Source: Marinilabiliaceae bacterium (GTDB lineage: Bacteria; Bacteroidota; Bacteroidia; Bacteroidales; Marinilabiliaceae). Taken from it: 64,000 nucleotides of DNA. Location: contig JAEINY010000004.1 in NCBI GenBank assembly GCA_016342595.1, positions 1 to 64,000 of the forward strand, in the 5' to 3' direction. Of the stretch, positions 1 to 64,000 are shown in pieces. The translations under genes and the position numbers were made by a program. Within the stretch, counting starts at the first letter, position 1; the number at the start of each line of letters is the position of its first letter. The notes under the pieces are model-generated. The model did no database searches and was not told where the DNA came from. It was given only the letters and a program-made list of their open reading frames with translations.

Positions 1-448
1 CGTGCTTGCAAAACAATCTAGACAGAATCATAATTAACTAAAATCCAGTACTTAAAACAAGTGACATGAAGTATAGATTCAAATATTTTATTACAAAAGT
101 GATAATTTACCGTATTGAACCCCTCTATCTTCACTTAAGATAGACATAACTACCTGTAATCCAGTATTAAATAATGCTTATCTAAATAAAGTAATTAAGG
201 ATTGCTCTATGGTCTCATAATTAATGCAATAGGATCTGCGAGTTCATTAAAATAGAGAATAATCGATGCATCAACGAATAAATAATTCGATAAAGCGCAT
301 ATCTATAATTTCATCACTAATAATGGATTAGACGATGTGTGTTGAAGTAATAAAACGGATTAATAGAGGGAAGTCATACAGAGGAGGTAAAGCAATGAAT
401 CAATATTTTAACAGGAGTGGTTTTTTGTATTAAATGATTAAGTATACG
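1..448. other. AT-rich intergenic start of window, no gene seen
   Basis: No convincing coding region on either strand. The stretch is strongly AT-rich with frequent stops, and the left part of whatever lies upstream is outside the window. It probably holds upstream regulatory DNA of the XRE gene that follows. Confidence 0.5.
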
Positions 449-494
449 TTTGTAATACAAATATTTTTGCATACATTTGTCACTTGACAAGTGT
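449..494 (+). promoter_or_regulatory. Candidate autoregulatory promoter/operator of the XRE gene
   Basis: A Bacteroidota-type -7 box TATTTTTG lies at 462-469. It is immediately preceded by the palindrome TTTGTA-A-TACAAA (449-461) and followed by the palindrome CACTTG-A-CAAGTG (482-494). Palindromes overlapping a promoter just upstream of a gene for a helix-turn-helix protein are typical autorepression sites; that use is inference. A matching -33 TTTG at normal distance is not evident. Confidence 0.4.
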
Positions 495-547
495 TTAAAG
501 GCTTGTGTTAGGTGTAAACAATCATTGATTACAAGATTATACGACTT

Positions 548-1012
548 ATGAAAGAGAGAATTCAAGCCATTATTAATAGAGAAGGGATAACCCCTTCCAG
601 GTTTGCAGATATTATCGGTGTGCAACGTTCTGGTATTTCTCATATCCTTTCGGGTCGCAATAAACCAAGTTTAGATTTTTTAAATAAAGTATTGATCCAT
701 TATCCTCATATCAGTGGGGATTGGTTGATAACAGGTCAAGGGGAAATGCTGAAGCATTCCAAAGAAAAGAGGCCTTTTAAGCAGTTATCAATACCAACCC
801 GCCCCAGTATTGATGTTAAACCTGAAAAGCCGATTATTCAGCCTCCTAAACCATCTTCACCTGACCCGGTCAGAGAAAAAATAGAGGAAGTGAAAGAAGA
901 AAAAGTCTCAAATCCGATAGAAACCCAGTTATTTGCCTCAGAAGGCAAGAAAATAGAGCGAATTTTAGTATTCTATCAGGATAAAACATTTCGTGAATAT
1001 CGACCCGAATAA
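548..1012 (+). CDS. XRE-family helix-turn-helix transcriptional regulator
   Basis: 154 aa. Residues about 1-60 form a Cro/CI-type HTH: the segment around FADIIGVQRSGISHILSGRN is the classic recognition-helix pattern, followed by the WLITGQGEM ending common in Bacteroidota XRE proteins. The middle is a Pro/Lys/Glu-rich low-complexity linker (about 75-125). The C-terminal 30 residues (IERILVFYQDKTFREYRPE) form a small conserved tail found in this protein type. The ATG at 548 is the first residue of the HTH fold. It stands alone, upstream of pyrK and in the same direction, with palindromes in both promoters. Targets are unknown. Confidence 0.85.
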   Translation: MKERIQAIINREGITPSRFADIIGVQRSGISHILSGRNKPSLDFLNKVLIHYPHISGDWLITGQGEMLKHSKEKRPFKQLSIPTRPSIDVKPEKPIIQPPKPSSPDPVREKIEEVKEEKVSNPIETQLFASEGKKIERILVFYQDKTFREYRPE

Positions 1013-1192
1013 TCTTGTCACTAGATTCGATCTGAAACATCCACCTTTTTCTTAAAAGGTGAAATATTCTGTATTTGAGTATGAGTACAAATTTCAATGA
1101 TACTCTCCTATAGTTTTTATAGTTCTGACTTTTAAGATATTCTTTTAGAAATGAAAGCAGGTCCTTTATCTACCTAACCCATTTTTAGTATC

Positions 1193-1258
1193 TTTGCTTA
1201 CCTTCTCTTGATTTTTGGTATATTTGTACTAAAAATAGATTGTTTACAGTTGTAAACA
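1193..1258 (+). promoter_or_regulatory. pyrK promoter with 8+8 palindromic operator
   Basis: A -7 box TATATTTG is at 1219-1226, with a possible -33 TTTG at 1193-1196 (22-nt spacer, slightly long). Directly after the expected transcription start lies the palindrome TGTTTACA-GT-TGTAAACA at 1241-1258, with two perfect 8-bp arms. The position fits a repressor operator or a 5'UTR hairpin. The half-site GTAAAC recurs near 514 upstream of the XRE gene. Confidence 0.5.
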
Positions 1259-1285
1259 TCTCTTGTGTTGCAATAAATTGTGCAA

Positions 1286-2056
1286 ATGAAGAAATACATC
1301 GACGATTTTACTGTCTTAAGCAATGAAAGGTTAAATCATGAATATGTGGTTTTAAACCTGAAACATCCTTCCCAATTACCGGATATGTTACCGGGTCAGT
1401 TTGTTGAAGTGAAAGTTGAAAATGGCCCTAATACCTTTTTGAGGCGTCCGATTTCGATCCATGACATGGATAAGGATCAAAATACAATGAAATTACTGGT
1501 ACAGGAGATCGGTGAAGGAACCCGATTAATGGGGCAATTAAAAGAAGGTGACAAACTGAATCTGGTCTATCCGTTAGGTAACAGTTTTAGCCTCCCTGAA
1601 AATAAGCGTGTATTACTGGTTGGTGGCGGTTGTGGCATCGCTCCATTATTATTTATGGGACGTTATCTGAAAGCTAACGGTGTGCAGCCTCAATTTTTAT
1701 TAGGTGCCAGAACAGAAGAAGGGATTATCGCCCTGGATGAGTTTAAAAAACTAGGTGAAGTACATGTAACAACTGAAGATGGTTCGGTTGGAACCAAAGG
1801 TTTCGTGATTCATCATCCGGTTGTGAAAACCCAAACTCCCGAGATCGATATGATCTATACTTGTGGGCCGGAGGCAATGATGAAGGTGGTAGCTAAATAT
1901 GCACTTAATCATGATATTAAGTGTGAGGTTTCACTTGAAAATCATATGGCTTGCGGTATTGGAGCTTGCTTAGTCTGCGTAGCTGACACATTAGATGGTA
2001 ATAAATGTACATGTACGGATGGTCCTGTTTTTGATTCAACATATTTGAAATGGTAG
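1286..2056 (+). CDS. pyrK: Dihydroorotate dehydrogenase B, electron-transfer subunit
   Basis: 256 aa. PyrK carries FAD and a [2Fe-2S] cluster and passes electrons from the PyrD catalytic subunit to NAD+ in pyrimidine synthesis. Visible: the ferredoxin-reductase-like FAD motif RRPISIH (about residue 55), the nucleotide-binding [10 protein letters not shown] (about 112-122), and the C-terminal cysteine cluster CGIGACLVC plus a further Cys (about 225-245) for the iron-sulfur cluster. An in-frame GTG at 1280 could lengthen it by two residues; the ATG at 1286 is preferred. The stop overlaps the pyrD start by 7 nt, so the two are translationally coupled. Confidence 0.95.
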
Positions 2057-2964
2057 ATTTAAACATTGATTTAAACGGATTACAACTGAAAAATCCGGTA
2101 ATGACTGCATCCGGAACTTTCGGATATGGTGAGGAGTTTATGGATTTCTTTGATATAGCTCGTTTAGGAGGTGTATTAGTGAAAGGAACCACCCTTCACC
2201 ACCGAGAAGGAAATCCTTACCCTAGAATGGCAGAAACGCCTCAGGGAATGTTAAATGCAGTAGGACTTCAAAACAAAGGTGTTTGCTATTTTGCAAACGA
2301 AATATACCCACGCATCAAAGATATAGATACCAATATGTTGGTGAATGTGTCTGGTTCTACTATCGAAGATTATGTAGAAACGGCTTCAATTGTTAATGAG
2401 TTGGATAACATTCCGGGTATTGAATTAAATATTTCATGTCCCAATGTGAAAGAAGGTGGTATGGCCTTTGGCACCAGTTGCCCGTCTGCGGTTGCTGTAG
2501 TAGAAGCAGTGCGTAAGGTGTATAAGAAACACCTGATGGTGAAATTATCACCCAATGTGACCAATATTTCAGAAATCGCTAAGGCAGTTGAAGATGCAGG
2601 TGCAGATTCAGTTTCTTTGATTAACACCTTACTGGGGATGGCTATTAATGCAAAAACACGTCGTCCTTTGTTATCGACTGTTACCGGTGGTTTATCTGGT
2701 CCGGCAGTGAAGCCTGTCGCCTTAAGAATGGTATGGCAAGTAGCCCAGGTGGTTAAAATACCGATTGTAGGTATGGGAGGTATCATGAATGAGACAGATG
2801 CCGTAGAGTTTATGTTGGCCGGAGCGTCTGCTATTCAGGTAGGTACAGCTAATTTTATCGATCCTACTGTTACTGTTAAAATTGTAGATGGTTTAAAGCA
2901 ATATTGCGAAGAAAATGGGTTTGATAAGGTGTCAGATCTGGTTGGAGCCATGATTGTAGATTAA
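2050..2964 (+). CDS. pyrD: Dihydroorotate dehydrogenase B, catalytic subunit
   Basis: 304 aa, the normal length for class 1B PyrD, an FMN TIM-barrel enzyme that oxidises dihydroorotate to orotate. Motifs seen: ASGTFGYG near the N-terminus, [11 protein letters not shown] (the Cys is the catalytic base of class 1 enzymes), [24 protein letters not shown] and the phosphate-binding GMGGI...[14 protein letters not shown]. Overlaps pyrK by 7 nt; the pair is presumably one transcript ended by the hairpin at 2986. Confidence 0.96.
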
Positions 2965-2985
2965 TAATTAATTCAATTATATTAT

Positions 2986-3019
2986 AACCGCAATGTTTTT
3001 AGAATATTGCGGTTTTTTT
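2986..3019 (+). terminator. Rho-independent terminator after pyrKD
   Basis: Stem AACCGCAAT (2986-2994) pairs with ATTGCGGTT (3006-3014) and is followed by a run of T. Confidence 0.85.
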
Positions 3020-3472
3020 ATGTCTATTTTTTTTGTGGATAGGTTGAATAGTATGATAGAATAAAGCTTACAACTGGAAATACAAAAAGTGACAATTGTA
3101 TACATTAGATTGTGCTCACAGATGACTATTTTTGTCAATTCAATTTGTATATAAATGTAAACCATATGCAAGACGAAGTTACAAGTGTATTAAAACCGGA
3201 GGTGTCACATATGTAAATAAACGAAAGTAGAAGTGCATTTTACATGACTTACATTTGTAATCCACACTTGTAACTAGCGAAAAACGTCATAAGTAAACAA
3301 TTATACAAAAACTGATTGACATATTCATAAATCCGATGGTTTCAATACGCTGTTATAGTTATAGAGCCTTATTTGCCAAATATGGCAGGGTTTTACCAGT
3401 AAATAACTAAGTGCTGTGTGGATGGGAAAATCCCAATTACAGATCTTAATCATAGGATATATATAAACGACA
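3020..3472. other. Intergenic region with TTACA/TGTAA inverted motifs
   Basis: No gene is supported. The stretch contains many TTACA/TGTAA words, including a perfect 11-bp inverted pair, GTTACAAGTGT at 3178-3188 and ACACTTGTAAC at 3264-3274. Right of 3300 nothing stands out. Confidence 0.4.
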
Positions 3473-3499
3473 AAAGCTCCGGTCATTGACCGGAGCTTT
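3473..3499 (-). terminator. Terminator of tRNA-Lys
   Basis: Near-perfect hairpin: AAAGCTCCGGTC pairs with GACCGGAGCTTT around a short loop, 5 nt beyond the tRNA 3' end. On the minus strand it is followed by TTTGTCG. Confidence 0.75.
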
Positions 3500-3503
3500 A
3501 TAT

Positions 3504-3579
3504 TGGTGACTCAGCAGGGGTTCGAACCCTGGACCCCATCCTTAAAAGGGATGTGCTCTACCAGCTGAGCTACTGAGTC
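3504..3579 (-). tRNA. tRNA-Lys (anticodon TTT)
   Basis: Read on the minus strand, the acceptor stem GACTCAG/CTGAGTC is followed by discriminator A and an encoded CCA. The D arm AGCTCAGCTGGTAGAGC, the anticodon arm CATCC-CTTTTAA-GGATG and the T arm with GGTTCGAACC are all present. The loop gives anticodon TTT (Lys). 76 nt including CCA. Confidence 0.97.
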
Positions 3580-3680
3580 GCTTTATTTTTGCGGTTGCAA
3601 AGATAGATCAAATGAGGGATTCAAACAAATTTCAACCGTTATTAATTTTCCACATTCCCACTTGATAAATCACAAACATC

Positions 3681-4841
3681 TTAATTTGTGGCTCTTAATT
3701 CATTATTTTTTTTTGCCATTAAATTAGAAATGGGTTTGAAATGTTGTCGAATCGTTGGCCAACTATCCGGATATTTAGCAAAAAGCTGTATAATACGCAC
3801 CTTGTTTTTACGTAATGCATCTGATATCGCAGGTGCTGTAATAGGTTTATCCATATGGTTACCTACCTCTGCGCTGGTTGGTGTAAGCCCGCGTTGAACG
3901 ATTAATAGAGCTGCATTCTCAAGTTTATCTAACAGTTGCATAGTTTTATTGATACGGGATGTAGTTTCATTCATCTCGATAGAGTTATTTGAGATTACTT
4001 GCTTAACAGCAGGTAAAACGAGATAGGATAATTCAATAAAAATATCATCTCCAAGACTTGCATTTTGCAATTCACAAATGTAAACAATGCAACTTTCCAG
4101 ACTTTTCTTGAGATTTGAGAAAGATCCTTCATATTTTAGGATAGCTTTTTCAGCTTCCTCTGATAAAACATAATTAAGGGAATCTCTTTGCGATATTTCA
4201 CGGATGTAATCAACTAACCAATCTTTTCTCCAATTATTAAAATCGCTATTTACTTCCGTTTTTTGATGTTGATTATTGGTTAAGATGGATTGTGTTCGCT
4301 CCTTAAACCATAGGAATCGATTTTCACTCTCTTGATACGATTTAGTCGTGAGCTGTGCAAATTGCGATGCCAACCGACCAATAATTGCTTTTTGAGTTGT
4401 ATCTAACGGTTGTTGTCCGGTCATGACACCAAAATTACTCTGATCTTCCCGAAAGAATAAGTAATATAAATCATAATAATCAGATGCTAATCCTGACGTA
4501 CGAATGAGTAAAACCAAATACTTCGACTCACTAAAAAGATCCAACTGCATACTTTGAAGTGTTGTTCGGGACACAAAAGGAAGCAAATCGGGTCGTAACC
4601 ATTGGAAAGCAGTTTTTTCTTTCCGATAATTTTCCATGGTAAACACCATCTCTTCATTAGCATCAAGATCCAACTCTTTATAACCTGAGCCTGACTTCAC
4701 AACTTCAATCGCTTGCAGGTCACCTTGCTGAGAAATACTAAAAAAACCCAATATCCGGTCAATGCCCACAAAGTAGAGTGGCCACTGCCGCAGCAAATTC
4801 ATCGCTGCCGAAGGAATATGTGGTGAATTTAATTTCTCCAT
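3681..4841 (-). CDS. Hypothetical protein with possible C-terminal HTH
   Basis: 386 aa, family not recognised. No signal peptide or membrane segment. The N-terminal half looks like a sensor/globular domain; the C-terminal part (about residues 320-355, TSAEVGNHM...ITAPAISDALRKNK) has the spacing of a helix-turn-helix, with the second helix reading like a recognition helix. It is divergent from a 113-aa gene across a 231-bp region packed with TTAAG words, which makes a self-regulating DNA-binding protein plausible; this is inference. Confidence 0.6.
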   Translation of the reverse strand: MEKLNSPHIPSAAMNLLRQWPLYFVGIDRILGFFSISQQGDLQAIEVVKSGSGYKELDLDANEEMVFTMENYRKEKTAFQWLRPDLLPFVSRTTLQSMQLDLFSESKYLVLLIRTSGLASDYYDLYYLFFREDQSNFGVMTGQQPLDTTQKAIIGRLASQFAQLTTKSYQESENRFLWFKERTQSILTNNQHQKTEVNSDFNNWRKDWLVDYIREISQRDSLNYVLSEEAEKAILKYEGSFSNLKKSLESCIVYICELQNASLGDDIFIELSYLVLPAVKQVISNNSIEMNETTSRINKTMQLLDKLENAALLIVQRGLTPTSAEVGNHMDKPITAPAISDALRKNKVRIIQLFAKYPDSWPTIRQHFKPISNLMAKKNNELRATN

Positions 4842-4870
4842 TTTTGAGTTGGTAGGTTAGAGTAACTCAA

Positions 4871-5070
4871 TTAAGCAAAAGTACAAAAATTAAGCTAAAA
4901 GTTAAGTTAAAATTAAGTTTAAAATTGCAGTTAAGCCGTTTAAGCAAGCTCAATATTTCAACTTAATAAGTTTCAAATAGCCTGACAATCAGAATATATT
5001 CGTATTTGAAAAAACAAGTCACTCTCTTCATTAATTATTTCAATTAAGTTTTAACCTTAAAACATTTAAG
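4871..5070. repeat. Iterated TTAAG(C/T) motif array between divergent genes
   Basis: TTAAG occurs at 4871, 4890, 4902, 4913, 4931, 4940, 5044 and 5066, and its complement CTTAA at 4962 and 5056. Spacings are 9-19 bp in the first cluster. The last copy sits right before the ATG at 5073. The repetition exceeds what AT-rich DNA alone suggests and resembles a multi-site operator. Confidence 0.55.
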
Positions 5071-5072
5071 CA

Positions 5073-5414
5073 ATGAGTAATTATTATCAAACCACCCTCG
5101 AACAAGTTGCGGAATGGTTTATGCAATTGTTTTTTGATCCGATGTATCATGTAGAATCTGTAATTCGAAAGAATAATGATGTACTGACCAAAACACAAGC
5201 TTCCATACAAGAGGTAAAGGCAACACCTAATCTGGATAATACAGCTATCTTAGGGAAGGAGCTGATGGTATTTTTAAGCCGTTTTTCAGCAAAATTTAAT
5301 TACTTTAAGAAGCCTGAAGTACGTTTTATAACCAAACTCAATCAACTTTCACTCGAAAACCTGCTGAATATATGTAGATTACGGATATTTAATATGACTT
5401 TGCAACAAATATAG
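5073..5414 (+). CDS. Small hypothetical protein
   Basis: 113 aa, family not recognised. Predominantly helical by composition, no signal peptide. Aromatic-rich N-terminus (EWFMQLFFDPMYHVES) and a basic C-terminus. It starts 3 bp after the last TTAAG motif of the shared divergent region and probably belongs with the 386-aa gene. The next gene starts 67 bp downstream. Confidence 0.55.
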   Translation: MSNYYQTTLEQVAEWFMQLFFDPMYHVESVIRKNNDVLTKTQASIQEVKATPNLDNTAILGKELMVFLSRFSAKFNYFKKPEVRFITKLNQLSLENLLNICRLRIFNMTLQQI

Positions 5415-5481
5415 AAATAGTGATATTTTCCAGTGAAAACTAATGATTTGAACAGTATTTTTAGAGCTTTAATTAGAAATT

Positions 5482-6624
5482 ATGGAGCCGAATAAAAAAC
5501 GATATACTGGATCATTAATTGGGTTGATGAGCAACAAGGTTAAAACTTATGGAGGCATCAATATGGCACAAGGTATTCCTGCCTTTAATCCACCGGCCAG
5601 GCTTATTGATCAGATGAAAATAGTAATGGATCAAACCACTCATCAGTATGCCCCAGGAAAAGGTCATATCAATTTGGTTAAATGGCTGAAAGATCATTAT
5701 CAACTACAATCTCCACTTACCAATGATCATATCTTAATGGTAAATGGGGCTACCGAAGGATTGTCATTGTTATATACATACCTTAATCAGTTGATACAAG
5801 ATCCCTATGGAGCACTTGCCTTTGGTCCTGTTTATGAGAGTTATCGTGAACTCCCCAAGATTTTTGGTCAGACATTTATAGAATATCAAAATAAGGATCG
5901 GGTTTTAGATATCGACAATTTAAAAGAAGTGATTATTCAAAACAAGGTCAAGCTTTTATTTATGGCCTCGCCAGGAAATCCATGGGGGCATATATGGTCA
6001 AAAGATGAGCTGACTGAAATTTGTAATCTAGCTGACCATCTGGATTTTTACATTATTTTTGATGCAGTTTATAGTGAGTTGTACTTTCAAGAGGTGCCAC
6101 ATCAACTAGTTGACATTAGTAATAAGCGATTGTTTTATGTGAATAGTTTTAGTAAGATGTTATCTATTACCGGGTGGCGAGTTGGCTATTTAATCGCACA
6201 TGAACAACACATGCAAAAAATCAGTAACATGCATGATTACATTGGTTTATGTGTATCACACCCGGCTCAGGCTGCCTTATCAGCATATTTGAATGAAAGT
6301 GAGGATTGGAAGTCTTATGTTAGTGATATTCGTGACAAATTACGCTCGAATTATCAACTCGCTGAACATATATTAAGACAGGCTGGATTTAAAATACCAT
6401 CCGCTCAAGGTGGTTATTTCATTTGGTGTCAGCTTCCGAATGGCATTAATGATGGGTTAAACTTTGCACTTGATCTATATGAGCAGCAAAAAGTAGCTGT
6501 GGTACCCGGCGAACACTTTTCTTCCAATGCCTCCGATTTTATTCGTATTAACCTGGCGATGTCTAAAGAAGTTTTGGAAAAGGGATTAATAGAGTTGATT
6601 GACTTTACGAAATCAAAAGCCTAG
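5482..6624 (+). CDS. PLP-dependent aminotransferase, class I/II
   Basis: 380 aa fold-type I aminotransferase. Seen: MAQGIPAFNPP near the N-terminus, YAPGKGHINL, NGATEGLSLL (cofactor phosphate site), SPGNPWG (substrate/PLP Asn), FDAVYSELYF, the PLP lysine in SFSKMLSITGWRVGY, and the C-terminal IRINLAMS arginine that binds the substrate carboxylate. Resembles the YbdL/kynurenine-glutamine transaminase-like group, but the substrate cannot be fixed from sequence. Cytosolic. The next gene starts 57 bp downstream on the same strand. Confidence 0.9.
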   Translation: MEPNKKRYTGSLIGLMSNKVKTYGGINMAQGIPAFNPPARLIDQMKIVMDQTTHQYAPGKGHINLVKWLKDHYQLQSPLTNDHILMVNGATEGLSLLYTYLNQLIQDPYGALAFGPVYESYRELPKIFGQTFIEYQNKDRVLDIDNLKEVIIQNKVKLLFMASPGNPWGHIWSKDELTEICNLADHLDFYIIFDAVYSELYFQEVPHQLVDISNKRLFYVNSFSKMLSITGWRVGYLIAHEQHMQKISNMHDYIGLCVSHPAQAALSAYLNESEDWKSYVSDIRDKLRSNYQLAEHILRQAGFKIPSAQGGYFIWCQLPNGINDGLNFALDLYEQQKVAVVPGEHFSSNASDFIRINLAMSKEVLEKGLIELIDFTKSKA

Positions 6625-6681
6625 ACTCCTTTTTCATGTTAAGTGCACTTATTTTTCTATATTCGGAAAAATTTTGAATTC

Positions 6682-7860
6682 ATGCGTGTATTTTCTCTGA
6701 TTGTTGTTCTTTTAGCACTTATCAATACTACAGATGCAGCCACTCGTTTATTATCCGAGAAGGCGGAAATTTCTCTATTAACCTGTTCACCTGGAAACGA
6801 ACTATATTCGGTTTTTGGACACAGTGCTATTCGGGTTAATGATCCTGATTCAGAACTAGATTCGGTCTTCAATTATGGGACATTTGATTTTGATACACCT
6901 AATTTTTATTTGAAATTTTCCAGCGGACAGTTGAACTACAAGCTGTCTGTGAATCACTTCTCGCGATTTGTTCAATCCTATTTTACAGATGAACGAAGTA
7001 TTTATGAACAAGTATTAAATCTTAATGCTTCCGAAAAACAGAATTTATTCAATGCTTTGGTTGAAAATGCCAAGCCTGAGAATAAGTTTTACCGCTATGA
7101 TTTCTTTTTCGACAATTGTGCCACTCGAATCCGTGATATGATTATTAATCACCTGGATGGTCAAATTCAATATCAAGATACTACAGTAACGGACCAGAGT
7201 TTTCGGGATTACATTCATGAATATGTCAACCATTCACCCTGGATTTCTGATGGTCTTGACCTACTTTTAGGCATAAAAACAGATAACATTGCCTCTGTAA
7301 GCGAGCAAATGTTTTTACCTGATTACATGATGCTTTATTTTGGAAAGGCAACAATCAATCAGAATGGTACCGAGAAAGGATTGGTGAAAGAAATGCGTCA
7401 GGTATTAAAATTTAACAATGATAATGTTGAAAATAAAGGCATTACTCCAGATGTACTGTTTTGGGGATTGTTCTTTATAGGTTTGTTACTCTTCTATTTT
7501 GAAGTAAAGTACCGAAAGAAACCTTTTATTTTTGCAACTAAAATACTATTATTTATAACAGGATGCACAGGTGTTTTGTTTTTCTATCTTTGGTTTTTAA
7601 GTCTCCACAGCGTAACCGGACAAAATTTCAATTTATTATGGGCCATGCCCACAAGTCTAATATTAGCTTTTATTCCGGTTAGGATCTTATCCAAGCGATT
7701 TTTTAGGGGATTACTTATTGTAACATTATCCTTATTAATCCTGAATGTTTTCGTTATGTTTTTGATCCCTCAATACATACCTTCGTTTATTTTTCCTTTT
7801 TCAGCAATGCTAATTATGCGATTAACTCATTTATTGATTTTTACAAGTAAGAAAGCATAA
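6682..7860 (+). CDS. Lnb-like / DUF4105 membrane protein
   Basis: 392 aa from the ATG at 6682, which places a clean signal peptide (MRVFSLIVVLLALIN...) at the N-terminus; a GTG 39 nt upstream is unlikely. The periplasmic domain carries the DUF4105 (Lnb N-terminal) hallmarks LLTCSPGNELYSVFGHSAIRV, YGTFDF and FFDNCATRIRD (conserved His and Cys of a papain-like fold). Several hydrophobic helices fill the C-terminal third. The family has been linked to lipoprotein N-acylation or lipid metabolism; the exact role here is not established. Confidence 0.8.
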   Translation: MRVFSLIVVLLALINTTDAATRLLSEKAEISLLTCSPGNELYSVFGHSAIRVNDPDSELDSVFNYGTFDFDTPNFYLKFSSGQLNYKLSVNHFSRFVQSYFTDERSIYEQVLNLNASEKQNLFNALVENAKPENKFYRYDFFFDNCATRIRDMIINHLDGQIQYQDTTVTDQSFRDYIHEYVNHSPWISDGLDLLLGIKTDNIASVSEQMFLPDYMMLYFGKATINQNGTEKGLVKEMRQVLKFNNDNVENKGITPDVLFWGLFFIGLLLFYFEVKYRKKPFIFATKILLFITGCTGVLFFYLWFLSLHSVTGQNFNLLWAMPTSLILAFIPVRILSKRFFRGLLIVTLSLLILNVFVMFLIPQYIPSFIFPFSAMLIMRLTHLLIFTSKKA

Positions 7861-8021
7861 AAGTGTTTAACTGTTTATAAAAATACCTGGAAATGGCCAT
7901 TGGCTCTTTAAAAAATAAACAAAAGCTTAATCCTTCTGTAACTAAAGCCATTGGTTGTAGTATAAAGCCATTTATATAACACAATAACCATTTTTGGGTT
8001 TCCCTTTTTTCAGGAAAACAT

Positions 8022-8029
8022 TACTTTTG
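8022..8029 (+). promoter_or_regulatory. -7 promoter box directly before the serine hydrolase ATG
   Basis: TACTTTTG matches TAnnTTTG and ends 6 nt before the ATG at 8036, so the transcript would be almost leaderless. No well-spaced -33 TTTG (nearest is 25 nt away). Confidence 0.4.
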
Positions 8030-8035
8030 TGTAAA

Positions 8036-9382
8036 ATGGGTGGAAAAACAATTATTCGATTAGCAACGAAAGGATTTGTAACAATTGCAGCTGGCTTAAT
8101 AGTCTGGGGGGCAACAGGGTTTTTTAATCCCCGTACAGAATCTTATGGTAGTGATTTTACGCCACCCAAAAACGAACCTGTGTCGTTTCGCATTTCCGGG
8201 TTTTTCTCAAACAATAGTGAATTTTCATATTTGGAAAAACGAATAGGTCGTTTTTTACGACGTGAAAATTTAGTAGGTGCTTCAGTTGCCGTAGCAAAAG
8301 ATGGCAAATTGATTTATGCCAAGGGATTTGGATATGCAGATAAAGAAAATGAGACGTCAGTTGAACCCTACAATCTATTTCGGGTGGCCAGTGTATCGAA
8401 ACTGATTACAGCTGCTGGAATTATGAAATTATGCGAGCAAGGGACGCTCCATTTAGAGGATAAAGTATTTGGACCAAAAGGGATTTTGAATGATTCCATC
8501 TACTTAGAATACAGAGATAAAAGGGTAGAGGACATTACTGTTTTACAACTCTTAAATCACAGCGGTGGTTGGACCAGCCGTTGGGGCGATCAAATGTTTA
8601 TGCCAACTATTATTGCTAAAAATCTCCACAAGACTTTACCTGTTGATGAAAGTGACATTATTCGTTTTGTGCTGAAGAAACGTCTTCATTTTATTCCTGG
8701 AGAAGCATCTTATTATTCTAATCTTGGATATATGATATTAGGTCAGGTTGTTGAAAAGATCTCTCACATGTCGTATGAAGATTACATTCAAACACACGTC
8801 TTGTATCCCTTGGGAATTTTTGATATGCAAGTAGGTGGCAGTTATTTATATGAGCGCGCAGCCTTGGAAGTTAAATACTATGAACCCGAAGAAACCTTTT
8901 TTGTTGATGATCATAATGGGTCCGGCGAACAAGTATTGCGATCTTATGGTGGAAATGACATGCATACATTAGGAGCTGCCGGGGGCTGGATTGCATCGTC
9001 TACCGATTTAATGAAACTAATGTTAGCATTGGATGGTTTCTCCTCCGTTCCGGATATACTATCAGAATCCAGTATAAATCGAATGGTGGAACCACTAATT
9101 CCCGGTTACAGTCCATTAGGATGGCGTCATATAAAAAAGGACGGTTGGTATCGCACTGGTACCTTAGCCGGAACATCGGCTTTGATGGTTCGCCACGATA
9201 ATGGCATTTCGTATGTAGTACTGGTAAATACGGGTAGTTGGAAGGGCCCTCAACTGGCCAATGACATTCACAAAGAAATGGAACGCGGATTGAAGATTAT
9301 AAAAGAATGGCCAGACTATAACTTATACGAACTTGATAATTCAATGGCAGCAATCCGCAATCGACCACAAATAATCTACTAA
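8036..9382 (+). CDS. Serine hydrolase, class C beta-lactamase family
   Basis: 448 aa with an N-terminal membrane anchor or signal peptide. The start at ATG 8036 is chosen over a TTG 42 nt upstream because a promoter box lies between them. The catalytic SxxK is in RVASVSKLITAA, the YxN in SYYSNLGYMILG, and the third-motif region near YRTGTLAGTSAL replaces the usual KTG/HxG. Family members include D-aminopeptidases, esterases and penicillin-binding-like peptidases; the substrate is unknown. It precedes the GH20 hexosaminidase on the same strand, which fits a cell-wall or glycan-recycling context (inference). Confidence 0.85.
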   Translation: MGGKTIIRLATKGFVTIAAGLIVWGATGFFNPRTESYGSDFTPPKNEPVSFRISGFFSNNSEFSYLEKRIGRFLRRENLVGASVAVAKDGKLIYAKGFGYADKENETSVEPYNLFRVASVSKLITAAGIMKLCEQGTLHLEDKVFGPKGILNDSIYLEYRDKRVEDITVLQLLNHSGGWTSRWGDQMFMPTIIAKNLHKTLPVDESDIIRFVLKKRLHFIPGEASYYSNLGYMILGQVVEKISHMSYEDYIQTHVLYPLGIFDMQVGGSYLYERAALEVKYYEPEETFFVDDHNGSGEQVLRSYGGNDMHTLGAAGGWIASSTDLMKLMLALDGFSSVPDILSESSINRMVEPLIPGYSPLGWRHIKKDGWYRTGTLAGTSALMVRHDNGISYVVLVNTGSWKGPQLANDIHKEMERGLKIIKEWPDYNLYELDNSMAAIRNRPQIIY

Positions 9383-9473
9383 AATGAACATCTTTTAGCG
9401 CTTAATGAACAAGTGGTTCTTTACCCTGAACAACTTAATAGGGATCTTTATCCTAAATTTTAAATGTTAAGAG

Positions 9474-11804
9474 ATGATTCACAGAAACTTTTTCCTGCTA
9501 ACAGGACTGCTTTTAACAATGCTGTCTTGTAGTTCAGGTTCTCACCAAAAAAGAGAAATTAATCTGATTCCGTTACCTAATCAAATGGTCGAAACAGATG
9601 CGGTTTTCTCATTCAATCAGACAAGGTCCATATGTGTGGAACAGAAGGAATTGCTTGAGGGCATTGAGACTTTTCAAGAAACCATTGAACAATACTCTGG
9701 AGAGAGACTAGATATTGTTATACATAAAGAACAGGCTTCAATCGTTGTTTCAATGCAGAAAGAATTGCCGGTTGAAGGATATGAATTGGAAATTAAAAAA
9801 TCAGGTATCTCAATTGGAGCTTCAACACCTACTGGTGTATTTTATGCATTTCAAACACTTCTCCAGATGTGTCCGACAGAAGTATATACTGATTCTAATG
9901 TAGGGCGTTTTAAGTGGCCATTACCGGGAGTTTCAATAAAAGATGCTCCAGAATTCAAATGGCGGGGCATGATGTTAGATGTTTCGCGTCATTTCTTCAC
10001 TAAGTATGAAGTAATGGAACTAATCGACTATTTGGCGTATCATAAAATTAATGTGTTCCATTGGCATTTAGTGGATGATCAGGGCTGGCGTATTGAGATT
10101 AAGAAATACCCCAAATTAACAGAAACAGGAGCATGGCGTGTCGATCGCGAACACTTACCATGGAATGCGCGTCCGAAGCAAAAAAGTGACGAAAAAGCAT
10201 CTTATGGCGGATTTTATACCCAGCAGGATATCCGTGAAGTGGTGGCTTATGCACAAAAGCGTTTTATTACTGTTGTCCCTGAAATTGAAATGCCGGGCCA
10301 TACCACATCATCATTAGCGGCTTATCCTCAATTTGCCTGTAACGAAGGACCATTCACTGTTATACCCGGTGGTATATGGCCAATAACTGATATTTATTGT
10401 GCCGGTAAAGATGAAACATTCTCCTTTTTAGAAGATGTTTTAACCGAAGTGATGGCGCTTTTTCCATCTAAGTATATTCACATCGGAGGTGATGAAGCCA
10501 ATAAAGCAGAGTGGAAAAAATGTAAAAAATGTCAGGCTCGGATTAGAAAAGAGCATCTTAAAAATGAAGATGAATTGCAAAGCTATTTTATTCGTCGGAT
10601 TGAGCAGTTTTTAAGTAAAAATGATCGGGTTTTATTAGGATGGGATGAAATTTTGGAAGGTGGATTAGCACCGGGCGCAACAGTTATGAGCTGGAGAGGC
10701 TTTAATGGTGGCATTGAAGCTGCTAATAGCGGTCATGACGTTGTGATGACACCCACTTCGCACTGTTATTTGGACTATTACCAAGGCCCAATTGATAATG
10801 AGCCAGAAGCATTCAATGGAAATATTTCTGTAAGTAAGATCTACGCATTTAATCCGATTCCAGCAGAGCTAAAGGGAGCGGCTAAAGCTCATGTTTTGGG
10901 CGGTCAGGGTAATCTGTGGACAGAACATGTAGCAACAAAAGAACACATGCAATACATGTCATTTCCACGTATGTCTGCTTTATCGGAGGCATTGTGGACA
11001 AATTCTAAAAACAAAGATTGGGAGAACTTTGCAATGCGATTGGAAAATAACTTTGATACGTTTAAGGCAATGGGAATAAATTTCTCCGAAAGTATGTACA
11101 CTGTTAAGTTGGATACTGATTTTGATTTAGATCATAATAAAGTAAGGATTGAATTATCTACAGAAGCTCCTGGTTCCCAAATCTATTATACTTTAGATGG
11201 CAAGCAACCAACACAAAATAGCTTGAAATACGAAAATCCCTTTGAATTGGATAAAACAACTGAAATAAAAGCCATCGTTTATAAAAATGGTTCGGTTCGT
11301 GGAAAAATGATTCACAAATCATATCAGATTCATAAAGCTACTGCTAAAAAAGTGGAGTACATACAATTATATAATGAGAGTTATCCAGGTAGTGGTGAAT
11401 CCAATTTAGTAAATAGTTTAAGAGGCTCACGCAACCATAGTGATGGAAAATGGCAAGCTTTTCGTGGTAATGATCTGGAGTTGATCATCGATCTTAACAA
11501 GCATGAATCACTCAATAAAATGGTAGTTGGCTGTTTACATTCTACAGGAACATGGATTTTCTTACCGAATGATATTTCAGTCTTTGCATCTGATGACAAA
11601 ATCAACTTTCGTAAAATAGGATATACTAAAAACAGTATTCCATTAACAGGTGAAAGTCAGATTGTGGATTATGAAGTGAAACTGGATGGAACAACAGCCA
11701 GATATGTAAAAGTTATCGTGAGAAATCAAAGTATTGCTCCACAATGGCATGGTGCTGCCGGACAGGATGTTTGGTTATTTGTGGATGAGATTATTCTAGA
11801 ATAG
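9474..11804 (+). CDS. Beta-N-acetylhexosaminidase, GH20, lipoprotein
   Basis: 776 aa. A lipoprotein signal with lipobox Cys19 (MLSC) sends it to the membrane/periplasm. The order is a GH20b-like N-terminal domain (about 30-150), then the catalytic TIM barrel (about 155-500) with WRGMMLDVSRHF, HWHLVDDQGWR and HIGGDEANK, where Asp340-Glu341 are the catalytic pair of the substrate-assisted mechanism. Next is a chitobiase-type C-terminal domain (YYTLDGKQPT), and last a discoidin-like F5/8 C carbohydrate-binding domain (about 640-776). It removes terminal GlcNAc/GalNAc. No SusCD pair is adjacent. Confidence 0.95.
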   Translation: MIHRNFFLLTGLLLTMLSCSSGSHQKREINLIPLPNQMVETDAVFSFNQTRSICVEQKELLEGIETFQETIEQYSGERLDIVIHKEQASIVVSMQKELPVEGYELEIKKSGISIGASTPTGVFYAFQTLLQMCPTEVYTDSNVGRFKWPLPGVSIKDAPEFKWRGMMLDVSRHFFTKYEVMELIDYLAYHKINVFHWHLVDDQGWRIEIKKYPKLTETGAWRVDREHLPWNARPKQKSDEKASYGGFYTQQDIREVVAYAQKRFITVVPEIEMPGHTTSSLAAYPQFACNEGPFTVIPGGIWPITDIYCAGKDETFSFLEDVLTEVMALFPSKYIHIGGDEANKAEWKKCKKCQARIRKEHLKNEDELQSYFIRRIEQFLSKNDRVLLGWDEILEGGLAPGATVMSWRGFNGGIEAANSGHDVVMTPTSHCYLDYYQGPIDNEPEAFNGNISVSKIYAFNPIPAELKGAAKAHVLGGQGNLWTEHVATKEHMQYMSFPRMSALSEALWTNSKNKDWENFAMRLENNFDTFKAMGINFSESMYTVKLDTDFDLDHNKVRIELSTEAPGSQIYYTLDGKQPTQNSLKYENPFELDKTTEIKAIVYKNGSVRGKMIHKSYQIHKATAKKVEYIQLYNESYPGSGESNLVNSLRGSRNHSDGKWQAFRGNDLELIIDLNKHESLNKMVVGCLHSTGTWIFLPNDISVFASDDKINFRKIGYTKNSIPLTGESQIVDYEVKLDGTTARYVKVIVRNQSIAPQWHGAAGQDVWLFVDEIILE

Positions 11805-11825
11805 TGTATTAGAAACTTCATATGG

Positions 11826-11857
11826 CGGATTAGTAATCACTACTAATCCGTTTTTTA
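11826..11857 (+). terminator. Terminator after the GH20 gene
   Basis: CGGATTAGTA pairs with TACTAATCCG across a 5-nt loop, followed by TTTTTT. Confidence 0.9.
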
Positions 11858-11943
11858 TGTTCTTATTTCAGAACATAAATTAAGTATTTATCGCCTGGTG
11901 AATTTTCGATTTAATGTCTTCCATCATCAACTAATAATTGTCG

Positions 11944-11996
11944 ACAGATTTATAATCTGTATGAGTTATATATTATTCTATCCGATTTATAATCGG
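11944..11996. repeat. Two related GATTTATAATC palindromes
   Basis: ACAGATT-TAT-AATCTGT (11944-11960) and CCGATT-TAT-AATCGG (11982-11996) share a palindromic core 38 bp apart in a convergent intergenic region. Probably dispersed hairpin repeats; no function visible. Confidence 0.5.
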
Positions 11997-12058
11997 CTTT
12001 AAACCAATACAATGAAAGTCTTATAATTGATATTATGTTATTAAGGGTATGTAAAAGA

Positions 12059-12081
12059 AAACCGGCTGAGTAAACCGGTTT
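12059..12081 (-). terminator. Terminator of the TPR gene
   Basis: AAACCGG pairs with CCGGTTT; on the minus strand the stem is followed by a T-rich tail. Confidence 0.6.
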
Positions 12082-12094
12082 CCTATCTTTAAAA

Positions 12095-13258
12095 CTAGTT
12101 GCCTAAAGCATCAATTTTAGCTTTAACTTCGTTATACTTATCCATTCTTTCAAAACGGTAATACAATCCTTTTAAAGTTTCTAAAACAGCTACTTCTTTA
12201 GGTTGAACAGCATGAGCACGCTCCATAAAAGGAATTGCTTTTTCCCAATACTCATGAGCTACTTTCATAGCGGCTTCAAATTCTTTCACATTTGGCTTGT
12301 CATTTGCAACATTCTGCTGCTCAACACCTTTATTGAAATAGATTACACCAATGTTATAAAGAGAGTTGAAAAATTTGTCATCAATTTCAAGACATTTTTC
12401 ATAATTCTCAATGGCTTTATCTTTTTCAATATTTTCGTAAAGAACACCTCTTGCATAATAAAATGATGGATTCTCCGGATCATTCGCAATAGCTGTATTC
12501 AAATACTCCAGAGCAGCATCATTTTGTTTGCTATCCAGGTAGAATTGAATCAAGTTAGTTAAGATACGCTCATCATTTGGATATTGAGTAAAACCATGTT
12601 GTAAGGCTTCTCCCATTTTCAATGAATCACCTGAAGTGTCATAAACTTGCTTCAACAATAAGACAGCGTCTCCTCCTCCATATTTCAAATCAATTGATTG
12701 CTTGAAATATTGCTCTGCTTTTTCCCAATTTTTAGCATTATAAGCAGCAAGTGCACAGTTATACACGATAGCAGTATCAACATCAGGCTCTTCGGCTTTA
12801 AACATCTCAAGATTATTGATCAGCAAGACATTTTCAAAGGCCACTAATGCAGCATTAAAATCTTCAGTATTAAAACCTTCAATACCTGCATTTTGCAAAT
12901 CAGGCTTAAAGAAAGTCAAGGCCAATTTGATTTCTTTCTCATATTTGCCAATACCTTTACCTTTAGCGTCACCTTTTTTATCTAATTCAATGGCTTTTTT
13001 ATAAAACTCAACAGCTTTGTTGATACCTTCGGCATCCTGACCATTTTTATATAAGTCAGTATATACCTTAGCTGCAACAATATAAGTTTTAGGCCAGTTC
13101 ATTGACTTTTCATGCTTTAAAGCTGTATCAATTGCTTTTTGAGCTGCTTCAAGGTCATTTGTTTCTCTGTAACCATTGGCCGCCGACACTTTACCTTTTT
13201 GGGCAAACGCCGTTGACACTGCGATGATTAAAATTGCAAATAGCGCTAGTCTTTTCAT
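12095..13258 (-). CDS. Exported tetratricopeptide-repeat protein
   Basis: 387 aa with a signal peptide ending near FAQ (residue 19-20), followed by serial TPR units (for example AIVYNCALAAYNAKNWEKAE, PSFYYARGVLYENIEKDKAI, FNSLYNIGVIYFNKG). It is a periplasmic scaffold with no catalytic motif. Paralogous in style to the proteins at 18666 and 19695, so three related TPR proteins lie within 8 kb. 43 bp downstream of gyrA, possibly co-transcribed. Confidence 0.85.
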   Translation of the reverse strand: MKRLALFAILIIAVSTAFAQKGKVSAANGYRETNDLEAAQKAIDTALKHEKSMNWPKTYIVAAKVYTDLYKNGQDAEGINKAVEFYKKAIELDKKGDAKGKGIGKYEKEIKLALTFFKPDLQNAGIEGFNTEDFNAALVAFENVLLINNLEMFKAEEPDVDTAIVYNCALAAYNAKNWEKAEQYFKQSIDLKYGGGDAVLLLKQVYDTSGDSLKMGEALQHGFTQYPNDERILTNLIQFYLDSKQNDAALEYLNTAIANDPENPSFYYARGVLYENIEKDKAIENYEKCLEIDDKFFNSLYNIGVIYFNKGVEQQNVANDKPNVKEFEAAMKVAHEYWEKAIPFMERAHAVQPKEVAVLETLKGLYYRFERMDKYNEVKAKIDALGN

Positions 13259-13301
13259 TTTTAAGTGTTTTGATTGATTTTGCGTAAATATTCAATAATT
13301 C

Positions 13302-15830
13302 CTAGTCATTCACTGGTTCTTGTGAATTTTCAGATTCCCCAATTGTATCGTTTTCATCTTCAAATTGGTCATTCTCTAATAAGCGTTCTGAGGTTACTTT
13401 GGCAATCGACGCTATCTCATCATGTTTTTTAGATAGATTAATCAATCGAACGCCTTGGGTCGTTCTACCAGTAGTTCGCATATCGCTAACTCCCAATCTA
13501 ATAGCAATTCCAGAACGGTTGATAATCATCAGGTCATGATCATCTGTTACGTTTTTAATCGTGATCAACTCGCCGGTTTTATCAGTGATTTTCATCGTTT
13601 TAACACCTTTACCCCCACGGTTAGTCACCCTGTAATCATCAATTTTTGATCTTTTACCGAATCCTTTTTCAGAAACAACCAGGATATCCTCTTCAGCTAA
13701 ATTCTTAACACATATCATGCCAATTACCTCGTCACTCTCTGAAGCCAGCGTGATTCCCCGTACTCCGGAGCCTGTTCGTCCAATACATCTCACTTGCGTT
13801 TCATTGAAACGGATAGCTCTACCTGAGCGTGATGCCAATAATACTTCTGAATTACCATTGGTCAAACGTGCTTGCAATAACTCATCATTCTCTTTAATGG
13901 TAATTGCATTCACCCCATTCTGACGTGGACGAGAATAATCTCTTAATGAGGATTTTTTTATAATTCCTTTTTTCGTACCCATGATGATGTGATGTGAATT
14001 CACATAATCTTCATCGTTGAGTTTTTTAACACGAATAAAAGCTTTCACCTGATCATCCGGATCAATATTCAATAGGTTTTGGATAGCCCGACCTTTTGAA
14101 TTCTTTGATCCTTCGGGTATTTCATACACTTTTAACCAGAAACAGCGTCCTTTTTTAGTAAAGAACAACATGGTATTGTGCATGGAAGCAGGATATATGT
14201 GCTCAATAAAATCTTCATCGCGTGTAGTGGATCCTTTTGATCCTACCCCTCCTCTGTTTTGCGTTCTAAATTCAGTAAGTGGTGTACGTTTAACATATCC
14301 AAGATGAGAAATAGTAATAATCATCTCATCATCAGCATAAAAATCTTCAGGGTTAAACTCTTCCGAGCTGTATACTATTTCGGTACGACGCTCATCTCCA
14401 AATTTACTTTGCACTTGAAGAAGTTCATCTTTAATGATTTCCATTCTCAAATGCACATGCTCCAGAATATCTTTCAGGTGATTGATTTCTTTTAATAACT
14501 CATCGTATTCACCCCGTAATTTATTTTGCTCCAGACCAGTTAACTGACGTAAACGCATTTCAACAATTGCACGGGCTTGAATTTCTGATAGCTCAAATGT
14601 TGAAATCAAATTCTCACGAGCCTCATCAGGTGTTTGAGCAGCACGAATAATTTTGATAACTTCATCAATATTATCACTGGCAATGATTAATCCTTCCAGA
14701 ATATGCGCTCTTTTTTCGGCTTGATCCAGCTCGAATTGCGTACGACGAGTCACGACATCATGGCGATGCTCAACAAAATATTTGATCATGCCTTTCAGGT
14801 CCAATAAACGCGGACGGCCATTGACCAACGCAATATTATTGACGCCAAAAGAAGTTTGCAGAGCAGTGTACTTATATAAGTGGTTTAATACCACATTTGC
14901 AATAGCATCTCTTTTCAGATCAATAACGATACGCATCCCGTTACGATCGGATTCGTCGTTCACATTTGAAATGCCTTCAATTTTTTTATCGTTAACCAAA
15001 TCCGCGATCTTCATGATCAATTCAGCTTTGTTAACCATATAAGGTATTTCACAGATTATGATCTTCTCACGACCATTGGCCTCCGTTTCGATATCGCTTT
15101 TAGCGCGCATCACAACACGTCCCTTACCTGTCAGATATGCATCCTTAACACCTTGATACCCATAGATCGATCCTCCTGTTGGGAAATCGGGTGCTTTGAT
15201 GATATCAATGAGTTCATCAATTTCAATATCGTTATTATCAATATATGAAATGGTGGCGTTGATGGTGTCTTTTAAGTTGTGAGGTGGCATATTGGTTGCC
15301 ATACCCACGGCAATACCCGAGGCACCATTTACCAATAGGTTTGGAATACGTGTTGGCAAAACAGTTGGCTCTTTGATTGAATCATCAAAATTTAACTGAT
15401 GATCAACGGTATTTTTGTCGATGTCTATCAACATATCCTCAGCCATTTTATTTAGACGAGCCTCAGTATAACGCATTGCTGCAGGGCTATCGCCATCAAC
15501 GGAACCAAAGTTACCCTGTCCATCTACTAATGGATAGCGCAAAGACCATTCCTGAGCCATCCGTACCATGGCAAAATAAACGGATGAATCACCATGCGGG
15601 TGAAACTTACCAAGTACCTCGCCAACGATCCTGGCCGATTTTTTATAGGGTTTATTTGAAGCTATTCCCAACTCACTCATACCATACAAAACACGGCGGT
15701 GAACTGGTTTTAAACCGTCACGAACATCAGGAAGTGCCCGGGAAACAATCACCGACATCGAATAATCGATGTAGGCTGACTTCATCTCTTCCTCAATATT
15801 TATTTTTAGTATTTTCTCTCCTTCAGCCAT
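13302..15830 (-). CDS. gyrA: DNA gyrase subunit A
   Basis: 842 aa. The breakage-reunion domain starts with [20 protein letters not shown], with the catalytic Tyr121 in [10 protein letters not shown]. The six-bladed C-terminal wheel shows repeated GR.GRG/TTQGVR-type blades and the GyrA box region ([10 protein letters not shown]). The quinolone-determining stretch reads [10 protein letters not shown]: Ser82 corresponds to E. coli Ser83, while the position of E. coli Asp87 is Phe, probably normal for this phylum. A hairpin with T-run lies 33 bp upstream of the ATG. Confidence 0.98.
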
Positions 15831-15862
15831 TTATGTTATTATTTTAATATTCGAAAACATGA

Positions 15863-15890
15863 AAAAAATGGCTTAAACCAGCCATTTTTT
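15863..15890 (-). terminator. Terminator-like hairpin in the gyrA leader
   Basis: AAAAAATGGC pairs perfectly with GCCATTTTTT over an 8-nt loop. Read toward gyrA it ends in a run of T only 33 nt before the start codon, too close for a separate promoter in between. It could attenuate gyrA transcription or be a bidirectional terminator. Confidence 0.6.
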
Positions 15891-16089
15891 GAACGCACTA
15901 ATTTAAGTATTTCCGGCTTAACACGAAAACGAAAGAAGCCTTATTTTATTAACAAGTATCGGTAATCGGTTGATAAATGCCTCCTACTATTTTTGACTAT
16001 TGGCTGGATATTTGTTAATTTCAACCCTGTAAACAAGATTACCCTATGAATTGTTATTAGTTTAGAAATTATTAATAGTTGATTACTAT

Positions 16090-18612
16090 ATGGATCTGAA
16101 TTTTTCGCCCCGTATTAAGGACGTTATTTCTTATAGCAAAGAAGAAGCTGAACGATTGGGTAACCAATTTATTTCACCTGAACATTTAATGCTTGGCATT
16201 TTACGGGATGGAGAAGGTGTTGCAGTAGAGGTGTTACAGCAGTTAAACGTGGATTTACTACGAGTTAAACAAAGTATTGAAAATCATCTCCGTGGAGATG
16301 AACCCATTAAAAATGACAACATTCCTTTGCTTAAATCGGCCGAAAGGGTTCTGAAGTTAGTTCATTTAGAAGCGAAAGCTCTAAAAAGTTCAAAGATTAA
16401 TACAGGACACTTGTTTTTAGCATTACTAAAAGAAAAAAGCAGTATAATTTGGGAAATTATGGCAGAAGAAAACATTCAATATCAGAAAATAAAGCAAATA
16501 CTTGAGGCTGGCCAACCAATGGCGAAAGCCGATTATCCTGAAGATGATGATCAAGACAGCCCATTTTCCGGTTCCGGATCCTCTGGTGGAGAAGGTTCTA
16601 AGTCAACGGGGAAATCTAGTTCAGATACCCCTGTTCTGGATAATTTTGGGATTGATATCACCAAAGCAGCTGAAGAAGGGCGCCTGGATCCTATCGTTGG
16701 ACGTGATAAGGAAATTGAACGTCTCGCACAAATCCTTAGTCGGCGTAAAAAGAATAATCCGATATTAATAGGTGAACCAGGTGTTGGTAAATCGGCAATA
16801 GCAGAAGGATTGGCTTTGCGTATTGTACAAAAGAAAGTATCGAGAGTATTATTTGACAAACGTGTGGTAACATTGGATTTGGCTTCAATTGTAGCTGGTA
16901 CTAAGTACCGTGGTCAGTTTGAAGAACGTATGAAAGCCATTTTAAATGAGTTGAGCCGCAATCCTAATGTGATTCTATTCATTGATGAGATACATACGAT
17001 TGTTGGGGCCGGTGGTGCTACCGGATCACTCGATGCCGCTAATATGTTGAAACCATCGCTTGCCAGAGGTGAAATTCAATGCATTGGTGCAACCACGCTG
17101 GATGAGTATCGTCAACACATCGAAAAAGATGGCGCTTTAGAACGACGTTTTCAGAAGGTTATGATAGAACCAACCTCCATTGATGAAACAGTGGAGATCC
17201 TGAATAACATTCGTGAAAAGTATGAAGATCATCACAATGTATACTATTCACCGGATGCAATTGAAGCATGTGTTAAGCTAACCGAGCGTTATATCTCTGA
17301 TCGGCATTTACCTGATAAAGCGATTGATGCTTTAGATGAAGCTGGTTCACGAGTGCATATTTCCAATATAGTAGTACCTGAGACAATCATTAATATTGAA
17401 AAGAATATTGATGAAACCAAAGAAAATAAAATAAAAGCTGTAAAAGCTCAAAATTTTGAATTGGCTGCCAGTTTCCGGGATAAGGAAAAAAGCCTGCTCG
17501 AAGAACTGGAGGAGGCAAAAGGAAAGTGGGAAGAAGAACTTCAGCAACACCGCGAAAAAGTCGATGAAGAAAAAGTAGCTGAAGTAGTAGCCATGATGAC
17601 AGGTATACCAGTGCAAAGAGTGGCACAAGCTGAAGGTTTCCGGTTATTGAAGATGGGCAATGAACTGAAAGGCTCCGTTGTAGGACAGGATGAGGCTATT
17701 GCGAAAATAGTGAAGGCCATTCAGCGTAACCGTGCCGGATTAAAAGACCCCAATCGTCCCATTGGTTCATTCGTATTCCTAGGCCCTACTGGCGTTGGTA
17801 AAACCCACCTGGCTAAAGTATTAGCGAGATACTTGTTTGATACGGCTGATGCTCTGATTCGAATTGACATGAGTGAGTACATGGAGAAATTTTCTGTTTC
17901 TCGACTTGTCGGAGCTCCTCCGGGATATGTGGGTTATGAAGAAGGTGGTCAGTTGACTGAAAAAGTGAGACGTCGTCCTTATGCGGTTGTATTACTTGAC
18001 GAGATTGAAAAAGCGCATCCCGATGTATTCAACCTATTATTACAAGTAATGGATGAAGGTCGTTTAACAGATAGCTTAGGCCGTCGTGTGGACTTCAAAA
18101 ATACCATTATCATCATGACTTCGAATATTGGTTCGCGTGAATTGAAAGATTTTGGCCGTGGCGTAGGATTTACACCTGGTGGAACTCAATCAGACAGCGA
18201 CCATGCGAAAGGTGTTATTCAAAAAGCATTGAAAAAAGCCTTTGCTCCCGAGTTTCTGAATCGGATCGATGATGTCATCATTTTCAATAGTCTGGATAAA
18301 GATGAAATACACAAAATTATTGATATTGAACTCAAAGGGTTGTATGAACGTGTTGAAAGCCTTGGATATAAACTTGAGTTAACCGATGAGGCCAAAGACT
18401 TTATAGCCTCCAAAGGGTATGATGTTCAGTTTGGTGCACGACCTTTAAAGCGTGCCATTCAGAAATATCTGGAAGATGAGATGGCTGAAGTAATTATACA
18501 AGCATCTGTTTCTGAAGGAGATATTATTCAGGTCGACTTCAATAAAGAAGAAGAAAGAGTAATGACTGCCATTATTAAACTTGCCAAAAAGAAGGAAGAA
18601 AATATAGATTAA
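16090..18612 (+). CDS. clpC: ATP-dependent Clp protease ATP-binding subunit ClpC
   Basis: 840 aa, full-length Hsp100. Two Clp_N repeats (1-140), AAA-1 with Walker A GEPGVGKSA and Walker B ILFIDEIHTIVGAG, a UVR-like/M-domain coiled coil (about 435-475, NFELAASFRDKEKSLLEEL), AAA-2 with GPTGVGKTH and VVLLDEIEKAH, and a C-terminal D2-small domain. Unfolds substrates for ClpP; cytosolic. Monocistronic with its own terminator, divergent from gyrA. An acidic Ser/Gly linker (about 155-180) separates Clp_N from AAA-1. Confidence 0.97.
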   Translation: MDLNFSPRIKDVISYSKEEAERLGNQFISPEHLMLGILRDGEGVAVEVLQQLNVDLLRVKQSIENHLRGDEPIKNDNIPLLKSAERVLKLVHLEAKALKSSKINTGHLFLALLKEKSSIIWEIMAEENIQYQKIKQILEAGQPMAKADYPEDDDQDSPFSGSGSSGGEGSKSTGKSSSDTPVLDNFGIDITKAAEEGRLDPIVGRDKEIERLAQILSRRKKNNPILIGEPGVGKSAIAEGLALRIVQKKVSRVLFDKRVVTLDLASIVAGTKYRGQFEERMKAILNELSRNPNVILFIDEIHTIVGAGGATGSLDAANMLKPSLARGEIQCIGATTLDEYRQHIEKDGALERRFQKVMIEPTSIDETVEILNNIREKYEDHHNVYYSPDAIEACVKLTERYISDRHLPDKAIDALDEAGSRVHISNIVVPETIINIEKNIDETKENKIKAVKAQNFELAASFRDKEKSLLEELEEAKGKWEEELQQHREKVDEEKVAEVVAMMTGIPVQRVAQAEGFRLLKMGNELKGSVVGQDEAIAKIVKAIQRNRAGLKDPNRPIGSFVFLGPTGVGKTHLAKVLARYLFDTADALIRIDMSEYMEKFSVSRLVGAPPGYVGYEEGGQLTEKVRRRPYAVVLLDEIEKAHPDVFNLLLQVMDEGRLTDSLGRRVDFKNTIIIMTSNIGSRELKDFGRGVGFTPGGTQSDSDHAKGVIQKALKKAFAPEFLNRIDDVIIFNSLDKDEIHKIIDIELKGLYERVESLGYKLELTDEAKDFIASKGYDVQFGARPLKRAIQKYLEDEMAEVIIQASVSEGDIIQVDFNKEEERVMTAIIKLAKKKEENID

Positions 18613-18614
18613 AG

Positions 18615-18642
18615 AAAAGGGGCTCTTCAGAGCCCCTTTTTT
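18615..18642 (+). terminator. Terminator after clpC
   Basis: AAAAGGGGCTCT pairs with AGAGCCCCTTTT over a 2-nt apparent loop and runs into T's; it also serves the convergent TPR gene. Confidence 0.9.
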
Positions 18643-18665
18643 ATTGGTATCTATTGATTTTTCTA

Positions 18666-19538
18666 CTAGATAGCTTTCATTTGATCTGCTTTTTCGGTCA
18701 TTTTTAATCGACGATAAGCTATACTTAAACAACTAATGATCGCCTTATCTTTTGGAGAAGCTTCATGAGACTTTTCCAAATAAGGTAATGCTTTTTCATA
18801 ACCTTTACTGATTCCCTCCAGTTTTTTTGTGGAGTTATGATAGTTCACGCGCGTTGGACTTTTCATTGACTCATACCGTTTAGTTTCCTTCTCGTACAAA
18901 TAATCCGTTTGCCTGAAATAAATAACACCTAATTTCTTAGTTGCTTTTTTATGATTTGGTTTCAGCAACAATACATTTTCAAATGACTGAATGGCCTCCG
19001 GATATTTCTTTAATCGCTCAAGAGATGACCCGTGCAGGTACAAAAAAGTAACATTCTGAGGGGATTGTGCGATAGCCAATTCAAGTGCAGTGACTGCTTT
19101 GGCATATTGACCTGAGTTATAAAAAAGATATCCCATCTTTTTATTAAACTCCTCCTCCTTTTCTTCAAAGCGATTCTTACCTTCTTTTAAAATGAATTCT
19201 GCTTTATCAAACTTTTTTATGCCGCCATAGGCATCCGCTAAGGATAAAAACAGATCCGCTTCCGGATAATTCATCTCATATGCTTTTTCCAGGGGCAGCA
19301 CAGCCTTGTCAAACTGTTTTGCCCGGCAGTAGTTTTGCCCCGCTTTGAACAGACAAAAAGTATCTACTTTCTGCTCCAATCCATAACCCGTATTGGCTTT
19401 TTCATATAGTACTGCAGCTTTAAGGTATTGCATCTTACTCTCTTGGATAATAGCATCGCTTTTCAGCACATCGGCTTGCTGGGCATTTAACCAACAACAG
19501 GAAGTAAGAATGCTTCCAATCATTATTAATCGTTTCAT
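18666..19538 (-). CDS. Exported tetratricopeptide-repeat protein
   Basis: 290 aa, signal peptide of about 19 residues (MKRLIMIGSILTSCCWLNAQ, possible lipobox-like Cys pair). Seven or so TPR-like helical hairpins, such as VTFLYLHGSSLERLKKYPEAIQSFENVL. Ends in EKADQMKAI. Periplasmic or membrane-anchored scaffold; partner unknown. Confidence 0.8.
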   Translation of the reverse strand: MKRLIMIGSILTSCCWLNAQQADVLKSDAIIQESKMQYLKAAVLYEKANTGYGLEQKVDTFCLFKAGQNYCRAKQFDKAVLPLEKAYEMNYPEADLFLSLADAYGGIKKFDKAEFILKEGKNRFEEKEEEFNKKMGYLFYNSGQYAKAVTALELAIAQSPQNVTFLYLHGSSLERLKKYPEAIQSFENVLLLKPNHKKATKKLGVIYFRQTDYLYEKETKRYESMKSPTRVNYHNSTKKLEGISKGYEKALPYLEKSHEASPKDKAIISCLSIAYRRLKMTEKADQMKAI

Positions 19539-19645
19539 ATTTCACTTGTTTTTGGGGAGTATTTATTTCAAAAGTAATATTATAGAATTAATAATGTATG
19601 TAAAAATCCTTAAAAACTCTCCAAAACAAAGGGTTTGAAACAAAA

Positions 19646-19675
19646 AAAGGCGATTGAACTCAATCAATCGCCTTT
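19646..19675 (-). terminator. Terminator of the small TPR gene
   Basis: AAAGGCGATTGA pairs with TCAATCGCCTTT, followed by TTTTTGTTT on the minus strand. Confidence 0.9.
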
Positions 19676-19694
19676 CACATAAAAAACTTATTTC

Positions 19695-20336
19695 TTAGCT
19701 TTTCAGGAAATTATCAATTCCTGTTAAGATAGCTTTTGCATTGGCATTGCTTGCATCATATTGCAACGCTTTATTAGCAAAACCAATTGCTTTTTCAAAT
19801 ACTATCTCAGCTTTCGCTTTGATCGCATCCCACTGGTCTCTGTTTGCGTCAGTACGGCTATTCAAAATTGTTTGACCTTCTGAGTAGTGCTCGTTACTCA
19901 ATTTCACGTAATAAGTCACTAACATTTTTTTCATGTGACGTAAATACTTACTTGTTGAGTACTCTTCAATACCAGCAATTAATACTTTTTCCATCTCTTC
20001 ATTCTTACCCATTTTTTTGTAAGAATTGGCAATGTAATAAGTAGAAACATCCGCTTTATAACCTAATTTCTTAGACTCTTCAAAATATTTTAAAGCTTTC
20101 TCGTCATTTTTAATTTTACGAGCACTTGTTGCTGCATTATAAATCATGGCAGCGTCCATTTCTTCTTCACCCCAAGAAGCGATTGATTTCTCAAACAATT
20201 CCAAGGCTTGTTTGTAATTTTTCGCTCTCAACGCCTCATTTCCTTCATTCTTCATCTCTGCCGCACTTTTATCTTGGGCTACAGCCGTTCCCACAAAAAA
20301 CATGAATAAGAAGGATAAAGTTGCTAAATACTTCAT
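19695..20336 (-). CDS. Exported tetratricopeptide-repeat protein
   Basis: 213 aa with signal peptide (cleavage near VAQ, about residue 21) and three to four TPR motifs (AKNYKQALELFEKSI, DEKALKYFEESKKLGY). No enzymatic motif. Third exported TPR protein of the region. It lies 107 bp downstream of thrC on the same strand. Confidence 0.8.
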   Translation of the reverse strand: MKYLATLSFLFMFFVGTAVAQDKSAAEMKNEGNEALRAKNYKQALELFEKSIASWGEEEMDAAMIYNAATSARKIKNDEKALKYFEESKKLGYKADVSTYYIANSYKKMGKNEEMEKVLIAGIEEYSTSKYLRHMKKMLVTYYVKLSNEHYSEGQTILNSRTDANRDQWDAIKAKAEIVFEKAIGFANKALQYDASNANAKAILTGIDNFLKS

Positions 20337-20443
20337 AATAAAACTCTTTTAAATCATTTACAGTTATGTATCACTTCAACCGACCGTAAAAATAGGTTTT
20401 TTTTTAAAAAACCTTAAAAAACTCCGACTTTTTTTAGTCTTCT

Positions 20444-21754
20444 TCACGTTTTAAATACGCTGGAAGTTTCCAAAAAGCACTTCAGATCTGAATAATTTTT
20501 CGTTAACGCGGTTGTACTTTTAGTGCCATGCATAAATCGTTCCAGACGCTGTGGTTGCTGAATTTTTTGTTGTGTCTCCATCTCTACTGTCTCAGGAAAT
20601 TTTGCCGGATGAGCTGTGGCCAGAAAGATTCCTTTTTCATCCTTTTTAAGATTTTTCTGCAGGGCCCTATATCCTACTGCTCCGTGAGGATCAAGTACAT
20701 ACCTGTGCTTTTTAAAGACAATCCGAATAGTTTCTTTGATTTGCTCATCAGTAACAGATAAACCTGTTAAACAATCTTGAATTTTGTTTAAATTATTATC
20801 AAAGATGGTTTGAATACGCACAAAATTACTGGGATCTCCCACATCCATTGCATTAGCAGGTGTCGCAATACTGGGGGCAGGATGATAATTTCCTGTTTCC
20901 AGATAATGTGGTACAATATCATTTACATTCGTTGCGGCAACAAATCGTTTGACGGGTAAACCCATCTGCGCAGCAATAACACCGGCAGTTAAGTTTCCGA
21001 AGTTTCCACTTGGCACACAGATAACAGTGTCTTTCCAGTCTTGTCGCTTGATTTGTCCGAAAGCATAAAAATAATAGACCATTTGGGGCAGAAAGCGTGC
21101 CAGATTGATGGAGTTCGCTGACGTCAAAACAATCTCTTGTCTTAAAGCCTCATCCATAAAAGCCGTTTTTACCAGGCGTTGACAATCATCAAAGGTGCCT
21201 TTTACCTCAAGAGCCTGAATATTCTGCCCAAGTGTGGTAAATTGTTTTTCTTGCACCTCACTCACCAATCCTTCAGGATATAATATAATAACGTTAACAC
21301 CTTCTACTCCCAAAAAACCATTGGCTACAGCGCTGCCGGTGTCTCCCGAAGTAGCCACCAATACGTTAATGGGCTTCCCTCCATTTTCGGTGAATTGCGA
21401 CATGACACGAGCAAGGAAACGAGATCCGATATCTTTGAACGCTAAAGTGGGCCCGTGAAATAATTCTAAGGCTGATATTTCTTCGGAAACAGGAACAACA
21501 GGAATGGGGAAGTTAAAGGCTTCATCCGTGATTTGGTGGAACACTTCTTCCGGAATATCCGGACAGAAAAAATGCCTGAGTGTTTCAAAGCCAATCTCAC
21601 CCAACGATAAATTGGGTAGTTGCTGCCAGAATTCCTCGGGCATCACCGGAATGTGTTCCGGCATATAAAGCCCATTATCGGGTGCCAAACCTTGCAGGAC
21701 GGCATTTTTAAGATTACTGCTTAAGTTTTTATTATTGGTGCTGTAAAATTGCAT
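20444..21754 (-). CDS. thrC: Threonine synthase
   Basis: 436 aa PLP enzyme converting phosphohomoserine to threonine. The cofactor lysine is in HGPTLAFKDIGSRF; VATSGDTGSAVANGF and PSGNFGNLTAG are the PLP-phosphate and tail motifs. The N-terminus MQFYSTNNKN...APDNGLYMP is typical of the E. coli-type enzyme. Third gene of the threonine operon, 204 bp after the homoserine kinase-like gene. Confidence 0.96.
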   Translation of the reverse strand: MQFYSTNNKNLSSNLKNAVLQGLAPDNGLYMPEHIPVMPEEFWQQLPNLSLGEIGFETLRHFFCPDIPEEVFHQITDEAFNFPIPVVPVSEEISALELFHGPTLAFKDIGSRFLARVMSQFTENGGKPINVLVATSGDTGSAVANGFLGVEGVNVIILYPEGLVSEVQEKQFTTLGQNIQALEVKGTFDDCQRLVKTAFMDEALRQEIVLTSANSINLARFLPQMVYYFYAFGQIKRQDWKDTVICVPSGNFGNLTAGVIAAQMGLPVKRFVAATNVNDIVPHYLETGNYHPAPSIATPANAMDVGDPSNFVRIQTIFDNNLNKIQDCLTGLSVTDEQIKETIRIVFKKHRYVLDPHGAVGYRALQKNLKKDEKGIFLATAHPAKFPETVEMETQQKIQQPQRLERFMHGTKSTTALTKNYSDLKCFLETSSVFKT

Positions 21755-21958
21755 GGTGATTGATTTTTGTGCTTGGCTTCATGTTTTAACCCTTATATTC
21801 CATTTATATATAGGGAAATTAAAATGAAAATTAGTAACGCAAGTATAACTTTTAACTGTTTTAGTTTATTACCGCTTGGTTTTCGTGCAAAGCATGTCTT
21901 TGAAAAGACACGCCTCTTTATATAAAACCATCGTATTTCGTATTAACGGATCATCCAA

Positions 21959-23170
21959 TTATTCCTGAAGCAGTGTCAACATAAACTCTGTCTGATTCAG
22001 AAAACCAATACTTCCTTCCATCACAGATTCCTCATTATACTCCTGTACGGTATCTCCCGGGACCCCTGGACGGCGAATCAGAAACGGTACATGATCGCGT
22101 GTATGGGTGCGAATCTCACAAGGTGTAGGATGGTCTGGTAATAAGGCCACTGTAATTGATTCATTATGTTCACTCAGATACTTCAGAATGGGTGCGACCA
22201 CTAAGCGATCAATGTCTTCCAGTGTTTTTATCTTCAGTTCAACATCCCCTTCGTGCCCGGCTTCATCAGGTGCTTCGATGTGCAGGAATACGTAATCATT
22301 TGATTCCATCGCTTTCAAGGCCGCTTCCGCTTTGCCTGAATAGTTGGTATCAAACAATCCCGTAGCCCCTTCCACGAAGATGGATTCTAAACCGGCTAGC
22401 TTACCCAATCCGTGAATCAAATCAACAGCTGAAATCACCGCACCTTTATCAATCCCATAAAGCTCTTTCAATAATGGCATTTGCGGTTTATGACCGGGCG
22501 ACCAGGGCCAAATCATATTGGCCAGCGGCTTACCTTCCTTCTGACGTTTAATATTAACAGGATGCTCCGTCAACAGATCCCTGGATGCTAACATTAATTC
22601 CTGTAATAGTTTCGCTGTGTCTTCTGACTTTTCAGTAGCCGTTGGCAATACGTCTTTCACAGACGCACCGGGTACATCGTGGGGAGGAGTACAAGACACC
22701 CCATTCACCCCGTTTTTGATCACCAACACATTTCGGTAACTCACACCCGGATAAAACTGTACCCGATCATTACCCAGCTTTTCATTGAGCAGATGAATCA
22801 GTTGATGAGCCTCTTCAGTAGACACATGACCACCTGAGTGATTAACTAATTGGCCCTGGTGTTCAGTCACCAGGTTACAGCGAAAGACCAGATCGTTAGC
22901 CTGAATATCCACTCCCAATGCTGCAGCTTCCAACACCCCCCGTCCCTGGTAATATTTTTCAGCATCATAGCCCATGATGGTCATGTTGGCCACCTCGCTG
23001 CCCGGATGCAAGGAATCGGGCACCGTTTTCAATGTGCCACAACAGGCCTGCTGACACAATTGATCGATGTGTGGTGTGTGGGCCACCATCATTGGTGTTT
23101 TGTAGCCCAAGTGCTCAATGGGCCGATCGGCAAAGCCATCGGCTAATATTACCAGGTATTTCATGTTCAT
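21959..23170 (-). CDS. iPGM-like protein, probable homoserine kinase
   Basis: 403 aa of the alkaline-phosphatase/cofactor-independent phosphoglycerate mutase (ApgM-type) superfamily: VILADGFADRP (metal Asp), PGSEVANMTIMGY, NHSGGHVS, FLHIEAPDEAGHEGD and LLPDHPTPCE (metal-binding Asp/His). Bacteroidota lack a GHMP-type thrB here, and this family sits between thrA and thrC; homologues there are annotated as proposed homoserine kinases. That function follows from context, not from motifs. Start taken at ATG 23170 (23164 is an alternative), which avoids overlapping thrA. Confidence 0.85.
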   Translation of the reverse strand: MNMKYLVILADGFADRPIEHLGYKTPMMVAHTPHIDQLCQQACCGTLKTVPDSLHPGSEVANMTIMGYDAEKYYQGRGVLEAAALGVDIQANDLVFRCNLVTEHQGQLVNHSGGHVSTEEAHQLIHLLNEKLGNDRVQFYPGVSYRNVLVIKNGVNGVSCTPPHDVPGASVKDVLPTATEKSEDTAKLLQELMLASRDLLTEHPVNIKRQKEGKPLANMIWPWSPGHKPQMPLLKELYGIDKGAVISAVDLIHGLGKLAGLESIFVEGATGLFDTNYSGKAEAALKAMESNDYVFLHIEAPDEAGHEGDVELKIKTLEDIDRLVVAPILKYLSEHNESITVALLPDHPTPCEIRTHTRDHVPFLIRRPGVPGDTVQEYNEESVMEGSIGFLNQTEFMLTLLQE

Positions 23171-23177
23171 GGTTGGT

Positions 23178-25604
23178 TTATAGGTTAGCAACTTTTATTA
23201 TATCCGCAAATACACCCGCCGCTGTTACATCGGCTCCGGCACCGTATCCCTTGATCTCCATGGGATGATCAAAGTAATAATCAGATCGTAACAACACTTT
23301 ATTATTGCTATCCTCCAGTTTAAAAAAAGCATGATTGTTATCTACCTCGGCAAAACCCACTTTGGCTTTACCTTCTTTTAGCGATGCGGTATACCTTAAT
23401 ATATGACCGTTCTGTTCAGCTTTCAATCGCAATTGCTCAAAGGGAGCATCATATGCCTTTAGGCGCTCCATAAAAGCATCCACGGATTCATCCTGAAAAT
23501 ACTCAGTTGGCAGAAAAGAATCAATCTCAATATCCTCCTTTTCCAAAGGATAGTCACATTCGCGTGATAAAATTAATAATTTGCGTAATACATCAGTACC
23601 TTTGAGATCGATGCGCGGATCCGGTTCACTATATCCTTTTTCTTTCGCTTCCTTCACCACTTCCGAAAGTTTCCGGTCGGCCGAAACGGTATTAACAATG
23701 TAATTTAAGGTACCGGATAGTACGCCTTCCAGCTCCACAATGCGATCACCACTATTGATCAAACTATTGATGGTATTGATAATGGGTAGCCCCGCTCCCA
23801 CATTGGTTTCAAACAGATACTTCACGCCTTTTTCACGAGCCGTCTGCTTCAGCTTCTGATACTGCGCATAAGCCGATGAACTGGCTATTTTGTTGGCAGT
23901 GATCACCGAGATATTATGCTCCAGGATGTATTGATAGTGATGGGCTACTTTTTCACTGGCGGTGCAATCAACAAATACACTATTGGAATGGTTATTGGAA
24001 GCCATCTGCTCCACAAACTGATCGATACCCCCCGATTGACCATCCACTAATTGTTCAGACGCGTTCGTCAAATCCATTCCCCCTGCATCAAACAACATCT
24101 GACGGGAGTTGGCAATGCCCACCAGGCGAATCTTCAATTGCTCGGTATCCATCAACCGTTTAGCTTGCCGTTCAATTTTGTCCAGGAGGTTTTTACCAAC
24201 GGTACCAACGCCAGCCAGATACAGGTGAATCACCTGGTAGTGGCTCAGAAAGAATGCTTCATGCACCACATTTAAAGCCTTGCGCAGATCTTTGTTTTTC
24301 ACCACAAACGAGATATTTAGCTCGGAGGCTCCCTGGGCAATGGCATATATATTAACCCCGTTCTTCCCGATACTGTTAAACAGTTGTCCGGCTACGCCTG
24401 TGGTATGTTTCATGCCTTCACCCACAATGGCCACCACCGCCATATCATGATCTACGGCCACACCATTAATCTGCTTACGTTCAATTTCAAGGATAAATTC
24501 ATCCTGCAAGGCTTTTTGAGCCAATGCCGCATCTGCTGAGCTAATGACCACGCTGATGCTGTTTTCACTGGATGCCTGTGAGATCAGCACCACATTGATA
24601 TCCTCTTCCGCCAATGCTTTAAACAAGCGCATGGAGATACCGGATATACCAATCATACCCATTCCCTGCACGGTTATTAATGCCATCTCTTTAATAGAAG
24701 AAATTCCCTTTACCTTATGCGCCTCTGGCTGATTATCTTGCTGATCGATCAAGGTGCCGGCTGCTTCGGGATTAAATGTATTTTTAATCAATACCGGGAT
24801 ATTCTTTTGCAACACCGGAATAATGGTAGGTGGATAGATGACCTTTGCCCCAAAATGCGAGAGCTCCATAGCCTCGGCATAAGTAAGGTGATTGAGCGAA
24901 TAAGCCCAGCTAATGATACGCGGATCAGCCGACATGAATCCATCCACATCGGTCCATATTTCCAACACATCAGCATCCAATCCGGCGGCCAGGATAGCAG
25001 CTGAATAATCGGAGCCGCCACGGCCCAAAGTAGTGGTTTCACCTTTCTCATCAGATGCAATGTAACCAGGAAAAATGGCTACTTGTGGCTGATCCTGCAA
25101 GAGCTGATGAATATTTGGAAGGGAGACCTCCATTTTCACCTGGTGACCACTTCCATTCAGGTAGGTTTTAATCACCTCGCGACTATCGTACAAACGGGCA
25201 CCTTTAATTAAGTGACTGATAATTGCTGAAGAGAGCCGCTCACCGCACCCGGAAATGGTGTCATAACTTTTAGCACTCAGCTCACCGGTGAGGTTCACCC
25301 CTTTCAGGATGTCTTCCAATTCACTCCAAATGGGTGCTAATTGAGTTTGTACTGTTAACCCCAATGCCGGCGTAAATAACTCCTTAATAATTTGCAGGTG
25401 GGTATCTTTGAGTGATTTCAGTTGGTCTGTGTAAGATTCTCTGGCAGCCGCGGCATTGGCGGCACCAATCAAGCGATCGGTCACACCTCCTACTGCAGAA
25501 ACCACCACTGCTACTGGTTCACTGTTTTTTTCGACGATGCGCTTAACGTTTATCATGGCCATGGATGATCCCATGGATGTACCACCAAACTTAAGTACTT
25601 TCAT
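23178..25604 (-). CDS. thrA: Bifunctional aspartokinase / homoserine dehydrogenase I
   Basis: 808 aa from ATG 25604, which gives the canonical MKVLKFGGTSMG start; longer in-frame readings upstream overlap the leader peptide and are rejected. Aspartokinase domain (1-290), two ACT regulatory domains (about 310-450, ALITVQGMGM and VAIVGEGMKHT), homoserine dehydrogenase (about 460-808) with LAGVGTVGKNLL, DCTASEKVAHHY, ANKIASS and EPDPRIDLKGTDVLRKLL. Catalyses the first and third steps toward threonine and methionine. The next gene follows after 7 nt. Confidence 0.97.
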   Translation of the reverse strand: MKVLKFGGTSMGSSMAMINVKRIVEKNSEPVAVVVSAVGGVTDRLIGAANAAAARESYTDQLKSLKDTHLQIIKELFTPALGLTVQTQLAPIWSELEDILKGVNLTGELSAKSYDTISGCGERLSSAIISHLIKGARLYDSREVIKTYLNGSGHQVKMEVSLPNIHQLLQDQPQVAIFPGYIASDEKGETTTLGRGGSDYSAAILAAGLDADVLEIWTDVDGFMSADPRIISWAYSLNHLTYAEAMELSHFGAKVIYPPTIIPVLQKNIPVLIKNTFNPEAAGTLIDQQDNQPEAHKVKGISSIKEMALITVQGMGMIGISGISMRLFKALAEEDINVVLISQASSENSISVVISSADAALAQKALQDEFILEIERKQINGVAVDHDMAVVAIVGEGMKHTTGVAGQLFNSIGKNGVNIYAIAQGASELNISFVVKNKDLRKALNVVHEAFFLSHYQVIHLYLAGVGTVGKNLLDKIERQAKRLMDTEQLKIRLVGIANSRQMLFDAGGMDLTNASEQLVDGQSGGIDQFVEQMASNNHSNSVFVDCTASEKVAHHYQYILEHNISVITANKIASSSAYAQYQKLKQTAREKGVKYLFETNVGAGLPIINTINSLINSGDRIVELEGVLSGTLNYIVNTVSADRKLSEVVKEAKEKGYSEPDPRIDLKGTDVLRKLLILSRECDYPLEKEDIEIDSFLPTEYFQDESVDAFMERLKAYDAPFEQLRLKAEQNGHILRYTASLKEGKAKVGFAEVDNNHAFFKLEDSNNKVLLRSDYYFDHPMEIKGYGAGADVTAAGVFADIIKVANL

Positions 25605-25675
25605 ACTATTAAGATTTGATAAAATGAGTAGTAAAAAAATTGAATAATGAAACGAGACCTGAGAATATAAAAATG

Positions 25676-25735
25676 CTATACCCCCCAAGGGGTGATGGTA
25701 GATGTAATTGTGATGAAGAAATTACGAATAGTCAT
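25676..25735 (-). CDS. thrL: thr operon leader peptide (attenuator)
   Basis: 19 codons: MTIRNFFITITSTITPWGV and stop. Five Thr and four Ile, with an ITITSTIT run, the same design as E. coli ThrL, whose translation senses Thr/Ile-tRNA charging. A GC hairpin (ACCCC-TTGG-GGGGT) overlaps the end of the ORF and is followed by ATAGCATTTTTA. The ORF begins about 30 nt after a good promoter and ends 71 nt before thrA. Homology is by design only; a search of related genomes would settle it. Confidence 0.75.
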   Translation of the reverse strand: MTIRNFFITITSTITPWGV

Positions 25736-25765
25736 TTATTAGGTCTTTTTGGTAATGATTCATTG

Positions 25766-25795
25766 CAAAAATAGGCATAAAAATTAAAAAACAAA
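25766..25795 (-). promoter_or_regulatory. Promoter of the thr operon
   Basis: On the minus strand, TTTG (25795-25792), 18 nt, then TATTTTTG (25773-25766): an exact match to the Bacteroidota sigma-ABfr consensus, about 30 nt before the leader peptide. Confidence 0.75.
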
Positions 25796-26000
25796 ATTAA
25801 AGATGACTTTTGTTAGGTTTTATTGAAATTAATCATCGCAAAGACGCAGAGACGCCAGGCAGTTCTCAATAAGCTTAGAATTTACTTCCCTACTTCTACC
25901 GGATAGTTTTATAGAATAATCGGAATTTCTCTTTTGCAATAGGAGTTAACTAGTAGCTAGTTCACAAATTAATATTTTATAATTGAATGATGTATTCATC

Positions 26001-26050
26001 GGTTGAGCGAAGCGAAACCATCTTTGTGGCCCGATAGATATCCGAGCTAT
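26001..26050 (+). repeat. Dispersed repeat (GGTTGAGCGAAGCGAAA...CCCGG hairpin type)
   Basis: Begins GGTTGAGCGAAGCGAAA, continues CTTTGTGGCCC. The same sequence lies inverted at 61611-61660, where the 3' part forms a GGCCCGG/CCGGGCC hairpin. A short relic of it (cgcttcgcttcaacc) is at about 55388. Confidence 0.65.
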
Positions 26051-26154
26051 GTTGTTTTGCGTGGAATAGTTACACAGAGTACGCTGAGGCAAAAAGCATA
26101 AGGCAGTTCACAAAGGGTTATTATACCATCAATACAGCCAAGCATAAGTTATCC

Positions 26155-26208
26155 TCTCTGTGTCCCTCTGTGTTTTCTTCGTGCAGCTTTGTGTAACTTT
26201 TTTTGTAC
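26155..26208 (-). repeat. Purine-rich CACGAAGAA..CACAGAG dispersed repeat
   Basis: On the minus strand it reads CACGAAGAA, then two CACAGAG words. It matches 55162-55205 on the plus strand. Degenerate, non-coding. Confidence 0.5.
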
Positions 26209-26325
26209 GTACTACTAGTTTAAAATGGGATGGTTCCTATCTGAAATAAGATGATCCTCCCTTGAAACGAAAAGGTTCTCATTTTTTATTAGGATGGGCT
26301 TGCTTTTTGTTAGAACATTCTGGTT

Positions 26326-26461
26326 AAAAGTGAGAACAAGCTCACAAAAAACAAGCTTAAGCTCACTTTATGTGAGAATTTTCTCATTCAAAGTGAGACT
26401 CACCTCACTTTAAACTAGCCTTTTCTCACTTAAAGTGAGGTAAACGGATAAAAAAGTGAGC
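26326..26461. repeat. Cluster of CTCACTTT / AAAGTGAG words
   Basis: At least six copies of AAAGTGAG or CTCACTTT (e.g. at 26327, 26361, 26390, 26404, 26433, 26453) plus variants such as tgtgagaatt, in both orientations within 136 bp, forming several overlapping potential hairpins. Confidence 0.6.
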
Positions 26462-26531
26462 TTTCCGAGGGTCAAAGGGAGAATGACCGCTCAGAAAATT
26501 GGAATGACGGAAGCTCAGGCGAGCGTTATTC

Positions 26532-26570
26532 AACTCAAAACCAGATGCAAGCGCATCGGGTTTGAGTTTT
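26532..26570 (+). terminator. Terminator-like hairpin
   Basis: AACTCAAAACC pairs with GGGTTTGAGTT (one mismatch), with an inner GATGC/GCATC stem, followed by a T-run on the plus strand. It lies just past the convergent end of the 26587 gene and no plus-strand gene feeds it. Confidence 0.55.
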
Positions 26571-26586
26571 TTTATGTGGAAGCCAG

Positions 26587-27063
26587 TTAATTGTTCTGAA
26601 TGGACTCCCCTTTGCGTTTCCCCCTCGGGAAGCGGGTACTTAACTCTTTGGAGGCCTCATCGGCACCGGGTTGCCCCATACTAGCCGCATTCTTTAGTAC
26701 CTTATAGATAGATAATGACGCAGTATAAGCTTCACTGCCGGCCAGGGTCATGGTATCATTCACCTGGTTGCAGATGCGCTCCAATGGCGTAGCTAAATTC
26801 CGCAATGTTTTTACAGCCTCAAAATCGGCGCGTGCCGCAGGAATATTAATAAAGCTAGGGATGTAGTTGGGATACGCATTGGCATATTCCAATGACTTAT
26901 CCACAAAAGCAACCGTCTTATCCCCCATTTTGGGCAGCTCTTTGCGATCATCCGGAGCCAGGGTAATGAGCTTGGTCTCCAATATCGTTTTCAACAATTC
27001 GATGGCCCCTTTTACCTGCTCATTTTCTTCCTCTGTCAACTGAAATGATACTTTATTTTCCAT
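26587..27063 (-). CDS. Conserved-type hypothetical protein
   Basis: 158 aa from ATG 27063 (a TTG two codons upstream is less likely). Helical, no signal peptide or membrane segment, basic end (RFPRGKRKGES). Family not recognised by name; the style (LTEEENEQVKGAIELLKTIL..., ERICNQVNDTMTLAGSEAYTASLSIYK) is that of a small cytosolic helical-bundle protein. Confidence 0.7.
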   Translation of the reverse strand: MENKVSFQLTEEENEQVKGAIELLKTILETKLITLAPDDRKELPKMGDKTVAFVDKSLEYANAYPNYIPSFINIPAARADFEAVKTLRNLATPLERICNQVNDTMTLAGSEAYTASLSIYKVLKNAASMGQPGADEASKELSTRFPRGKRKGESIQNN

Positions 27064-27095
27064 AGTCAACTATTTTTAAGTTCGAATACTGTGAC

Positions 27096-27165
27096 TTATA
27101 CTGATATTAACCAACTGTAATAAGCAAAATGCTTTATCAAGCATTTTGATATACATTTGGTATTA
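27096..27165. mobile_element. Short non-autonomous element, copy A
   Basis: 64-bp body 27099-27162 (TACTG...TGGTA) between direct TTA duplications (27096-27098, 27163-27165). Contains a perfect 9-bp hairpin AAAATGCTT-TATC-AAGCATTTT. Its sequence matches the right half of copy B. Ends and target pattern are shared with copies B, C and D. Confidence 0.65.
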
Positions 27166-27327
27166 CCTCTTTCACTATTCAATTTAAGACGAAAAAAGGC
27201 AAAGATAAATATTGATTTTTTTCTTTTTTTGACATGATTAGGAGGCACTTGGGGGTTAGAAGCTAATTTAATAATACAGATAAAAAGTTGAAACCCTTCG
27301 GAGTTCAGAATAACAACCAACAATTTA

Positions 27328-27347
27328 CCACGGGTTTACACCCGCGG
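27328..27347. repeat. CCACGGGT...ACCCGCGG hairpin repeat
   Basis: Short stem CCaCGGGT-tta-cACCCGcGG followed by GCTATTCAAAT, a form I recall as a frequent intergenic hairpin in Bacteroidota. The rest of 27166-27548 holds nothing further. Confidence 0.4.
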
Positions 27348-27548
27348 CTATTCAAATTTAACCATTTTGAGGTTAGGGTTATACAGTAAATAAATCAAGT
27401 TAGAGTTTGTCTATTTTGATATCACTAATAAACTAATTATAATTCCGAATGGATTCCCCGTTATAATATAAACCTTTGCAGAACACCTTTATATTTCCAT
27501 TCTCGAAAAGGTGCGTTTAAAGAATTGAATCTATTAGGCAAATATCGG

Positions 27549-28136
27549 CTACAAGCCTACTACATCATTGCGAACTTCTTGTCGCCATTTCTTTCCATAT
27601 TTAGTATCCAAATATTCAAAAACATATTGGTTATACGATAGGATGCACTCAGTTGCTGGAGCACTACAGCCAAAATCAAAATATTTCACCCCATATTTCT
27701 TTTCAAAGGCATATTGCTTAGAATAGACAATTGGTGTAATTCCTCCAGATATCAGTAATCTTGGTTTATTTTCTGTCAAATCCTGTTTTGCTTTCTCTTC
27801 GTTTACCTCACAGTTAGATACGACCAGCAGATTCAAAACTGTTATAGATGTAGCTTTTAACACAAACATAGTATCGGTTGTTGTTGAGCTATAACCGTGT
27901 ACTTTCAATTTATATGTACCCGGTTTAATTCCTTTAAATTGAAAGAAACCCATACTATCCAGCTCTGTAATTTGTCTAATCTGTTCCAATTCAACAACTG
28001 CATTATCAGGTATTATTGTGTCATTGGTGATCACGACTTTAACGGTACCTGAGATCATATAATGCTCATGTCTCGTTTGTGCCTGGACACAATAAAGACA
28101 TAAAAATAGAGTGATAAATAGATAAAGTGTTTTCAT
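27549..28136 (-). CDS. Exported protein with carboxypeptidase-regulatory-like domain
   Basis: 195 aa; signal peptide to about residue 20 (CVQAQ). Residues about 25-95 form a beta-sandwich of the carboxypeptidase regulatory-like type (GFFQFKGIKPGTYKLKVHGY). The C-terminal part has FEKKYGVKYFDFGCSAP and FEYLDTKYGKKWRQEVRNDVVGL, a pattern I associate with small Bacteroidota hypothetical proteins. It starts 10 nt after the Roco C-terminal segment and may share its transcript. Confidence 0.7.
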   Translation of the reverse strand: MKTLYLFITLFLCLYCVQAQTRHEHYMISGTVKVVITNDTIIPDNAVVELEQIRQITELDSMGFFQFKGIKPGTYKLKVHGYSSTTTDTMFVLKATSITVLNLLVVSNCEVNEEKAKQDLTENKPRLLISGGITPIVYSKQYAFEKKYGVKYFDFGCSAPATECILSYNQYVFEYLDTKYGKKWRQEVRNDVVGL

Positions 28137-28146
28137 ACATGAATTC

Positions 28147-28449
28147 TTACAACTTCTTAATCAACTCCAGGGCGATTAGCGGTACGGATGGCATACCAAT
28201 ATTTTCCGCTATTTTGTTGTAGCTTTCGGCCAGGCTGACGCCAATGTCACGACCCCGTCGCACATTCTTAAGTGCCTTATAAATTTTGGAATTTTCATCT
28301 TTAAATTCGTTCCAAAAGCCACTAGCTTCTTCCTTAGCTACTGGTGAAGGATCTTGATCATTTATCTTTGCAGATTCCGCCTCTTGTAAAGCTTCTTCAA
28401 ATGCTTCAATGTCACCAATGGCATAATTAATTTCTTCCTGAGGCAATTT
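28147..28449 (-). pseudogene. C-terminal domain of the Roco protein, cut off by an in-frame TAG
   Basis: About 100 codons in exactly the same frame as the Roco gene, separated only by one TAG (28452-28450). Content: an acidic helical part (IEAFEEALQEAESAK), then FWNEFKDENSKIYKALKNV and AESYNKIAENIGMPSVPLIALELIKKL, which I recall as a C-terminal tail in LRR/COR and NTPase proteins of Bacteroidota and cyanobacteria. There is no ATG near its start; only TTG 28446 could initiate. A CAG-to-TAG change is the simplest explanation; readthrough or a separately translated partner remain possible. Confidence 0.65.
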
Positions 28450-31400
28450 CTACGCTTTTAAGTCCCGTTCGATCTTCTTTTTCATCGAACCGGTTTTTCC
28501 CAGTAAGTTTTTTATTTCGATGGTGACAGTATTTGTGGCTTCTGCCTTTGCTTTGGCAACAGCTTCCGCTTCAGAACTTGTTTCCACTTTAATGGTGGGA
28601 TTCACTTCAATCTTCGGATTGACTTCTACTTTATTTGAAGGACTATACTCGTTTTTTATTTGATTAATGCTCATACCCATTTCTTTTAATTGATGTAGTA
28701 AATTTCCATCCCGATTGTCCTTGGCCGCATTTTCAATGACGATATCACTCAGAACCTGACCAATGTTAACAGGGTTGTAATTATTGTTTTTACATTCATC
28801 GGTATAATAGCGACGGTGTTTGATTTTATCAAGTAGTTTACCATAATCGTAAAACGTGGGTTTATGTCCATTGCGCATTTTGGACATACATGCTTCACAG
28901 TTACAGGCGACTAATTCTCTTAATGGGAGGTTTTTGAAATCATCGTGTAAATTTTCCACTGCCGACCTGATAGCTTGCAGCAGGTGCTTACACCCCTCAT
29001 TGGGGCCATTTAGTTTAATATCGATGACCGGTTGGTTGGAGTCCGGATCATTAAATTGCTGAACTTCGGCCCGTATGTTATCACCGTTATAAGATCCCAC
29101 GAGGCGCATTCCGGTTTTCCACCGGTGTTCCCCTTCTATCTTCTCATGTAGTTTCACAATTAAGCGGGCAAACATGCCATGTGGAAAGAAACCATATTGA
29201 TACCTTAAATGCAGGTTGGTCTTTAATTGCCATTGGGTAGGTTTGTCGTTAGGTAGTAACAGTGGGGTTATGAATACATCCTTTTCATGGGGAAGCTCAA
29301 AGCAGATGTCAAATTTATCTTTTAGTAACAAATTGAACAACATCTCCTTCTCCTCTTCACTGTATTCTTTATGATTCCATTTCTCGTAGGCTTGCTGACG
29401 TGTAAAGCTACCTTTGTTGTCCTGGATCGTTTTATCCGATAATATATAATACATCCCTGCCGTCAGCCAGTTGTGATCCAGGAAAATGCGCGAACACAAT
29501 CCCCGATCATCAAAGTAGGTGAGATCACCCAAACTACACATGTAATAAAGACATAAATCGGCGTGATCCCTTGATAAGCCAATCTCCGGTTGTTCACAGA
29601 TCGTGTAAAATTGGTTCTTGGTGATGTATTTCTTATGCCTCTGTTTTTCCAGTTCATTCCTTACCAAGGGCCATTTTTTGGGTACAGGTCGGTTTACTAT
29701 CTCTAAACCCGAAAGTTCCCTGGCAATGGTTTCATTTAAATCCAACCATTTAAATTTATCTTTGCCTTGTATGTGTTGCAAATTAACTTCAACACTTTGA
29801 ATGTTCAAACCGGGAAATAACTCCCTGTATTTTGTGATCGCAAAGTTATCCGTAGCCCCATCTACTTCTTTAGGGTTTTCCAATACAATCACACTACTAT
29901 TAGGCCCCAGTAAATTGATGATTTGAAACCAGTAATCAAAATGCGTGTTTTCAGCCCGTTTATCAGATACCAATGCATAGATGCAATTTTCAGTTATAAA
30001 AAACTGGTGCAACATTTTTTGGATATCTTGTCCGCCAAAGTCCCAAAAGTGTGCATTAATGGTCACTGGTTTTTCCTGATGTGGAAATGCTTTCCCTTTA
30101 TATACATCGATACCCAGGGTGGATTTTAATTTTCCTTGTTTCACCTTATAGTTGGGATCAAACTGCAGTTTGGTAAAAGTGGTTTTACCAGCACCACCCT
30201 GCCCAAGTACCATGAATTTAGATTCATAAAGTGGTTCAAGTCCCTCCTTTGTTTGATCAAACCAGTCCAACACAGCCTCCCGCCCCTTTTCTATAATAAC
30301 CATTGGGGGATTTGTAAGAGGATTTCCACCAATATTTATGTTTCCAATCCAATCTTTCGATATACTTATTCCTCTTTGCAACAGGAAACCTAAAGCTATA
30401 ATATCACTGATTTGATTGGATGTCAGATCTAAGGTTTGAATATTTGTGAGCTTTTCCAAAAAGCTAATATTGCTGATTTGATTGAAGCCAAGATCTAAAG
30501 TTTGAAGTTGTGTTAACTTTTCCAAACAGCCAATATCGCTGATTTGATTGGAGCCAAGGTCTAAAGATTGAAGATTCGTGAGTTGTTCTAAAAGGCTAAT
30601 ATTACTGATTTGATTAGAGCGCAGATTTAAAGATTGAAGATTTGGGAGTTGTTCCAAAAAGCCAATATCGATGATTTGATTGGAGGCAAGATCTAAAGTT
30701 TGAAGTTTCGTGAATTGATTCAAAAAGCCGATATTACTAATTTGATTACTGCTAAGATCTAAAATTTGAAGATTCGTGAGTTGTTCCAAAAAGCTAGTAT
30801 CACAGATTTGATTAGAGCGTAGTTTTAAAGTCTGAAGATTGGTGAGCTTACCTAAAATACTATAATCACTGATTTGATTGGAGCTAAGATTTAAAGATTG
30901 AAGATTCGTGAGCTTACCTAAAATACTATAATCACTGATTTGATTGGAGCTAAGATCTAAAGATTGAAGATTCGTGAGTTGTACCAAAAAACCAATATCA
31001 TTGATTTCATTTGAGCTAAGATCTAAAGTTTGAAGATTCGAGAGCTTTTCTAAAAAACTATAATCGCTGATTTGAACGGAGCGAAGATCTAAAGATTGAA
31101 GATTCGGGAACTTCTCCAAAAAACTATAATCGCTGATTTGAACGGAACTGAGATCTAAGGATTGAAGATCCGAGATATTTTCCAAAAAGCTAATGTCGCT
31201 TATTTGATTATCACTGAGATATAAAGATTGAAGATTCGGAAGCTTTTCCAAAACACTATAATCGTTGATTTGATTACTACTAATATCTAATATGCGAAGC
31301 TCTGTAAGGTTCTCCAAGTAGCTAATATCCCATATTTGATTATCGCTGAGATCTAATACCTCAAGCATTGTCATCATTTCAAGTTGATGACATGTTTTTA

Positions 31401-31692
31401 ACCTCCATTGATTTAAAAAACTGGAATAAAAAAAGCGTTTCAATTTTTTAAAGTTCTTAAAGCCATCCGGCAGGGTTTCGTTGGTAAATTCATTTTCCTC
31501 TGCATTATTGTAGCTTATAACCCAATCTTTCTTTTCATCACCCCATCTGAATACAGAAAAACTCAACTCCTCCAGCCAAGTCAACTCAAATAATTCTTTG
31601 GGAAAATCTGTTAATCCACAATTCCCTAAATCCAATTTTCCAGTACGTTCTTTCTTTTCTTTGGCAATAAGTTTAAGGGCTAAATCGGACAT
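28450..31692 (-). CDS. LRR-Roc-COR (Roco) family GTPase
   Basis: 1080 aa. Residues 109-438 are fifteen 22-residue leucine-rich repeats (LxxLxLSSNQIsDi), units 7 and 8 nearly identical. Then the Roc GTPase with P-loop GQGGAGKT (497-504) and switch II DFGGQ, followed by COR, a CNCEACMSKM cysteine cluster and a charged tail. The G4 guanine motif NKxD is degenerate (LENPKEVDG). Bacterial Roco proteins are cytosolic nucleotide-controlled dimers; the role here is unknown, possibly signalling or defence. The reading frame continues past a TAG into a further domain (28147-28449). Confidence 0.93.
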   Translation of the reverse strand: MSDLALKLIAKEKKERTGKLDLGNCGLTDFPKELFELTWLEELSFSVFRWGDEKKDWVISYNNAEENEFTNETLPDGFKNFKKLKRFFYSSFLNQWRLKTCHQLEMMTMLEVLDLSDNQIWDISYLENLTELRILDISSNQINDYSVLEKLPNLQSLYLSDNQISDISFLENISDLQSLDLSSVQISDYSFLEKFPNLQSLDLRSVQISDYSFLEKLSNLQTLDLSSNEINDIGFLVQLTNLQSLDLSSNQISDYSILGKLTNLQSLNLSSNQISDYSILGKLTNLQTLKLRSNQICDTSFLEQLTNLQILDLSSNQISNIGFLNQFTKLQTLDLASNQIIDIGFLEQLPNLQSLNLRSNQISNISLLEQLTNLQSLDLGSNQISDIGCLEKLTQLQTLDLGFNQISNISFLEKLTNIQTLDLTSNQISDIIALGFLLQRGISISKDWIGNINIGGNPLTNPPMVIIEKGREAVLDWFDQTKEGLEPLYESKFMVLGQGGAGKTTFTKLQFDPNYKVKQGKLKSTLGIDVYKGKAFPHQEKPVTINAHFWDFGGQDIQKMLHQFFITENCIYALVSDKRAENTHFDYWFQIINLLGPNSSVIVLENPKEVDGATDNFAITKYRELFPGLNIQSVEVNLQHIQGKDKFKWLDLNETIARELSGLEIVNRPVPKKWPLVRNELEKQRHKKYITKNQFYTICEQPEIGLSRDHADLCLYYMCSLGDLTYFDDRGLCSRIFLDHNWLTAGMYYILSDKTIQDNKGSFTRQQAYEKWNHKEYSEEEKEMLFNLLLKDKFDICFELPHEKDVFITPLLLPNDKPTQWQLKTNLHLRYQYGFFPHGMFARLIVKLHEKIEGEHRWKTGMRLVGSYNGDNIRAEVQQFNDPDSNQPVIDIKLNGPNEGCKHLLQAIRSAVENLHDDFKNLPLRELVACNCEACMSKMRNGHKPTFYDYGKLLDKIKHRRYYTDECKNNNYNPVNIGQVLSDIVIENAAKDNRDGNLLHQLKEMGMSINQIKNEYSPSNKVEVNPKIEVNPTIKVETSSEAEAVAKAKAEATNTVTIEIKNLLGKTGSMKKKIERDLKA
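30841..30972 (-). repeat. Recent tandem duplication of one 66-bp LRR unit
   Basis: 30841-30906 and 30907-30972 differ at 2 of 66 positions, far less than other LRR units of the same gene. Encodes LRR units 8 and 7. Confidence 0.85.
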
Positions 31693-31972
31693 GTCTATTG
31701 TATTTTATGATGTTTGGAGTTATTCAAGCCATTTATAGGAGCATAAATATAGGAAATTATTGTATAGTGATAACTATTTCTTACCCTCTCTATCTCCCTA
31801 TGCATGGGCAGACTGTAATGTGATTTTAAAATCGTTGAGCACAGCTTCTCAAAATACTTGAAGGGATCAAATTATTATTCTTATTCTTGTAAATACAAAC
31901 CAAGCATTTAAACAAACAGCCTCAAAAGCAGTTTCTTCAGAAACGGATGTAGTAAACATTGAATGAATAACC

Positions 31973-33517
31973 ATGACAAATACTAATCCCCTTCACCTTT
32001 ATTCAACGAAACAGATTGTCATAACCACCGCTTTGGCCGGGCCACTGATGGGTGGTTACATGTTGCAGCGTAATTTCAAGAATATGAATCGGCAGCGGGC
32101 CTCGGTGGTAACTTCACTGCTCTCCTATCTGCTGCAAGCAATCACTTATTTTGTGTTTATTGTTGCTACGGAGGTGATTGTTATTCGATCGGGATTATAT
32201 ACTTATAGTCATAGTCTGGGTTTTGTCGCCGTGATTGGCACATTACTGTTATTGCAGTTGTTTAACAGTGGTTTGGTTGTGCTCTCAAGTCGAAGCTCTG
32301 GTATTGAAACGACTGAAAAACACTTACGATACTATCCGATGCTGAACATGATCTTCACCATTCTGGCAGGTGTTGTTATTACTTTTTTCCTGGTTCGTTC
32401 CGGGCCCTTCTGGTTTCGTTTTTTATCGGTTTATTTCCTGGCCAGCTTTTATTTGTATCACCGTTTAGCCAAACCATTTGCCAAAGAGTGGCAACGATTA
32501 TTGGTGATGGGCATTGGTTTTTTGTTAACATGTATGTATCCGGCTATCCAATTCATTAATGATTATATCGATATTCAATACATAAAAACGTTTCAGCTGT
32601 TTGGGTATAATTACCTGGCTTTTATGCTGTATTTCTTTTTACTGTTTATAGTCTTGGATGTGACCATCACTATAATAGACCGAACAAGATTTCGCCATAA
32701 AGATAAATCGGTATTAAATGTCAGCCGCGTTGCCCTCAGTGTGGGCTTAACATTATTGGTGTCGGGTATTGTAGCAGGTGGGATTCATCAATTCAATACG
32801 CCCAAGGTGAATAAATATGTCATTGGTATACCGGCTAAAACATCGCCTCTTAAGGAGTTGAAAATAGCCATGGCCGCTGATTTGCATATCAGTGAGCTCA
32901 CCAAACGGGCATTTATTCATCAGTTTGTGAAAGAAATCAATGCCCTGGAGGCTGACATTGTGCTGATACCTGGTGATATAGTGGAAACAGGCGCACAGAA
33001 TGAGGCGATGACCTACATGAGTGGACAGTTGGCGCAAATAAAATCGAAATATGGCACCTTTGCCGTACTGGGGAATCATGACTATGGTAATGTGGAAAAT
33101 AAAAAGGCCTTTCTGCAGGCTGCCAATATGACGTTGCTCACGGATACGACCCTGGTTATTGATGATTCTTTTGTTCTGATTGGTCGTCAGGACCGGCGTC
33201 GCTACCGCAAGTCACTCGATACTATTTTAGAGACGCCTACCGATGTTTTGCCCTGGATCATGATGGATCACCGTCCGCCAGATATGAAAGCGATTGCAGC
33301 AGCCGGTATTAATCTATCCGTTTCAGGCCATACACACCACGGGCAGCTCTTTCCCTTCAATTATATCACTGAACGAATATATGATCTGAGTTGGGGCTAT
33401 CAACAACAGGATCAAACGCATGTATTTGTTACATGTGGGGCACAAGGCTGGGGCCCAACGGTTCGGGTAGGCAGTCAATCGGAGATTATGGAGATACTGG
33501 TGAAATTTGAAAACTGA
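31973..33517 (+). CDS. Membrane-bound metallophosphoesterase
   Basis: 514 aa. The N-terminal 270 residues contain about seven hydrophobic helices; the C-terminal domain (about 290-514) is a YkoQ/YaeI-like calcineurin-type phosphoesterase with all metal motifs: ADLHIS, GDIVETG, GNHDYGN, MMDHRP and SGHTHHGQ. Relatives hydrolyse UDP-diacylglucosamine or other phosphodiesters at the membrane; the substrate here is open. Divergent from the Roco gene with 280 bp between them in which no feature is obvious. Confidence 0.88.
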   Translation: MTNTNPLHLYSTKQIVITTALAGPLMGGYMLQRNFKNMNRQRASVVTSLLSYLLQAITYFVFIVATEVIVIRSGLYTYSHSLGFVAVIGTLLLLQLFNSGLVVLSSRSSGIETTEKHLRYYPMLNMIFTILAGVVITFFLVRSGPFWFRFLSVYFLASFYLYHRLAKPFAKEWQRLLVMGIGFLLTCMYPAIQFINDYIDIQYIKTFQLFGYNYLAFMLYFFLLFIVLDVTITIIDRTRFRHKDKSVLNVSRVALSVGLTLLVSGIVAGGIHQFNTPKVNKYVIGIPAKTSPLKELKIAMAADLHISELTKRAFIHQFVKEINALEADIVLIPGDIVETGAQNEAMTYMSGQLAQIKSKYGTFAVLGNHDYGNVENKKAFLQAANMTLLTDTTLVIDDSFVLIGRQDRRRYRKSLDTILETPTDVLPWIMMDHRPPDMKAIAAAGINLSVSGHTHHGQLFPFNYITERIYDLSWGYQQQDQTHVFVTCGAQGWGPTVRVGSQSEIMEILVKFEN

Positions 33518-33574
33518 GCGGTCCTTCAGACGCTTAGGGGATAACTTTTACCAACATGTGGTTCAAATTTAAAG

Positions 33575-33692
33575 TAATACCGATTACAAACCAAAACGAT
33601 TGATAAAAAATCAATCTGTGCTTTTGTATCGGCATTAACCATTATAATTAGCAAAATGCTTTATCAATCATTTGGGAATACAATAGGTATAA
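33575..33692. mobile_element. Short non-autonomous element, copy B
   Basis: 112-bp body 33578-33689 (TACCGATTACA...ATAGGTA) between direct TAA duplications (33575-33577, 33690-33692). Internal GTATCGGCATTA and AGCAAAATGCTTTATCAA match copies C/D and A respectively. Confidence 0.7.
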
Positions 33693-33752
33693 CATCCCAC
33701 TTGTGGCTTCAATTAATAATTGATTTAGACTCTTATCCATCTATTAAAACAA

Positions 33753-33783
33753 AATCGCCTTTTCGTGTAAGAAGAAGGCGATT
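33753..33783 (-). terminator. Terminator of the broken lipoprotein gene
   Basis: AATCGCCTT pairs with AAGGCGATT, followed by TTGTTTT on the minus strand. Confidence 0.75.
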
Positions 33784-33818
33784 ATAATTTGTGATGATTC
33801 CTGATTATAGTTTCAGGT

Positions 33819-34334
33819 TTAATGCCATCGGTAGGGCGTATTTAAAAGCGGATCAATTCTTTTAAATACATCGAAAGGTTTTGATTTATTGGCCTCCCAC
33901 CAATCACGATAAGCCTGAGCTACGATTGGATGTGATATAGCATCGGAAACAGTAATAAATTCTTCTGAATTTCTCTTTAATATACATGGCGCAAGCGACG
34001 GAAATCGTCCAATCAGGTTGTCACTGCCAATGGCTACTTTTCTTATGGATTCAATGGTCCATGCAACATATAGGCCTAATTTGATCTCAGAAATATACAT
34101 GGATGAAACGGGATTAGCGGGAAAATCCTTAATTTTCTGTTCCTCGCCAATATACTTAATCAATTCGCTAATATGAGAGTGATTAAATGCCGGTAAGTTC
34201 ATTGAATTATATTAATTCGATTTTAACAATTCAATGTAGCTTTTAACAGACATCACCTGGGGTTCATCTGAATCGGATTGGGAGCAGGCTATGAGGCTAA
34301 TAATCGTCACAAATAGAAATAAAATCTTTTTCAT
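33819..34334 (-). pseudogene. DUF4943-like lipoprotein gene interrupted by one in-frame TAA
   Basis: From ATG 34334 it encodes a 17-residue lipoprotein signal (MKKILFLFVTIISLIACS) and SYIELLKSN, then TAA at 34214-34212, then in the same frame YNSMNLPAFNHSHISELIKYIGEEQ... to the stop at 33819. The 127-aa downstream part (ATG 34202) alone would lack any export signal although KDFPANPVSS...LYVAWTIESIR looks like the body of the exported protein. CAA-to-TAA would restore LKSNQYNSM. The DUF4943 assignment is from memory of the Bacteroides family and is tentative. Confidence 0.7.
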
Positions 34335-34663
34335 TATTAGAGTTTTAGTTTGGAAATTGATTTTACTTTAGTGATGAAACTTTTTAATAATGGTTGCTTC
34401 ACAAGGCTTCTTTTTATTGAAGGTGTCCAAAATTCAAGATTCACGCAAACAACGCTAAAATAGCAAAGAGCTGAATACTATCAGTCACCACTTTGCGTTT
34501 TTAAGCGATTCATCTTTGCACCCTTTGCGAGAAATAATCTACTTTTCGGACATTCCCTTTCCTATCCAAATAAAAATGCGCAGTTCCTAATCATGCTACT
34601 TTTTTTATCTTTAAAACTTTCAACGGAGAACGACTACTATTATTCAATAATAATTAATTTATC
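34335..34663. other. Divergent intergenic region
   Basis: No gene. Contains a degenerate element with repeated ctttgcg words (34490-34530, e.g. cactttgcgtttttaagcg and caccctttgcgag), of the kind seen in other Bacteroidota intergenic repeats. Should also carry the GH92 promoter; no strong consensus match. Confidence 0.4.
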
Positions 34664-37018
34664 ATGATGAAAAACAAAGCTGGTAAAGCTGCACTTTTAA
34701 TGGCCGGTGTTGTGGGATGTATGTCTTGTAACCAGCTGTCGACAAAAGTAAACACTGCTGGTGAGTCTGCGCCAACAGACCTCATTCAATTTGTGGATCC
34801 GTTCATCGGAACGGAGAAGATGGGGCATGTTTATCCGGGTGCAACAACGCCATTTGGAGCCGTTCAGCTGAGTCCGGCCTCCAACATCCAAACGATGTTT
34901 CAGGAAGATGGTAGTTACAACAAATCCACTTATAAATATTGTGCAGGGTATCAGTATGACGATGAAACTATTTTTGGTTTTGCGCATACTCATTTTAGTG
35001 GGACCGGCCACGCAGATTTAGGTGACTTTTTGGTGATGCCAACCACAGGTGACTTAACCCTGGAACCGGGTACTGCCGATGGTGAGCCAGGCTTTCACTC
35101 GAAATTTTCGCATGATAATGAGCGTGCCGCACCTGGTTATTACAGTGTACTGTTAGATGATTATAACATCAAGGCAGAGCTAACCACCAGCGATCGGGTG
35201 GGTTTTCACCAATATACATTTCCTGAATCGGATAAAGCACACATCATTCTTGATCTGATTTATAACATTTATAATTACGATGGAAAAGGTGTTTGGACCT
35301 TTGTGCGTGTAGAGAATAATCATTTGATTACCGGTTACCGTCAAACCAATGGCTGGGCGCGTAATAAGAAGGTTTATTTTGCCATGGAATTCTCCAAGCC
35401 CTTCACCAGCTATGGGCATGAGCGGTACGAGAAAGTGCCATATAATGGTTTCTACCGCCGTTTCAATGAGAAAGAGAATTTTCCGGAGATGGCCGGTCGT
35501 GATATCCGCGCTTACTTCAATTTTGATACGAAAAAGGATGAGCAGATTAAAGTGAAATTTGCACTATCCTCTGTCAGTACAGATGGCGCTATGAAAAACC
35601 TGATGGCTGAGATTCCTCACTGGGATTTTGATCAGGTGAAAAAAGAGTCGCAAGACCGTTGGAACAAAGAGTTGAATAAAGTGATAGTGGAATCACAAAC
35701 TGAAGCGGATAAAAAATCATTCTACACCGCTTTGTATCATACCATGCTGAGCCCGATTGTATACGAAGATGTGGATGGTCAATACCGTGGTTTGGATCAA
35801 AATATTCACCAGTCGGAAGGGTTTACCAATCATTCGATTTTTTCTTTGTGGGATACCTATCGGGCCTTGCATCCCTTGTTCAACATCATTCAGCAGGAGC
35901 GTAATAACAACATGATCAAGTCAATGATTGCCCATCACGATCAGAGTGTGCATCACATGTTACCTATCTGGAGTCATTACAATAATGAAAACTGGTGTAT
36001 GATCGGGTATCATGCCACTTCGGTGATTGCTGATGCCATTGCCAAGGGGGTTGGTGATTTTGATAAAGAGCGCGCTCTGCAAGCCTGTGTGAACACCTCT
36101 AAAGTACCTTATTTCATGGGTATTGGTGATTACATGAAATACAAATATGTACCTGAATATAAACAAGGGTATTCAGTGTCCATTACCCTGGAATATGCCT
36201 ATAACGACTGGTGTATTGCGCAGGTGGCCAAAAGTATAGGTAAAGATGCAGTCTACAATGAGTACATGGAACGTTCAACGTATTATGAAAATGTATACGA
36301 TCCCCAGATCGGGTTCATGCGTCCGAAACTGGCTAACGGTGAATGGAAAGAAGGATTTGACCCGATGGATACACACGGTCAGGGTTTCATTGAAGGAAAT
36401 GCCTATAATTACGGTTTGTATGTGCCTCAAAATGTGAATCACATGGTGGAATTGATGGGCGGTAAAGACCATTTCTGGCAACACCTGGATTCGCTTTTCA
36501 CCATGCCCATTGCAGATAAATACATCGAAAATCATGAGGATATCACCCGCGATGGTATGATTGGTAATTATGTGCATGGAAATGAACCAGGACATCACAT
36601 TCCTTACCTGTACAACTGGACCAGCAAGCCCTGGAAGACACAGGAAAAAGTACGCATGATCATGGATACTATGTATGGAACGGCCATTGATGGTTTATGT
36701 GGTAACGATGATGCCGGTCAGATGTCAGCCTGGTACATTTTTAGCTCCATGGGCTTCTACCCTGTTTGTCCGGGATCCGATCAGTATGCCATCGGTAGTC
36801 CATTGGTAAAAAAAGCAACCTTGAATCTTGAGAATGGCAAGCAGTTGATCATTAACACAGTGAATCAGGGTAAAGATAATATCTACATTCAGAAAGTGGT
36901 GGTGAACGGAAAAGATATTGATCGCAATTATTTGTTGCACAGTGAAATTATCAAGGGTGGGGAGATTGTTTTCCACATGGATAACACACCGAATGAGGCA
37001 TTCGGGCTAAAGAAATAA
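34664..37018 (+). CDS. GH92 alpha-1,2-mannosidase, lipoprotein
   Basis: 784 aa. Lipoprotein signal (lipobox Cys19 or Cys22). GH92 signature FVDPFIGTEKMGHVYPGATTPFG at the N-terminal beta domain, HTHFSGTGHADLGDF, and in the (alpha/alpha)6 domain HGNEPGHHIPYLYNW and GNDDAGQMSAWYIFSSMGFYPV. Ca2+-dependent inverting exo-mannosidase acting on yeast or host-type mannans and N-glycans in the periplasm. No SusCD genes adjacent. Its TAA stop codon is also the target duplication of mobile element C. Confidence 0.95.
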   Translation: MMKNKAGKAALLMAGVVGCMSCNQLSTKVNTAGESAPTDLIQFVDPFIGTEKMGHVYPGATTPFGAVQLSPASNIQTMFQEDGSYNKSTYKYCAGYQYDDETIFGFAHTHFSGTGHADLGDFLVMPTTGDLTLEPGTADGEPGFHSKFSHDNERAAPGYYSVLLDDYNIKAELTTSDRVGFHQYTFPESDKAHIILDLIYNIYNYDGKGVWTFVRVENNHLITGYRQTNGWARNKKVYFAMEFSKPFTSYGHERYEKVPYNGFYRRFNEKENFPEMAGRDIRAYFNFDTKKDEQIKVKFALSSVSTDGAMKNLMAEIPHWDFDQVKKESQDRWNKELNKVIVESQTEADKKSFYTALYHTMLSPIVYEDVDGQYRGLDQNIHQSEGFTNHSIFSLWDTYRALHPLFNIIQQERNNNMIKSMIAHHDQSVHHMLPIWSHYNNENWCMIGYHATSVIADAIAKGVGDFDKERALQACVNTSKVPYFMGIGDYMKYKYVPEYKQGYSVSITLEYAYNDWCIAQVAKSIGKDAVYNEYMERSTYYENVYDPQIGFMRPKLANGEWKEGFDPMDTHGQGFIEGNAYNYGLYVPQNVNHMVELMGGKDHFWQHLDSLFTMPIADKYIENHEDITRDGMIGNYVHGNEPGHHIPYLYNWTSKPWKTQEKVRMIMDTMYGTAIDGLCGNDDAGQMSAWYIFSSMGFYPVCPGSDQYAIGSPLVKKATLNLENGKQLIINTVNQGKDNIYIQKVVVNGKDIDRNYLLHSEIIKGGEIVFHMDNTPNEAFGLKK

Positions 37019-37124
37019 TACCGATTGTATAATGAAGCTGGCCTTATCTGCATTTCATTTGATAATGCCATTCATCATTACATCGGCATTATACCAAAAT
37101 CAATAAGTGGTTAAAATGGTATAA
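37016..37124. mobile_element. Short non-autonomous element, copy C, in the GH92 stop codon
   Basis: 103-bp body 37019-37121 (TACCGATTGTA...ATGGTA) flanked by TAA at 37016-37018 and 37122-37124. The left TAA is the GH92 stop codon. Internal ACATCGGCATTATACC is shared with copies B and D. Confidence 0.75.
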
Positions 37125-37151
37125 GATAAATATTTGATATAAAATATATGA

Positions 37152-37179
37152 AACCGCTTCCTTAGGGAGGCGGTTTTTA
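37152..37179 (+). terminator. Terminator after the GH92 gene
   Basis: AACCGCTTCC pairs with GGAGGCGGTT (one G-T) and is followed by TTTAAAT. The mobile element lies between stop codon and terminator. Confidence 0.85.
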
Positions 37180-37202
37180 AATATATGTTGGGTTTTTTCT
37201 CA

Positions 37203-37232
37203 TTTGAAATCCCAATCGTATTTGTATTTTTG
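37203..37232 (+). promoter_or_regulatory. hrpB promoter
   Basis: TTTG (37203-37206), 18 nt, TATTTTTG (37225-37232): the same exact arrangement as the thr promoter. Transcription would start near 37239, downstream of the first in-frame ATG (37185). Confidence 0.7.
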
Positions 37233-37286
37233 CACCGCCAACTGAACCACCCAATCAAAAAACAATCAACTACTAAACGACTGACA

Positions 37287-39773
37287 TTGACATTTGATCC
37301 ATTCTCAATAGATTTACCTATTACCGAAATTATCTCGGAGACACGACAGAAACTAACAGATTCCAATACTTTAATTGTAAATGCACCAGCAGGAGCCGGT
37401 AAGAGTACGCTATTGCCTCTGGCTTTAATGCATGAACCCTGGCTGGCTGGTAAGAAGATCCTTGTGCTGGAACCACGACGATTGGCTGCTCGCACCATCG
37501 CTGCTCGTATGGCCGATCTGTTAGGCGAAAAAGTAGGGCAAAGTGTAGGTTACCGCATTCGTTTTGATAATTGTACATCTCCTGATACGCGTATTGAAGT
37601 ACTCACCGAGGGCATCCTCACCCGCATGTTACAGAGCGACAATGAGCTAAAAGATGTTGGGCTGGTGATTTTTGATGAATTTCATGAACGCAGTTTATTT
37701 GCTGATGTGGCACTGGCTCTGTGCCGTGAATCACAGCATGTATTGAGAACGGATTTGAGAATCATGATCATGTCGGCCACTTTGAATATGCCTCAGCTAC
37801 AGAAGCTGCTGAAGGCTCCTGTTGTTGTGAGTGAAGGACGACAGTATCCGGTGGATATAAAATATACGGGTGATCGGGATGAGTTTTTATTACCCGAACT
37901 GACAGCCCGTACCATTGTAAAAGCGGTTCGGGAGCAAGAGGGTGATACCTTGGTTTTTCTTCCCGGTGAAGGAGAAATCAGGAAATGCGAAGAGTTACTG
38001 AAGAAACAATTGCGTGATTTTGCCATTCATCCTTTGTATGGTCAATTACCGCAAGGCAAGCAATTCAGTGCCATCATGCCCAATCGAAATGGGAAACGTA
38101 AGATTGTTCTGGCCACTTCCATTGCCGAAACCAGTTTGACCATTGAAGGGATAAAAACGGTGATTGATACGGGGTATGGCCGTACATCCCGTTTTGATCC
38201 GGGAACCGGTTTATCACGGCTGGAAACTGTTGAAATTTCCAAAGACATGGCGGATCAACGTGCCGGACGAGCCGGTCGTTTGAGTGCCGGTACCTGTTAC
38301 CGCATGTGGACCAATGCTACCCATCACCACCTACAGGAACACCGTATTCCTGAAATTATTGAAGCCGATTTAGCCTCATTGGTATTGGATATGGCCCAAT
38401 GGGGTGTATCCGACATTCAACAGCTCACTTGGCTTACACCGCCTCCCAAAAGAACCCTGGCTCAAGCTTCCGACACCTTACATCAACTGGAGGCATTGGA
38501 AAACGGACGCATCACCGAGCATGGAAAAAGGATTCATCGATTGCCTTGCCATCCTCGATTGGCTCACATGTTATTGATGGCTGAAGAGGATGATCATTTG
38601 GCACTGGCTACCGATGTGGCTGCTGTTCTGGAAGAGCGCGATCCGCTGAATAAGGAAGTGGGCATTGATATCAACCTTCGTGTTGAAGCACTGCGCCGTT
38701 TCCGACGTGATGGAAAGTTACCCCGTAAATTTACCCGCATTGAGAAGATTGCTTCCTCTTACCGGAAGCTTTTTAGCATTGATGCTGATAATGGTGAGGT
38801 GGATCCTTATGAGACGGGTGTCCTGTTGGTACATGCCTACCCGGAACGCATTGCCCATGCCCGTCCTGGTAATAATGCCCAGTTTCAATTGTCCAATGGC
38901 AGTTATGCCACAGCCGGACATCTGGATGATCTGGCGCATGAATCATGGTTAGCTGTGGCCCATGTGAATGCCCGCGATGGATTGGGTAAGATATTTCTGG
39001 CATCACCGCTTAATCCCAGAGATCTTGCCCCCTTAGTTAAAACACAGGAAATTATTACCTGGGATACCCGACGCGGTGGATTAATTGCTTCGGAGGATTT
39101 ACGAATTGGTTGTATTGTTTTGCAATCCAAACCTCTGCCCGATCCGGATGAGTCGCACCTGGTAAAAGCCATTTCAGAAGCTATCAAGAAAGAAGGTGAA
39201 ACTTTAATGAACTTTGATAAAGAGGTACAACAGTGGCAGAACCGGGTACTGAGTCTGCGCAAATGGCAACCGGAACAAGGCTGGCCGGATGTGAGTACCC
39301 CTGCCCTTCTGATGACTAATGCAGAGTGGTTATCGCCTTATTTAGCAGGCATTAAAAAACCAGAGGATCTCAAAAAAATAAATCTGGTAGAGGTACTGCA
39401 TCATCATTTAGATTGGGAGAAACAAGCAGCGTTAGACAAACTGGCCCCTCAACGCATTGAAGTACCCAGTGGCTCAAAGATTAAAATTCACTATCAGGCC
39501 AATGGAGACCAACCGGTCTTAGCTGTTCGCCTTCAGGAGATGTTCGGATTGGCCGATACTCCGACTGTGAATAATGGGCAAACATCACTTCTCTTGCATT
39601 TGCTATCACCTGGTTTTAAACCCATTCAAGTAACCAGTGATTTAGGTAGTTTCTGGGACAATGTCTATTATGAAGTGAAAAAAGAATTACGCATCAAGTA
39701 TTCAAAACATGCCTGGCCAGATGATCCGTGGACAGCAGAAGCGATGCGTGGAGCTAAGCAAAGGAAGAGATAA
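37287..39773 (+). CDS. hrpB: ATP-dependent RNA helicase HrpB
   Basis: About 828 aa from a TTG at 37287, giving MTFDPFSIDLPITEII, the usual HrpB beginning. An ATG at 37185 would add 34 atypical residues and lies upstream of the promoter. DExH-box motifs: NAPAGAGKSTLLPLA (I), LEPRRLAARTIAARM (Ia), FDEFHERS (II, DEFH), MSATLN (III), ATSIAETSLTIEG and ADQRAGRAGR (V, VI); then HA2 and HrpB C-terminal domains. Cytosolic, role in RNA metabolism poorly defined. Confidence 0.93.
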   Translation: MTFDPFSIDLPITEIISETRQKLTDSNTLIVNAPAGAGKSTLLPLALMHEPWLAGKKILVLEPRRLAARTIAARMADLLGEKVGQSVGYRIRFDNCTSPDTRIEVLTEGILTRMLQSDNELKDVGLVIFDEFHERSLFADVALALCRESQHVLRTDLRIMIMSATLNMPQLQKLLKAPVVVSEGRQYPVDIKYTGDRDEFLLPELTARTIVKAVREQEGDTLVFLPGEGEIRKCEELLKKQLRDFAIHPLYGQLPQGKQFSAIMPNRNGKRKIVLATSIAETSLTIEGIKTVIDTGYGRTSRFDPGTGLSRLETVEISKDMADQRAGRAGRLSAGTCYRMWTNATHHHLQEHRIPEIIEADLASLVLDMAQWGVSDIQQLTWLTPPPKRTLAQASDTLHQLEALENGRITEHGKRIHRLPCHPRLAHMLLMAEEDDHLALATDVAAVLEERDPLNKEVGIDINLRVEALRRFRRDGKLPRKFTRIEKIASSYRKLFSIDADNGEVDPYETGVLLVHAYPERIAHARPGNNAQFQLSNGSYATAGHLDDLAHESWLAVAHVNARDGLGKIFLASPLNPRDLAPLVKTQEIITWDTRRGGLIASEDLRIGCIVLQSKPLPDPDESHLVKAISEAIKKEGETLMNFDKEVQQWQNRVLSLRKWQPEQGWPDVSTPALLMTNAEWLSPYLAGIKKPEDLKKINLVEVLHHHLDWEKQAALDKLAPQRIEVPSGSKIKIHYQANGDQPVLAVRLQEMFGLADTPTVNNGQTSLLLHLLSPGFKPIQVTSDLGSFWDNVYYEVKKELRIKYSKHAWPDDPWTAEAMRGAKQRKR

Positions 39774-39782
39774 CAATTCAAG

Positions 39783-39830
39783 TACTCAGGGGGAGACTAA
39801 TCTATTTTTGGGTTAGTCTCCCCCTGAGTA
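39783..39830. terminator. Strong bidirectional terminator between hrpB and the 83-aa gene
   Basis: 18-bp perfect stem (39783-39800 with 39813-39830; GGGGGAGACTAA core) with a T-rich 12-nt loop. It ends exactly at the stop codon of the convergent gene. Confidence 0.85.
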
Positions 39831-40082
39831 TTAAGCATTCACCAAATCCCGAATTTCAAATTGAAATTCCTGCGAGAAATCAATTTTCAGCGAATCAAAC
39901 TCCTCATCAAGTACCATCTTATAACCCGAAATTAATTCACTGGGCATGGTCTTTTGGCCTTTATTCTTTTTTCGGAACGCCTTAATTTTCTTACAATCAT
40001 CACGTAGGATGGCTACTAAACATTCCAATACTTGATTTTCATATACCTCGTAATCGCTTTTTATCGTCCGTAAAATTCCCAT
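39831..40082 (-). CDS. Small hypothetical protein
   Basis: 83 aa, family not recognised. Soluble, charged, helical (ECLVAILRDDCKKIKAFRKKNKG). Its stop codon abuts the terminator stem. 41 bp downstream of the 163-aa gene on the same strand. Confidence 0.6.
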   Translation of the reverse strand: MGILRTIKSDYEVYENQVLECLVAILRDDCKKIKAFRKKNKGQKTMPSELISGYKMVLDEEFDSLKIDFSQEFQFEIRDLVNA

Positions 40083-40123
40083 GGATTATATCATTTTATA
40101 TGACTGCAAATATACACTGATTA

Positions 40124-40615
40124 CTAACGCAACGGCTGATCCACTTCTTCTAATTCACTTTCGTAATCAATTCTAATATCTTCATGCAAAGCAGAGAGTG
40201 CTTTATGAATGGCCTTTAGCTGGCGTTCATACAAATTCACCATTACCTTACTGTCTCTGAAAGAGATCCCACAGGCACGCATTTGCTGACAGAAGAAAAT
40301 CAACAATTCCACCTGCGTCTCCTTTTTTCCGGAATGACGAATGTATTTAGTAACAATACGATGAATGCGCCGGATACTTTTTTTGATGTAGTAAAAGGTA
40401 TTGGTATTGATGGTTGTGAACTCCTGCTCTACCTCATTTTTTATTTGTTGGATATAAGCGTGCTCATCATCCGATTCAAAAAGCAGATAGTTTAAAAGCT
40501 CTTTGTTATCCTTTTTGTACTTGGCTATACGCAAACAATGTTCGATTAGCACCTCACGGGGCAGGTTGTGCAACTCCTTTTTTAGCGTGCTGATCGTATT
40601 AATTTTAATTGGCAT
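40124..40615 (-). CDS. Hypothetical helical protein
   Basis: 163 aa, not recognised. All-helical look, no signal peptide; NLPREVLIEHCLRIAKYKKDNKELLNYLLFE resembles the start of small Bacteroidota proteins of unknown function, and ESELEEVDQPLR is an acidic tail. Probably an operon with the 83-aa gene downstream. Confidence 0.65.
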   Translation of the reverse strand: MPIKINTISTLKKELHNLPREVLIEHCLRIAKYKKDNKELLNYLLFESDDEHAYIQQIKNEVEQEFTTINTNTFYYIKKSIRRIHRIVTKYIRHSGKKETQVELLIFFCQQMRACGISFRDSKVMVNLYERQLKAIHKALSALHEDIRIDYESELEEVDQPLR

Positions 40616-40667
40616 CCTGAGAATTCATTGCTTAGTAATGTTCAGATGGAACAAATGTAACAATGAA

Positions 40668-41009
40668 TTATTTCTTTCCGGACTGCTTCTTCTGCTTTCG
40701 CTTTTTTTTCTTTGATTTCTTCCGCTCTTTCTTCTGTTTTTTCTTTTCTTCAACACTCTTGACCTTCTGTTTTTCTTCCTGCTTAATATGTTTTTGGTGA
40801 TCCTCCTGCGCCCTTTTATGATTTTCCTTGGCTATCTCCATATGGTTATCATGATGTTCTTTAGCAATCTCCATATGCATTTCATGATGCTCTTGAGCAA
40901 TTCGCATATGCGCTGCATGATGCGATTCCGTTCCATGAACGTGTACTACTTGAGAAAAACCTACTACTGGCAGGCTGATCAGAAAAATGAGGCTTAAAAT
41001 TGTCTTCAT
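40668..41009 (-). CDS. Exported His-rich, Lys-tailed protein
   Basis: 113 aa. A signal peptide (residues 1-20, ending GFSQ) is followed by about 14 histidines in 55 residues arranged in an 11-residue repeat (HMxIAxEHHxx, three to four copies) and then a tail of nearly pure Lys/Glu/Gln (residues 75-113). The pattern suggests periplasmic binding of Zn, Ni or Cu, or a charged coiled coil; no catalytic motif. 21 bp upstream of the end of the XRE-cupin gene on the same strand. Confidence 0.75.
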   Translation of the reverse strand: MKTILSLIFLISLPVVGFSQVVHVHGTESHHAAHMRIAQEHHEMHMEIAKEHHDNHMEIAKENHKRAQEDHQKHIKQEEKQKVKSVEEKKKQKKERKKSKKKKRKQKKQSGKK

Positions 41010-41030
41010 TTTAACTTCTATTTGATTTTA

Positions 41031-41588
41031 TTAACTCAATTCTGGTGGTGGTGATTCAATCCAAATCAGTTCACCTTCAACAGCCTGATCCAACTTTACC
41101 TGATTTGGAACTGGTGCATTAAAGTAAAAACTATCGCCGGGATGAAGGCTATATTCCTCTTCATCCAATACAAATAGAAAAGTGCCGCTTATCACATGGC
41201 AAAAAACTTGTCCGGGATGTGGTGAGAAAAAACCATCTACATCGGATGAATTGGAGAAATGCACAAGATAAGTCTCCATTTGTTTATGGGAATCATGATG
41301 CGACAACAGATACAACTTACTGCCACTTTTATTCTTTCTCACAAATTTACGTTCATTAACAGTTATGAGTGGGTTGTGTGACAGCATTTCGTTTTCGCCA
41401 ATCAATTCACCAACAGTAGAATGCAGATTATCCGCAATGCTCTTAAGCGTAACAATAGAGGGAAAAGCCTTTGCATTTTCTATTTGTGACAGCGCACTGG
41501 CACTAATTCCCACTCGTTTGGCCAGCTCATTGAGCTGATATTTGTGCATTTCACGTTTCTTCCTGATGCGTTGGCCTAATCGTTTCAT
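41031..41588 (-). CDS. XRE-cupin transcriptional regulator
   Basis: 185 aa. N-terminal HTH (about 8-62, LNELAKRVGISASALSQIENAKAFPS) and C-terminal cupin (about 110-180; HPGQVFCHVISGTFLFVLDEEEYSLHPGDSFYFNAPVPNQV), a standard architecture of small-molecule-sensing regulators. Ligand and targets unknown. Followed after 21 bp by the His-rich exported protein, so a metal or stress link is conceivable but not shown. Confidence 0.88.
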   Translation of the reverse strand: MKRLGQRIRKKREMHKYQLNELAKRVGISASALSQIENAKAFPSIVTLKSIADNLHSTVGELIGENEMLSHNPLITVNERKFVRKNKSGSKLYLLSHHDSHKQMETYLVHFSNSSDVDGFFSPHPGQVFCHVISGTFLFVLDEEEYSLHPGDSFYFNAPVPNQVKLDQAVEGELIWIESPPPELS

Positions 41589-42145
41589 TTATAGTGTAAT
41601 TTCCTAGAATTAAATCCAATATATCTTTTAAACTTTCTTTTCGGTATAAATATACTAAAGATGCTGCTTGCTGATACTACTAATGCTACAAACACTAAAT
41701 TATAGTATTTGTTTCATCTGTTCTTTTTCACAATTTAAATTTCTATAACACACAACCAACTCTTTTCATATAAGTGCTCAAGCCGCACAGGCTTCTACTT
41801 TTTCACGAGCTAAAAAGTAGACAAAAAGCCCCCGCTCAATTGCAATTGACGCTAAACGATTCCATTACGGCGGAAAGAAATGAAACTCGCTCCGCTTCAA
41901 ACAGCTTTCCTTTCTATTCGCCTTCATTGCACCGTTTTTAACGCTATTGCAATAAGGCGGTGTGCACCTTGGTTGGCAGGATACTCTCTCGAGAGTTTCA
42001 TTAAAAAATTGATAAGTACTATAAAATACAGTTTTAATCACTAGCCCTAAATAACCAGAATACTCCAGGCATAGCTTCCTCCCAAACAGGACTGTACCTG
42101 AAAAAAGCAAAAATATCATTTATGCTACGACGTATTGTCATTAAA
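41589..42145. other. Intergenic region with composite repeats
   Basis: No gene supported. Contains hairpin TACTTTTT...AAAAAGTA (41798-41821), the palindrome TCAATTGCAATTGA (about 41837-41850), and a repeat shared with 55467-55510 (41947-41991, inverted). It looks like an eroded dispersed element. Confidence 0.5.
41947..41991 (-). repeat. Dispersed CCTGCCA-CCAAGGTGC repeat
   Basis: Minus strand reads CCTGCCAACCAAGGTGC then ACCGCCTTATTGCAAT; plus strand 55470-55510 reads CCTGCCATCCAAGGTGC then ACCGCCTAATTGCAAT. Confidence 0.7.
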
Positions 42146-42184
42146 AAATAGCCCTGCTATTCGTTTTATTTAATAGCCGGGCTT
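42146..42184 (-). terminator. Terminator of the Sua5-PurE-DUF4914 group
   Basis: AGCCC-GCTATT pairs with AATAGC-GGGCT with one mismatch; the minus strand continues into TTTTTT. Confidence 0.7.
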
Positions 42185-42209
42185 TCATATTGATCGGGGA
42201 TGGCATTAT

Positions 42210-43178
42210 TTATTTCTGATAATTATAGGATGCTTTTCGCAGACGATCCATAATGGCGCGCCCGATTCCCTTTTCTTCAACCGGCTGAATATAAATTTCA
42301 CGTACTTGCTCATCATCTTCCATGGCGTGTAGCGTAGCAAATAAATTTACAGCCATTTCGTTTAAATCTCCATCTTGAGACAAGGCCATATTTTTTACTT
42401 CTGGCAAATGAGGCATTACACGGGCATCATTCACAATTATTCCACTACCAGCAGGCAAAGTTTCCGGAATCCCTTCCTTCAATATATATAACGGTTTTAA
42501 TGGCGAATAATGACTTTTTATCATTCCGGGAGCTGGTAAGCCCTGGGTATCAACTTTATCTTTTTCATCAATCACATCCACCACATTGGCGATGGCTTCA
42601 CGTATAATGGCTCCATGTCGTAGTATTTTTACTCCAGCCTCGGAAACAGATACAACCGTTGATTCAACACCAATGGTCGTCGCCCCACCATCCAACACGT
42701 AATCAATCGTTTTCAACTGTTTTATGACGTGTTCAGCTTTTGTAGGACTCAAGCAACCAAATTTGTTAGCACTGGGAGCCGCTACCGCTTTACCGGATTG
42801 ACGGATTAATTCCAGAGCCATGGGATGCGATGGCATGCGCACTGCTACTGTTGATAATCCGGAGGTTACCAAGTCAGGGACGTGTGGCTGTTTATTGTGA
42901 ACAATTGTCAATGGACCCGGCCAAAAGGCTTCTGCCAGTTTATAAACACGTGGATCAATGGGCCCCAAAAACAACTCATCCAACTGATCAATGGAGGAAA
43001 TGTGCACGATGAGCGGATCAAAGGAAGGTCGCTCCTTAGTCTCGAAGACACGGGCAACAGTTGCTGCATTAAATGCATCTGCCCCTAAACCGTAAACTGT
43101 TTCCGTGGGGAAGGCCACCAATTTGCCTTCCCTAATGAGTTGGGCCGCCAGGGCCATATCTTTTCCTGTACAAACCAT
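42210..43178 (-). CDS. L-threonylcarbamoyladenylate synthase (Sua5 type)
   Basis: 322 aa, the long Sua5 form: YrdC domain (1-200; GKLVAFPTETVYGLG, KERPSFDPLIVHI, FWPGPLTIV, RMPSHPMAL, APSANKFGCLSPT), a linker with LPAPGMIKSHYSP, and a C-terminal Sua5 domain. Makes threonylcarbamoyl-AMP from Thr, bicarbonate and ATP for t6A37 in tRNAs reading ANN codons. 9 nt downstream of purE. Confidence 0.95.
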   Translation of the reverse strand: MVCTGKDMALAAQLIREGKLVAFPTETVYGLGADAFNAATVARVFETKERPSFDPLIVHISSIDQLDELFLGPIDPRVYKLAEAFWPGPLTIVHNKQPHVPDLVTSGLSTVAVRMPSHPMALELIRQSGKAVAAPSANKFGCLSPTKAEHVIKQLKTIDYVLDGGATTIGVESTVVSVSEAGVKILRHGAIIREAIANVVDVIDEKDKVDTQGLPAPGMIKSHYSPLKPLYILKEGIPETLPAGSGIIVNDARVMPHLPEVKNMALSQDGDLNEMAVNLFATLHAMEDDEQVREIYIQPVEEKGIGRAIMDRLRKASYNYQK

Positions 43179-43187
43179 GAATGGTTA

Positions 43188-43664
43188 TTATTTAGTATTC
43201 ACCAAGTTTAAATCGTCAGCCATCAGTGTTTGACGATTTGTTTCCTGTGCTTCTTTTATTTTATCAAAAACAGCTGGATTCGCCATCCCAATGATTTTGG
43301 CAGCGGCTAAAGCTGCATTTTCAGGATCCAATACTACCAATGGCGCAACTCCTGAAGGCATGCGCAGACTGGAATACAAATCTGCACCGGCAAATTTATC
43401 ACCATAAGGTGGACAGGCAATTACCGGGCAATGTGTTTGTGCATCAGCGAACGCACTCAAGGCATTACTACGTCCCGCAACGGTTATAAACACAGGATTT
43501 CCTTTCTCAGCTTCTTTAATGACTTCTAAACAAGCCAATGGTACTTTGTGTGCTGATGCGATACGCATTTCTACTGTAATTCCAAATGACTCAACGGAAC
43601 GGGCAATGCGTCCAGACCACTCCAGGTCAGCTTTTGAGCCCATGATAATGACTACTTTACTCAT
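43188..43664 (-). CDS. purE: AIR carboxylase, class II PurE
   Basis: 158 aa. The sequence follows the class II (animal PAICS/treponeme) pattern and not class I: MGSKADLEW, SAHKVPLACL, VAGRSNALSAFADAQTHCPVIACPP and YSSLRMPSGVAPLVVLDPENAALAAAKI. Class II enzymes carboxylate AIR directly with CO2 and need no PurK. Class is inferred from residue pattern. Between DUF4914 (65 bp upstream) and sua5. Confidence 0.85.
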   Translation of the reverse strand: MSKVVIIMGSKADLEWSGRIARSVESFGITVEMRIASAHKVPLACLEVIKEAEKGNPVFITVAGRSNALSAFADAQTHCPVIACPPYGDKFAGADLYSSLRMPSGVAPLVVLDPENAALAAAKIIGMANPAVFDKIKEAQETNRQTLMADDLNLVNTK

Positions 43665-43729
43665 AATTCAAAAGGTGTATTAATCTAATAGCTAACTATT
43701 AATTAAACATTAGTAATTGATTTTGTATT

Positions 43730-45628
43730 TTAATAAGGATGTTTGATCTGAATCAGCGCAGCATATTCTTCCACTGTAGCATCATTCAAACAGGCTTCAA
43801 TAATTTGTTTACCCAATGGTGATAGACCAGGTTGATTGAATTTTTGTACTTCGTGCTTGAAGAATTCATTTAGCTGGCGGTGTCCTTCATCATAACCTTT
43901 CTCCCCTACTTCTGGTTGAACATATGTTTTAAGGAAACGTGATGGAATTTTAGCCCCCTCAATGGTCAGATAATTCATTTCATAACCAAGCAATGATGAT
44001 CTTGCTGCTTGATATTGATCTTCACGTAAATGGGCATTTCCTCTACGTGTTAAATACTCTCGCATCAACAACTGAGGTTTAAAACCTACTTTCCAGGCGC
44101 CGATGTGTTGGTTGGGTGCTAATACATATTTTACCTTTGGAGTCTTAATAATCTGCTCCAGCAACAAGTTGGCATGATCCACCATTTTACCGGCAGCGAA
44201 CGGCCAATAAGAGCCGACGCCTTCAGACTCCATTCCGCCGGTACTGACGATACTAGGATTGGCATGTCCACGAGGTGATACCAAACGCCATAACCAGGCC
44301 AATGCCGGTGGCAATACATGGAACATGCCGATGATACCATAGGAAGGCGCATCTGGTGTAAAAGGCGGGGTTCGTACTCCAAAACTACGCACATCAACCG
44401 ATACTGCCTTATCTTTCACCCCCTTTACCACATTGCGTGGTAACACCACTCTTGGATTCGGACATTTCTTACCTGGTGCATCCTCAATGTGATCCCACAC
44501 TAAAGCCGTGGATCCAGGTACGGTTTTAATGTTAAGGAACAACAGTGGTTTTTCCGGGTGAATGGTAGCTTTCTCCAAAAACGGATCATCCCCGTATTTA
44601 TTAATGGAATCGGTACGGATAAACCAGGCATTCTCAGCGTCTAATACACGTAACCGGCCATTCTTCTTTTGAATCGACGGGTGACACAGCGCCATATCAT
44701 CAGTCACCGGGTTGAAGGAACAAAACCTTGGTATATTGATAAAGCGCTGTTCACCGGTTTCCAGATTCTCCCCAATCAGGATTCGCCCGTCTTCTTCTCG
44801 CACAATATGTTGTAACATTTCACTTTTTCCGCCACCACTGGCACCTTCGTGCATAAAGGTGGTGGTATTATCGTAGGGACTTACTACCTGAACCGTACTA
44901 CAGTGGGCTGTGATCCAACCTTCTTTTTCGCCTTGTGATAATAATACACTGTAAAGCCCTTTTTTAGCACTTGGTCCGGGGTATAAATTATAGGAGAACA
45001 GCTCATGCAACCCATCCAGACGGTTATGCACCACCACTTGTTTTCCTTCGAAATGGGTGTGTCTGAACGGAGGTGCTACATAAATAACTGAACTCACATC
45101 AAAACCTTCGCGTATATCATCCAGTGAAACCATTTGCTGTAACATCCCTAAACCCATGGCAAAAAAAGCTGCATTGGAAGGAACAATAGCCACTCCACCG
45201 GCACCAATACCTTTATTTCCGGCAAAGAAGAAGAAGACACCCAATTCTTGTGATTTCAGCCAATCAAACGTCTCATTTCTTAAAGGATGAAATTCGTAAC
45301 CAAAACGATCAGAGAAGCGCACTTTATCGCTTGGTAGTTTATCAGCAATTACCATGGTTTCCGGATCACGACGACGCATGTAAACATCTTCGTAGTTGGC
45401 TGAAATACCGTTTTGAACGCGGTGTACAGTGACTTCGCGATACGTTCCCTTACCGTCCACATCGTACTCTACATGAAATTCATTGTTTTCAATTCCATTG
45501 GTTGATGCGGCGGCCAACTCTTCTACCGTATTGAATACTGTAACACCTTTACTTTGAGTTAGTATTTGCTCCAACTCAGCGGGCAAGGTAATCCCTTGCG
45601 CCTTGCATTTTGCGAAAAGATTGTTCAT
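43730..45628 (-). CDS. DUF4914 family protein with PEPCK-like P-loop
   Basis: 632 aa. Recognised as the DUF4914 family, function unknown. A clear nucleotide-binding loop GASGGGKSEML lies about residue 263-273, with downstream MALCHPSIQKKNGRLRVLDAENAWFIRTDS and FFFFAGNKGIGAGGVA, which together recall PEP carboxykinase-like kinases. No signal peptide. Possible -7 box (TATCTTTG) at 45751-45744 on the minus strand. Upstream of purE and sua5, possibly one transcript. Confidence 0.85.
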   Translation of the reverse strand: MNNLFAKCKAQGITLPAELEQILTQSKGVTVFNTVEELAAASTNGIENNEFHVEYDVDGKGTYREVTVHRVQNGISANYEDVYMRRRDPETMVIADKLPSDKVRFSDRFGYEFHPLRNETFDWLKSQELGVFFFFAGNKGIGAGGVAIVPSNAAFFAMGLGMLQQMVSLDDIREGFDVSSVIYVAPPFRHTHFEGKQVVVHNRLDGLHELFSYNLYPGPSAKKGLYSVLLSQGEKEGWITAHCSTVQVVSPYDNTTTFMHEGASGGGKSEMLQHIVREEDGRILIGENLETGEQRFINIPRFCSFNPVTDDMALCHPSIQKKNGRLRVLDAENAWFIRTDSINKYGDDPFLEKATIHPEKPLLFLNIKTVPGSTALVWDHIEDAPGKKCPNPRVVLPRNVVKGVKDKAVSVDVRSFGVRTPPFTPDAPSYGIIGMFHVLPPALAWLWRLVSPRGHANPSIVSTGGMESEGVGSYWPFAAGKMVDHANLLLEQIIKTPKVKYVLAPNQHIGAWKVGFKPQLLMREYLTRRGNAHLREDQYQAARSSLLGYEMNYLTIEGAKIPSRFLKTYVQPEVGEKGYDEGHRQLNEFFKHEVQKFNQPGLSPLGKQIIEACLNDATVEEYAALIQIKHPY

Positions 45629-46362
45629 TAAGCTGTATTTAATTGTTTTTATTCTCTATTATCATTGCCATGATTCCTATTGCGAATGAGATCAAATACA
45701 AAAGATTGTTTCCCAACAATTTTCCCCTTTGAATCATGCATGGCAAAGATATTAAGTAATTCTAAATTTATTAAAGACAGCTTAATTTTAACTTTCCTTA
45801 ACTGCTTTTGGAACTTATTTATTCTTTTTCTTTTACGGAAATAATAAATTGATCAAACCTGCATCGCAGGGAGCTTGTGGGGTTTTAGAGAAAATAATCT
45901 TTAATTAAATTATTTCCCTACGAAATCGTAAACCTAAATATTACTTAAAAATTGAGGGATGGAACGAGTTGAGTGATGTTATTCTTAATGCTTTTGGTTA
46001 GGTCTGCTTGGAAGGTAAGGACAACAGTAGAAAGGCATCCCCAAAGTCAGGGAACGGGAAAAATTGGCGATGGACTACTCCAAACTACCAATGGGCTGCG
46101 ACCGGTAACTCCGGGAAAGTAAAAAAACAAGTGATGAGTGGGTGCTGGTAAGTGATTGAGATACTATAACTGCTGATGGACATCAAGAAAGTCCCGATGG
46201 ACGGATACAAACTACCTCGGGACTAGTAAAATCAAGGATTTCGGTGATCAACTATTCAATCTCTCTATGTATAGAAAATCCAGGGGGTAAGGAAACGCCT
46301 GGCAATATCGTTACTGCAAGGCTTTAATTTATATCCTACTAAATCCATTTCCATTTAGTATT
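45629..46362. other. Gene-free region with a GC-richer island
   Basis: 45629-45990 is AT-rich leader-like DNA. 46005-46260 is purine- and GC-richer than its surroundings, holds the GATGGAC...CAAACTACC repeat and an AGTCCCGA/TCGGGACT stem (46189-46223), and an open frame without start (GNGKNWRWTTPNYQW). It could be a relic of a mobile gene or a structured RNA; neither is established. Confidence 0.45.
46069..46216 (+). repeat. Direct repeat GATGGAC-N5-CAAACTACC
   Basis: 46069-46089 and 46196-46216 share GATGGAC, five variable bases, then CAAACTACC. A third GATGGAC is at about 46175. Confidence 0.6.
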
Positions 46363-46391
46363 GAACGCGATGCAATCGCGCACTAGCGGGG
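46363..46391 (-). repeat. Hairpin module GAACGCGAT-CAATCGCG-CACTAGCGGGG, copy 1
   Basis: 29 bp, contains stem GCGAT/ATCGC, 3 bp beyond the stop of the 144-aa gene. The same module (one mismatch) is at 47147-47175 behind the 199-aa gene. Confidence 0.8.
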
Positions 46392-46394
46392 GAA

Positions 46395-46829
46395 TTACTT
46401 TTTAACAAAATCAAAAGATCCATCTCGAATGCTTTGTTTAGTTGTATCCTTCATCATCATTTGCCATTGATCCGAATACTCTGTAATTGTCTCAAACCGA
46501 AAACTATTATTAAGATTTATTGTATCGTAGAGCCCAACAGAGTTGTATATGGTACATATTGAATCACTCCAGTGTATATATAAATAATATCCTTCACCAA
46601 ACCCTGATACAGATCTTGGTGCAATATAAGTAGAAGGCACTTCCCTTTGTTTATAATATCCATACGTATAGTACACATAGTCAGGAAATGAACCTACAGC
46701 AATCCTAGTAATTACATTTTTATTATTTGGCGAGTAGAAATATTCAAACTCATACTTTGGCATTAAATAATAAGTGATTACAGATAGAAGCAATATAGAT
46801 ATTGCAATTTTAATTCCATGTTTTTTCAT
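46395..46829 (-). CDS. Small membrane-anchored protein, possible immunity protein
   Basis: 144 aa; N-terminal hydrophobic helix (about 8-25, IAISILLLSVITYYLM), remainder soluble and aromatic-rich. Family not recognised. It starts 8 nt after the stop of a toxin-like C-terminal remnant (46838-47002) and ends in a hairpin module shared with the neighbouring gene, the layout of a polymorphic-toxin immunity cassette (inference). Confidence 0.6.
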   Translation of the reverse strand: MKKHGIKIAISILLLSVITYYLMPKYEFEYFYSPNNKNVITRIAVGSFPDYVYYTYGYYKQREVPSTYIAPRSVSGFGEGYYLYIHWSDSICTIYNSVGLYDTINLNNSFRFETITEYSDQWQMMMKDTTKQSIRDGSFDFVKK

Positions 46830-46837
46830 AGCAAATC

Positions 46838-47002
46838 TTAATAACCAAAGAAACCATATTTAATTCCATTATAGGAATCTTGGTCTTCGCCATAGTATGG
46901 CATACCTGATACCTCATGAGGAATATCCATATATAAAAAACCAGCAAAAGCAGTGCCTTTCCACCCCTTTACATTGCATTTATTTCTTGCGACCTCTAAA
47001 GC
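46838..47002 (-). pseudogene. Orphan C-terminal fragment of a polymorphic toxin-like protein
   Basis: 54 codons open on the minus strand, from just after an in-frame TGA to TAA at 46840-46838: ALEVARNKCNVKGWKG, then FLYMDIPHEVSGMPYYGED and IKYGFFGY. No start codon. It sits between a hairpin module and the 144-aa gene, as detached Rhs C-termini do. The toxin class is not identifiable. Confidence 0.5.
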
Positions 47003-47015
47003 TCATCGCCTCGTT

Positions 47016-47040
47016 GTCGCACGATTGTATCGTGTGGCAC
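47016..47040 (-). repeat. Variant hairpin module upstream of the toxin-like remnant
   Basis: Minus strand GTGCCACACGATACAATCGTGCGAC, a degenerate form of the GCGAT-ACA-ATCGC module with the stem ACGAT/ATCGT. Confidence 0.5.
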
Positions 47041-47146
47041 AATATCACACTATTTTACCACAATAAATCTATCCAACATCACAATATCACCACTATATTT
47101 TTTTGCACTACTAGCTAACTATTTTGCTCAGCTGAAAATTCTTATA

Positions 47147-47175
47147 GAACGCGATACAATCGCGCACTAGCGGGG
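47147..47175 (-). repeat. Hairpin module GAACGCGAT-CAATCGCG-CACTAGCGGGG, copy 2
   Basis: 28 of 29 bases identical to 46363-46391; 6 bp beyond the stop of the 199-aa lipoprotein gene. Confidence 0.8.
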
Positions 47176-47181
47176 CATTGA

Positions 47182-47781
47182 TCATTGATTAATGTTCTTG
47201 CTTTCTGGTTCTTTTGATAAACTTAAATACCAAGCTTGCTTATCGGGAGTTAATTCAAAAAAATAGTAAATATCATCTGATGCGTATCCATCCTTATATT
47301 TATATACCAAGTGTACAAAAAAACAAACAATAAGCTCCTTTCTATCTACCATTGGTGGTGATAATACAATATTTACATCTGACAATTCATTACTCACATA
47401 TTCTTGTTTATTAAGGGGAAGAAAATTAATCACTTCTTTCCCTTTTAGACAATTAATATCAAGAACAAACTGATGCAACTGATTATTGTCAAACTGAATA
47501 TGATCTCCATCCTCTGAATGAACAAAAGCTAAATCCCTTAATATACTCTCTTCTTCAATGTGCTCGTTAAATAAAGGTTGAATGCTAATATTTGCATCTG
47601 GAAAAACTTTTGCAACAACATCTATAGTTAAATCAGTTAGTGTTTTAATATCATTTGGCGATACTGGATTATAATAACTATCATCAAATACGATTTTTTG
47701 AACATCATTCCTTTGTTTTGGAATACAACCTACCAACAACACTAATAGAAATGAAAAAACAAAATACTCCTTTAAACCCAT
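47182..47781 (-). CDS. Lipoprotein, possible orphan immunity protein
   Basis: 199 aa; lipoprotein signal with Cys19 (LLVGCIPKQ). Rest soluble, Asp/Asn-rich, ending with YFFELTPDKQAWYLSLSKE, which looks like a beta-rich domain. Family not recognised. It starts 7 bp after an Rhs-like remnant and ends in the same hairpin module as the 144-aa gene, hence the immunity guess. Confidence 0.6.
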   Translation of the reverse strand: MGLKEYFVFSFLLVLLVGCIPKQRNDVQKIVFDDSYYNPVSPNDIKTLTDLTIDVVAKVFPDANISIQPLFNEHIEEESILRDLAFVHSEDGDHIQFDNNQLHQFVLDINCLKGKEVINFLPLNKQEYVSNELSDVNIVLSPPMVDRKELIVCFFVHLVYKYKDGYASDDIYYFFELTPDKQAWYLSLSKEPESKNINQ

Positions 47782-47788
47782 ACTGTAA

Positions 47789-47870
47789 ATTATTTAACCT
47801 GTTCTAATATTCCTTGAATTACCAAGACAAAGAACCTAACACCATAATCATCCCAATCCAATCTACTCCA
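47789..47870 (-). pseudogene. Rhs core remnant
   Basis: Minus strand reads WSRLDWDDYGVRFF, close to the Rhs core motif LDWYDYGARFYD that precedes the variable toxin tip, then drifts out of pattern to a TAA at 47791-47789, as after a frameshift or deletion. It begins right at the end of the 736-aa gene. Confidence 0.5.
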
Positions 47871-50073
47871 CCCCATTTCGCCAACTCTCCTTATTCAACA
47901 ACTCCCCTGCTTTGGTAAAATGCTTCCATTTACCGTGGCGGAGTCCGTTTTTGTAGCGGCCTTCAATTTTTACTTGTCCATTGCGGTAGTAATAAGTGGC
48001 ATCGCCATCAAACAGACCGCCATCAGTGGTGAGTTGGGCTTTGAGGCGGCTGTTGGAATAGAACTCCTTGTAATCACCGTCCAGCACATCGTCGTCAAAT
48101 ACGACTTCGGCTCTTACAGTATGCGGTTTATCGTCGTAATAAAAGATGGCAGTACCATCAACCAATCCATCGTCATAGGTGACGGCTGACTTGATGTTGC
48201 CAGACGGGTAATAACTGCGCCACAGGTCTTGCACCAGGCTATCACGCATCTCCCCTTCGTGAATGATGATGCTATCCTGCACCCGCTCGGGATGGCTGGC
48301 CCAATAATCAATGTGACCTTCCCCATATGGGAAATACTCACCCGTGTCAATCTTGAACTTCAATTCACGAAACTCCTCCACATATAGCTCTTCAGCCGAT
48401 TTCTGCATCTCTTCCAATTCTTCGTACAAAAGGGTATTCTCATCGTGGTGAGCGAGTAATACTGTTTCAAACAGGTCACCGGTTGCTTTCAATTGCCAAC
48501 CGATATTTGAGAAATTAACCAACAAATCACGGTTACGCTTCAGATCTTTGCGTGTCTCGCGGTCGCTGTAATAATACAGGTGCTGGTATACTTTAGGCAT
48601 CTGCACAAAAACGGATAGGTTACCTTCATTCCCGAACTGTTTCATGAAATCGGAGAAACCGGGGTTACGGGCCAGCGTATTACCCACCAGGTAATCATCA
48701 ACCATTCCCATGAGTGAATTCACCGAGTTACTAAACACAATGTAATCATCCAGAAAGGTAAAATAGGGTTTTTCCATGCCGTTCATCAGTTGACCCACAA
48801 AGAGTTTGAAGAAGCCTTTCATGTTGAGCAGGTAAATCTGATGGTTACGATAATCGATCTGATCAAACTTAACCGGAGTGCGCTTTTTAATGTGCTTCAA
48901 AAGGACGGACATATTGTCGCGTGCCAGATCAATGTCATTGGCTTTGATGGCAAACAGCACATCCAATTCGCGCGCATTGGATTCAGGTCGTAGCTTGGCC
49001 ATGGCAAACTCCCCTTCGAGCCAGGAGAAGAGAAGTGAGTCAAAATTCACTCCCAGCCATTTCTCTGACATGCGCAAGCCCTTGTGATATTCTTCAAACG
49101 CATGGGGATCTACGGTTTTATATTGTTGCATGAAATCGTTATAAAACCGGTCGAAATCATCTATATTTATGTCCATCAGCACGGCGGTCTTGGAGGGCAG
49201 GATATGATGGGCTTCCATCTCCCCGGGATCCGCCTTGACCAATGCATCCACCAGTGATGGAACGGAGTCGTGATGGTTACTATACCCCACCAATTCGATG
49301 TTCTTATCCTCCAGGTTAGCAACTAAGGCCGAATAGGCCATCACTTCACTCACTGATTTCAAGCTCTCTTTTAACTCCGGAGAAAAAGCACCGGCAAAGT
49401 TATCCAACAGATTAAAATTGAGATAAAACTTCACCATTCCATCTCCGTTGTGCTGTTGCACTTCGGTGAACTTATCTACTGAAAAAGACTCCCCTGATTT
49501 TAATGTTTCAATGCATTGATCTACCAATTTAGGGGCTAAGCTACCCACCAGCAGGTTTTCCTTTATGGCCAGATGAATCACTTCGTTAGGTTTACCATAA
49601 GTTAAGGCATGCACATCCACACTATCCACCTGACGAGTCGTCAGATCGAAATTAAACATACCGGCCAGCTTGGGTAACACAGCCAATTTTCCATATTTAC
49701 CAATGTCAACGGCAAACAAAATTTCATAATTACTCTCCGAGGTCATTTGAAAGGATACCGCTAATGGTCGATTCTGAAAAACCTGACGGACCAATGGATT
49801 CTCAGCCATGAGGCTGTCAAAGTTCATCATGTCGGCTTCGTACTCTTCCAGGTAATTGCCTTCCAGCATACGATCCCACAAAGCACTCTCTTTTACCTCG
49901 CGCCATCCTTTGGTGAGGTTTTCCGTTTCAATCACCATTACCGCATCCTGCGAAACGGCTTGTAAGGGTTGAATACGATCAACTTTAACAAAAAACAGAT
50001 AAACCCAAAAAGTAATGAATCCAACAACAATCAGGGCAATAAAAATAAGAAGTGCTTTGAGTAGTTTTTTCAT
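47863..50073 (-). CDS. DUF3352-like membrane protein with MORN-type C-terminus
   Basis: 736 aa. One N-terminal transmembrane helix (about 5-28), a long extracytoplasmic region (30-580) resembling DUF3352 proteins (SQDAVMVIETENLTKGWREV, ENLLVGSLAPKLVDQCI, DDYIVFSNSVNSLMGMVDDYL), then about four MORN-2/YwqK-like repeats (610-736; YYPSGNIKSAVTYDDG, YYYRNGQVKIEGRYKNGLRHGKW). Function unknown. The MORN half may be an added module. Its stop overlaps the Rhs remnant, marking the edge of the accessory patch. Confidence 0.8.
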   Translation of the reverse strand: MKKLLKALLIFIALIVVGFITFWVYLFFVKVDRIQPLQAVSQDAVMVIETENLTKGWREVKESALWDRMLEGNYLEEYEADMMNFDSLMAENPLVRQVFQNRPLAVSFQMTSESNYEILFAVDIGKYGKLAVLPKLAGMFNFDLTTRQVDSVDVHALTYGKPNEVIHLAIKENLLVGSLAPKLVDQCIETLKSGESFSVDKFTEVQQHNGDGMVKFYLNFNLLDNFAGAFSPELKESLKSVSEVMAYSALVANLEDKNIELVGYSNHHDSVPSLVDALVKADPGEMEAHHILPSKTAVLMDINIDDFDRFYNDFMQQYKTVDPHAFEEYHKGLRMSEKWLGVNFDSLLFSWLEGEFAMAKLRPESNARELDVLFAIKANDIDLARDNMSVLLKHIKKRTPVKFDQIDYRNHQIYLLNMKGFFKLFVGQLMNGMEKPYFTFLDDYIVFSNSVNSLMGMVDDYLVGNTLARNPGFSDFMKQFGNEGNLSVFVQMPKVYQHLYYYSDRETRKDLKRNRDLLVNFSNIGWQLKATGDLFETVLLAHHDENTLLYEELEEMQKSAEELYVEEFRELKFKIDTGEYFPYGEGHIDYWASHPERVQDSIIIHEGEMRDSLVQDLWRSYYPSGNIKSAVTYDDGLVDGTAIFYYDDKPHTVRAEVVFDDDVLDGDYKEFYSNSRLKAQLTTDGGLFDGDATYYYRNGQVKIEGRYKNGLRHGKWKHFTKAGELLNKESWRNGVE

Positions 50074-50161
50074 AGTATGGGAACAAAATAAGTTCTATCT
50101 GCTAAATAAATGATTTTTCTTTTTGTATCACTTATTATGTAGGAAACATGTACAAAAAAAT

Positions 50162-50196
50162 ACCCTGATAATTTTTCAACTATCAGGGTCAACATC
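50162..50196 (-). terminator. Terminator of the sulfatase-like gene
   Basis: ACCCTGATA pairs with TATCAGGGT; the minus strand continues ATTTTTTTG. Confidence 0.9.
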
Positions 50197-50210
50197 TTTT
50201 TGTGTGTTTT

Positions 50211-52148
50211 TTATTGTATGGTCAGACGATCTTCAATCATTCGGCTGTTATATTGTTGCACCACTGCTTTCGCATAGCTTTCTATTGCCGGAATATCTAC
50301 TTTACCATTCAGATTGTTTTTCAACAAAGGATCTTCTTTATAATTAAAGATGCTCATTACCTCTTTACCATTGAAATAGATGACGTAATCATCTTTTGCT
50401 ATCTGATAAGCCCCATTGGTATAATTAATAATAAAACGATCACTCCCTTGATCTAAAAGGTCATTTCCAAAGGCCACGTAAGGCTTTTCATAACCCAGAT
50501 AATTCAATACTGTAGGCATGATATCGATTTGTTGGGCTAATTTCTCATCTCGCCCTATCATTGTGGTATCACCAGGTGCATAGATAATGAGCGGCACACT
50601 AAACTTATTCATGGTGGTTTTCGATTGATCAAAGTGCGAGACCGAACTATGATCTGCTGTAATAACAAAGATGGTATTCTCATACCAGGGCATCGTTTTC
50701 GCCGTTGCAAAAAAGTTACGCAAACCATTATCTGTATAACCAATACACTGGTGCACCGGTAGCGTTCCTTTGGGAAATACATCGGTATATTGCTCAGGCA
50801 CTTTAAAGGGGTGGTGTGATGAAACCGAAAAAAGAGTTGTAAAAAAGGGCTCCTTCATCTTGTTCATCTCACGGGCATAGAACTGAAAGAACGGTTCATC
50901 CCAGATGCCCCAGATACCATCGTAATCATCCTCGTTGTCATATTCATCTTTACCCATGTACTTTTGGAAACCTGCTACTTTGGCAAAGGATTGAAAGCCC
51001 ATGGATCCATTGGGAGCACCATGAAAAAAGGCTGACTCATAGCCCTTAGGAGTCAACAAACTCGCTAAGCTATTTACTTTATTACCCGAATATTCTGATA
51101 CGACATATGGCAAAACCAAAGCCGGAATACTGGCAATAACAGAAGGCATGGCATCAATGGATTTGCGCCCGTTGGCAAAGGTATTAGGGAAAATTAATGC
51201 CTGTTGACTCAGCGAATCCAGGAAGGGTGTATAACCTTTATAGTTCCCATTATCAAGATGGGTATTGACTGATCCTAAATATTCTCTGTTGAAACTCTCC
51301 AGCATGAAGATAACGACGTTCTTCTGTTTCATTTTAGATGCGACCTGCCCTGATTTAACAGGTGTATACACAGCATTCATAGCCTTTTCTGAATCAAAAA
51401 AATCATAATTCGTGAAACTCTTCTTGCCCCAGGTACGGATGATGCAAAAAGGAGTATTCAATACCAGTGCCATCTCATCAGGCGAATCCACATATTTACC
51501 GGCATTGGACATGGTAATGGGGCGTGTCGAATGACGATATCCACCGCGCATCCCCACAATTGTGAAGCCTGAAAAAACAACGAGTGCCACTAATGAGGCT
51601 AATCCATATGACCATTTATTGGATAGTGCAATTCGGCGGGGGCGGTAAATGGAATAAGTATAACTCAAGGCCCATACCAGTACTATAAATAATACCAACA
51701 CATACCAATAATCAATCATAAATTGCCCCCAAAGGGATCCCATGTTCTCTTCGTTCTTCAGAATATCCAATACATTATAAGTTGTTCGCTTTAAGATGAA
51801 CCGGTAATAAATCAGATCGGTTGCATTGAATACAAAACCAAATGCATTAATCACCACAAACCACCATTTCAGAAAGGTTTGATAAGCTTTTCCAAATTTG
51901 AAAGGTAATGGCAACAGATAGAAAATAAAATAAAGGGCATTCAGGTAGAGAACAGCACTCAGGTCAAACTTTAATCCACCTGCCATGATGGTTAAGAACC
52001 GGCCTCCATCCACATTTGGAAAAAGGTCACTGTTAAACATGAAGAAGAGAATTCGGAACAGACTATAAAAAGTCATTATCAGTACGAAGCGATACAGTAA
52101 AACACCATATTCATGAGCTTCTTTATTGGGAGGAGTCAAACGCCACAT
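50211..52148 (-). CDS. LTA synthase-family sulfatase (phosphoglycerol/phosphoethanolamine transferase-like)
   Basis: 645 aa. Five N-terminal transmembrane helices (about 20-230), then a periplasmic alkaline-phosphatase-superfamily domain (about 270-620): FMLESFNREYLG (metal Glu), ANGRKSIDAMPSVIASIP (Ser as probable nucleophile), FFHGAPNGSMGF, VITADHSSVSHFD (metal Asp-His). Acts on lipid head groups or surface glycans in Gram-negatives; exact substrate unknown. Monocistronic. Confidence 0.88.
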   Translation of the reverse strand: MWRLTPPNKEAHEYGVLLYRFVLIMTFYSLFRILFFMFNSDLFPNVDGGRFLTIMAGGLKFDLSAVLYLNALYFIFYLLPLPFKFGKAYQTFLKWWFVVINAFGFVFNATDLIYYRFILKRTTYNVLDILKNEENMGSLWGQFMIDYWYVLVLFIVLVWALSYTYSIYRPRRIALSNKWSYGLASLVALVVFSGFTIVGMRGGYRHSTRPITMSNAGKYVDSPDEMALVLNTPFCIIRTWGKKSFTNYDFFDSEKAMNAVYTPVKSGQVASKMKQKNVVIFMLESFNREYLGSVNTHLDNGNYKGYTPFLDSLSQQALIFPNTFANGRKSIDAMPSVIASIPALVLPYVVSEYSGNKVNSLASLLTPKGYESAFFHGAPNGSMGFQSFAKVAGFQKYMGKDEYDNEDDYDGIWGIWDEPFFQFYAREMNKMKEPFFTTLFSVSSHHPFKVPEQYTDVFPKGTLPVHQCIGYTDNGLRNFFATAKTMPWYENTIFVITADHSSVSHFDQSKTTMNKFSVPLIIYAPGDTTMIGRDEKLAQQIDIMPTVLNYLGYEKPYVAFGNDLLDQGSDRFIINYTNGAYQIAKDDYVIYFNGKEVMSIFNYKEDPLLKNNLNGKVDIPAIESYAKAVVQQYNSRMIEDRLTIQ

Positions 52149-52479
52149 AAAACTATCTTTATAATAAAATCGCGTAAAGATAACAATTTATCAGCATAGG
52201 GGATTCAGACTTTATTATTTATCCAGGGCAATCGCATTTAAGAAGGATTGTTGTGTTTTGTTTTTAACACAGCATTCATTTTATACAATTAATCCGAACT
52301 TCAGATATATTATCTTAATTTTATCCACAGATTCTACGGATTTCACGGATTGTTTTCCGATGGAAAACATGAAATCTGTGATAATCTGGGTAATCTGTGG
52401 TTACTTTTTTTTGGTACGAAGTGTCTTTTTGTAAATGCGATCGCCCTGATTTTGTTACACCTATTGACAAGGCAAAAAA
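52149..52479. other. Intergenic region with ACGGATT-type inverted repeat
   Basis: No gene. 52325-52400 is an imperfect inverted repeat built from CCACAGATT / ACGGATT words and their complements AATCTGTGG, around a ttttccgatggaaaa hairpin. Related half-copies (taatctgtgtaatctgcgg) occur at about 55284. Confidence 0.6.
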
Positions 52480-52516
52480 AAAGATCCATCTGATTGATTA
52501 AGATCAGTGAATCTTT
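52480..52516 (-). terminator. Terminator of asnA
   Basis: AAAGAT...CTGAT pairs with ATCAG...ATCTTT; on the minus strand a run of T follows. Confidence 0.65.
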
Positions 52517-52543
52517 TCCTTGCATATTTAAAAACCCAGGTAC

Positions 52544-53584
52544 TTATACGAGAACAATATTGTTTGATTTACATTTCTGGCGCATCTCTTCGGGCCATAT
52601 GCTGGCCTGTATCTCACCAATGTGAGCATTTCTTAAAAAGAACATGCATAAACGTGATTGTCCGATACCACCACCAATTGACAGCGGCAAACCACCCTCC
52701 AACAGTCGTTTGTGGAAATAGAGTTCCTTACGGTCGGTACATCCCTCAATTTGAAGTTGATGTTCCAGGGCTTCAGGACTCACACGGATGCCCATGGAAG
52801 ATAATTCAAATGAACGCTCCAATATGGAATTCCAAACCAGGATATCACCATTCAAGCCTTTGTAACCATTCACGGTTGACGTACTCCAATCATCGTAATC
52901 AGGGGCACGGCCATCATGCTTTTCACCATCGGCCAGTTGACTTCCTATTCCGATGAGGAATACTGCCCCATGCTCTTTTGCAATGGCATCTTCCCGCTCT
53001 TTGGATGATAATTCAGGATATTGCTTCTGTAAGTCTTCAGCATGAATGAATGTTATATTCTCGGGTAAAATGGGTTTGATATTTGGGTAACGCTCGTACA
53101 CTACAAATTCAGTCCGTTTCATCGCTTCATATAGTTTCGAAACCACATGTTTCAAGAAATCCAAATTGTATTGACCAGCCGAAATATGACGCTCCCAATC
53201 CCATTGATCCACATATAAGGAGTGAATATTATCCAACTCCTCATCCGGACGGATAGCGTTCATATCGGTATATATACCATAGCCACATTCAATGTCGTAA
53301 TCGGCCAACATTAAACGTTTCCATTTGGCCAAACTGTGCACAACCTCTGCTTGTGCATCTCCCAGATGTTTCACCGGGAATGAAACCGGACGCTCGGTTC
53401 CATTCAAATCATCATTGATTCCGGTACCCTTCATCACAAACAGAGGAGCCGTTACTCTGCGTAATCGTAATTCTGCTGCCAACGCGGATTGAAAATGGTC
53501 TTTCACTACTTTAATGGCGTGTTCTGTTTGCTTGAGATCAAGCAGTGGTTGATATTTTTTTGGTATGAATAATTTCGAAGTCAT
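52544..53584 (-). CDS. asnA: Aspartate-ammonia ligase
   Basis: 346 aa, the ammonia-dependent asparagine synthetase related to class II aminoacyl-tRNA synthetases. Seen: RRVTAPLFV, NGTERPVSFPV, HSLAKWKRLMLADYDI, MNAIRPDEELDNIHSLYVDQWDWE, GRAPDYDDWS, and the motif-3-like GGLPLSIGGGIGQSRLCMFFL with the ATP-binding Arg. A -7 box TATATTTG lies at 53619-53612 on the minus strand, about 28 nt before the ATG. Confidence 0.97.
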   Translation of the reverse strand: MTSKLFIPKKYQPLLDLKQTEHAIKVVKDHFQSALAAELRLRRVTAPLFVMKGTGINDDLNGTERPVSFPVKHLGDAQAEVVHSLAKWKRLMLADYDIECGYGIYTDMNAIRPDEELDNIHSLYVDQWDWERHISAGQYNLDFLKHVVSKLYEAMKRTEFVVYERYPNIKPILPENITFIHAEDLQKQYPELSSKEREDAIAKEHGAVFLIGIGSQLADGEKHDGRAPDYDDWSTSTVNGYKGLNGDILVWNSILERSFELSSMGIRVSPEALEHQLQIEGCTDRKELYFHKRLLEGGLPLSIGGGIGQSRLCMFFLRNAHIGEIQASIWPEEMRQKCKSNNIVLV

Positions 53585-53755
53585 TTGATTTAATTTGTGT
53601 TAATCCGGCAGCAAATATACAAGTTTAATTTTCAATCGAAACCTTGGTGGGCTTTTTTTCTTCTAAATCACTAGTATTTACACATGATATATATCAGATT
53701 GTAAGCTAGTGGCCACTAAAATCTATGATTTTCAATCATCCATCAGATGATGTAA

Positions 53756-53786
53756 TTGGTCAGTTGCCTCTAAAATCCTACTTTTG
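53756..53786 (+). promoter_or_regulatory. Promoter of the MFS transporter
   Basis: TTG (53756-53758), 20 nt, TACTTTTG (53779-53786), 20 bp before the ATG at 53807. Confidence 0.55.
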
Positions 53787-53806
53787 CTCACCAATAATTC
53801 GAAACA

Positions 53807-55009
53807 ATGGCGGCATTAAGCGGAAACATAAAAAAGCTCTACCTTATTAAAATAGCCAAGTGGTTCATGTTAACCATGCCTATTTTGATGCTCTTTTACC
53901 ACGACCTGGGATTTACAGTTGAAGAGTCGTTTCAGTTGAAAGCCATCTATAGCATAGCCATTGTATTGTTTGAAATTCCGTCTGGTTATGCAGCCGATGT
54001 GTTGGGTCGCAGGCGAACACTTATTTTTGGAAGTATTATGGGAACGGTTGGATTTGCCATCTATTCCTTTTATTCCGGGTTTTATGCTTTTCTGGCAGCA
54101 GAGCTGATCTTAGGAGTCGGACAAAGTTTTATTAGTGGTGCCGATTCTGCCATGTTGTATGACAGTCTGAAAGCTCAAAATCGGCAGAAAGATTACCTCA
54201 AACTGGAAGGACGTAATTTTTCAGTGGGCAATTTCAGTGAAGCCATTGCAGGCTTTGCAGGTGGTGCCCTGGCAGAAATTAGTTTACGTATGCCGTTCTA
54301 TTTTCAGACCGGTATTGCTTTTATTGCTATCCCGGCCGCCATCCTGCTGGTGGAACCCCAGGTGTATACCCGCACCCGGAAAGCCACGTGGAAAGACATC
54401 TTCGAGGTGGTTAAATATGCCATGGTGAAAAATAAGAGCCTGCGGTACAATATTATCTACTCCTCCATCATTGGCTCAGCCACCTTAACCATGGCCTGGA
54501 TTTTCCCGCTTTACCTGGCCGAAATCAACTTCAGTGAGATTCACATTGGAGCCACCAGTACGATGCTAAATTTAATTGTAGGCATGACTACTTTAGCGGC
54601 TTATAAAATTGAACAGCGCCTGGCGCCCAAATTTACCATCTGGGGATTCACATTGGTGATTACCGGTGCTTTTATTGCCGCCGGTTTCCTGCATTCCATA
54701 TATGTGTTACCGGTGTTAATGATCTTCTATTTTTCACGCGGCATCGCCACGCCTGTTCTGAAGGATTATATTAACCGTATTACATCCTCTGAAATGCGGG
54801 CCACGGTGTTATCTATCCGGAGTTTAATTATCCGGGCCAACTTCTCCATCTTAGCCCCTTTATTCGGATACATGACAGACCGTTTATCCTTGAGTCAGGC
54901 ATTTATGATCATTGGCGGGATATTCATGATATTAACCGGATCGTGTATCATCTTATTTTTGCGCTCATTAGAGCGGCAGAAAAAAAGTGAGCAATCTGCT
55001 TTAATATGA
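53807..55009 (+). CDS. MFS transporter
   Basis: 400 aa, twelve hydrophobic segments. The A-motif loop GYAADVLGRRRTLIFGS between TM2 and TM3 is typical; FAGGALAEISLRMPF and TSSEMRATVLSIRSL are family-style loops. A bacterial drug- or metabolite-efflux type major facilitator; substrate unknown. Monocistronic, followed by a long repeat-rich spacer. Confidence 0.88.
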   Translation: MAALSGNIKKLYLIKIAKWFMLTMPILMLFYHDLGFTVEESFQLKAIYSIAIVLFEIPSGYAADVLGRRRTLIFGSIMGTVGFAIYSFYSGFYAFLAAELILGVGQSFISGADSAMLYDSLKAQNRQKDYLKLEGRNFSVGNFSEAIAGFAGGALAEISLRMPFYFQTGIAFIAIPAAILLVEPQVYTRTRKATWKDIFEVVKYAMVKNKSLRYNIIYSSIIGSATLTMAWIFPLYLAEINFSEIHIGATSTMLNLIVGMTTLAAYKIEQRLAPKFTIWGFTLVITGAFIAAGFLHSIYVLPVLMIFYFSRGIATPVLKDYINRITSSEMRATVLSIRSLIIRANFSILAPLFGYMTDRLSLSQAFMIIGGIFMILTGSCIILFLRSLERQKKSEQSALI

Positions 55010-55740
55010 TGCTGCCATCCTGAAATTTTGCTATACTGGTGGAATGATTTGCATATTATAGTATTTATTATTCCAGGGGTGTGTTTTACACAAACTAATA
55101 GTAACACAGAGCCATCAAGCCTTGATATACCAACAAAAGCAGAGATAACACTGAGAAAAGAGTAACACAGAGTTACACGAAGAAGCCACAGAGAGCCACA
55201 GAGCAAAACAACAAGTTGTTTCTAAAAACGAAAAAGATAACCATCGGTCTTGTTATTATGTCGAATCCAGTGATAAAATCCATGTTAATCTGTGTAATCT
55301 GCGGATAAAAAAGAGCTATATGATTGCTGCACAGAGGAAAATGCAAATACCAAAAACAATTTCGTATTGAGATCACTGAGGTGGTTTCGCTTCGCTTCAA
55401 CCGGAATGCACTGCTATATGATTAACATCTGAATTTATTCATTTTTGCGTATTATGCTCAATAGTGTAACCTGCCATCCAAGGTGCGAACCGCCTAATTG
55501 CAATTGAGAAATAAAGCATATAAAAATAAATACCATAACTTAGTGTTTGTAGCACTGGTTAGCCACTTTTAGTATCACAGGCAACCCTTTCTGTGCCCCG
55601 GTTTCTATCAGGGCACCAGTGGTAACAAGTTGAAAATAGTTCTCTCATCTTTTGGTACTAATAGATATTGATTGACGTGTAGCTACGTTTATACAAAAAA
55701 AACGTTCGGGATTAAAAACAGGGTACTATCTCTGTTTATT
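55010..55740. other. Repeat-rich intergenic region
   Basis: No gene supported. Holds purine-rich CACAGAG copies (55100-55205, matching 26155-26208 inverted), an AATCTG-type half repeat (55284-55305), a relic of the GGTTGAAGCGAAGCGAAA repeat (55383-55402), and the CCTGCCATCCAAGGTGC repeat (55470-55510). Confidence 0.6.
55467..55510 (+). repeat. Dispersed CCTGCCA-CCAAGGTGC repeat, second copy
   Basis: Matches 41947-41991 in inverted orientation, see there; followed by AATTGCAATTGAG, part of the same palindrome seen near 41840. Confidence 0.7.
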
Positions 55741-55748
55741 GAATAGCT

Positions 55749-55853
55749 ATCTACACAAACCGACCTCTTATCTACATATCCCATAGGTCTATCTACAAAC
55801 CCCATGGCCTTATCTTCATTTACGATGTTTCTACCTACAGATCCTATACTCTT
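55749..55853 (+). repeat. Degenerate 21-bp tandem repeat, five units
   Basis: Units start at 55749, 55770, 55791, 55812 and 55833; consensus ATCTACANANCCCATNGNCTT, first three units closest. The period is a multiple of three and both strands stay open, so heptad-like peptides appear in either direction. Confidence 0.6.
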
Positions 55854-55859
55854 AACTAC

Positions 55860-56027
55860 ATGAATATGCCATCGGGTCTTGATGAATACAGTGATCCAGA
55901 CAATGATAGAACTATGAGATATGGTGGTAGAACTGTCTGTTTTGTAATTATGCCAGACCTCCCAAAAGATTGGGCATTGGTACGTGTAGATTTTATGAAT
56001 CACGTTAAAGAGACCAATCATTTATAA
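55860..56027 (+). CDS. Possible 55-aa ORF or gene fragment
   Basis: Open frame MNMPSGLDEYSDPDNDR...GGRTVCFVIMPDLPKDWALVRVDFMNHV.. to TAA. The frame is also open through the 21-bp repeats upstream to a TGA at 55739-55741 without another start. Composition looks protein-like, but no family is recognised and no promoter seen. Ends 26 bp before the fluoride riboswitch. Confidence 0.3.
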   Translation: MNMPSGLDEYSDPDNDRTMRYGGRTVCFVIMPDLPKDWALVRVDFMNHVKETNHL

Positions 56028-56053
56028 TTATTTTACTACTTTCGCAGCAAGTA

Positions 56054-56107
56054 AAGGAAATGGTGTCTTCCTACTCAACCGCCTCCAAAGGCTGATGACG
56101 CCTGTTT
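56054..56107 (+). promoter_or_regulatory. Fluoride riboswitch (crcB motif)
   Basis: Shows the conserved core: GGAAATGGTGTCTTCC, then AACCGCC-tccaaa-GGC and CTGATGACGCCTG, matching the crcB-motif layout (GG-nn-AUGG, pseudoknot AACCGC, GCUGAUGAc-CCU). It lies 41 nt upstream of a CLC-F type gene, one of the classical target families. A TACTTTCG box at about 56037-56044 could be its -7 element. Confidence 0.93.
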
Positions 56108-56147
56108 AAAAATATGGAAGAGGTATATCTTTTAAACAGCAATCAGC

Positions 56148-57443
56148 ATGATTCAAAACAATCGTAACGTGATCAATTCAATCCGGGATTTTATTCTGAA
56201 AAAAGTACCCACGTTCCAGGGTATCTTAACATGGACGTTAATTAGCAGCATCATAGCCCTCTGTGTGGGTGCCTCCAGTGCTCTCTTTTTGGCCTCTTTA
56301 CATTGGGCCACGGATTTCAGGGAAGCGCATAAAATCATCATACTCGCTTTACCGGTCGTCGGCTTATTAATTGGCATCTTCTTTTATTGGTGGGGAAAGG
56401 ACATTGAAGCCGGTAATAATCTCATCATCGACAATATCCATAAACCCAAGAAGATTATACCTTTTAAGATGGCTCCCTTCATCCTGATTGGCACCGTGTT
56501 GACGCATTTATTTGGTGGATCGGCCGGACGTGAGGGAACAGCCATTCAGATGGGTGGTGCGATAGCTGATCAATTCACGCGCTTCTTTAAATTAAGTAAG
56601 CGCAACCGGCAAATCATTCTGATAGCCGGTATGAGTGCCGGGTTTGGTTCTGTATTTGGGACACCACTTGCCGGTGCCATCTTTGGATTGGAAGTTTACC
56701 GCATTGGTAAATTAAAGTACGATGCCATTTTTGCCGCTTTTGTTTCTGCTGTATTAGCTGATTTTGTCACGACTAGTTTAGGCATTCATCACACTCACTA
56801 TGTCATCGAATTAGTACCTGATATGAATTTGATGCACCTATTGATTTCTATCGTGGCAGGCATCTGTTTTGGTATTGCAGCGACAAGCTTTTCGAAACTC
56901 ACCCATCAAATAAATGCCTGGGGCAAACAATTAATAAAACTACCTTATCTGCGCCCGGTTATCGGTGGCATCATTGTGGTTGGAGCTGTATATCTGTTGG
57001 GTACTCATCGGTACATTGGTCTGGGTGTCCCCACCATTGTGGAATCCTTCTCCGTGCAACAACCCGGGTATGATTTTGCTTTAAAGATACTGTTAACGGC
57101 CATTACCCTTGGCATGGGTTTCAAAGGTGGAGAAGTAACACCTTTATTTTTCATTGGAGCCACTCTTGGAAGTGCCTTGTCATTTGTTTTACCTCTACCG
57201 GTGGGGTTGTTAGCAGGCATGGGATTTGTGGCCGTTTTTGCGGGGGCTTCCAACACACCGCTGGCCTCCAGTATTATGGCCATTGAATTATTTGGGGTGG
57301 AATGCGGGGCTTATGTGGCCATTGCTTGTGTGGTATCCTATTTGATTTCCGGGCATAGCGGTATTTACGGATCGCAGGTGATTGGGGAGCCCAAAATATT
57401 CAGTAAACTAAAAGATACAGGCAAGCGCTTGAAAGAGCTATGA
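56148..57443 (+). CDS. CLC-F type fluoride/proton antiporter
   Basis: 431 aa, about 10-12 membrane helices, CLC fold. Region 1 reads GNNLIID (89-95) where chloride CLCs have GSGIP, region 2 reads GREGTAIQ (127-134, gating Glu129) where they have GREGPTVQ, and region 3 is KGGEVTPLFFIGA. Loss of the chloride-coordinating Ser and the GNN/GREGT pattern mark the fluoride-specific CLC-F clade. With the fluoride riboswitch 41 nt upstream the function is well supported: export of F- in exchange for H+ across the inner membrane, induced by fluoride. Confidence 0.92.
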   Translation: MIQNNRNVINSIRDFILKKVPTFQGILTWTLISSIIALCVGASSALFLASLHWATDFREAHKIIILALPVVGLLIGIFFYWWGKDIEAGNNLIIDNIHKPKKIIPFKMAPFILIGTVLTHLFGGSAGREGTAIQMGGAIADQFTRFFKLSKRNRQIILIAGMSAGFGSVFGTPLAGAIFGLEVYRIGKLKYDAIFAAFVSAVLADFVTTSLGIHHTHYVIELVPDMNLMHLLISIVAGICFGIAATSFSKLTHQINAWGKQLIKLPYLRPVIGGIIVVGAVYLLGTHRYIGLGVPTIVESFSVQQPGYDFALKILLTAITLGMGFKGGEVTPLFFIGATLGSALSFVLPLPVGLLAGMGFVAVFAGASNTPLASSIMAIELFGVECGAYVAIACVVSYLISGHSGIYGSQVIGEPKIFSKLKDTGKRLKEL

Positions 57444-57460
57444 TCGTTTTGATTTCTATT

Positions 57461-57651
57461 CTATTTTTTCATCCACGAATTACACTAATTAAGCGAATTA
57501 GTTTTCATTCGAAAAACACCAAGCAGCTAAGCTGTTTTTAATTAGTTAAATTCGAGAAATTAGCGGACAACAAAACGGGAAACAGCGAAGCTGTTATCTG
57601 ACTCATTTGTGACCATTTGCGATATTTATGGTTTAAAAGTTATTTTATTAC
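57461..57651 (+). repeat. Long intergenic repeat, copy 1 (empty site)
   Basis: Aligns along its whole length with 61291-61596: CTATTTTTTC start, ACACCAAGCAGCTAAGCTG, ttagttaaattcgagaaatt, AGCGGACAAC, and the AAAGTTATTT...ATTAC end. It lacks the 117-bp element present in copy 2. The two copies flank the msrA-rarA-kdsA segment as direct repeats. Confidence 0.85.
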
Positions 57652-57675
57652 TCTTCCTTTAAAGAGACACAAACA

Positions 57676-57705
57676 AAAAGCAGCCTTTCTTTAAAGACTG
57701 CTTTT
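57676..57705 (-). terminator. Terminator of the 63-aa gene
   Basis: AAAAGCAG pairs with CTGCTTTT with an inner CTTT/AAAG; the minus strand continues TGTTTGTG. Confidence 0.65.
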
Positions 57706-57738
57706 GTATATTGGTACCACCTTTTTGTATTATATAAG

Positions 57739-57930
57739 CTATCCGGCAACGGATAAAAACAAATGGTGACTCAATTGATGATACTGACCATTAAATTCTG
57801 TATCAATCCATACCAGTAATTTTTTTACCTCCTGGTTCGATAACCACCTAAAGGATTTTTCTAACTCCTTCCGGAATAAAACCGGATTCTCAGCAACGGC
57901 CCTTAAGACAGATTTTTGGTGTTCCAGCAT
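57739..57930 (-). CDS. Small hypothetical protein
   Basis: 63 aa, soluble and helical (NPVLFRKELEKSFRWLSNQEVKKLLVWID). Has its own terminator and a purine-rich upstream stretch on its strand (AAAAAAAGAAAGGGT before ATG), which supports a real gene. Family not recognised. 57931-58149 upstream holds nothing obvious. Confidence 0.6.
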   Translation of the reverse strand: MLEHQKSVLRAVAENPVLFRKELEKSFRWLSNQEVKKLLVWIDTEFNGQYHQLSHHLFLSVAG

Positions 57931-58149
57931 ACCCTTTCTTTTTTTTTAATTCATTAGTAAATTACAAAAATCATCACAAAAAGGAAAGGGTAAAATGATT
58001 TGATTTTGACGAATGTTGGAAATGTTTTTACGAATCATTTGGTATGTCATAAACAGACATTTACATCTTTAGCTGTTCATATAACACACTTCGTAGCAAT
58101 AAAATAACAATACGGAAAGAGCTTGAAATTAAATGAAACCTGATATCAA

Positions 58150-58185
58150 AAAAGCCAAAGGGAATGATACTTCTCTTTGGCTTTT
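58150..58185 (-). terminator. Terminator of msrA
   Basis: AAAAGCCAAAG pairs with CTTTGGCTTTT, followed by TTGATAT on the minus strand. Confidence 0.8.
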
Positions 58186-58230
58186 AGCATTACACAAACA
58201 GGTCAAATGGCTTGTATATATTCTGACATT

Positions 58231-58839
58231 CTAATACGTTGGTTTTAATTTATCTTCAAATAGTTTTTTGAACTTCTCAACTTTCGGGTTGACGACTAAT
58301 CGACAATAAGGCTGATTGGGATTATTGGCAAAATAATCCTGGTGATAATTCTCCGCTTTATAAAAGTGATCAAAAGCGGTCACTTCGGTAACAATGGGAT
58401 CATCAAAGGCCTCTTGCTTGTTTAACTCATCAATAATGAATTCAGCTTTTCTCTTTTGTTCGACACTATGATAAAAGATGACGGATCGATATTGGGTGCC
58501 TACATCTGCTCCCTGACGGTTCAGTGTGGTGGGATCATGGGTGGCGAAAAGTACCTCCAATAATTCTTCAAATCTCACCACTTGGGGATCATAAATGATT
58601 TGGATTACTTCGGCATGACCGGTGTTGCCGGTACAGATTTCTTTGTAGGTGGGATTTTTAACGGTTCCGCCACTGTAACCAGCCACCACTTCATCTACGC
58701 CATTGAGTTGGTCATAAACGGCTTCGGTACACCAAAAACAACCACCTCCGAAGGTGGCCAGGGCTTTATCTTGTGCATTCATACAATACGAATTGAAAAA
58801 TATAAATAGTACAACGATATACTTTCCAGGTGTGTTCAT
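58231..58839 (-). CDS. msrA: Peptide methionine-(S)-S-oxide reductase, exported
   Basis: 202 aa from ATG 58839 (a GTG 21 nt upstream is less likely). Residues 1-23 form a signal peptide; the catalytic motif GGGCFWC follows with Cys34, then TGHAEVIQIIYDP, THDPTTLNRQGADVGTQYRS and YHQDYFANNP complete the MsrA core. Repairs Met-S-sulfoxide, here probably in the periplasm. Divergent from rarA. Confidence 0.95.
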   Translation of the reverse strand: MNTPGKYIVVLFIFFNSYCMNAQDKALATFGGGCFWCTEAVYDQLNGVDEVVAGYSGGTVKNPTYKEICTGNTGHAEVIQIIYDPQVVRFEELLEVLFATHDPTTLNRQGADVGTQYRSVIFYHSVEQKRKAEFIIDELNKQEAFDDPIVTEVTAFDHFYKAENYHQDYFANNPNQPYCRLVVNPKVEKFKKLFEDKLKPTY

Positions 58840-58929
58840 AACTCTTTTCCCAAGAAACACCTGAATCCGGGTTTTGTTTAGGCCTATTAAAAGGCTTTTT
58901 GTAATTTTGAACCTTTAAAAATTGAATTT

Positions 58930-60213
58930 ATGAGTGGATATCCTCCATTGGCCGAACGCATGCGGCCTCAAAACCTAGACCAATACATCGGTCAACATCA
59001 CCTGGTTGGTGAGGGTGCTGTATTGCGTAAAATGATTGATCGCGGAGTGATATCATCCATCATTCTATGGGGCCCGCCAGGCGTTGGAAAAACTACCCTG
59101 GCCCGTATCATCAGTAAACAGATGGAGCGGCCCTTTTACGTTTTATCCGCCATCAGCTCAGGTGTGAAAGATGTACGGGAAGCCATCGATAAAGCGCGAA
59201 AGTCCCGTTTTTTTAGTTCACCCTCTCCCATTCTTTTCATTGATGAGATTCATCGCTTCAGTAAATCACAACAAGATAGTTTATTGGGGGCGGTTGAAGA
59301 AGGCGTCGTGACATTGATTGGTGCCACCACTGAAAATCCCTCTTTTGAAGTGATCTCACCCCTCTTGTCAAGGTGTCAGGTCTATGTGCTCAAATCACTG
59401 GAAAAAGCCGATCTACTGGATCTGATGAACCGTTGTTTAACACAGGATATCGTGTTGAAGAAAAAAGCCATTGAAGTGAAAGAACACCAGGCGCTATTGC
59501 GTTTTTCAGGAGGTGATGCCCGTAAATTGCTGAATATATTGGAACTGGTAACCAATGCGGATATCAGCAATGGGAAGATAGAGATTGACGATGAGATGGT
59601 CACGTCCCATTTGCAGCAGAATCCAGCTCAATATGATAAAAACGGAGAGATGCATTACGACATCATCTCTGCCTTTATAAAATCGATTAGAGGCAGTGAT
59701 CCCGATGCGGCAGTATATTGGCTGGCCCGCATGGTGGAAGGCGGTGAAGATCCCAAATTCATTGCCCGCCGTTTAATCATATCGGCTTCTGAAGATATCG
59801 GACTGGCTAATCCCAATGCATTATTATTGGCCACCAATTGTTTTGAAGCCATCAAAATGGTGGGTTGGCCCGAATCACGCATCATCCTCTCGCAAACAGC
59901 CATTTATCTGGCTACCAGCCCTAAGAGTAACTCGGCTTACATGGCCATCAATGAGGCACAAGCACTGGTGAAGCAAACCGGAAATTTACCCGTACCTTTG
60001 CAGCTGCGCAATGCGCCTACGAAATTGATGAAAGAGCTGGATTATGGCAAAGAATACAAGTATGCCCATAGTTATGCCAATAATTTTGTGGAGCAGGATT
60101 ATGTGCCGGATGAAGTAAAAAACAAACGGCTCTATACCCCACAAAATAATGCGCAGGAAATTAAAGTGAATGAACGCCTGAATCACCTTTGGAAAAACAG
60201 ATATAACAAATAG
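58930..60213 (+). CDS. rarA: Replication-associated recombination protein A
   Basis: 427 aa AAA+ ATPase (MgsA/WRNIP1 family), acts at stalled forks and gaps. PLAERMRPQNLDQYIGQ start, Walker A GPPGVGKTT, Walker B LFIDEIHRFSKSQQD, sensor TTENPSFE, and tetramerisation domain (VYWLARMVEGGEDPKFIARRLI, NCFEAIKMVGWPESRI). A -7 box TAATTTTG lies at 58902-58909. kdsA follows after 4 nt. Confidence 0.97.
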   Translation: MSGYPPLAERMRPQNLDQYIGQHHLVGEGAVLRKMIDRGVISSIILWGPPGVGKTTLARIISKQMERPFYVLSAISSGVKDVREAIDKARKSRFFSSPSPILFIDEIHRFSKSQQDSLLGAVEEGVVTLIGATTENPSFEVISPLLSRCQVYVLKSLEKADLLDLMNRCLTQDIVLKKKAIEVKEHQALLRFSGGDARKLLNILELVTNADISNGKIEIDDEMVTSHLQQNPAQYDKNGEMHYDIISAFIKSIRGSDPDAAVYWLARMVEGGEDPKFIARRLIISASEDIGLANPNALLLATNCFEAIKMVGWPESRIILSQTAIYLATSPKSNSAYMAINEAQALVKQTGNLPVPLQLRNAPTKLMKELDYGKEYKYAHSYANNFVEQDYVPDEVKNKRLYTPQNNAQEIKVNERLNHLWKNRYNK

Positions 60214-60217
60214 AACC

Positions 60218-61039
60218 ATGGATATAACTAAGATCAAACGCATCAAACATACCGATAGTGGCAACTTCTTCTTATTAGCCGGGCCTTGTGCCATTGAAGG
60301 CGAAGAGATGGCACTTCGTATTGCTGAACGGGTGGTGGAGATTACCAATAAACTGGAGATACCTTACATTTTCAAAGGTTCCTACCGCAAAGCCAATCGT
60401 TCCCGCATCGACTCATTTACTGGTATCGGGGATGAAAAAGCACTAAAGATACTGCGTAAAGTAAGTGAAACCTTTGACGTGCCTACTGTCACCGACATTC
60501 ATACGGCTGAAGAAGCAGCTATGGCTGCCGAGTATGTCGATGTATTGCAAATTCCGGCTTTTATGTGTCGTCAGACGGATTTATTGGTGGCTGCTGCCAA
60601 TACCGGCAAAGTGGTGAACATTAAAAAAGGACAATTTCTCAGTCCGGAAGCCATGACCTTTGCAGTTAATAAAGTGAAAGACAGTGGTAACGACCAGGTG
60701 ATTTTAACCGATCGCGGCACCACTTTCGGCTATCACGATTTAATTGTTGATTACCGCGGCATCCCTGCTATGCAACAATTTGATGTACCCGTAGTGTTGG
60801 ACATTACCCACTCTTTGCAACAACCCAACCAGGCATCGGGTGTGACCGGTGGTAAACCCGAATTGATTGAAACAATTGCCCGCGCGGGTATTGCCGTGGG
60901 TGCAGATGGCCTGTTCATCGAAACCCATTTTGATCCGGCCAATGCCAAGTCAGATGGAGCCAATATGTTACACCTGGATCATCTGGAGAATCTGATGACC
61001 CGACTGGTGCAAATTCGGAAAACGATTAATGCATTTTAA
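60218..61039 (+). CDS. kdsA: 3-deoxy-8-phosphooctulonate synthase
   Basis: 273 aa, normal length. Condenses PEP and arabinose-5-phosphate to KDO-8-P for lipopolysaccharide. LLAGPCAIEGEEMALRIAE, IFKGSYRKANRSRIDSFTGIG, IPAFMCRQTDLL, NIKKGQFLSPEAM, TDRGTTFGYHDLIVDYRGIP, THSLQQPN and IETHFDP are all present. Presence of an LPS gene fits an outer-membrane bacterium. Co-transcribed with rarA and ended by the hairpin at 61050. Confidence 0.97.
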   Translation: MDITKIKRIKHTDSGNFFLLAGPCAIEGEEMALRIAERVVEITNKLEIPYIFKGSYRKANRSRIDSFTGIGDEKALKILRKVSETFDVPTVTDIHTAEEAAMAAEYVDVLQIPAFMCRQTDLLVAAANTGKVVNIKKGQFLSPEAMTFAVNKVKDSGNDQVILTDRGTTFGYHDLIVDYRGIPAMQQFDVPVVLDITHSLQQPNQASGVTGGKPELIETIARAGIAVGADGLFIETHFDPANAKSDGANMLHLDHLENLMTRLVQIRKTINAF

Positions 61040-61049
61040 AGAATAGTAT

Positions 61050-61084
61050 AAAGGGTGTCTGAAGCAATCAAGACACCCTTTTTA
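61050..61084 (+). terminator. Terminator after rarA-kdsA
   Basis: AAAGGGTGTCT pairs with AGACACCCTTT, followed by TTTAATG. Confidence 0.9.
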
Positions 61085-61290
61085 ATGACTGGAATTGTGT
61101 TTAAAAATAATCGTTATACAAAGCTGCGTCAAAGAATTGGTTAAAGTAGTTTTGTTTGTTCCGGCGCATGGAGCCGACTGCGGTTATCGACTGACTGGTT
61201 GCGCCGGTTTTTATGTGTTATCGTTATCATAGGGCTCCGTTTCGCTGCACCCTATGCTCTTACCTTGCGCTCTTTCAGAGCTTAAAAAAA

Positions 61291-61596
61291 CTATTTTTTC
61301 TTTTGTCCGCGAATTACGCCAATTAAGCGAATTCGTTTCCCTTTGTAAAACACCAAGCAGCTAAGCTGTTTTTAATACCAATTAAATATCAAATGCGATT
61401 GCTATCGCATGCGCTGGTATAATGCCGATACATAATCAAAGGGCGTTTAGAAGTGAAACGCACTAAAGGCACATTTTGATTAGTAAACGGTATAATTAGT
61501 TAAATTCGAGAAATTAGCGGACAACAATATAGGAAATAACAAAGCTGTTGACTGATTCATCTGTGACCAATTGTGGTAAAAAAGTTATTTCATTAC
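61291..61596 (+). repeat. Long intergenic repeat, copy 2 (filled site)
   Basis: Second copy of the 57461-57651 repeat, interrupted after GCTAAGCTGTTTTTAA by the mobile element at 61376-61492. Outside the insertion similarity is high in the centre and lower at the edges. Confidence 0.85.
61373..61495. mobile_element. Short non-autonomous element, copy D, with known empty site
   Basis: 117-bp body 61376-61492 (TACCAATTAAA...AACGGTA) between direct TAA duplications (61373-61375, 61493-61495). The corresponding uninterrupted sequence with one TAA is in the other repeat copy at about 57539-57541. Contains GCGATTGCTATCGC hairpin and GGTATAATGCCGATAC, the inverse of the core of copies B and C. Confidence 0.85.
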
Positions 61597-61610
61597 CGTT
61601 CCAAAACAAC

Positions 61611-61660
61611 CTGGCCCGGAGAACTACCGGGCCACAAAGATTATTTCGCTTCGCTCAACC
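61611..61660 (-). repeat. Dispersed GGTTGAGCGAAGCGAAA repeat, second copy
   Basis: Inverted copy of 26001-26050 with an intact GGCCCGG...CCGGGCC hairpin. Confidence 0.7.
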
Positions 61661-61730
61661 AAGGTATACATCATCCAATGATAAAAATATTAATTTGTGA
61701 TAGAGCTACTAGTATTTTACCTTATACAGA

Positions 61731-62837
61731 TTACCGATTGAAAAAAGCCAATACTGCCTTTAACTGTTCTGCCTGGCTTGCTAATTCTTCCGCACTGGAA
61801 GCCATTTCTTCGCTGGAAGCGGCATTTTGTTGGGTGACAATATTTAGCTGATGTAATGCATTGTTAACTTCGCTAGCACCACTCGCCTGTTCATTACTGG
61901 CAGCCGCTATTTCTTTGACCAAATCAGATGTGTTTTTTATCTTCTGAATGGTTTCTGACATGACTTCTCCTGCTCCTTCCGCTATGGCTAATGTGGATAG
62001 TGATAAATTTACAATCTCATCAGCTGCCAGCTGACTTCTTTCGGCTAATTTTCGCACTTCAGCAGCAACAACTGCAAATCCCCGTCCATGCTCACCACTT
62101 CGTGCTGCTTCCACCGCTGCATTCAATGCCAGAATATTGGTTTGCAAGGCAATATCATTAATAACGGTTATTTTTTCAGCAATGGTTTTATTGGCATACA
62201 TGGCCTGCTGTGCTTTCTCTGCCACTTCCTGCATCCTACCATTGGCCTCTGTCGATACGCTTTCTGTGCGTTGAGCATTACTGGTATTAAATTGAATATT
62301 GGCCCCAATCTCTTCCATAATGGATGATACTTCTTCCAGGGAACTGGCTTGTTCACTGGCACCTTGCGATAATTGCTCTGAGGCTTTTTGCATCTGCTCA
62401 CTGGCCACTGCTACATTTTGAGCATTACCACTCACCTCCCCAATGATGTTTTGAAAGTTTTCTACCAATTGTTTTAAAGAATTATTTAATTCCCCTAACT
62501 CATTAGTTGATTGAACTTGTTGTATTGTGATATTAATGTTTCCATCGGCCAGTTCTTTCACCTGACTAATAGCTGTCTCCAATGGCCGACGCAATACTTT
62601 ATTTATGTAAACAAATATACCGATGCCAATGGCAAAATTCATTGGTGTAATCCATAATGTCGCATTACCTCCCAGTTTAGCCTTTAAAAAAGACGTAAAA
62701 GCCACTACTAAAACGAATAGTACGATATAGAGGCTGAAGGTGAACATGATGGATTGCTTAAATATCTTCCTCAGAACAAAGTAGGCCACTGGAAATAGAC
62801 CGGCCAAAATCAGGAGTTGAATTACAATATCATTCAT
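61731..62837 (-). CDS. Methyl-accepting chemotaxis-like protein without sensor domain
   Basis: 368 aa. Three closely spaced transmembrane helices (about 5-20, 30-50, 62-80) with hardly any periplasmic sequence, a short HAMP-like stretch ([23 protein letters not shown]), and a signalling coiled coil with the conserved tip [41 protein letters not shown]. Glu/Gln-Glu-Gln pairs around 165-175 and 330-350 could be methylation sites. It should transmit to CheA/CheW, but no che or motility gene is in the window. Confidence 0.92.
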
Positions 62838-63293
62838 AATTATATAGTTTTATTGGTTTTATTCCCCTATTCTATATTCGGGACAGCTTCCTGACATTAG
62901 GCCGTTACTTAGCACAATACGGTCCCAAGCCTTTAAAAAAGGCACAATACCACTTGTACTATAAGGATATATCATATTGATTTATGTCCTTATTAGCCAC
63001 AATCACTGCTTTTAGAGCAGCTTACTTAAGAATGTCTGGTGTTGATTTGTTTTCCCGTTATCAACGGCTGCAAATATCATAATTTGGGCTGTAAATACCA
63101 TACTATTATGTAAAAATTCACTTCGGATTCCTTAGTGATTCAGATATAGCTTTGAAATTCTTATGATTAAAAATCAAATATTTCCATTTTTTGATATATC
63201 TCCATAAAAAAAGTGGCGATTGTGGAATGATTGGCTTAACTTATTATTGAGATTTGGTAAAATCCAATTTATTATCATTTAAAAGAGATTTAT
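62838..63293. other. Divergent intergenic region
   Basis: No gene or recognised RNA. AT-rich; should hold the promoters of the chemoreceptor-like and HU-like genes. I see no strong consensus. Confidence 0.45.
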
Positions 63294-63998
63294 ATGAGCC
63301 TAAATTATGCTTTATTAGAAAATTTACTGACTCCTGCGCCCAACGATTATATGGCCCAGGTTCAGAACGTCAAAAGTCATGATATCGATAGTGTGGTAGC
63401 GCGCATGCTGGAGCGGGGCAGTACCATTACTAAAACAGATATTTTGGCGGTATTGGAAATGTTTTTCGACGAAGTGACCAAGATCACCCGCGAAGGTGAA
63501 ACGGTTAACTTGCCCATATTCAACACCCGTTTGTCGGTATCCGGGGTGTTTAGTGGAGCCACAGATAGTTATGATGCATCACGTCATGCGGTGAAAGTGA
63601 ATGTCAATGCGGCTAAGCTGCTCACCGAAGCGCTGCGACAAGTTAAAACCCAGAAAGTAGCGACCAAAGAAGTTCAACCGATGGTGCTTGAAGTCAAAGA
63701 CAGTATCAGCCAAAGTGTTAACGATACCCTGACTTCGGGAGGTGTGGTTGAAATCACCGGAAGCATGCTTAAAATTGAAGGCGAGGCCCCGCAGACAGGC
63801 ATTTATTTCGTGGATGAAGATAACACGGCACATGCGGTAACCACCATTGTGGATAATAAGCCGGGGCGATTAATTGCGATTGTTCCGACGCTTGATTCGG
63901 GCACCTATCACCTGCAAATTAAGACCCAATACAATGGGGGTGGCGGATTAAAAGAACCACGGACAGGGACATTTAATAAATCACTCACTGTCATCTAA
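63294..63998 (+). CDS. HU-like DNA-binding protein with DUF4469 domain
   Basis: 234 aa. Residues 1-125 resemble the Bacteroidota HU/IHF-like DNA-binding domain (YALLENLLTPAPNDYMAQVQN, KTDILAVLEMFFDEVTKITREGETVNLPIFN); residues about 130-234 form the beta-rich DUF4469 Ig-like domain (GSMLKIEGEAPQTGIYFVDE, GTYHLQIKTQYNGG). Such proteins are usually present in several copies; role in nucleoid or mobile DNA biology not defined. Complete: the stop is at the very end of the window. Confidence 0.85.
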   Translation: MSLNYALLENLLTPAPNDYMAQVQNVKSHDIDSVVARMLERGSTITKTDILAVLEMFFDEVTKITREGETVNLPIFNTRLSVSGVFSGATDSYDASRHAVKVNVNAAKLLTEALRQVKTQKVATKEVQPMVLEVKDSISQSVNDTLTSGGVVEITGSMLKIEGEAPQTGIYFVDEDNTAHAVTTIVDNKPGRLIAIVPTLDSGTYHLQIKTQYNGGGGLKEPRTGTFNKSLTVI

Positions 63999-64000
63999 TT

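Follow-up and report, generated by a model that had tools for sequence, protein, structure and literature searches.

Thr leader peptides are textbook knowledge in enterobacteria. The thrA locus of a Marinilabiliaceae bacterium raises the question of whether a short Thr- and Ile-rich ORF ahead of the gene acts in the same manner in Bacteroidota and, if so, through which stop signal. We analysed the first 64,000 nucleotides of contig JAEINY010000004.1, hereafter the window, together with thrA loci collected from named genomes, relatives and a sample of the phylum; two regions with erroneous coordinates (L154 and L172) were left out.

A leader ORF between promoter and thrA

The leader ORF (ATG ACT ATT CGT AAT TTC TTC ATC ACA ATT ACA TCT ACC ATC ACC CCT TGG GGG GTA TAG) is followed, 71 nt downstream of its stop codon, by the ATG of thrA at 25604 and then by the remaining genes of the threonine operon (Table 1). 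When the 300 nt upstream of thrA were dinucleotide-shuffled, none of 2000 shuffles yielded a comparable ORF, defined as one with Thr or Ile at 6 of 8 residues. Directly upstream, TTG-N18-TATTTTTG at 25794-25766 of the minus strand matches the Bacteroidota promoter consensus, from which we infer a transcription start near 25760. A sigma-70 scan upstream of the leader returned no promoter, as expected since the phylum follows the Bacteroidota consensus; that scan was dropped as uninformative and replaced by the latter. Both the 19-codon ITITSTIT ORF and the consensus promoter proposed in the first-pass annotation are thus present on the minus strand. Elsewhere in the window lie a fluoride riboswitch (56047-56111, plus strand; RF01734, 53.7 bits) and an ORF of 1080 amino acids (28450-31692, minus strand) in which many leucine-rich repeats precede a GTPase-like P-loop (GQGGAGKTT), and which by eye resembles the ROC type.

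Table 1. Positions of the leader, its signals and the thr genes in the window
Feature	Position	Strand	Details
Promoter, Bacteroidota type	25766..25795	-	-33 TTTG (25795-25792), -7 TATTTTTG (25773-25766)
P1a 5' strand (AGACCT)	25741..25746	-	5' UTR, immediately upstream of leader
Leader ORF	25735..25676	-	MTIRNFFITITSTITPWGV + TAG, 19 codons
Regulatory codons 8-15, ITITSTIT (ATC ACA ATT ACA TCT ACC ATC ACC)	25691..25714	-	
Hairpin P2 (ACCCC-TTGG-GGGGT)	25680..25693	-	Over last leader codons, ends 1 nt before stop codon
Leader-to-thrA spacer	25605..25675	-	U-rich; no canonical terminator, no second promoter box
P1a 3' strand (AGGTCT)	25655..25660	-	Downstream of leader
thrA, bifunctional aspartate kinase/homoserine dehydrogenase I	23178..25604	-	NF006959, 1011.7 bits (cut-off 726)
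Proposed homoserine kinase (phosphoglycerate-mutase-like), replaces thrB	21959..23170	-	TIGR02535, 529 bits (cut-off 446.3)
thrC, threonine synthase	20444..21754	-	TIGR00260, 309.1 bits (cut-off 167.1)

Conservation of the leader within the family

In the family of the window, whose closest named relatives are Carboxylicivirga and Saccharicrinis, a leader precedes thrA at 34 loci, with a weaker one at a further locus (L125), and is absent from 15, several genera being without it. Measured against the conservation of thrA itself, as the first-pass annotation had proposed, the leader holds at the former loci and fails at the latter. Examples are MMIYNLTNTTTTTTTPWGV, MNYIITNITTSTTTPWGV and MIELVNILTSTTTTTTP, with MMIYISLNITTTTTTTTTTTTPWGV (locus L119) among the extreme cases. 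Thr accounts for 30.7% of the residues in the 34 leaders versus 4.5% in ThrA, and Ile for 13.9% versus 8.8%. The Thr codons are retained while the remaining residues of the peptide drift, and ACC (67), ACA (65) and ACT (57) are used about equally, with ACG found three times, so that it is the amino acid rather than the codon that is conserved.

The promoter accompanies the leader. A TAnnTTTG box, mostly located ~30 nt upstream of the leader, is found at all 34 family loci compared with 4.8 expected from shuffles, and the -33 element is additionally present at 31 of them (0.8 expected). At about half of the 15 leader-less loci, a promoter box is situated 24-71 nt before thrA. Comparison across these loci shows a single putative promoter serving both leader and thrA. 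The locus would comprise a leader ORF that carries codons for the pathway product and is co-transcribed with the operon, which is one feature of ribosome-mediated attenuators.

Leaders upstream of thrA beyond the family

Similar leaders are observed upstream of thrA in Bacteroidaceae, in other Bacteroidales and in Flavobacteriia-like relatives, and a Thr-type leader such as MNLHKINITSSNSIVMTTITMITIITP was also recovered from the sample of the same class. The leaders of Bacteroidaceae, exemplified by MYYYPFTTGMEMTITRMSTSMMMTPRG, combine Thr (23.2%) with Met (14.2%, versus 1.9% in ThrA), with Ile reduced to 2.7% (versus 9.2% in ThrA). In Tannerellaceae (L025, L028, L032, L041, L073 and L061), the thrA leader is short and nearly fixed as YYTWALMTPWG with few Thr codons, which places it outside a simple codon model, and it may sense a signal other than threonine.

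Bacteroidaceae loci display additional elements of their own. Downstream of the leader, a conserved element GTGTTTCTACGTGATACAC is present (for example at L017, L047 and L064), after which many loci carry a stem, GCTTA-YGGAYG-TAAGC, whose arms vary yet match; the element and its stem have no match in Rfam. By eye, an element downstream of the leader that contains GTGTTTCTACGTG...CAC is likewise conserved in Bacteroidaceae.

A hairpin at the leader end and the search for a terminator

The Thr/Ile codons of the window run into hairpin P2, which is formed by the last codons of the leader. Among 77 leaders examined, a stem-loop at this position is built from 21 distinct arm pairs, although its universal presence arises partly by construction because most of the set was selected by a C-run/G-run hairpin; Thr, Ile and Met content alone sufficed to identify the same-class loci whose arms differ. 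Most arms are variants of ACCCC/GGGGT, and GATCCGC/GCGGATT, ACGGG/CCCGT and ACCTCT/AGAGGT also occur. For 18 leaders the stop codon falls in the loop and for 19 in the 3' arm; in 39 it comes 0-12 nt past the hairpin. A family-wide search with a signature pattern matched 22 of 71 genomes once each, 21 of these matches being at a thrA leader, and the reversed control pattern gave no match.

A GC hairpin and a T-stretch had been noted after the regulatory codons. Both exist; however, the hairpin resides inside the ORF, and the T-stretches (five T at 25673-25669 and seven T at 25639-25633) do not directly follow a stem. A hairpin-plus-U search detected no canonical intrinsic terminator after the window leader, whereas the same approach recovered strong terminators in all eight positive controls (-15.6 to -24.4 kcal/mol), comprising two his leaders and one ilv leader from the same genome as well as five Bacteroidales trp leaders. 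The absence of a terminator from the window, set against its presence behind the control leaders, indicates that the thr leader differs from the E. coli arrangement, which this genome does employ for his and ilv. Within the family, 12 of the 34 thr leaders give weaker matches of -7.7 to -13.0 kcal/mol that are mixed in sequence and position, and in two distant relatives (L159 and L168) a classical terminator lies behind a Thr/Ile or Thr leader.

Neither of the two stems was retained as a terminator. P2 was rejected in this role, as it overlaps the end of the ORF beside the stop codon and has no canonical terminator downstream. The long-range pairing P1, described below, was also considered and set aside; the U run begins 15 nt past P1 in the window, and P1 is missing in one genus group. 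Among the control loci, two His leader peptides stand in tandem upstream of hisG (contig C144, L201); both MQTFIHHHHHLFSALR and MNFQKQHHIHHHHTDPPGMSWNAIV have a canonical terminator of their own, and upstream of ilvD (contig C438, L202) a Leu/Ile/Val leader, MNFNLSLILNIIIILVDIT, precedes a strong terminator.

A predicted long-range pairing and the position of the ribosome

The sequence AGACCT (25746-25741) upstream of the leader can pair with AGGTCT (25660-25655) downstream of it and, together with the leader start region, this pairing, termed P1, would enclose the leader. In 13 aligned sequences, 94.6% of the cells belonging to P1 and P2 are paired, compared with 33-50% when slid, and few double-sided changes are found in P1 within the genus group. 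A shuffle test of P1 over 63 loci gave a weak mean z of -0.54, a test of low power since internal loops allow the shuffles to pair well, and the window leader does not fold more stably than its shuffles (z 0.03). P1 is thus likely to form in the genus group and is only suggestive beyond it. By eye, an analogous pairing of different sequence, TACTATCC with GGATAGTA, can be drawn in Bacteroidaceae, and in some relatives a second candidate partner of the leader start is visible further downstream.

We modelled leader folding while moving a ribosome footprint along the ORF codon by codon. In the window model, a ribosome at codons 1-4 abolishes P1a, and a ribosome at codons 12-13 abolishes P2 and frees its G arm for pairing downstream; once the ribosome has reached the stop codon, P2 lies beneath it. 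How the fold responds to a given position varies among species, and the relatives that were folded show the alternative G-arm pairing in weaker form or not at all. The model shows that the predicted leader fold can shift with the position of the ribosome. P1 and P2 are blocked from different codons, and no conserved competing structure leading to a transcription stop was found.

Possible mechanisms of thr operon control

On the basis of conserved codons, promoter and hairpin, together with the presence of His and Leu/Ile/Val leaders in the same genome, we consider it quite likely that the leader senses Thr in a manner dependent on ribosome position and, with somewhat less assurance, we favour control at the level of transcription. 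The leader peptide would sense charged tRNA-Thr (probably also tRNA-Ile in the family, and Met in Bacteroidaceae), such that the position of the translating ribosome would control the thrA-homoserine kinase-thrC operon, the Thr run ending on P2, which holds or abuts the stop codon. When Thr is plentiful, the ribosome would reach the stop codon and leave, allowing the leader to refold and transcription to halt upstream of thrA. Under a shortage of Thr-tRNA, the ribosome would remain on the Thr codons and perturb P1 and P2, and RNA polymerase would continue into thrA. The stop signal would be non-canonical, the candidates being termination by Rho and a composite signal made up of P1 together with the U-rich spacer.

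One form of this reading, which we regard as a serious contender though short of an even chance, is Rho-dependent attenuation, in which departure of the ribosome from the leader stop would leave a naked U-rich spacer on which Rho could terminate, and a ribosome stalled at Thr codons would block it. This is consistent with the lack of an intrinsic terminator and with the composition of the spacer, which is U-rich with C exceeding G (0.150 versus 0.125), the reverse of leader-less relatives (0.119 versus 0.149). The difference is small, however, rut sites are not reliably predictable in Bacteroidota, and Rho would leave P1 and P2 unexplained. A precedent is the E. coli toiL uORF of topAI, a short regulatory uORF at which ribosome stalling controls the downstream gene in connection with Rho-dependent termination; toiL differs in that it senses antibiotics and acts via the ribosome-binding site, and that Rho terminates there within the gene (PMC12121999).

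A classical attenuator of the E. coli thrL type, in which the ribosome would decide whether an antiterminator or an intrinsic terminator forms past the leader, appears unlikely. The leader, its codons and its position agree with such a scheme, as do the terminators of the two distant relatives and the downstream pairing of the G arm with a ribosome at codons 12-13 of the window. Against it, the window has no canonical terminator, the 12 family matches are mixed and fall short of all eight controls, and the G-arm alternative fades in the folded relatives. Control of thrA translation or mRNA stability instead of transcription seems a little less likely still: sequestration of the leader start region by P1 and the missing terminator would fit, but the leader-thrA spacer ranges from 60 to 283 nt among relatives, which leaves no constant placement relative to the thrA start codon. 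That the ORF arose by chance and is untranslated, as its mere 19 codons and its absence from 15 family loci might suggest, is very improbable given its conservation, with Thr maintained over many genera by three codons in similar numbers, and the outcome of the 2000 shuffles.

Returning to the ribosome-position-dependent Thr leader, we tentatively propose, as a possibility somewhat below even, a Bacteroidota-wide class of attenuators in which regulatory codons would end on a hairpin carrying or abutting the stop codon and no intrinsic terminator would be used (termination being Rho-dependent or composite), with Thr constant and the second sensed amino acid lineage-specific (Ile in Marinilabiliaceae-like bacteria, Met in Bacteroidaceae).

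Comparison with known leader systems

The locus had been described as following the same logic as E. coli thrL. As is generally known for thrL (RF00506), a leader with Thr and Ile codons lies between promoter and thrA, and to this extent the description stands, the Thr/Ile leader and shared promoter being conserved; it does not extend to an intrinsic terminator, which is lacking in the window and in most relatives. In addition, the hairpin is placed at the end of the leader and its stop codon, no terminator comes after the leader, and Bacteroidaceae leaders carry Thr and Met codons. The Thr_leader model RF00506 gave no match at its gathering score in the window, nor any with E up to 10 in 25550-25850, and Rfam searches at relaxed thresholds yielded nothing or chance matches. 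The thrA leader is most likely a variant of known leader-peptide attenuation that differs by the missing standard stop signal.

Closer to the phylum, Bacteroid-trp RNA (RF01692) is likewise an amino-acid leader peptide from the same order, but has a WWW leader, a strong intrinsic terminator and an antiterminator-like repeat; no copy was found in the genome and the window scan gave no match. In this genome's own his and ilv leaders, before hisG and ilvD, a leader peptide likewise contains regulatory codons, but a canonical terminator follows in each case (-15.6 to -19.5 kcal/mol, with a T run). RF01692 is the sole known Bacteroidota leader family that we met in Rfam. Transcriptome studies report clues to leader-peptide attenuation upstream of amino-acid operons in Flavobacterium psychrophilum (PMC9723704) and mention leader-like sORFs in B. 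thetaiotaomicron (PMC7366714). Our literature search found no description of a Bacteroidota thrA leader, although an earlier prediction is possible (2010 attenuation survey, Lopatovskaya et al.). The suggestion that such control is little studied in the phylum thus holds only in part, given RF01692 and the F. psychrophilum clues.

If the proposed reading is correct, Bacteroidota, including the main gut genera, would govern threonine synthesis through ribosome position, using an RNA design that terminator-based searches would have overlooked. The difference between Ile and Met among the sensed codons would mean that regulation tracks the branches of the aspartate pathway. Moreover, a single genome in which the his and ilv leaders have intrinsic terminators and the thr leader has none would offer a clean system for stalled-ribosome control without a hairpin terminator.
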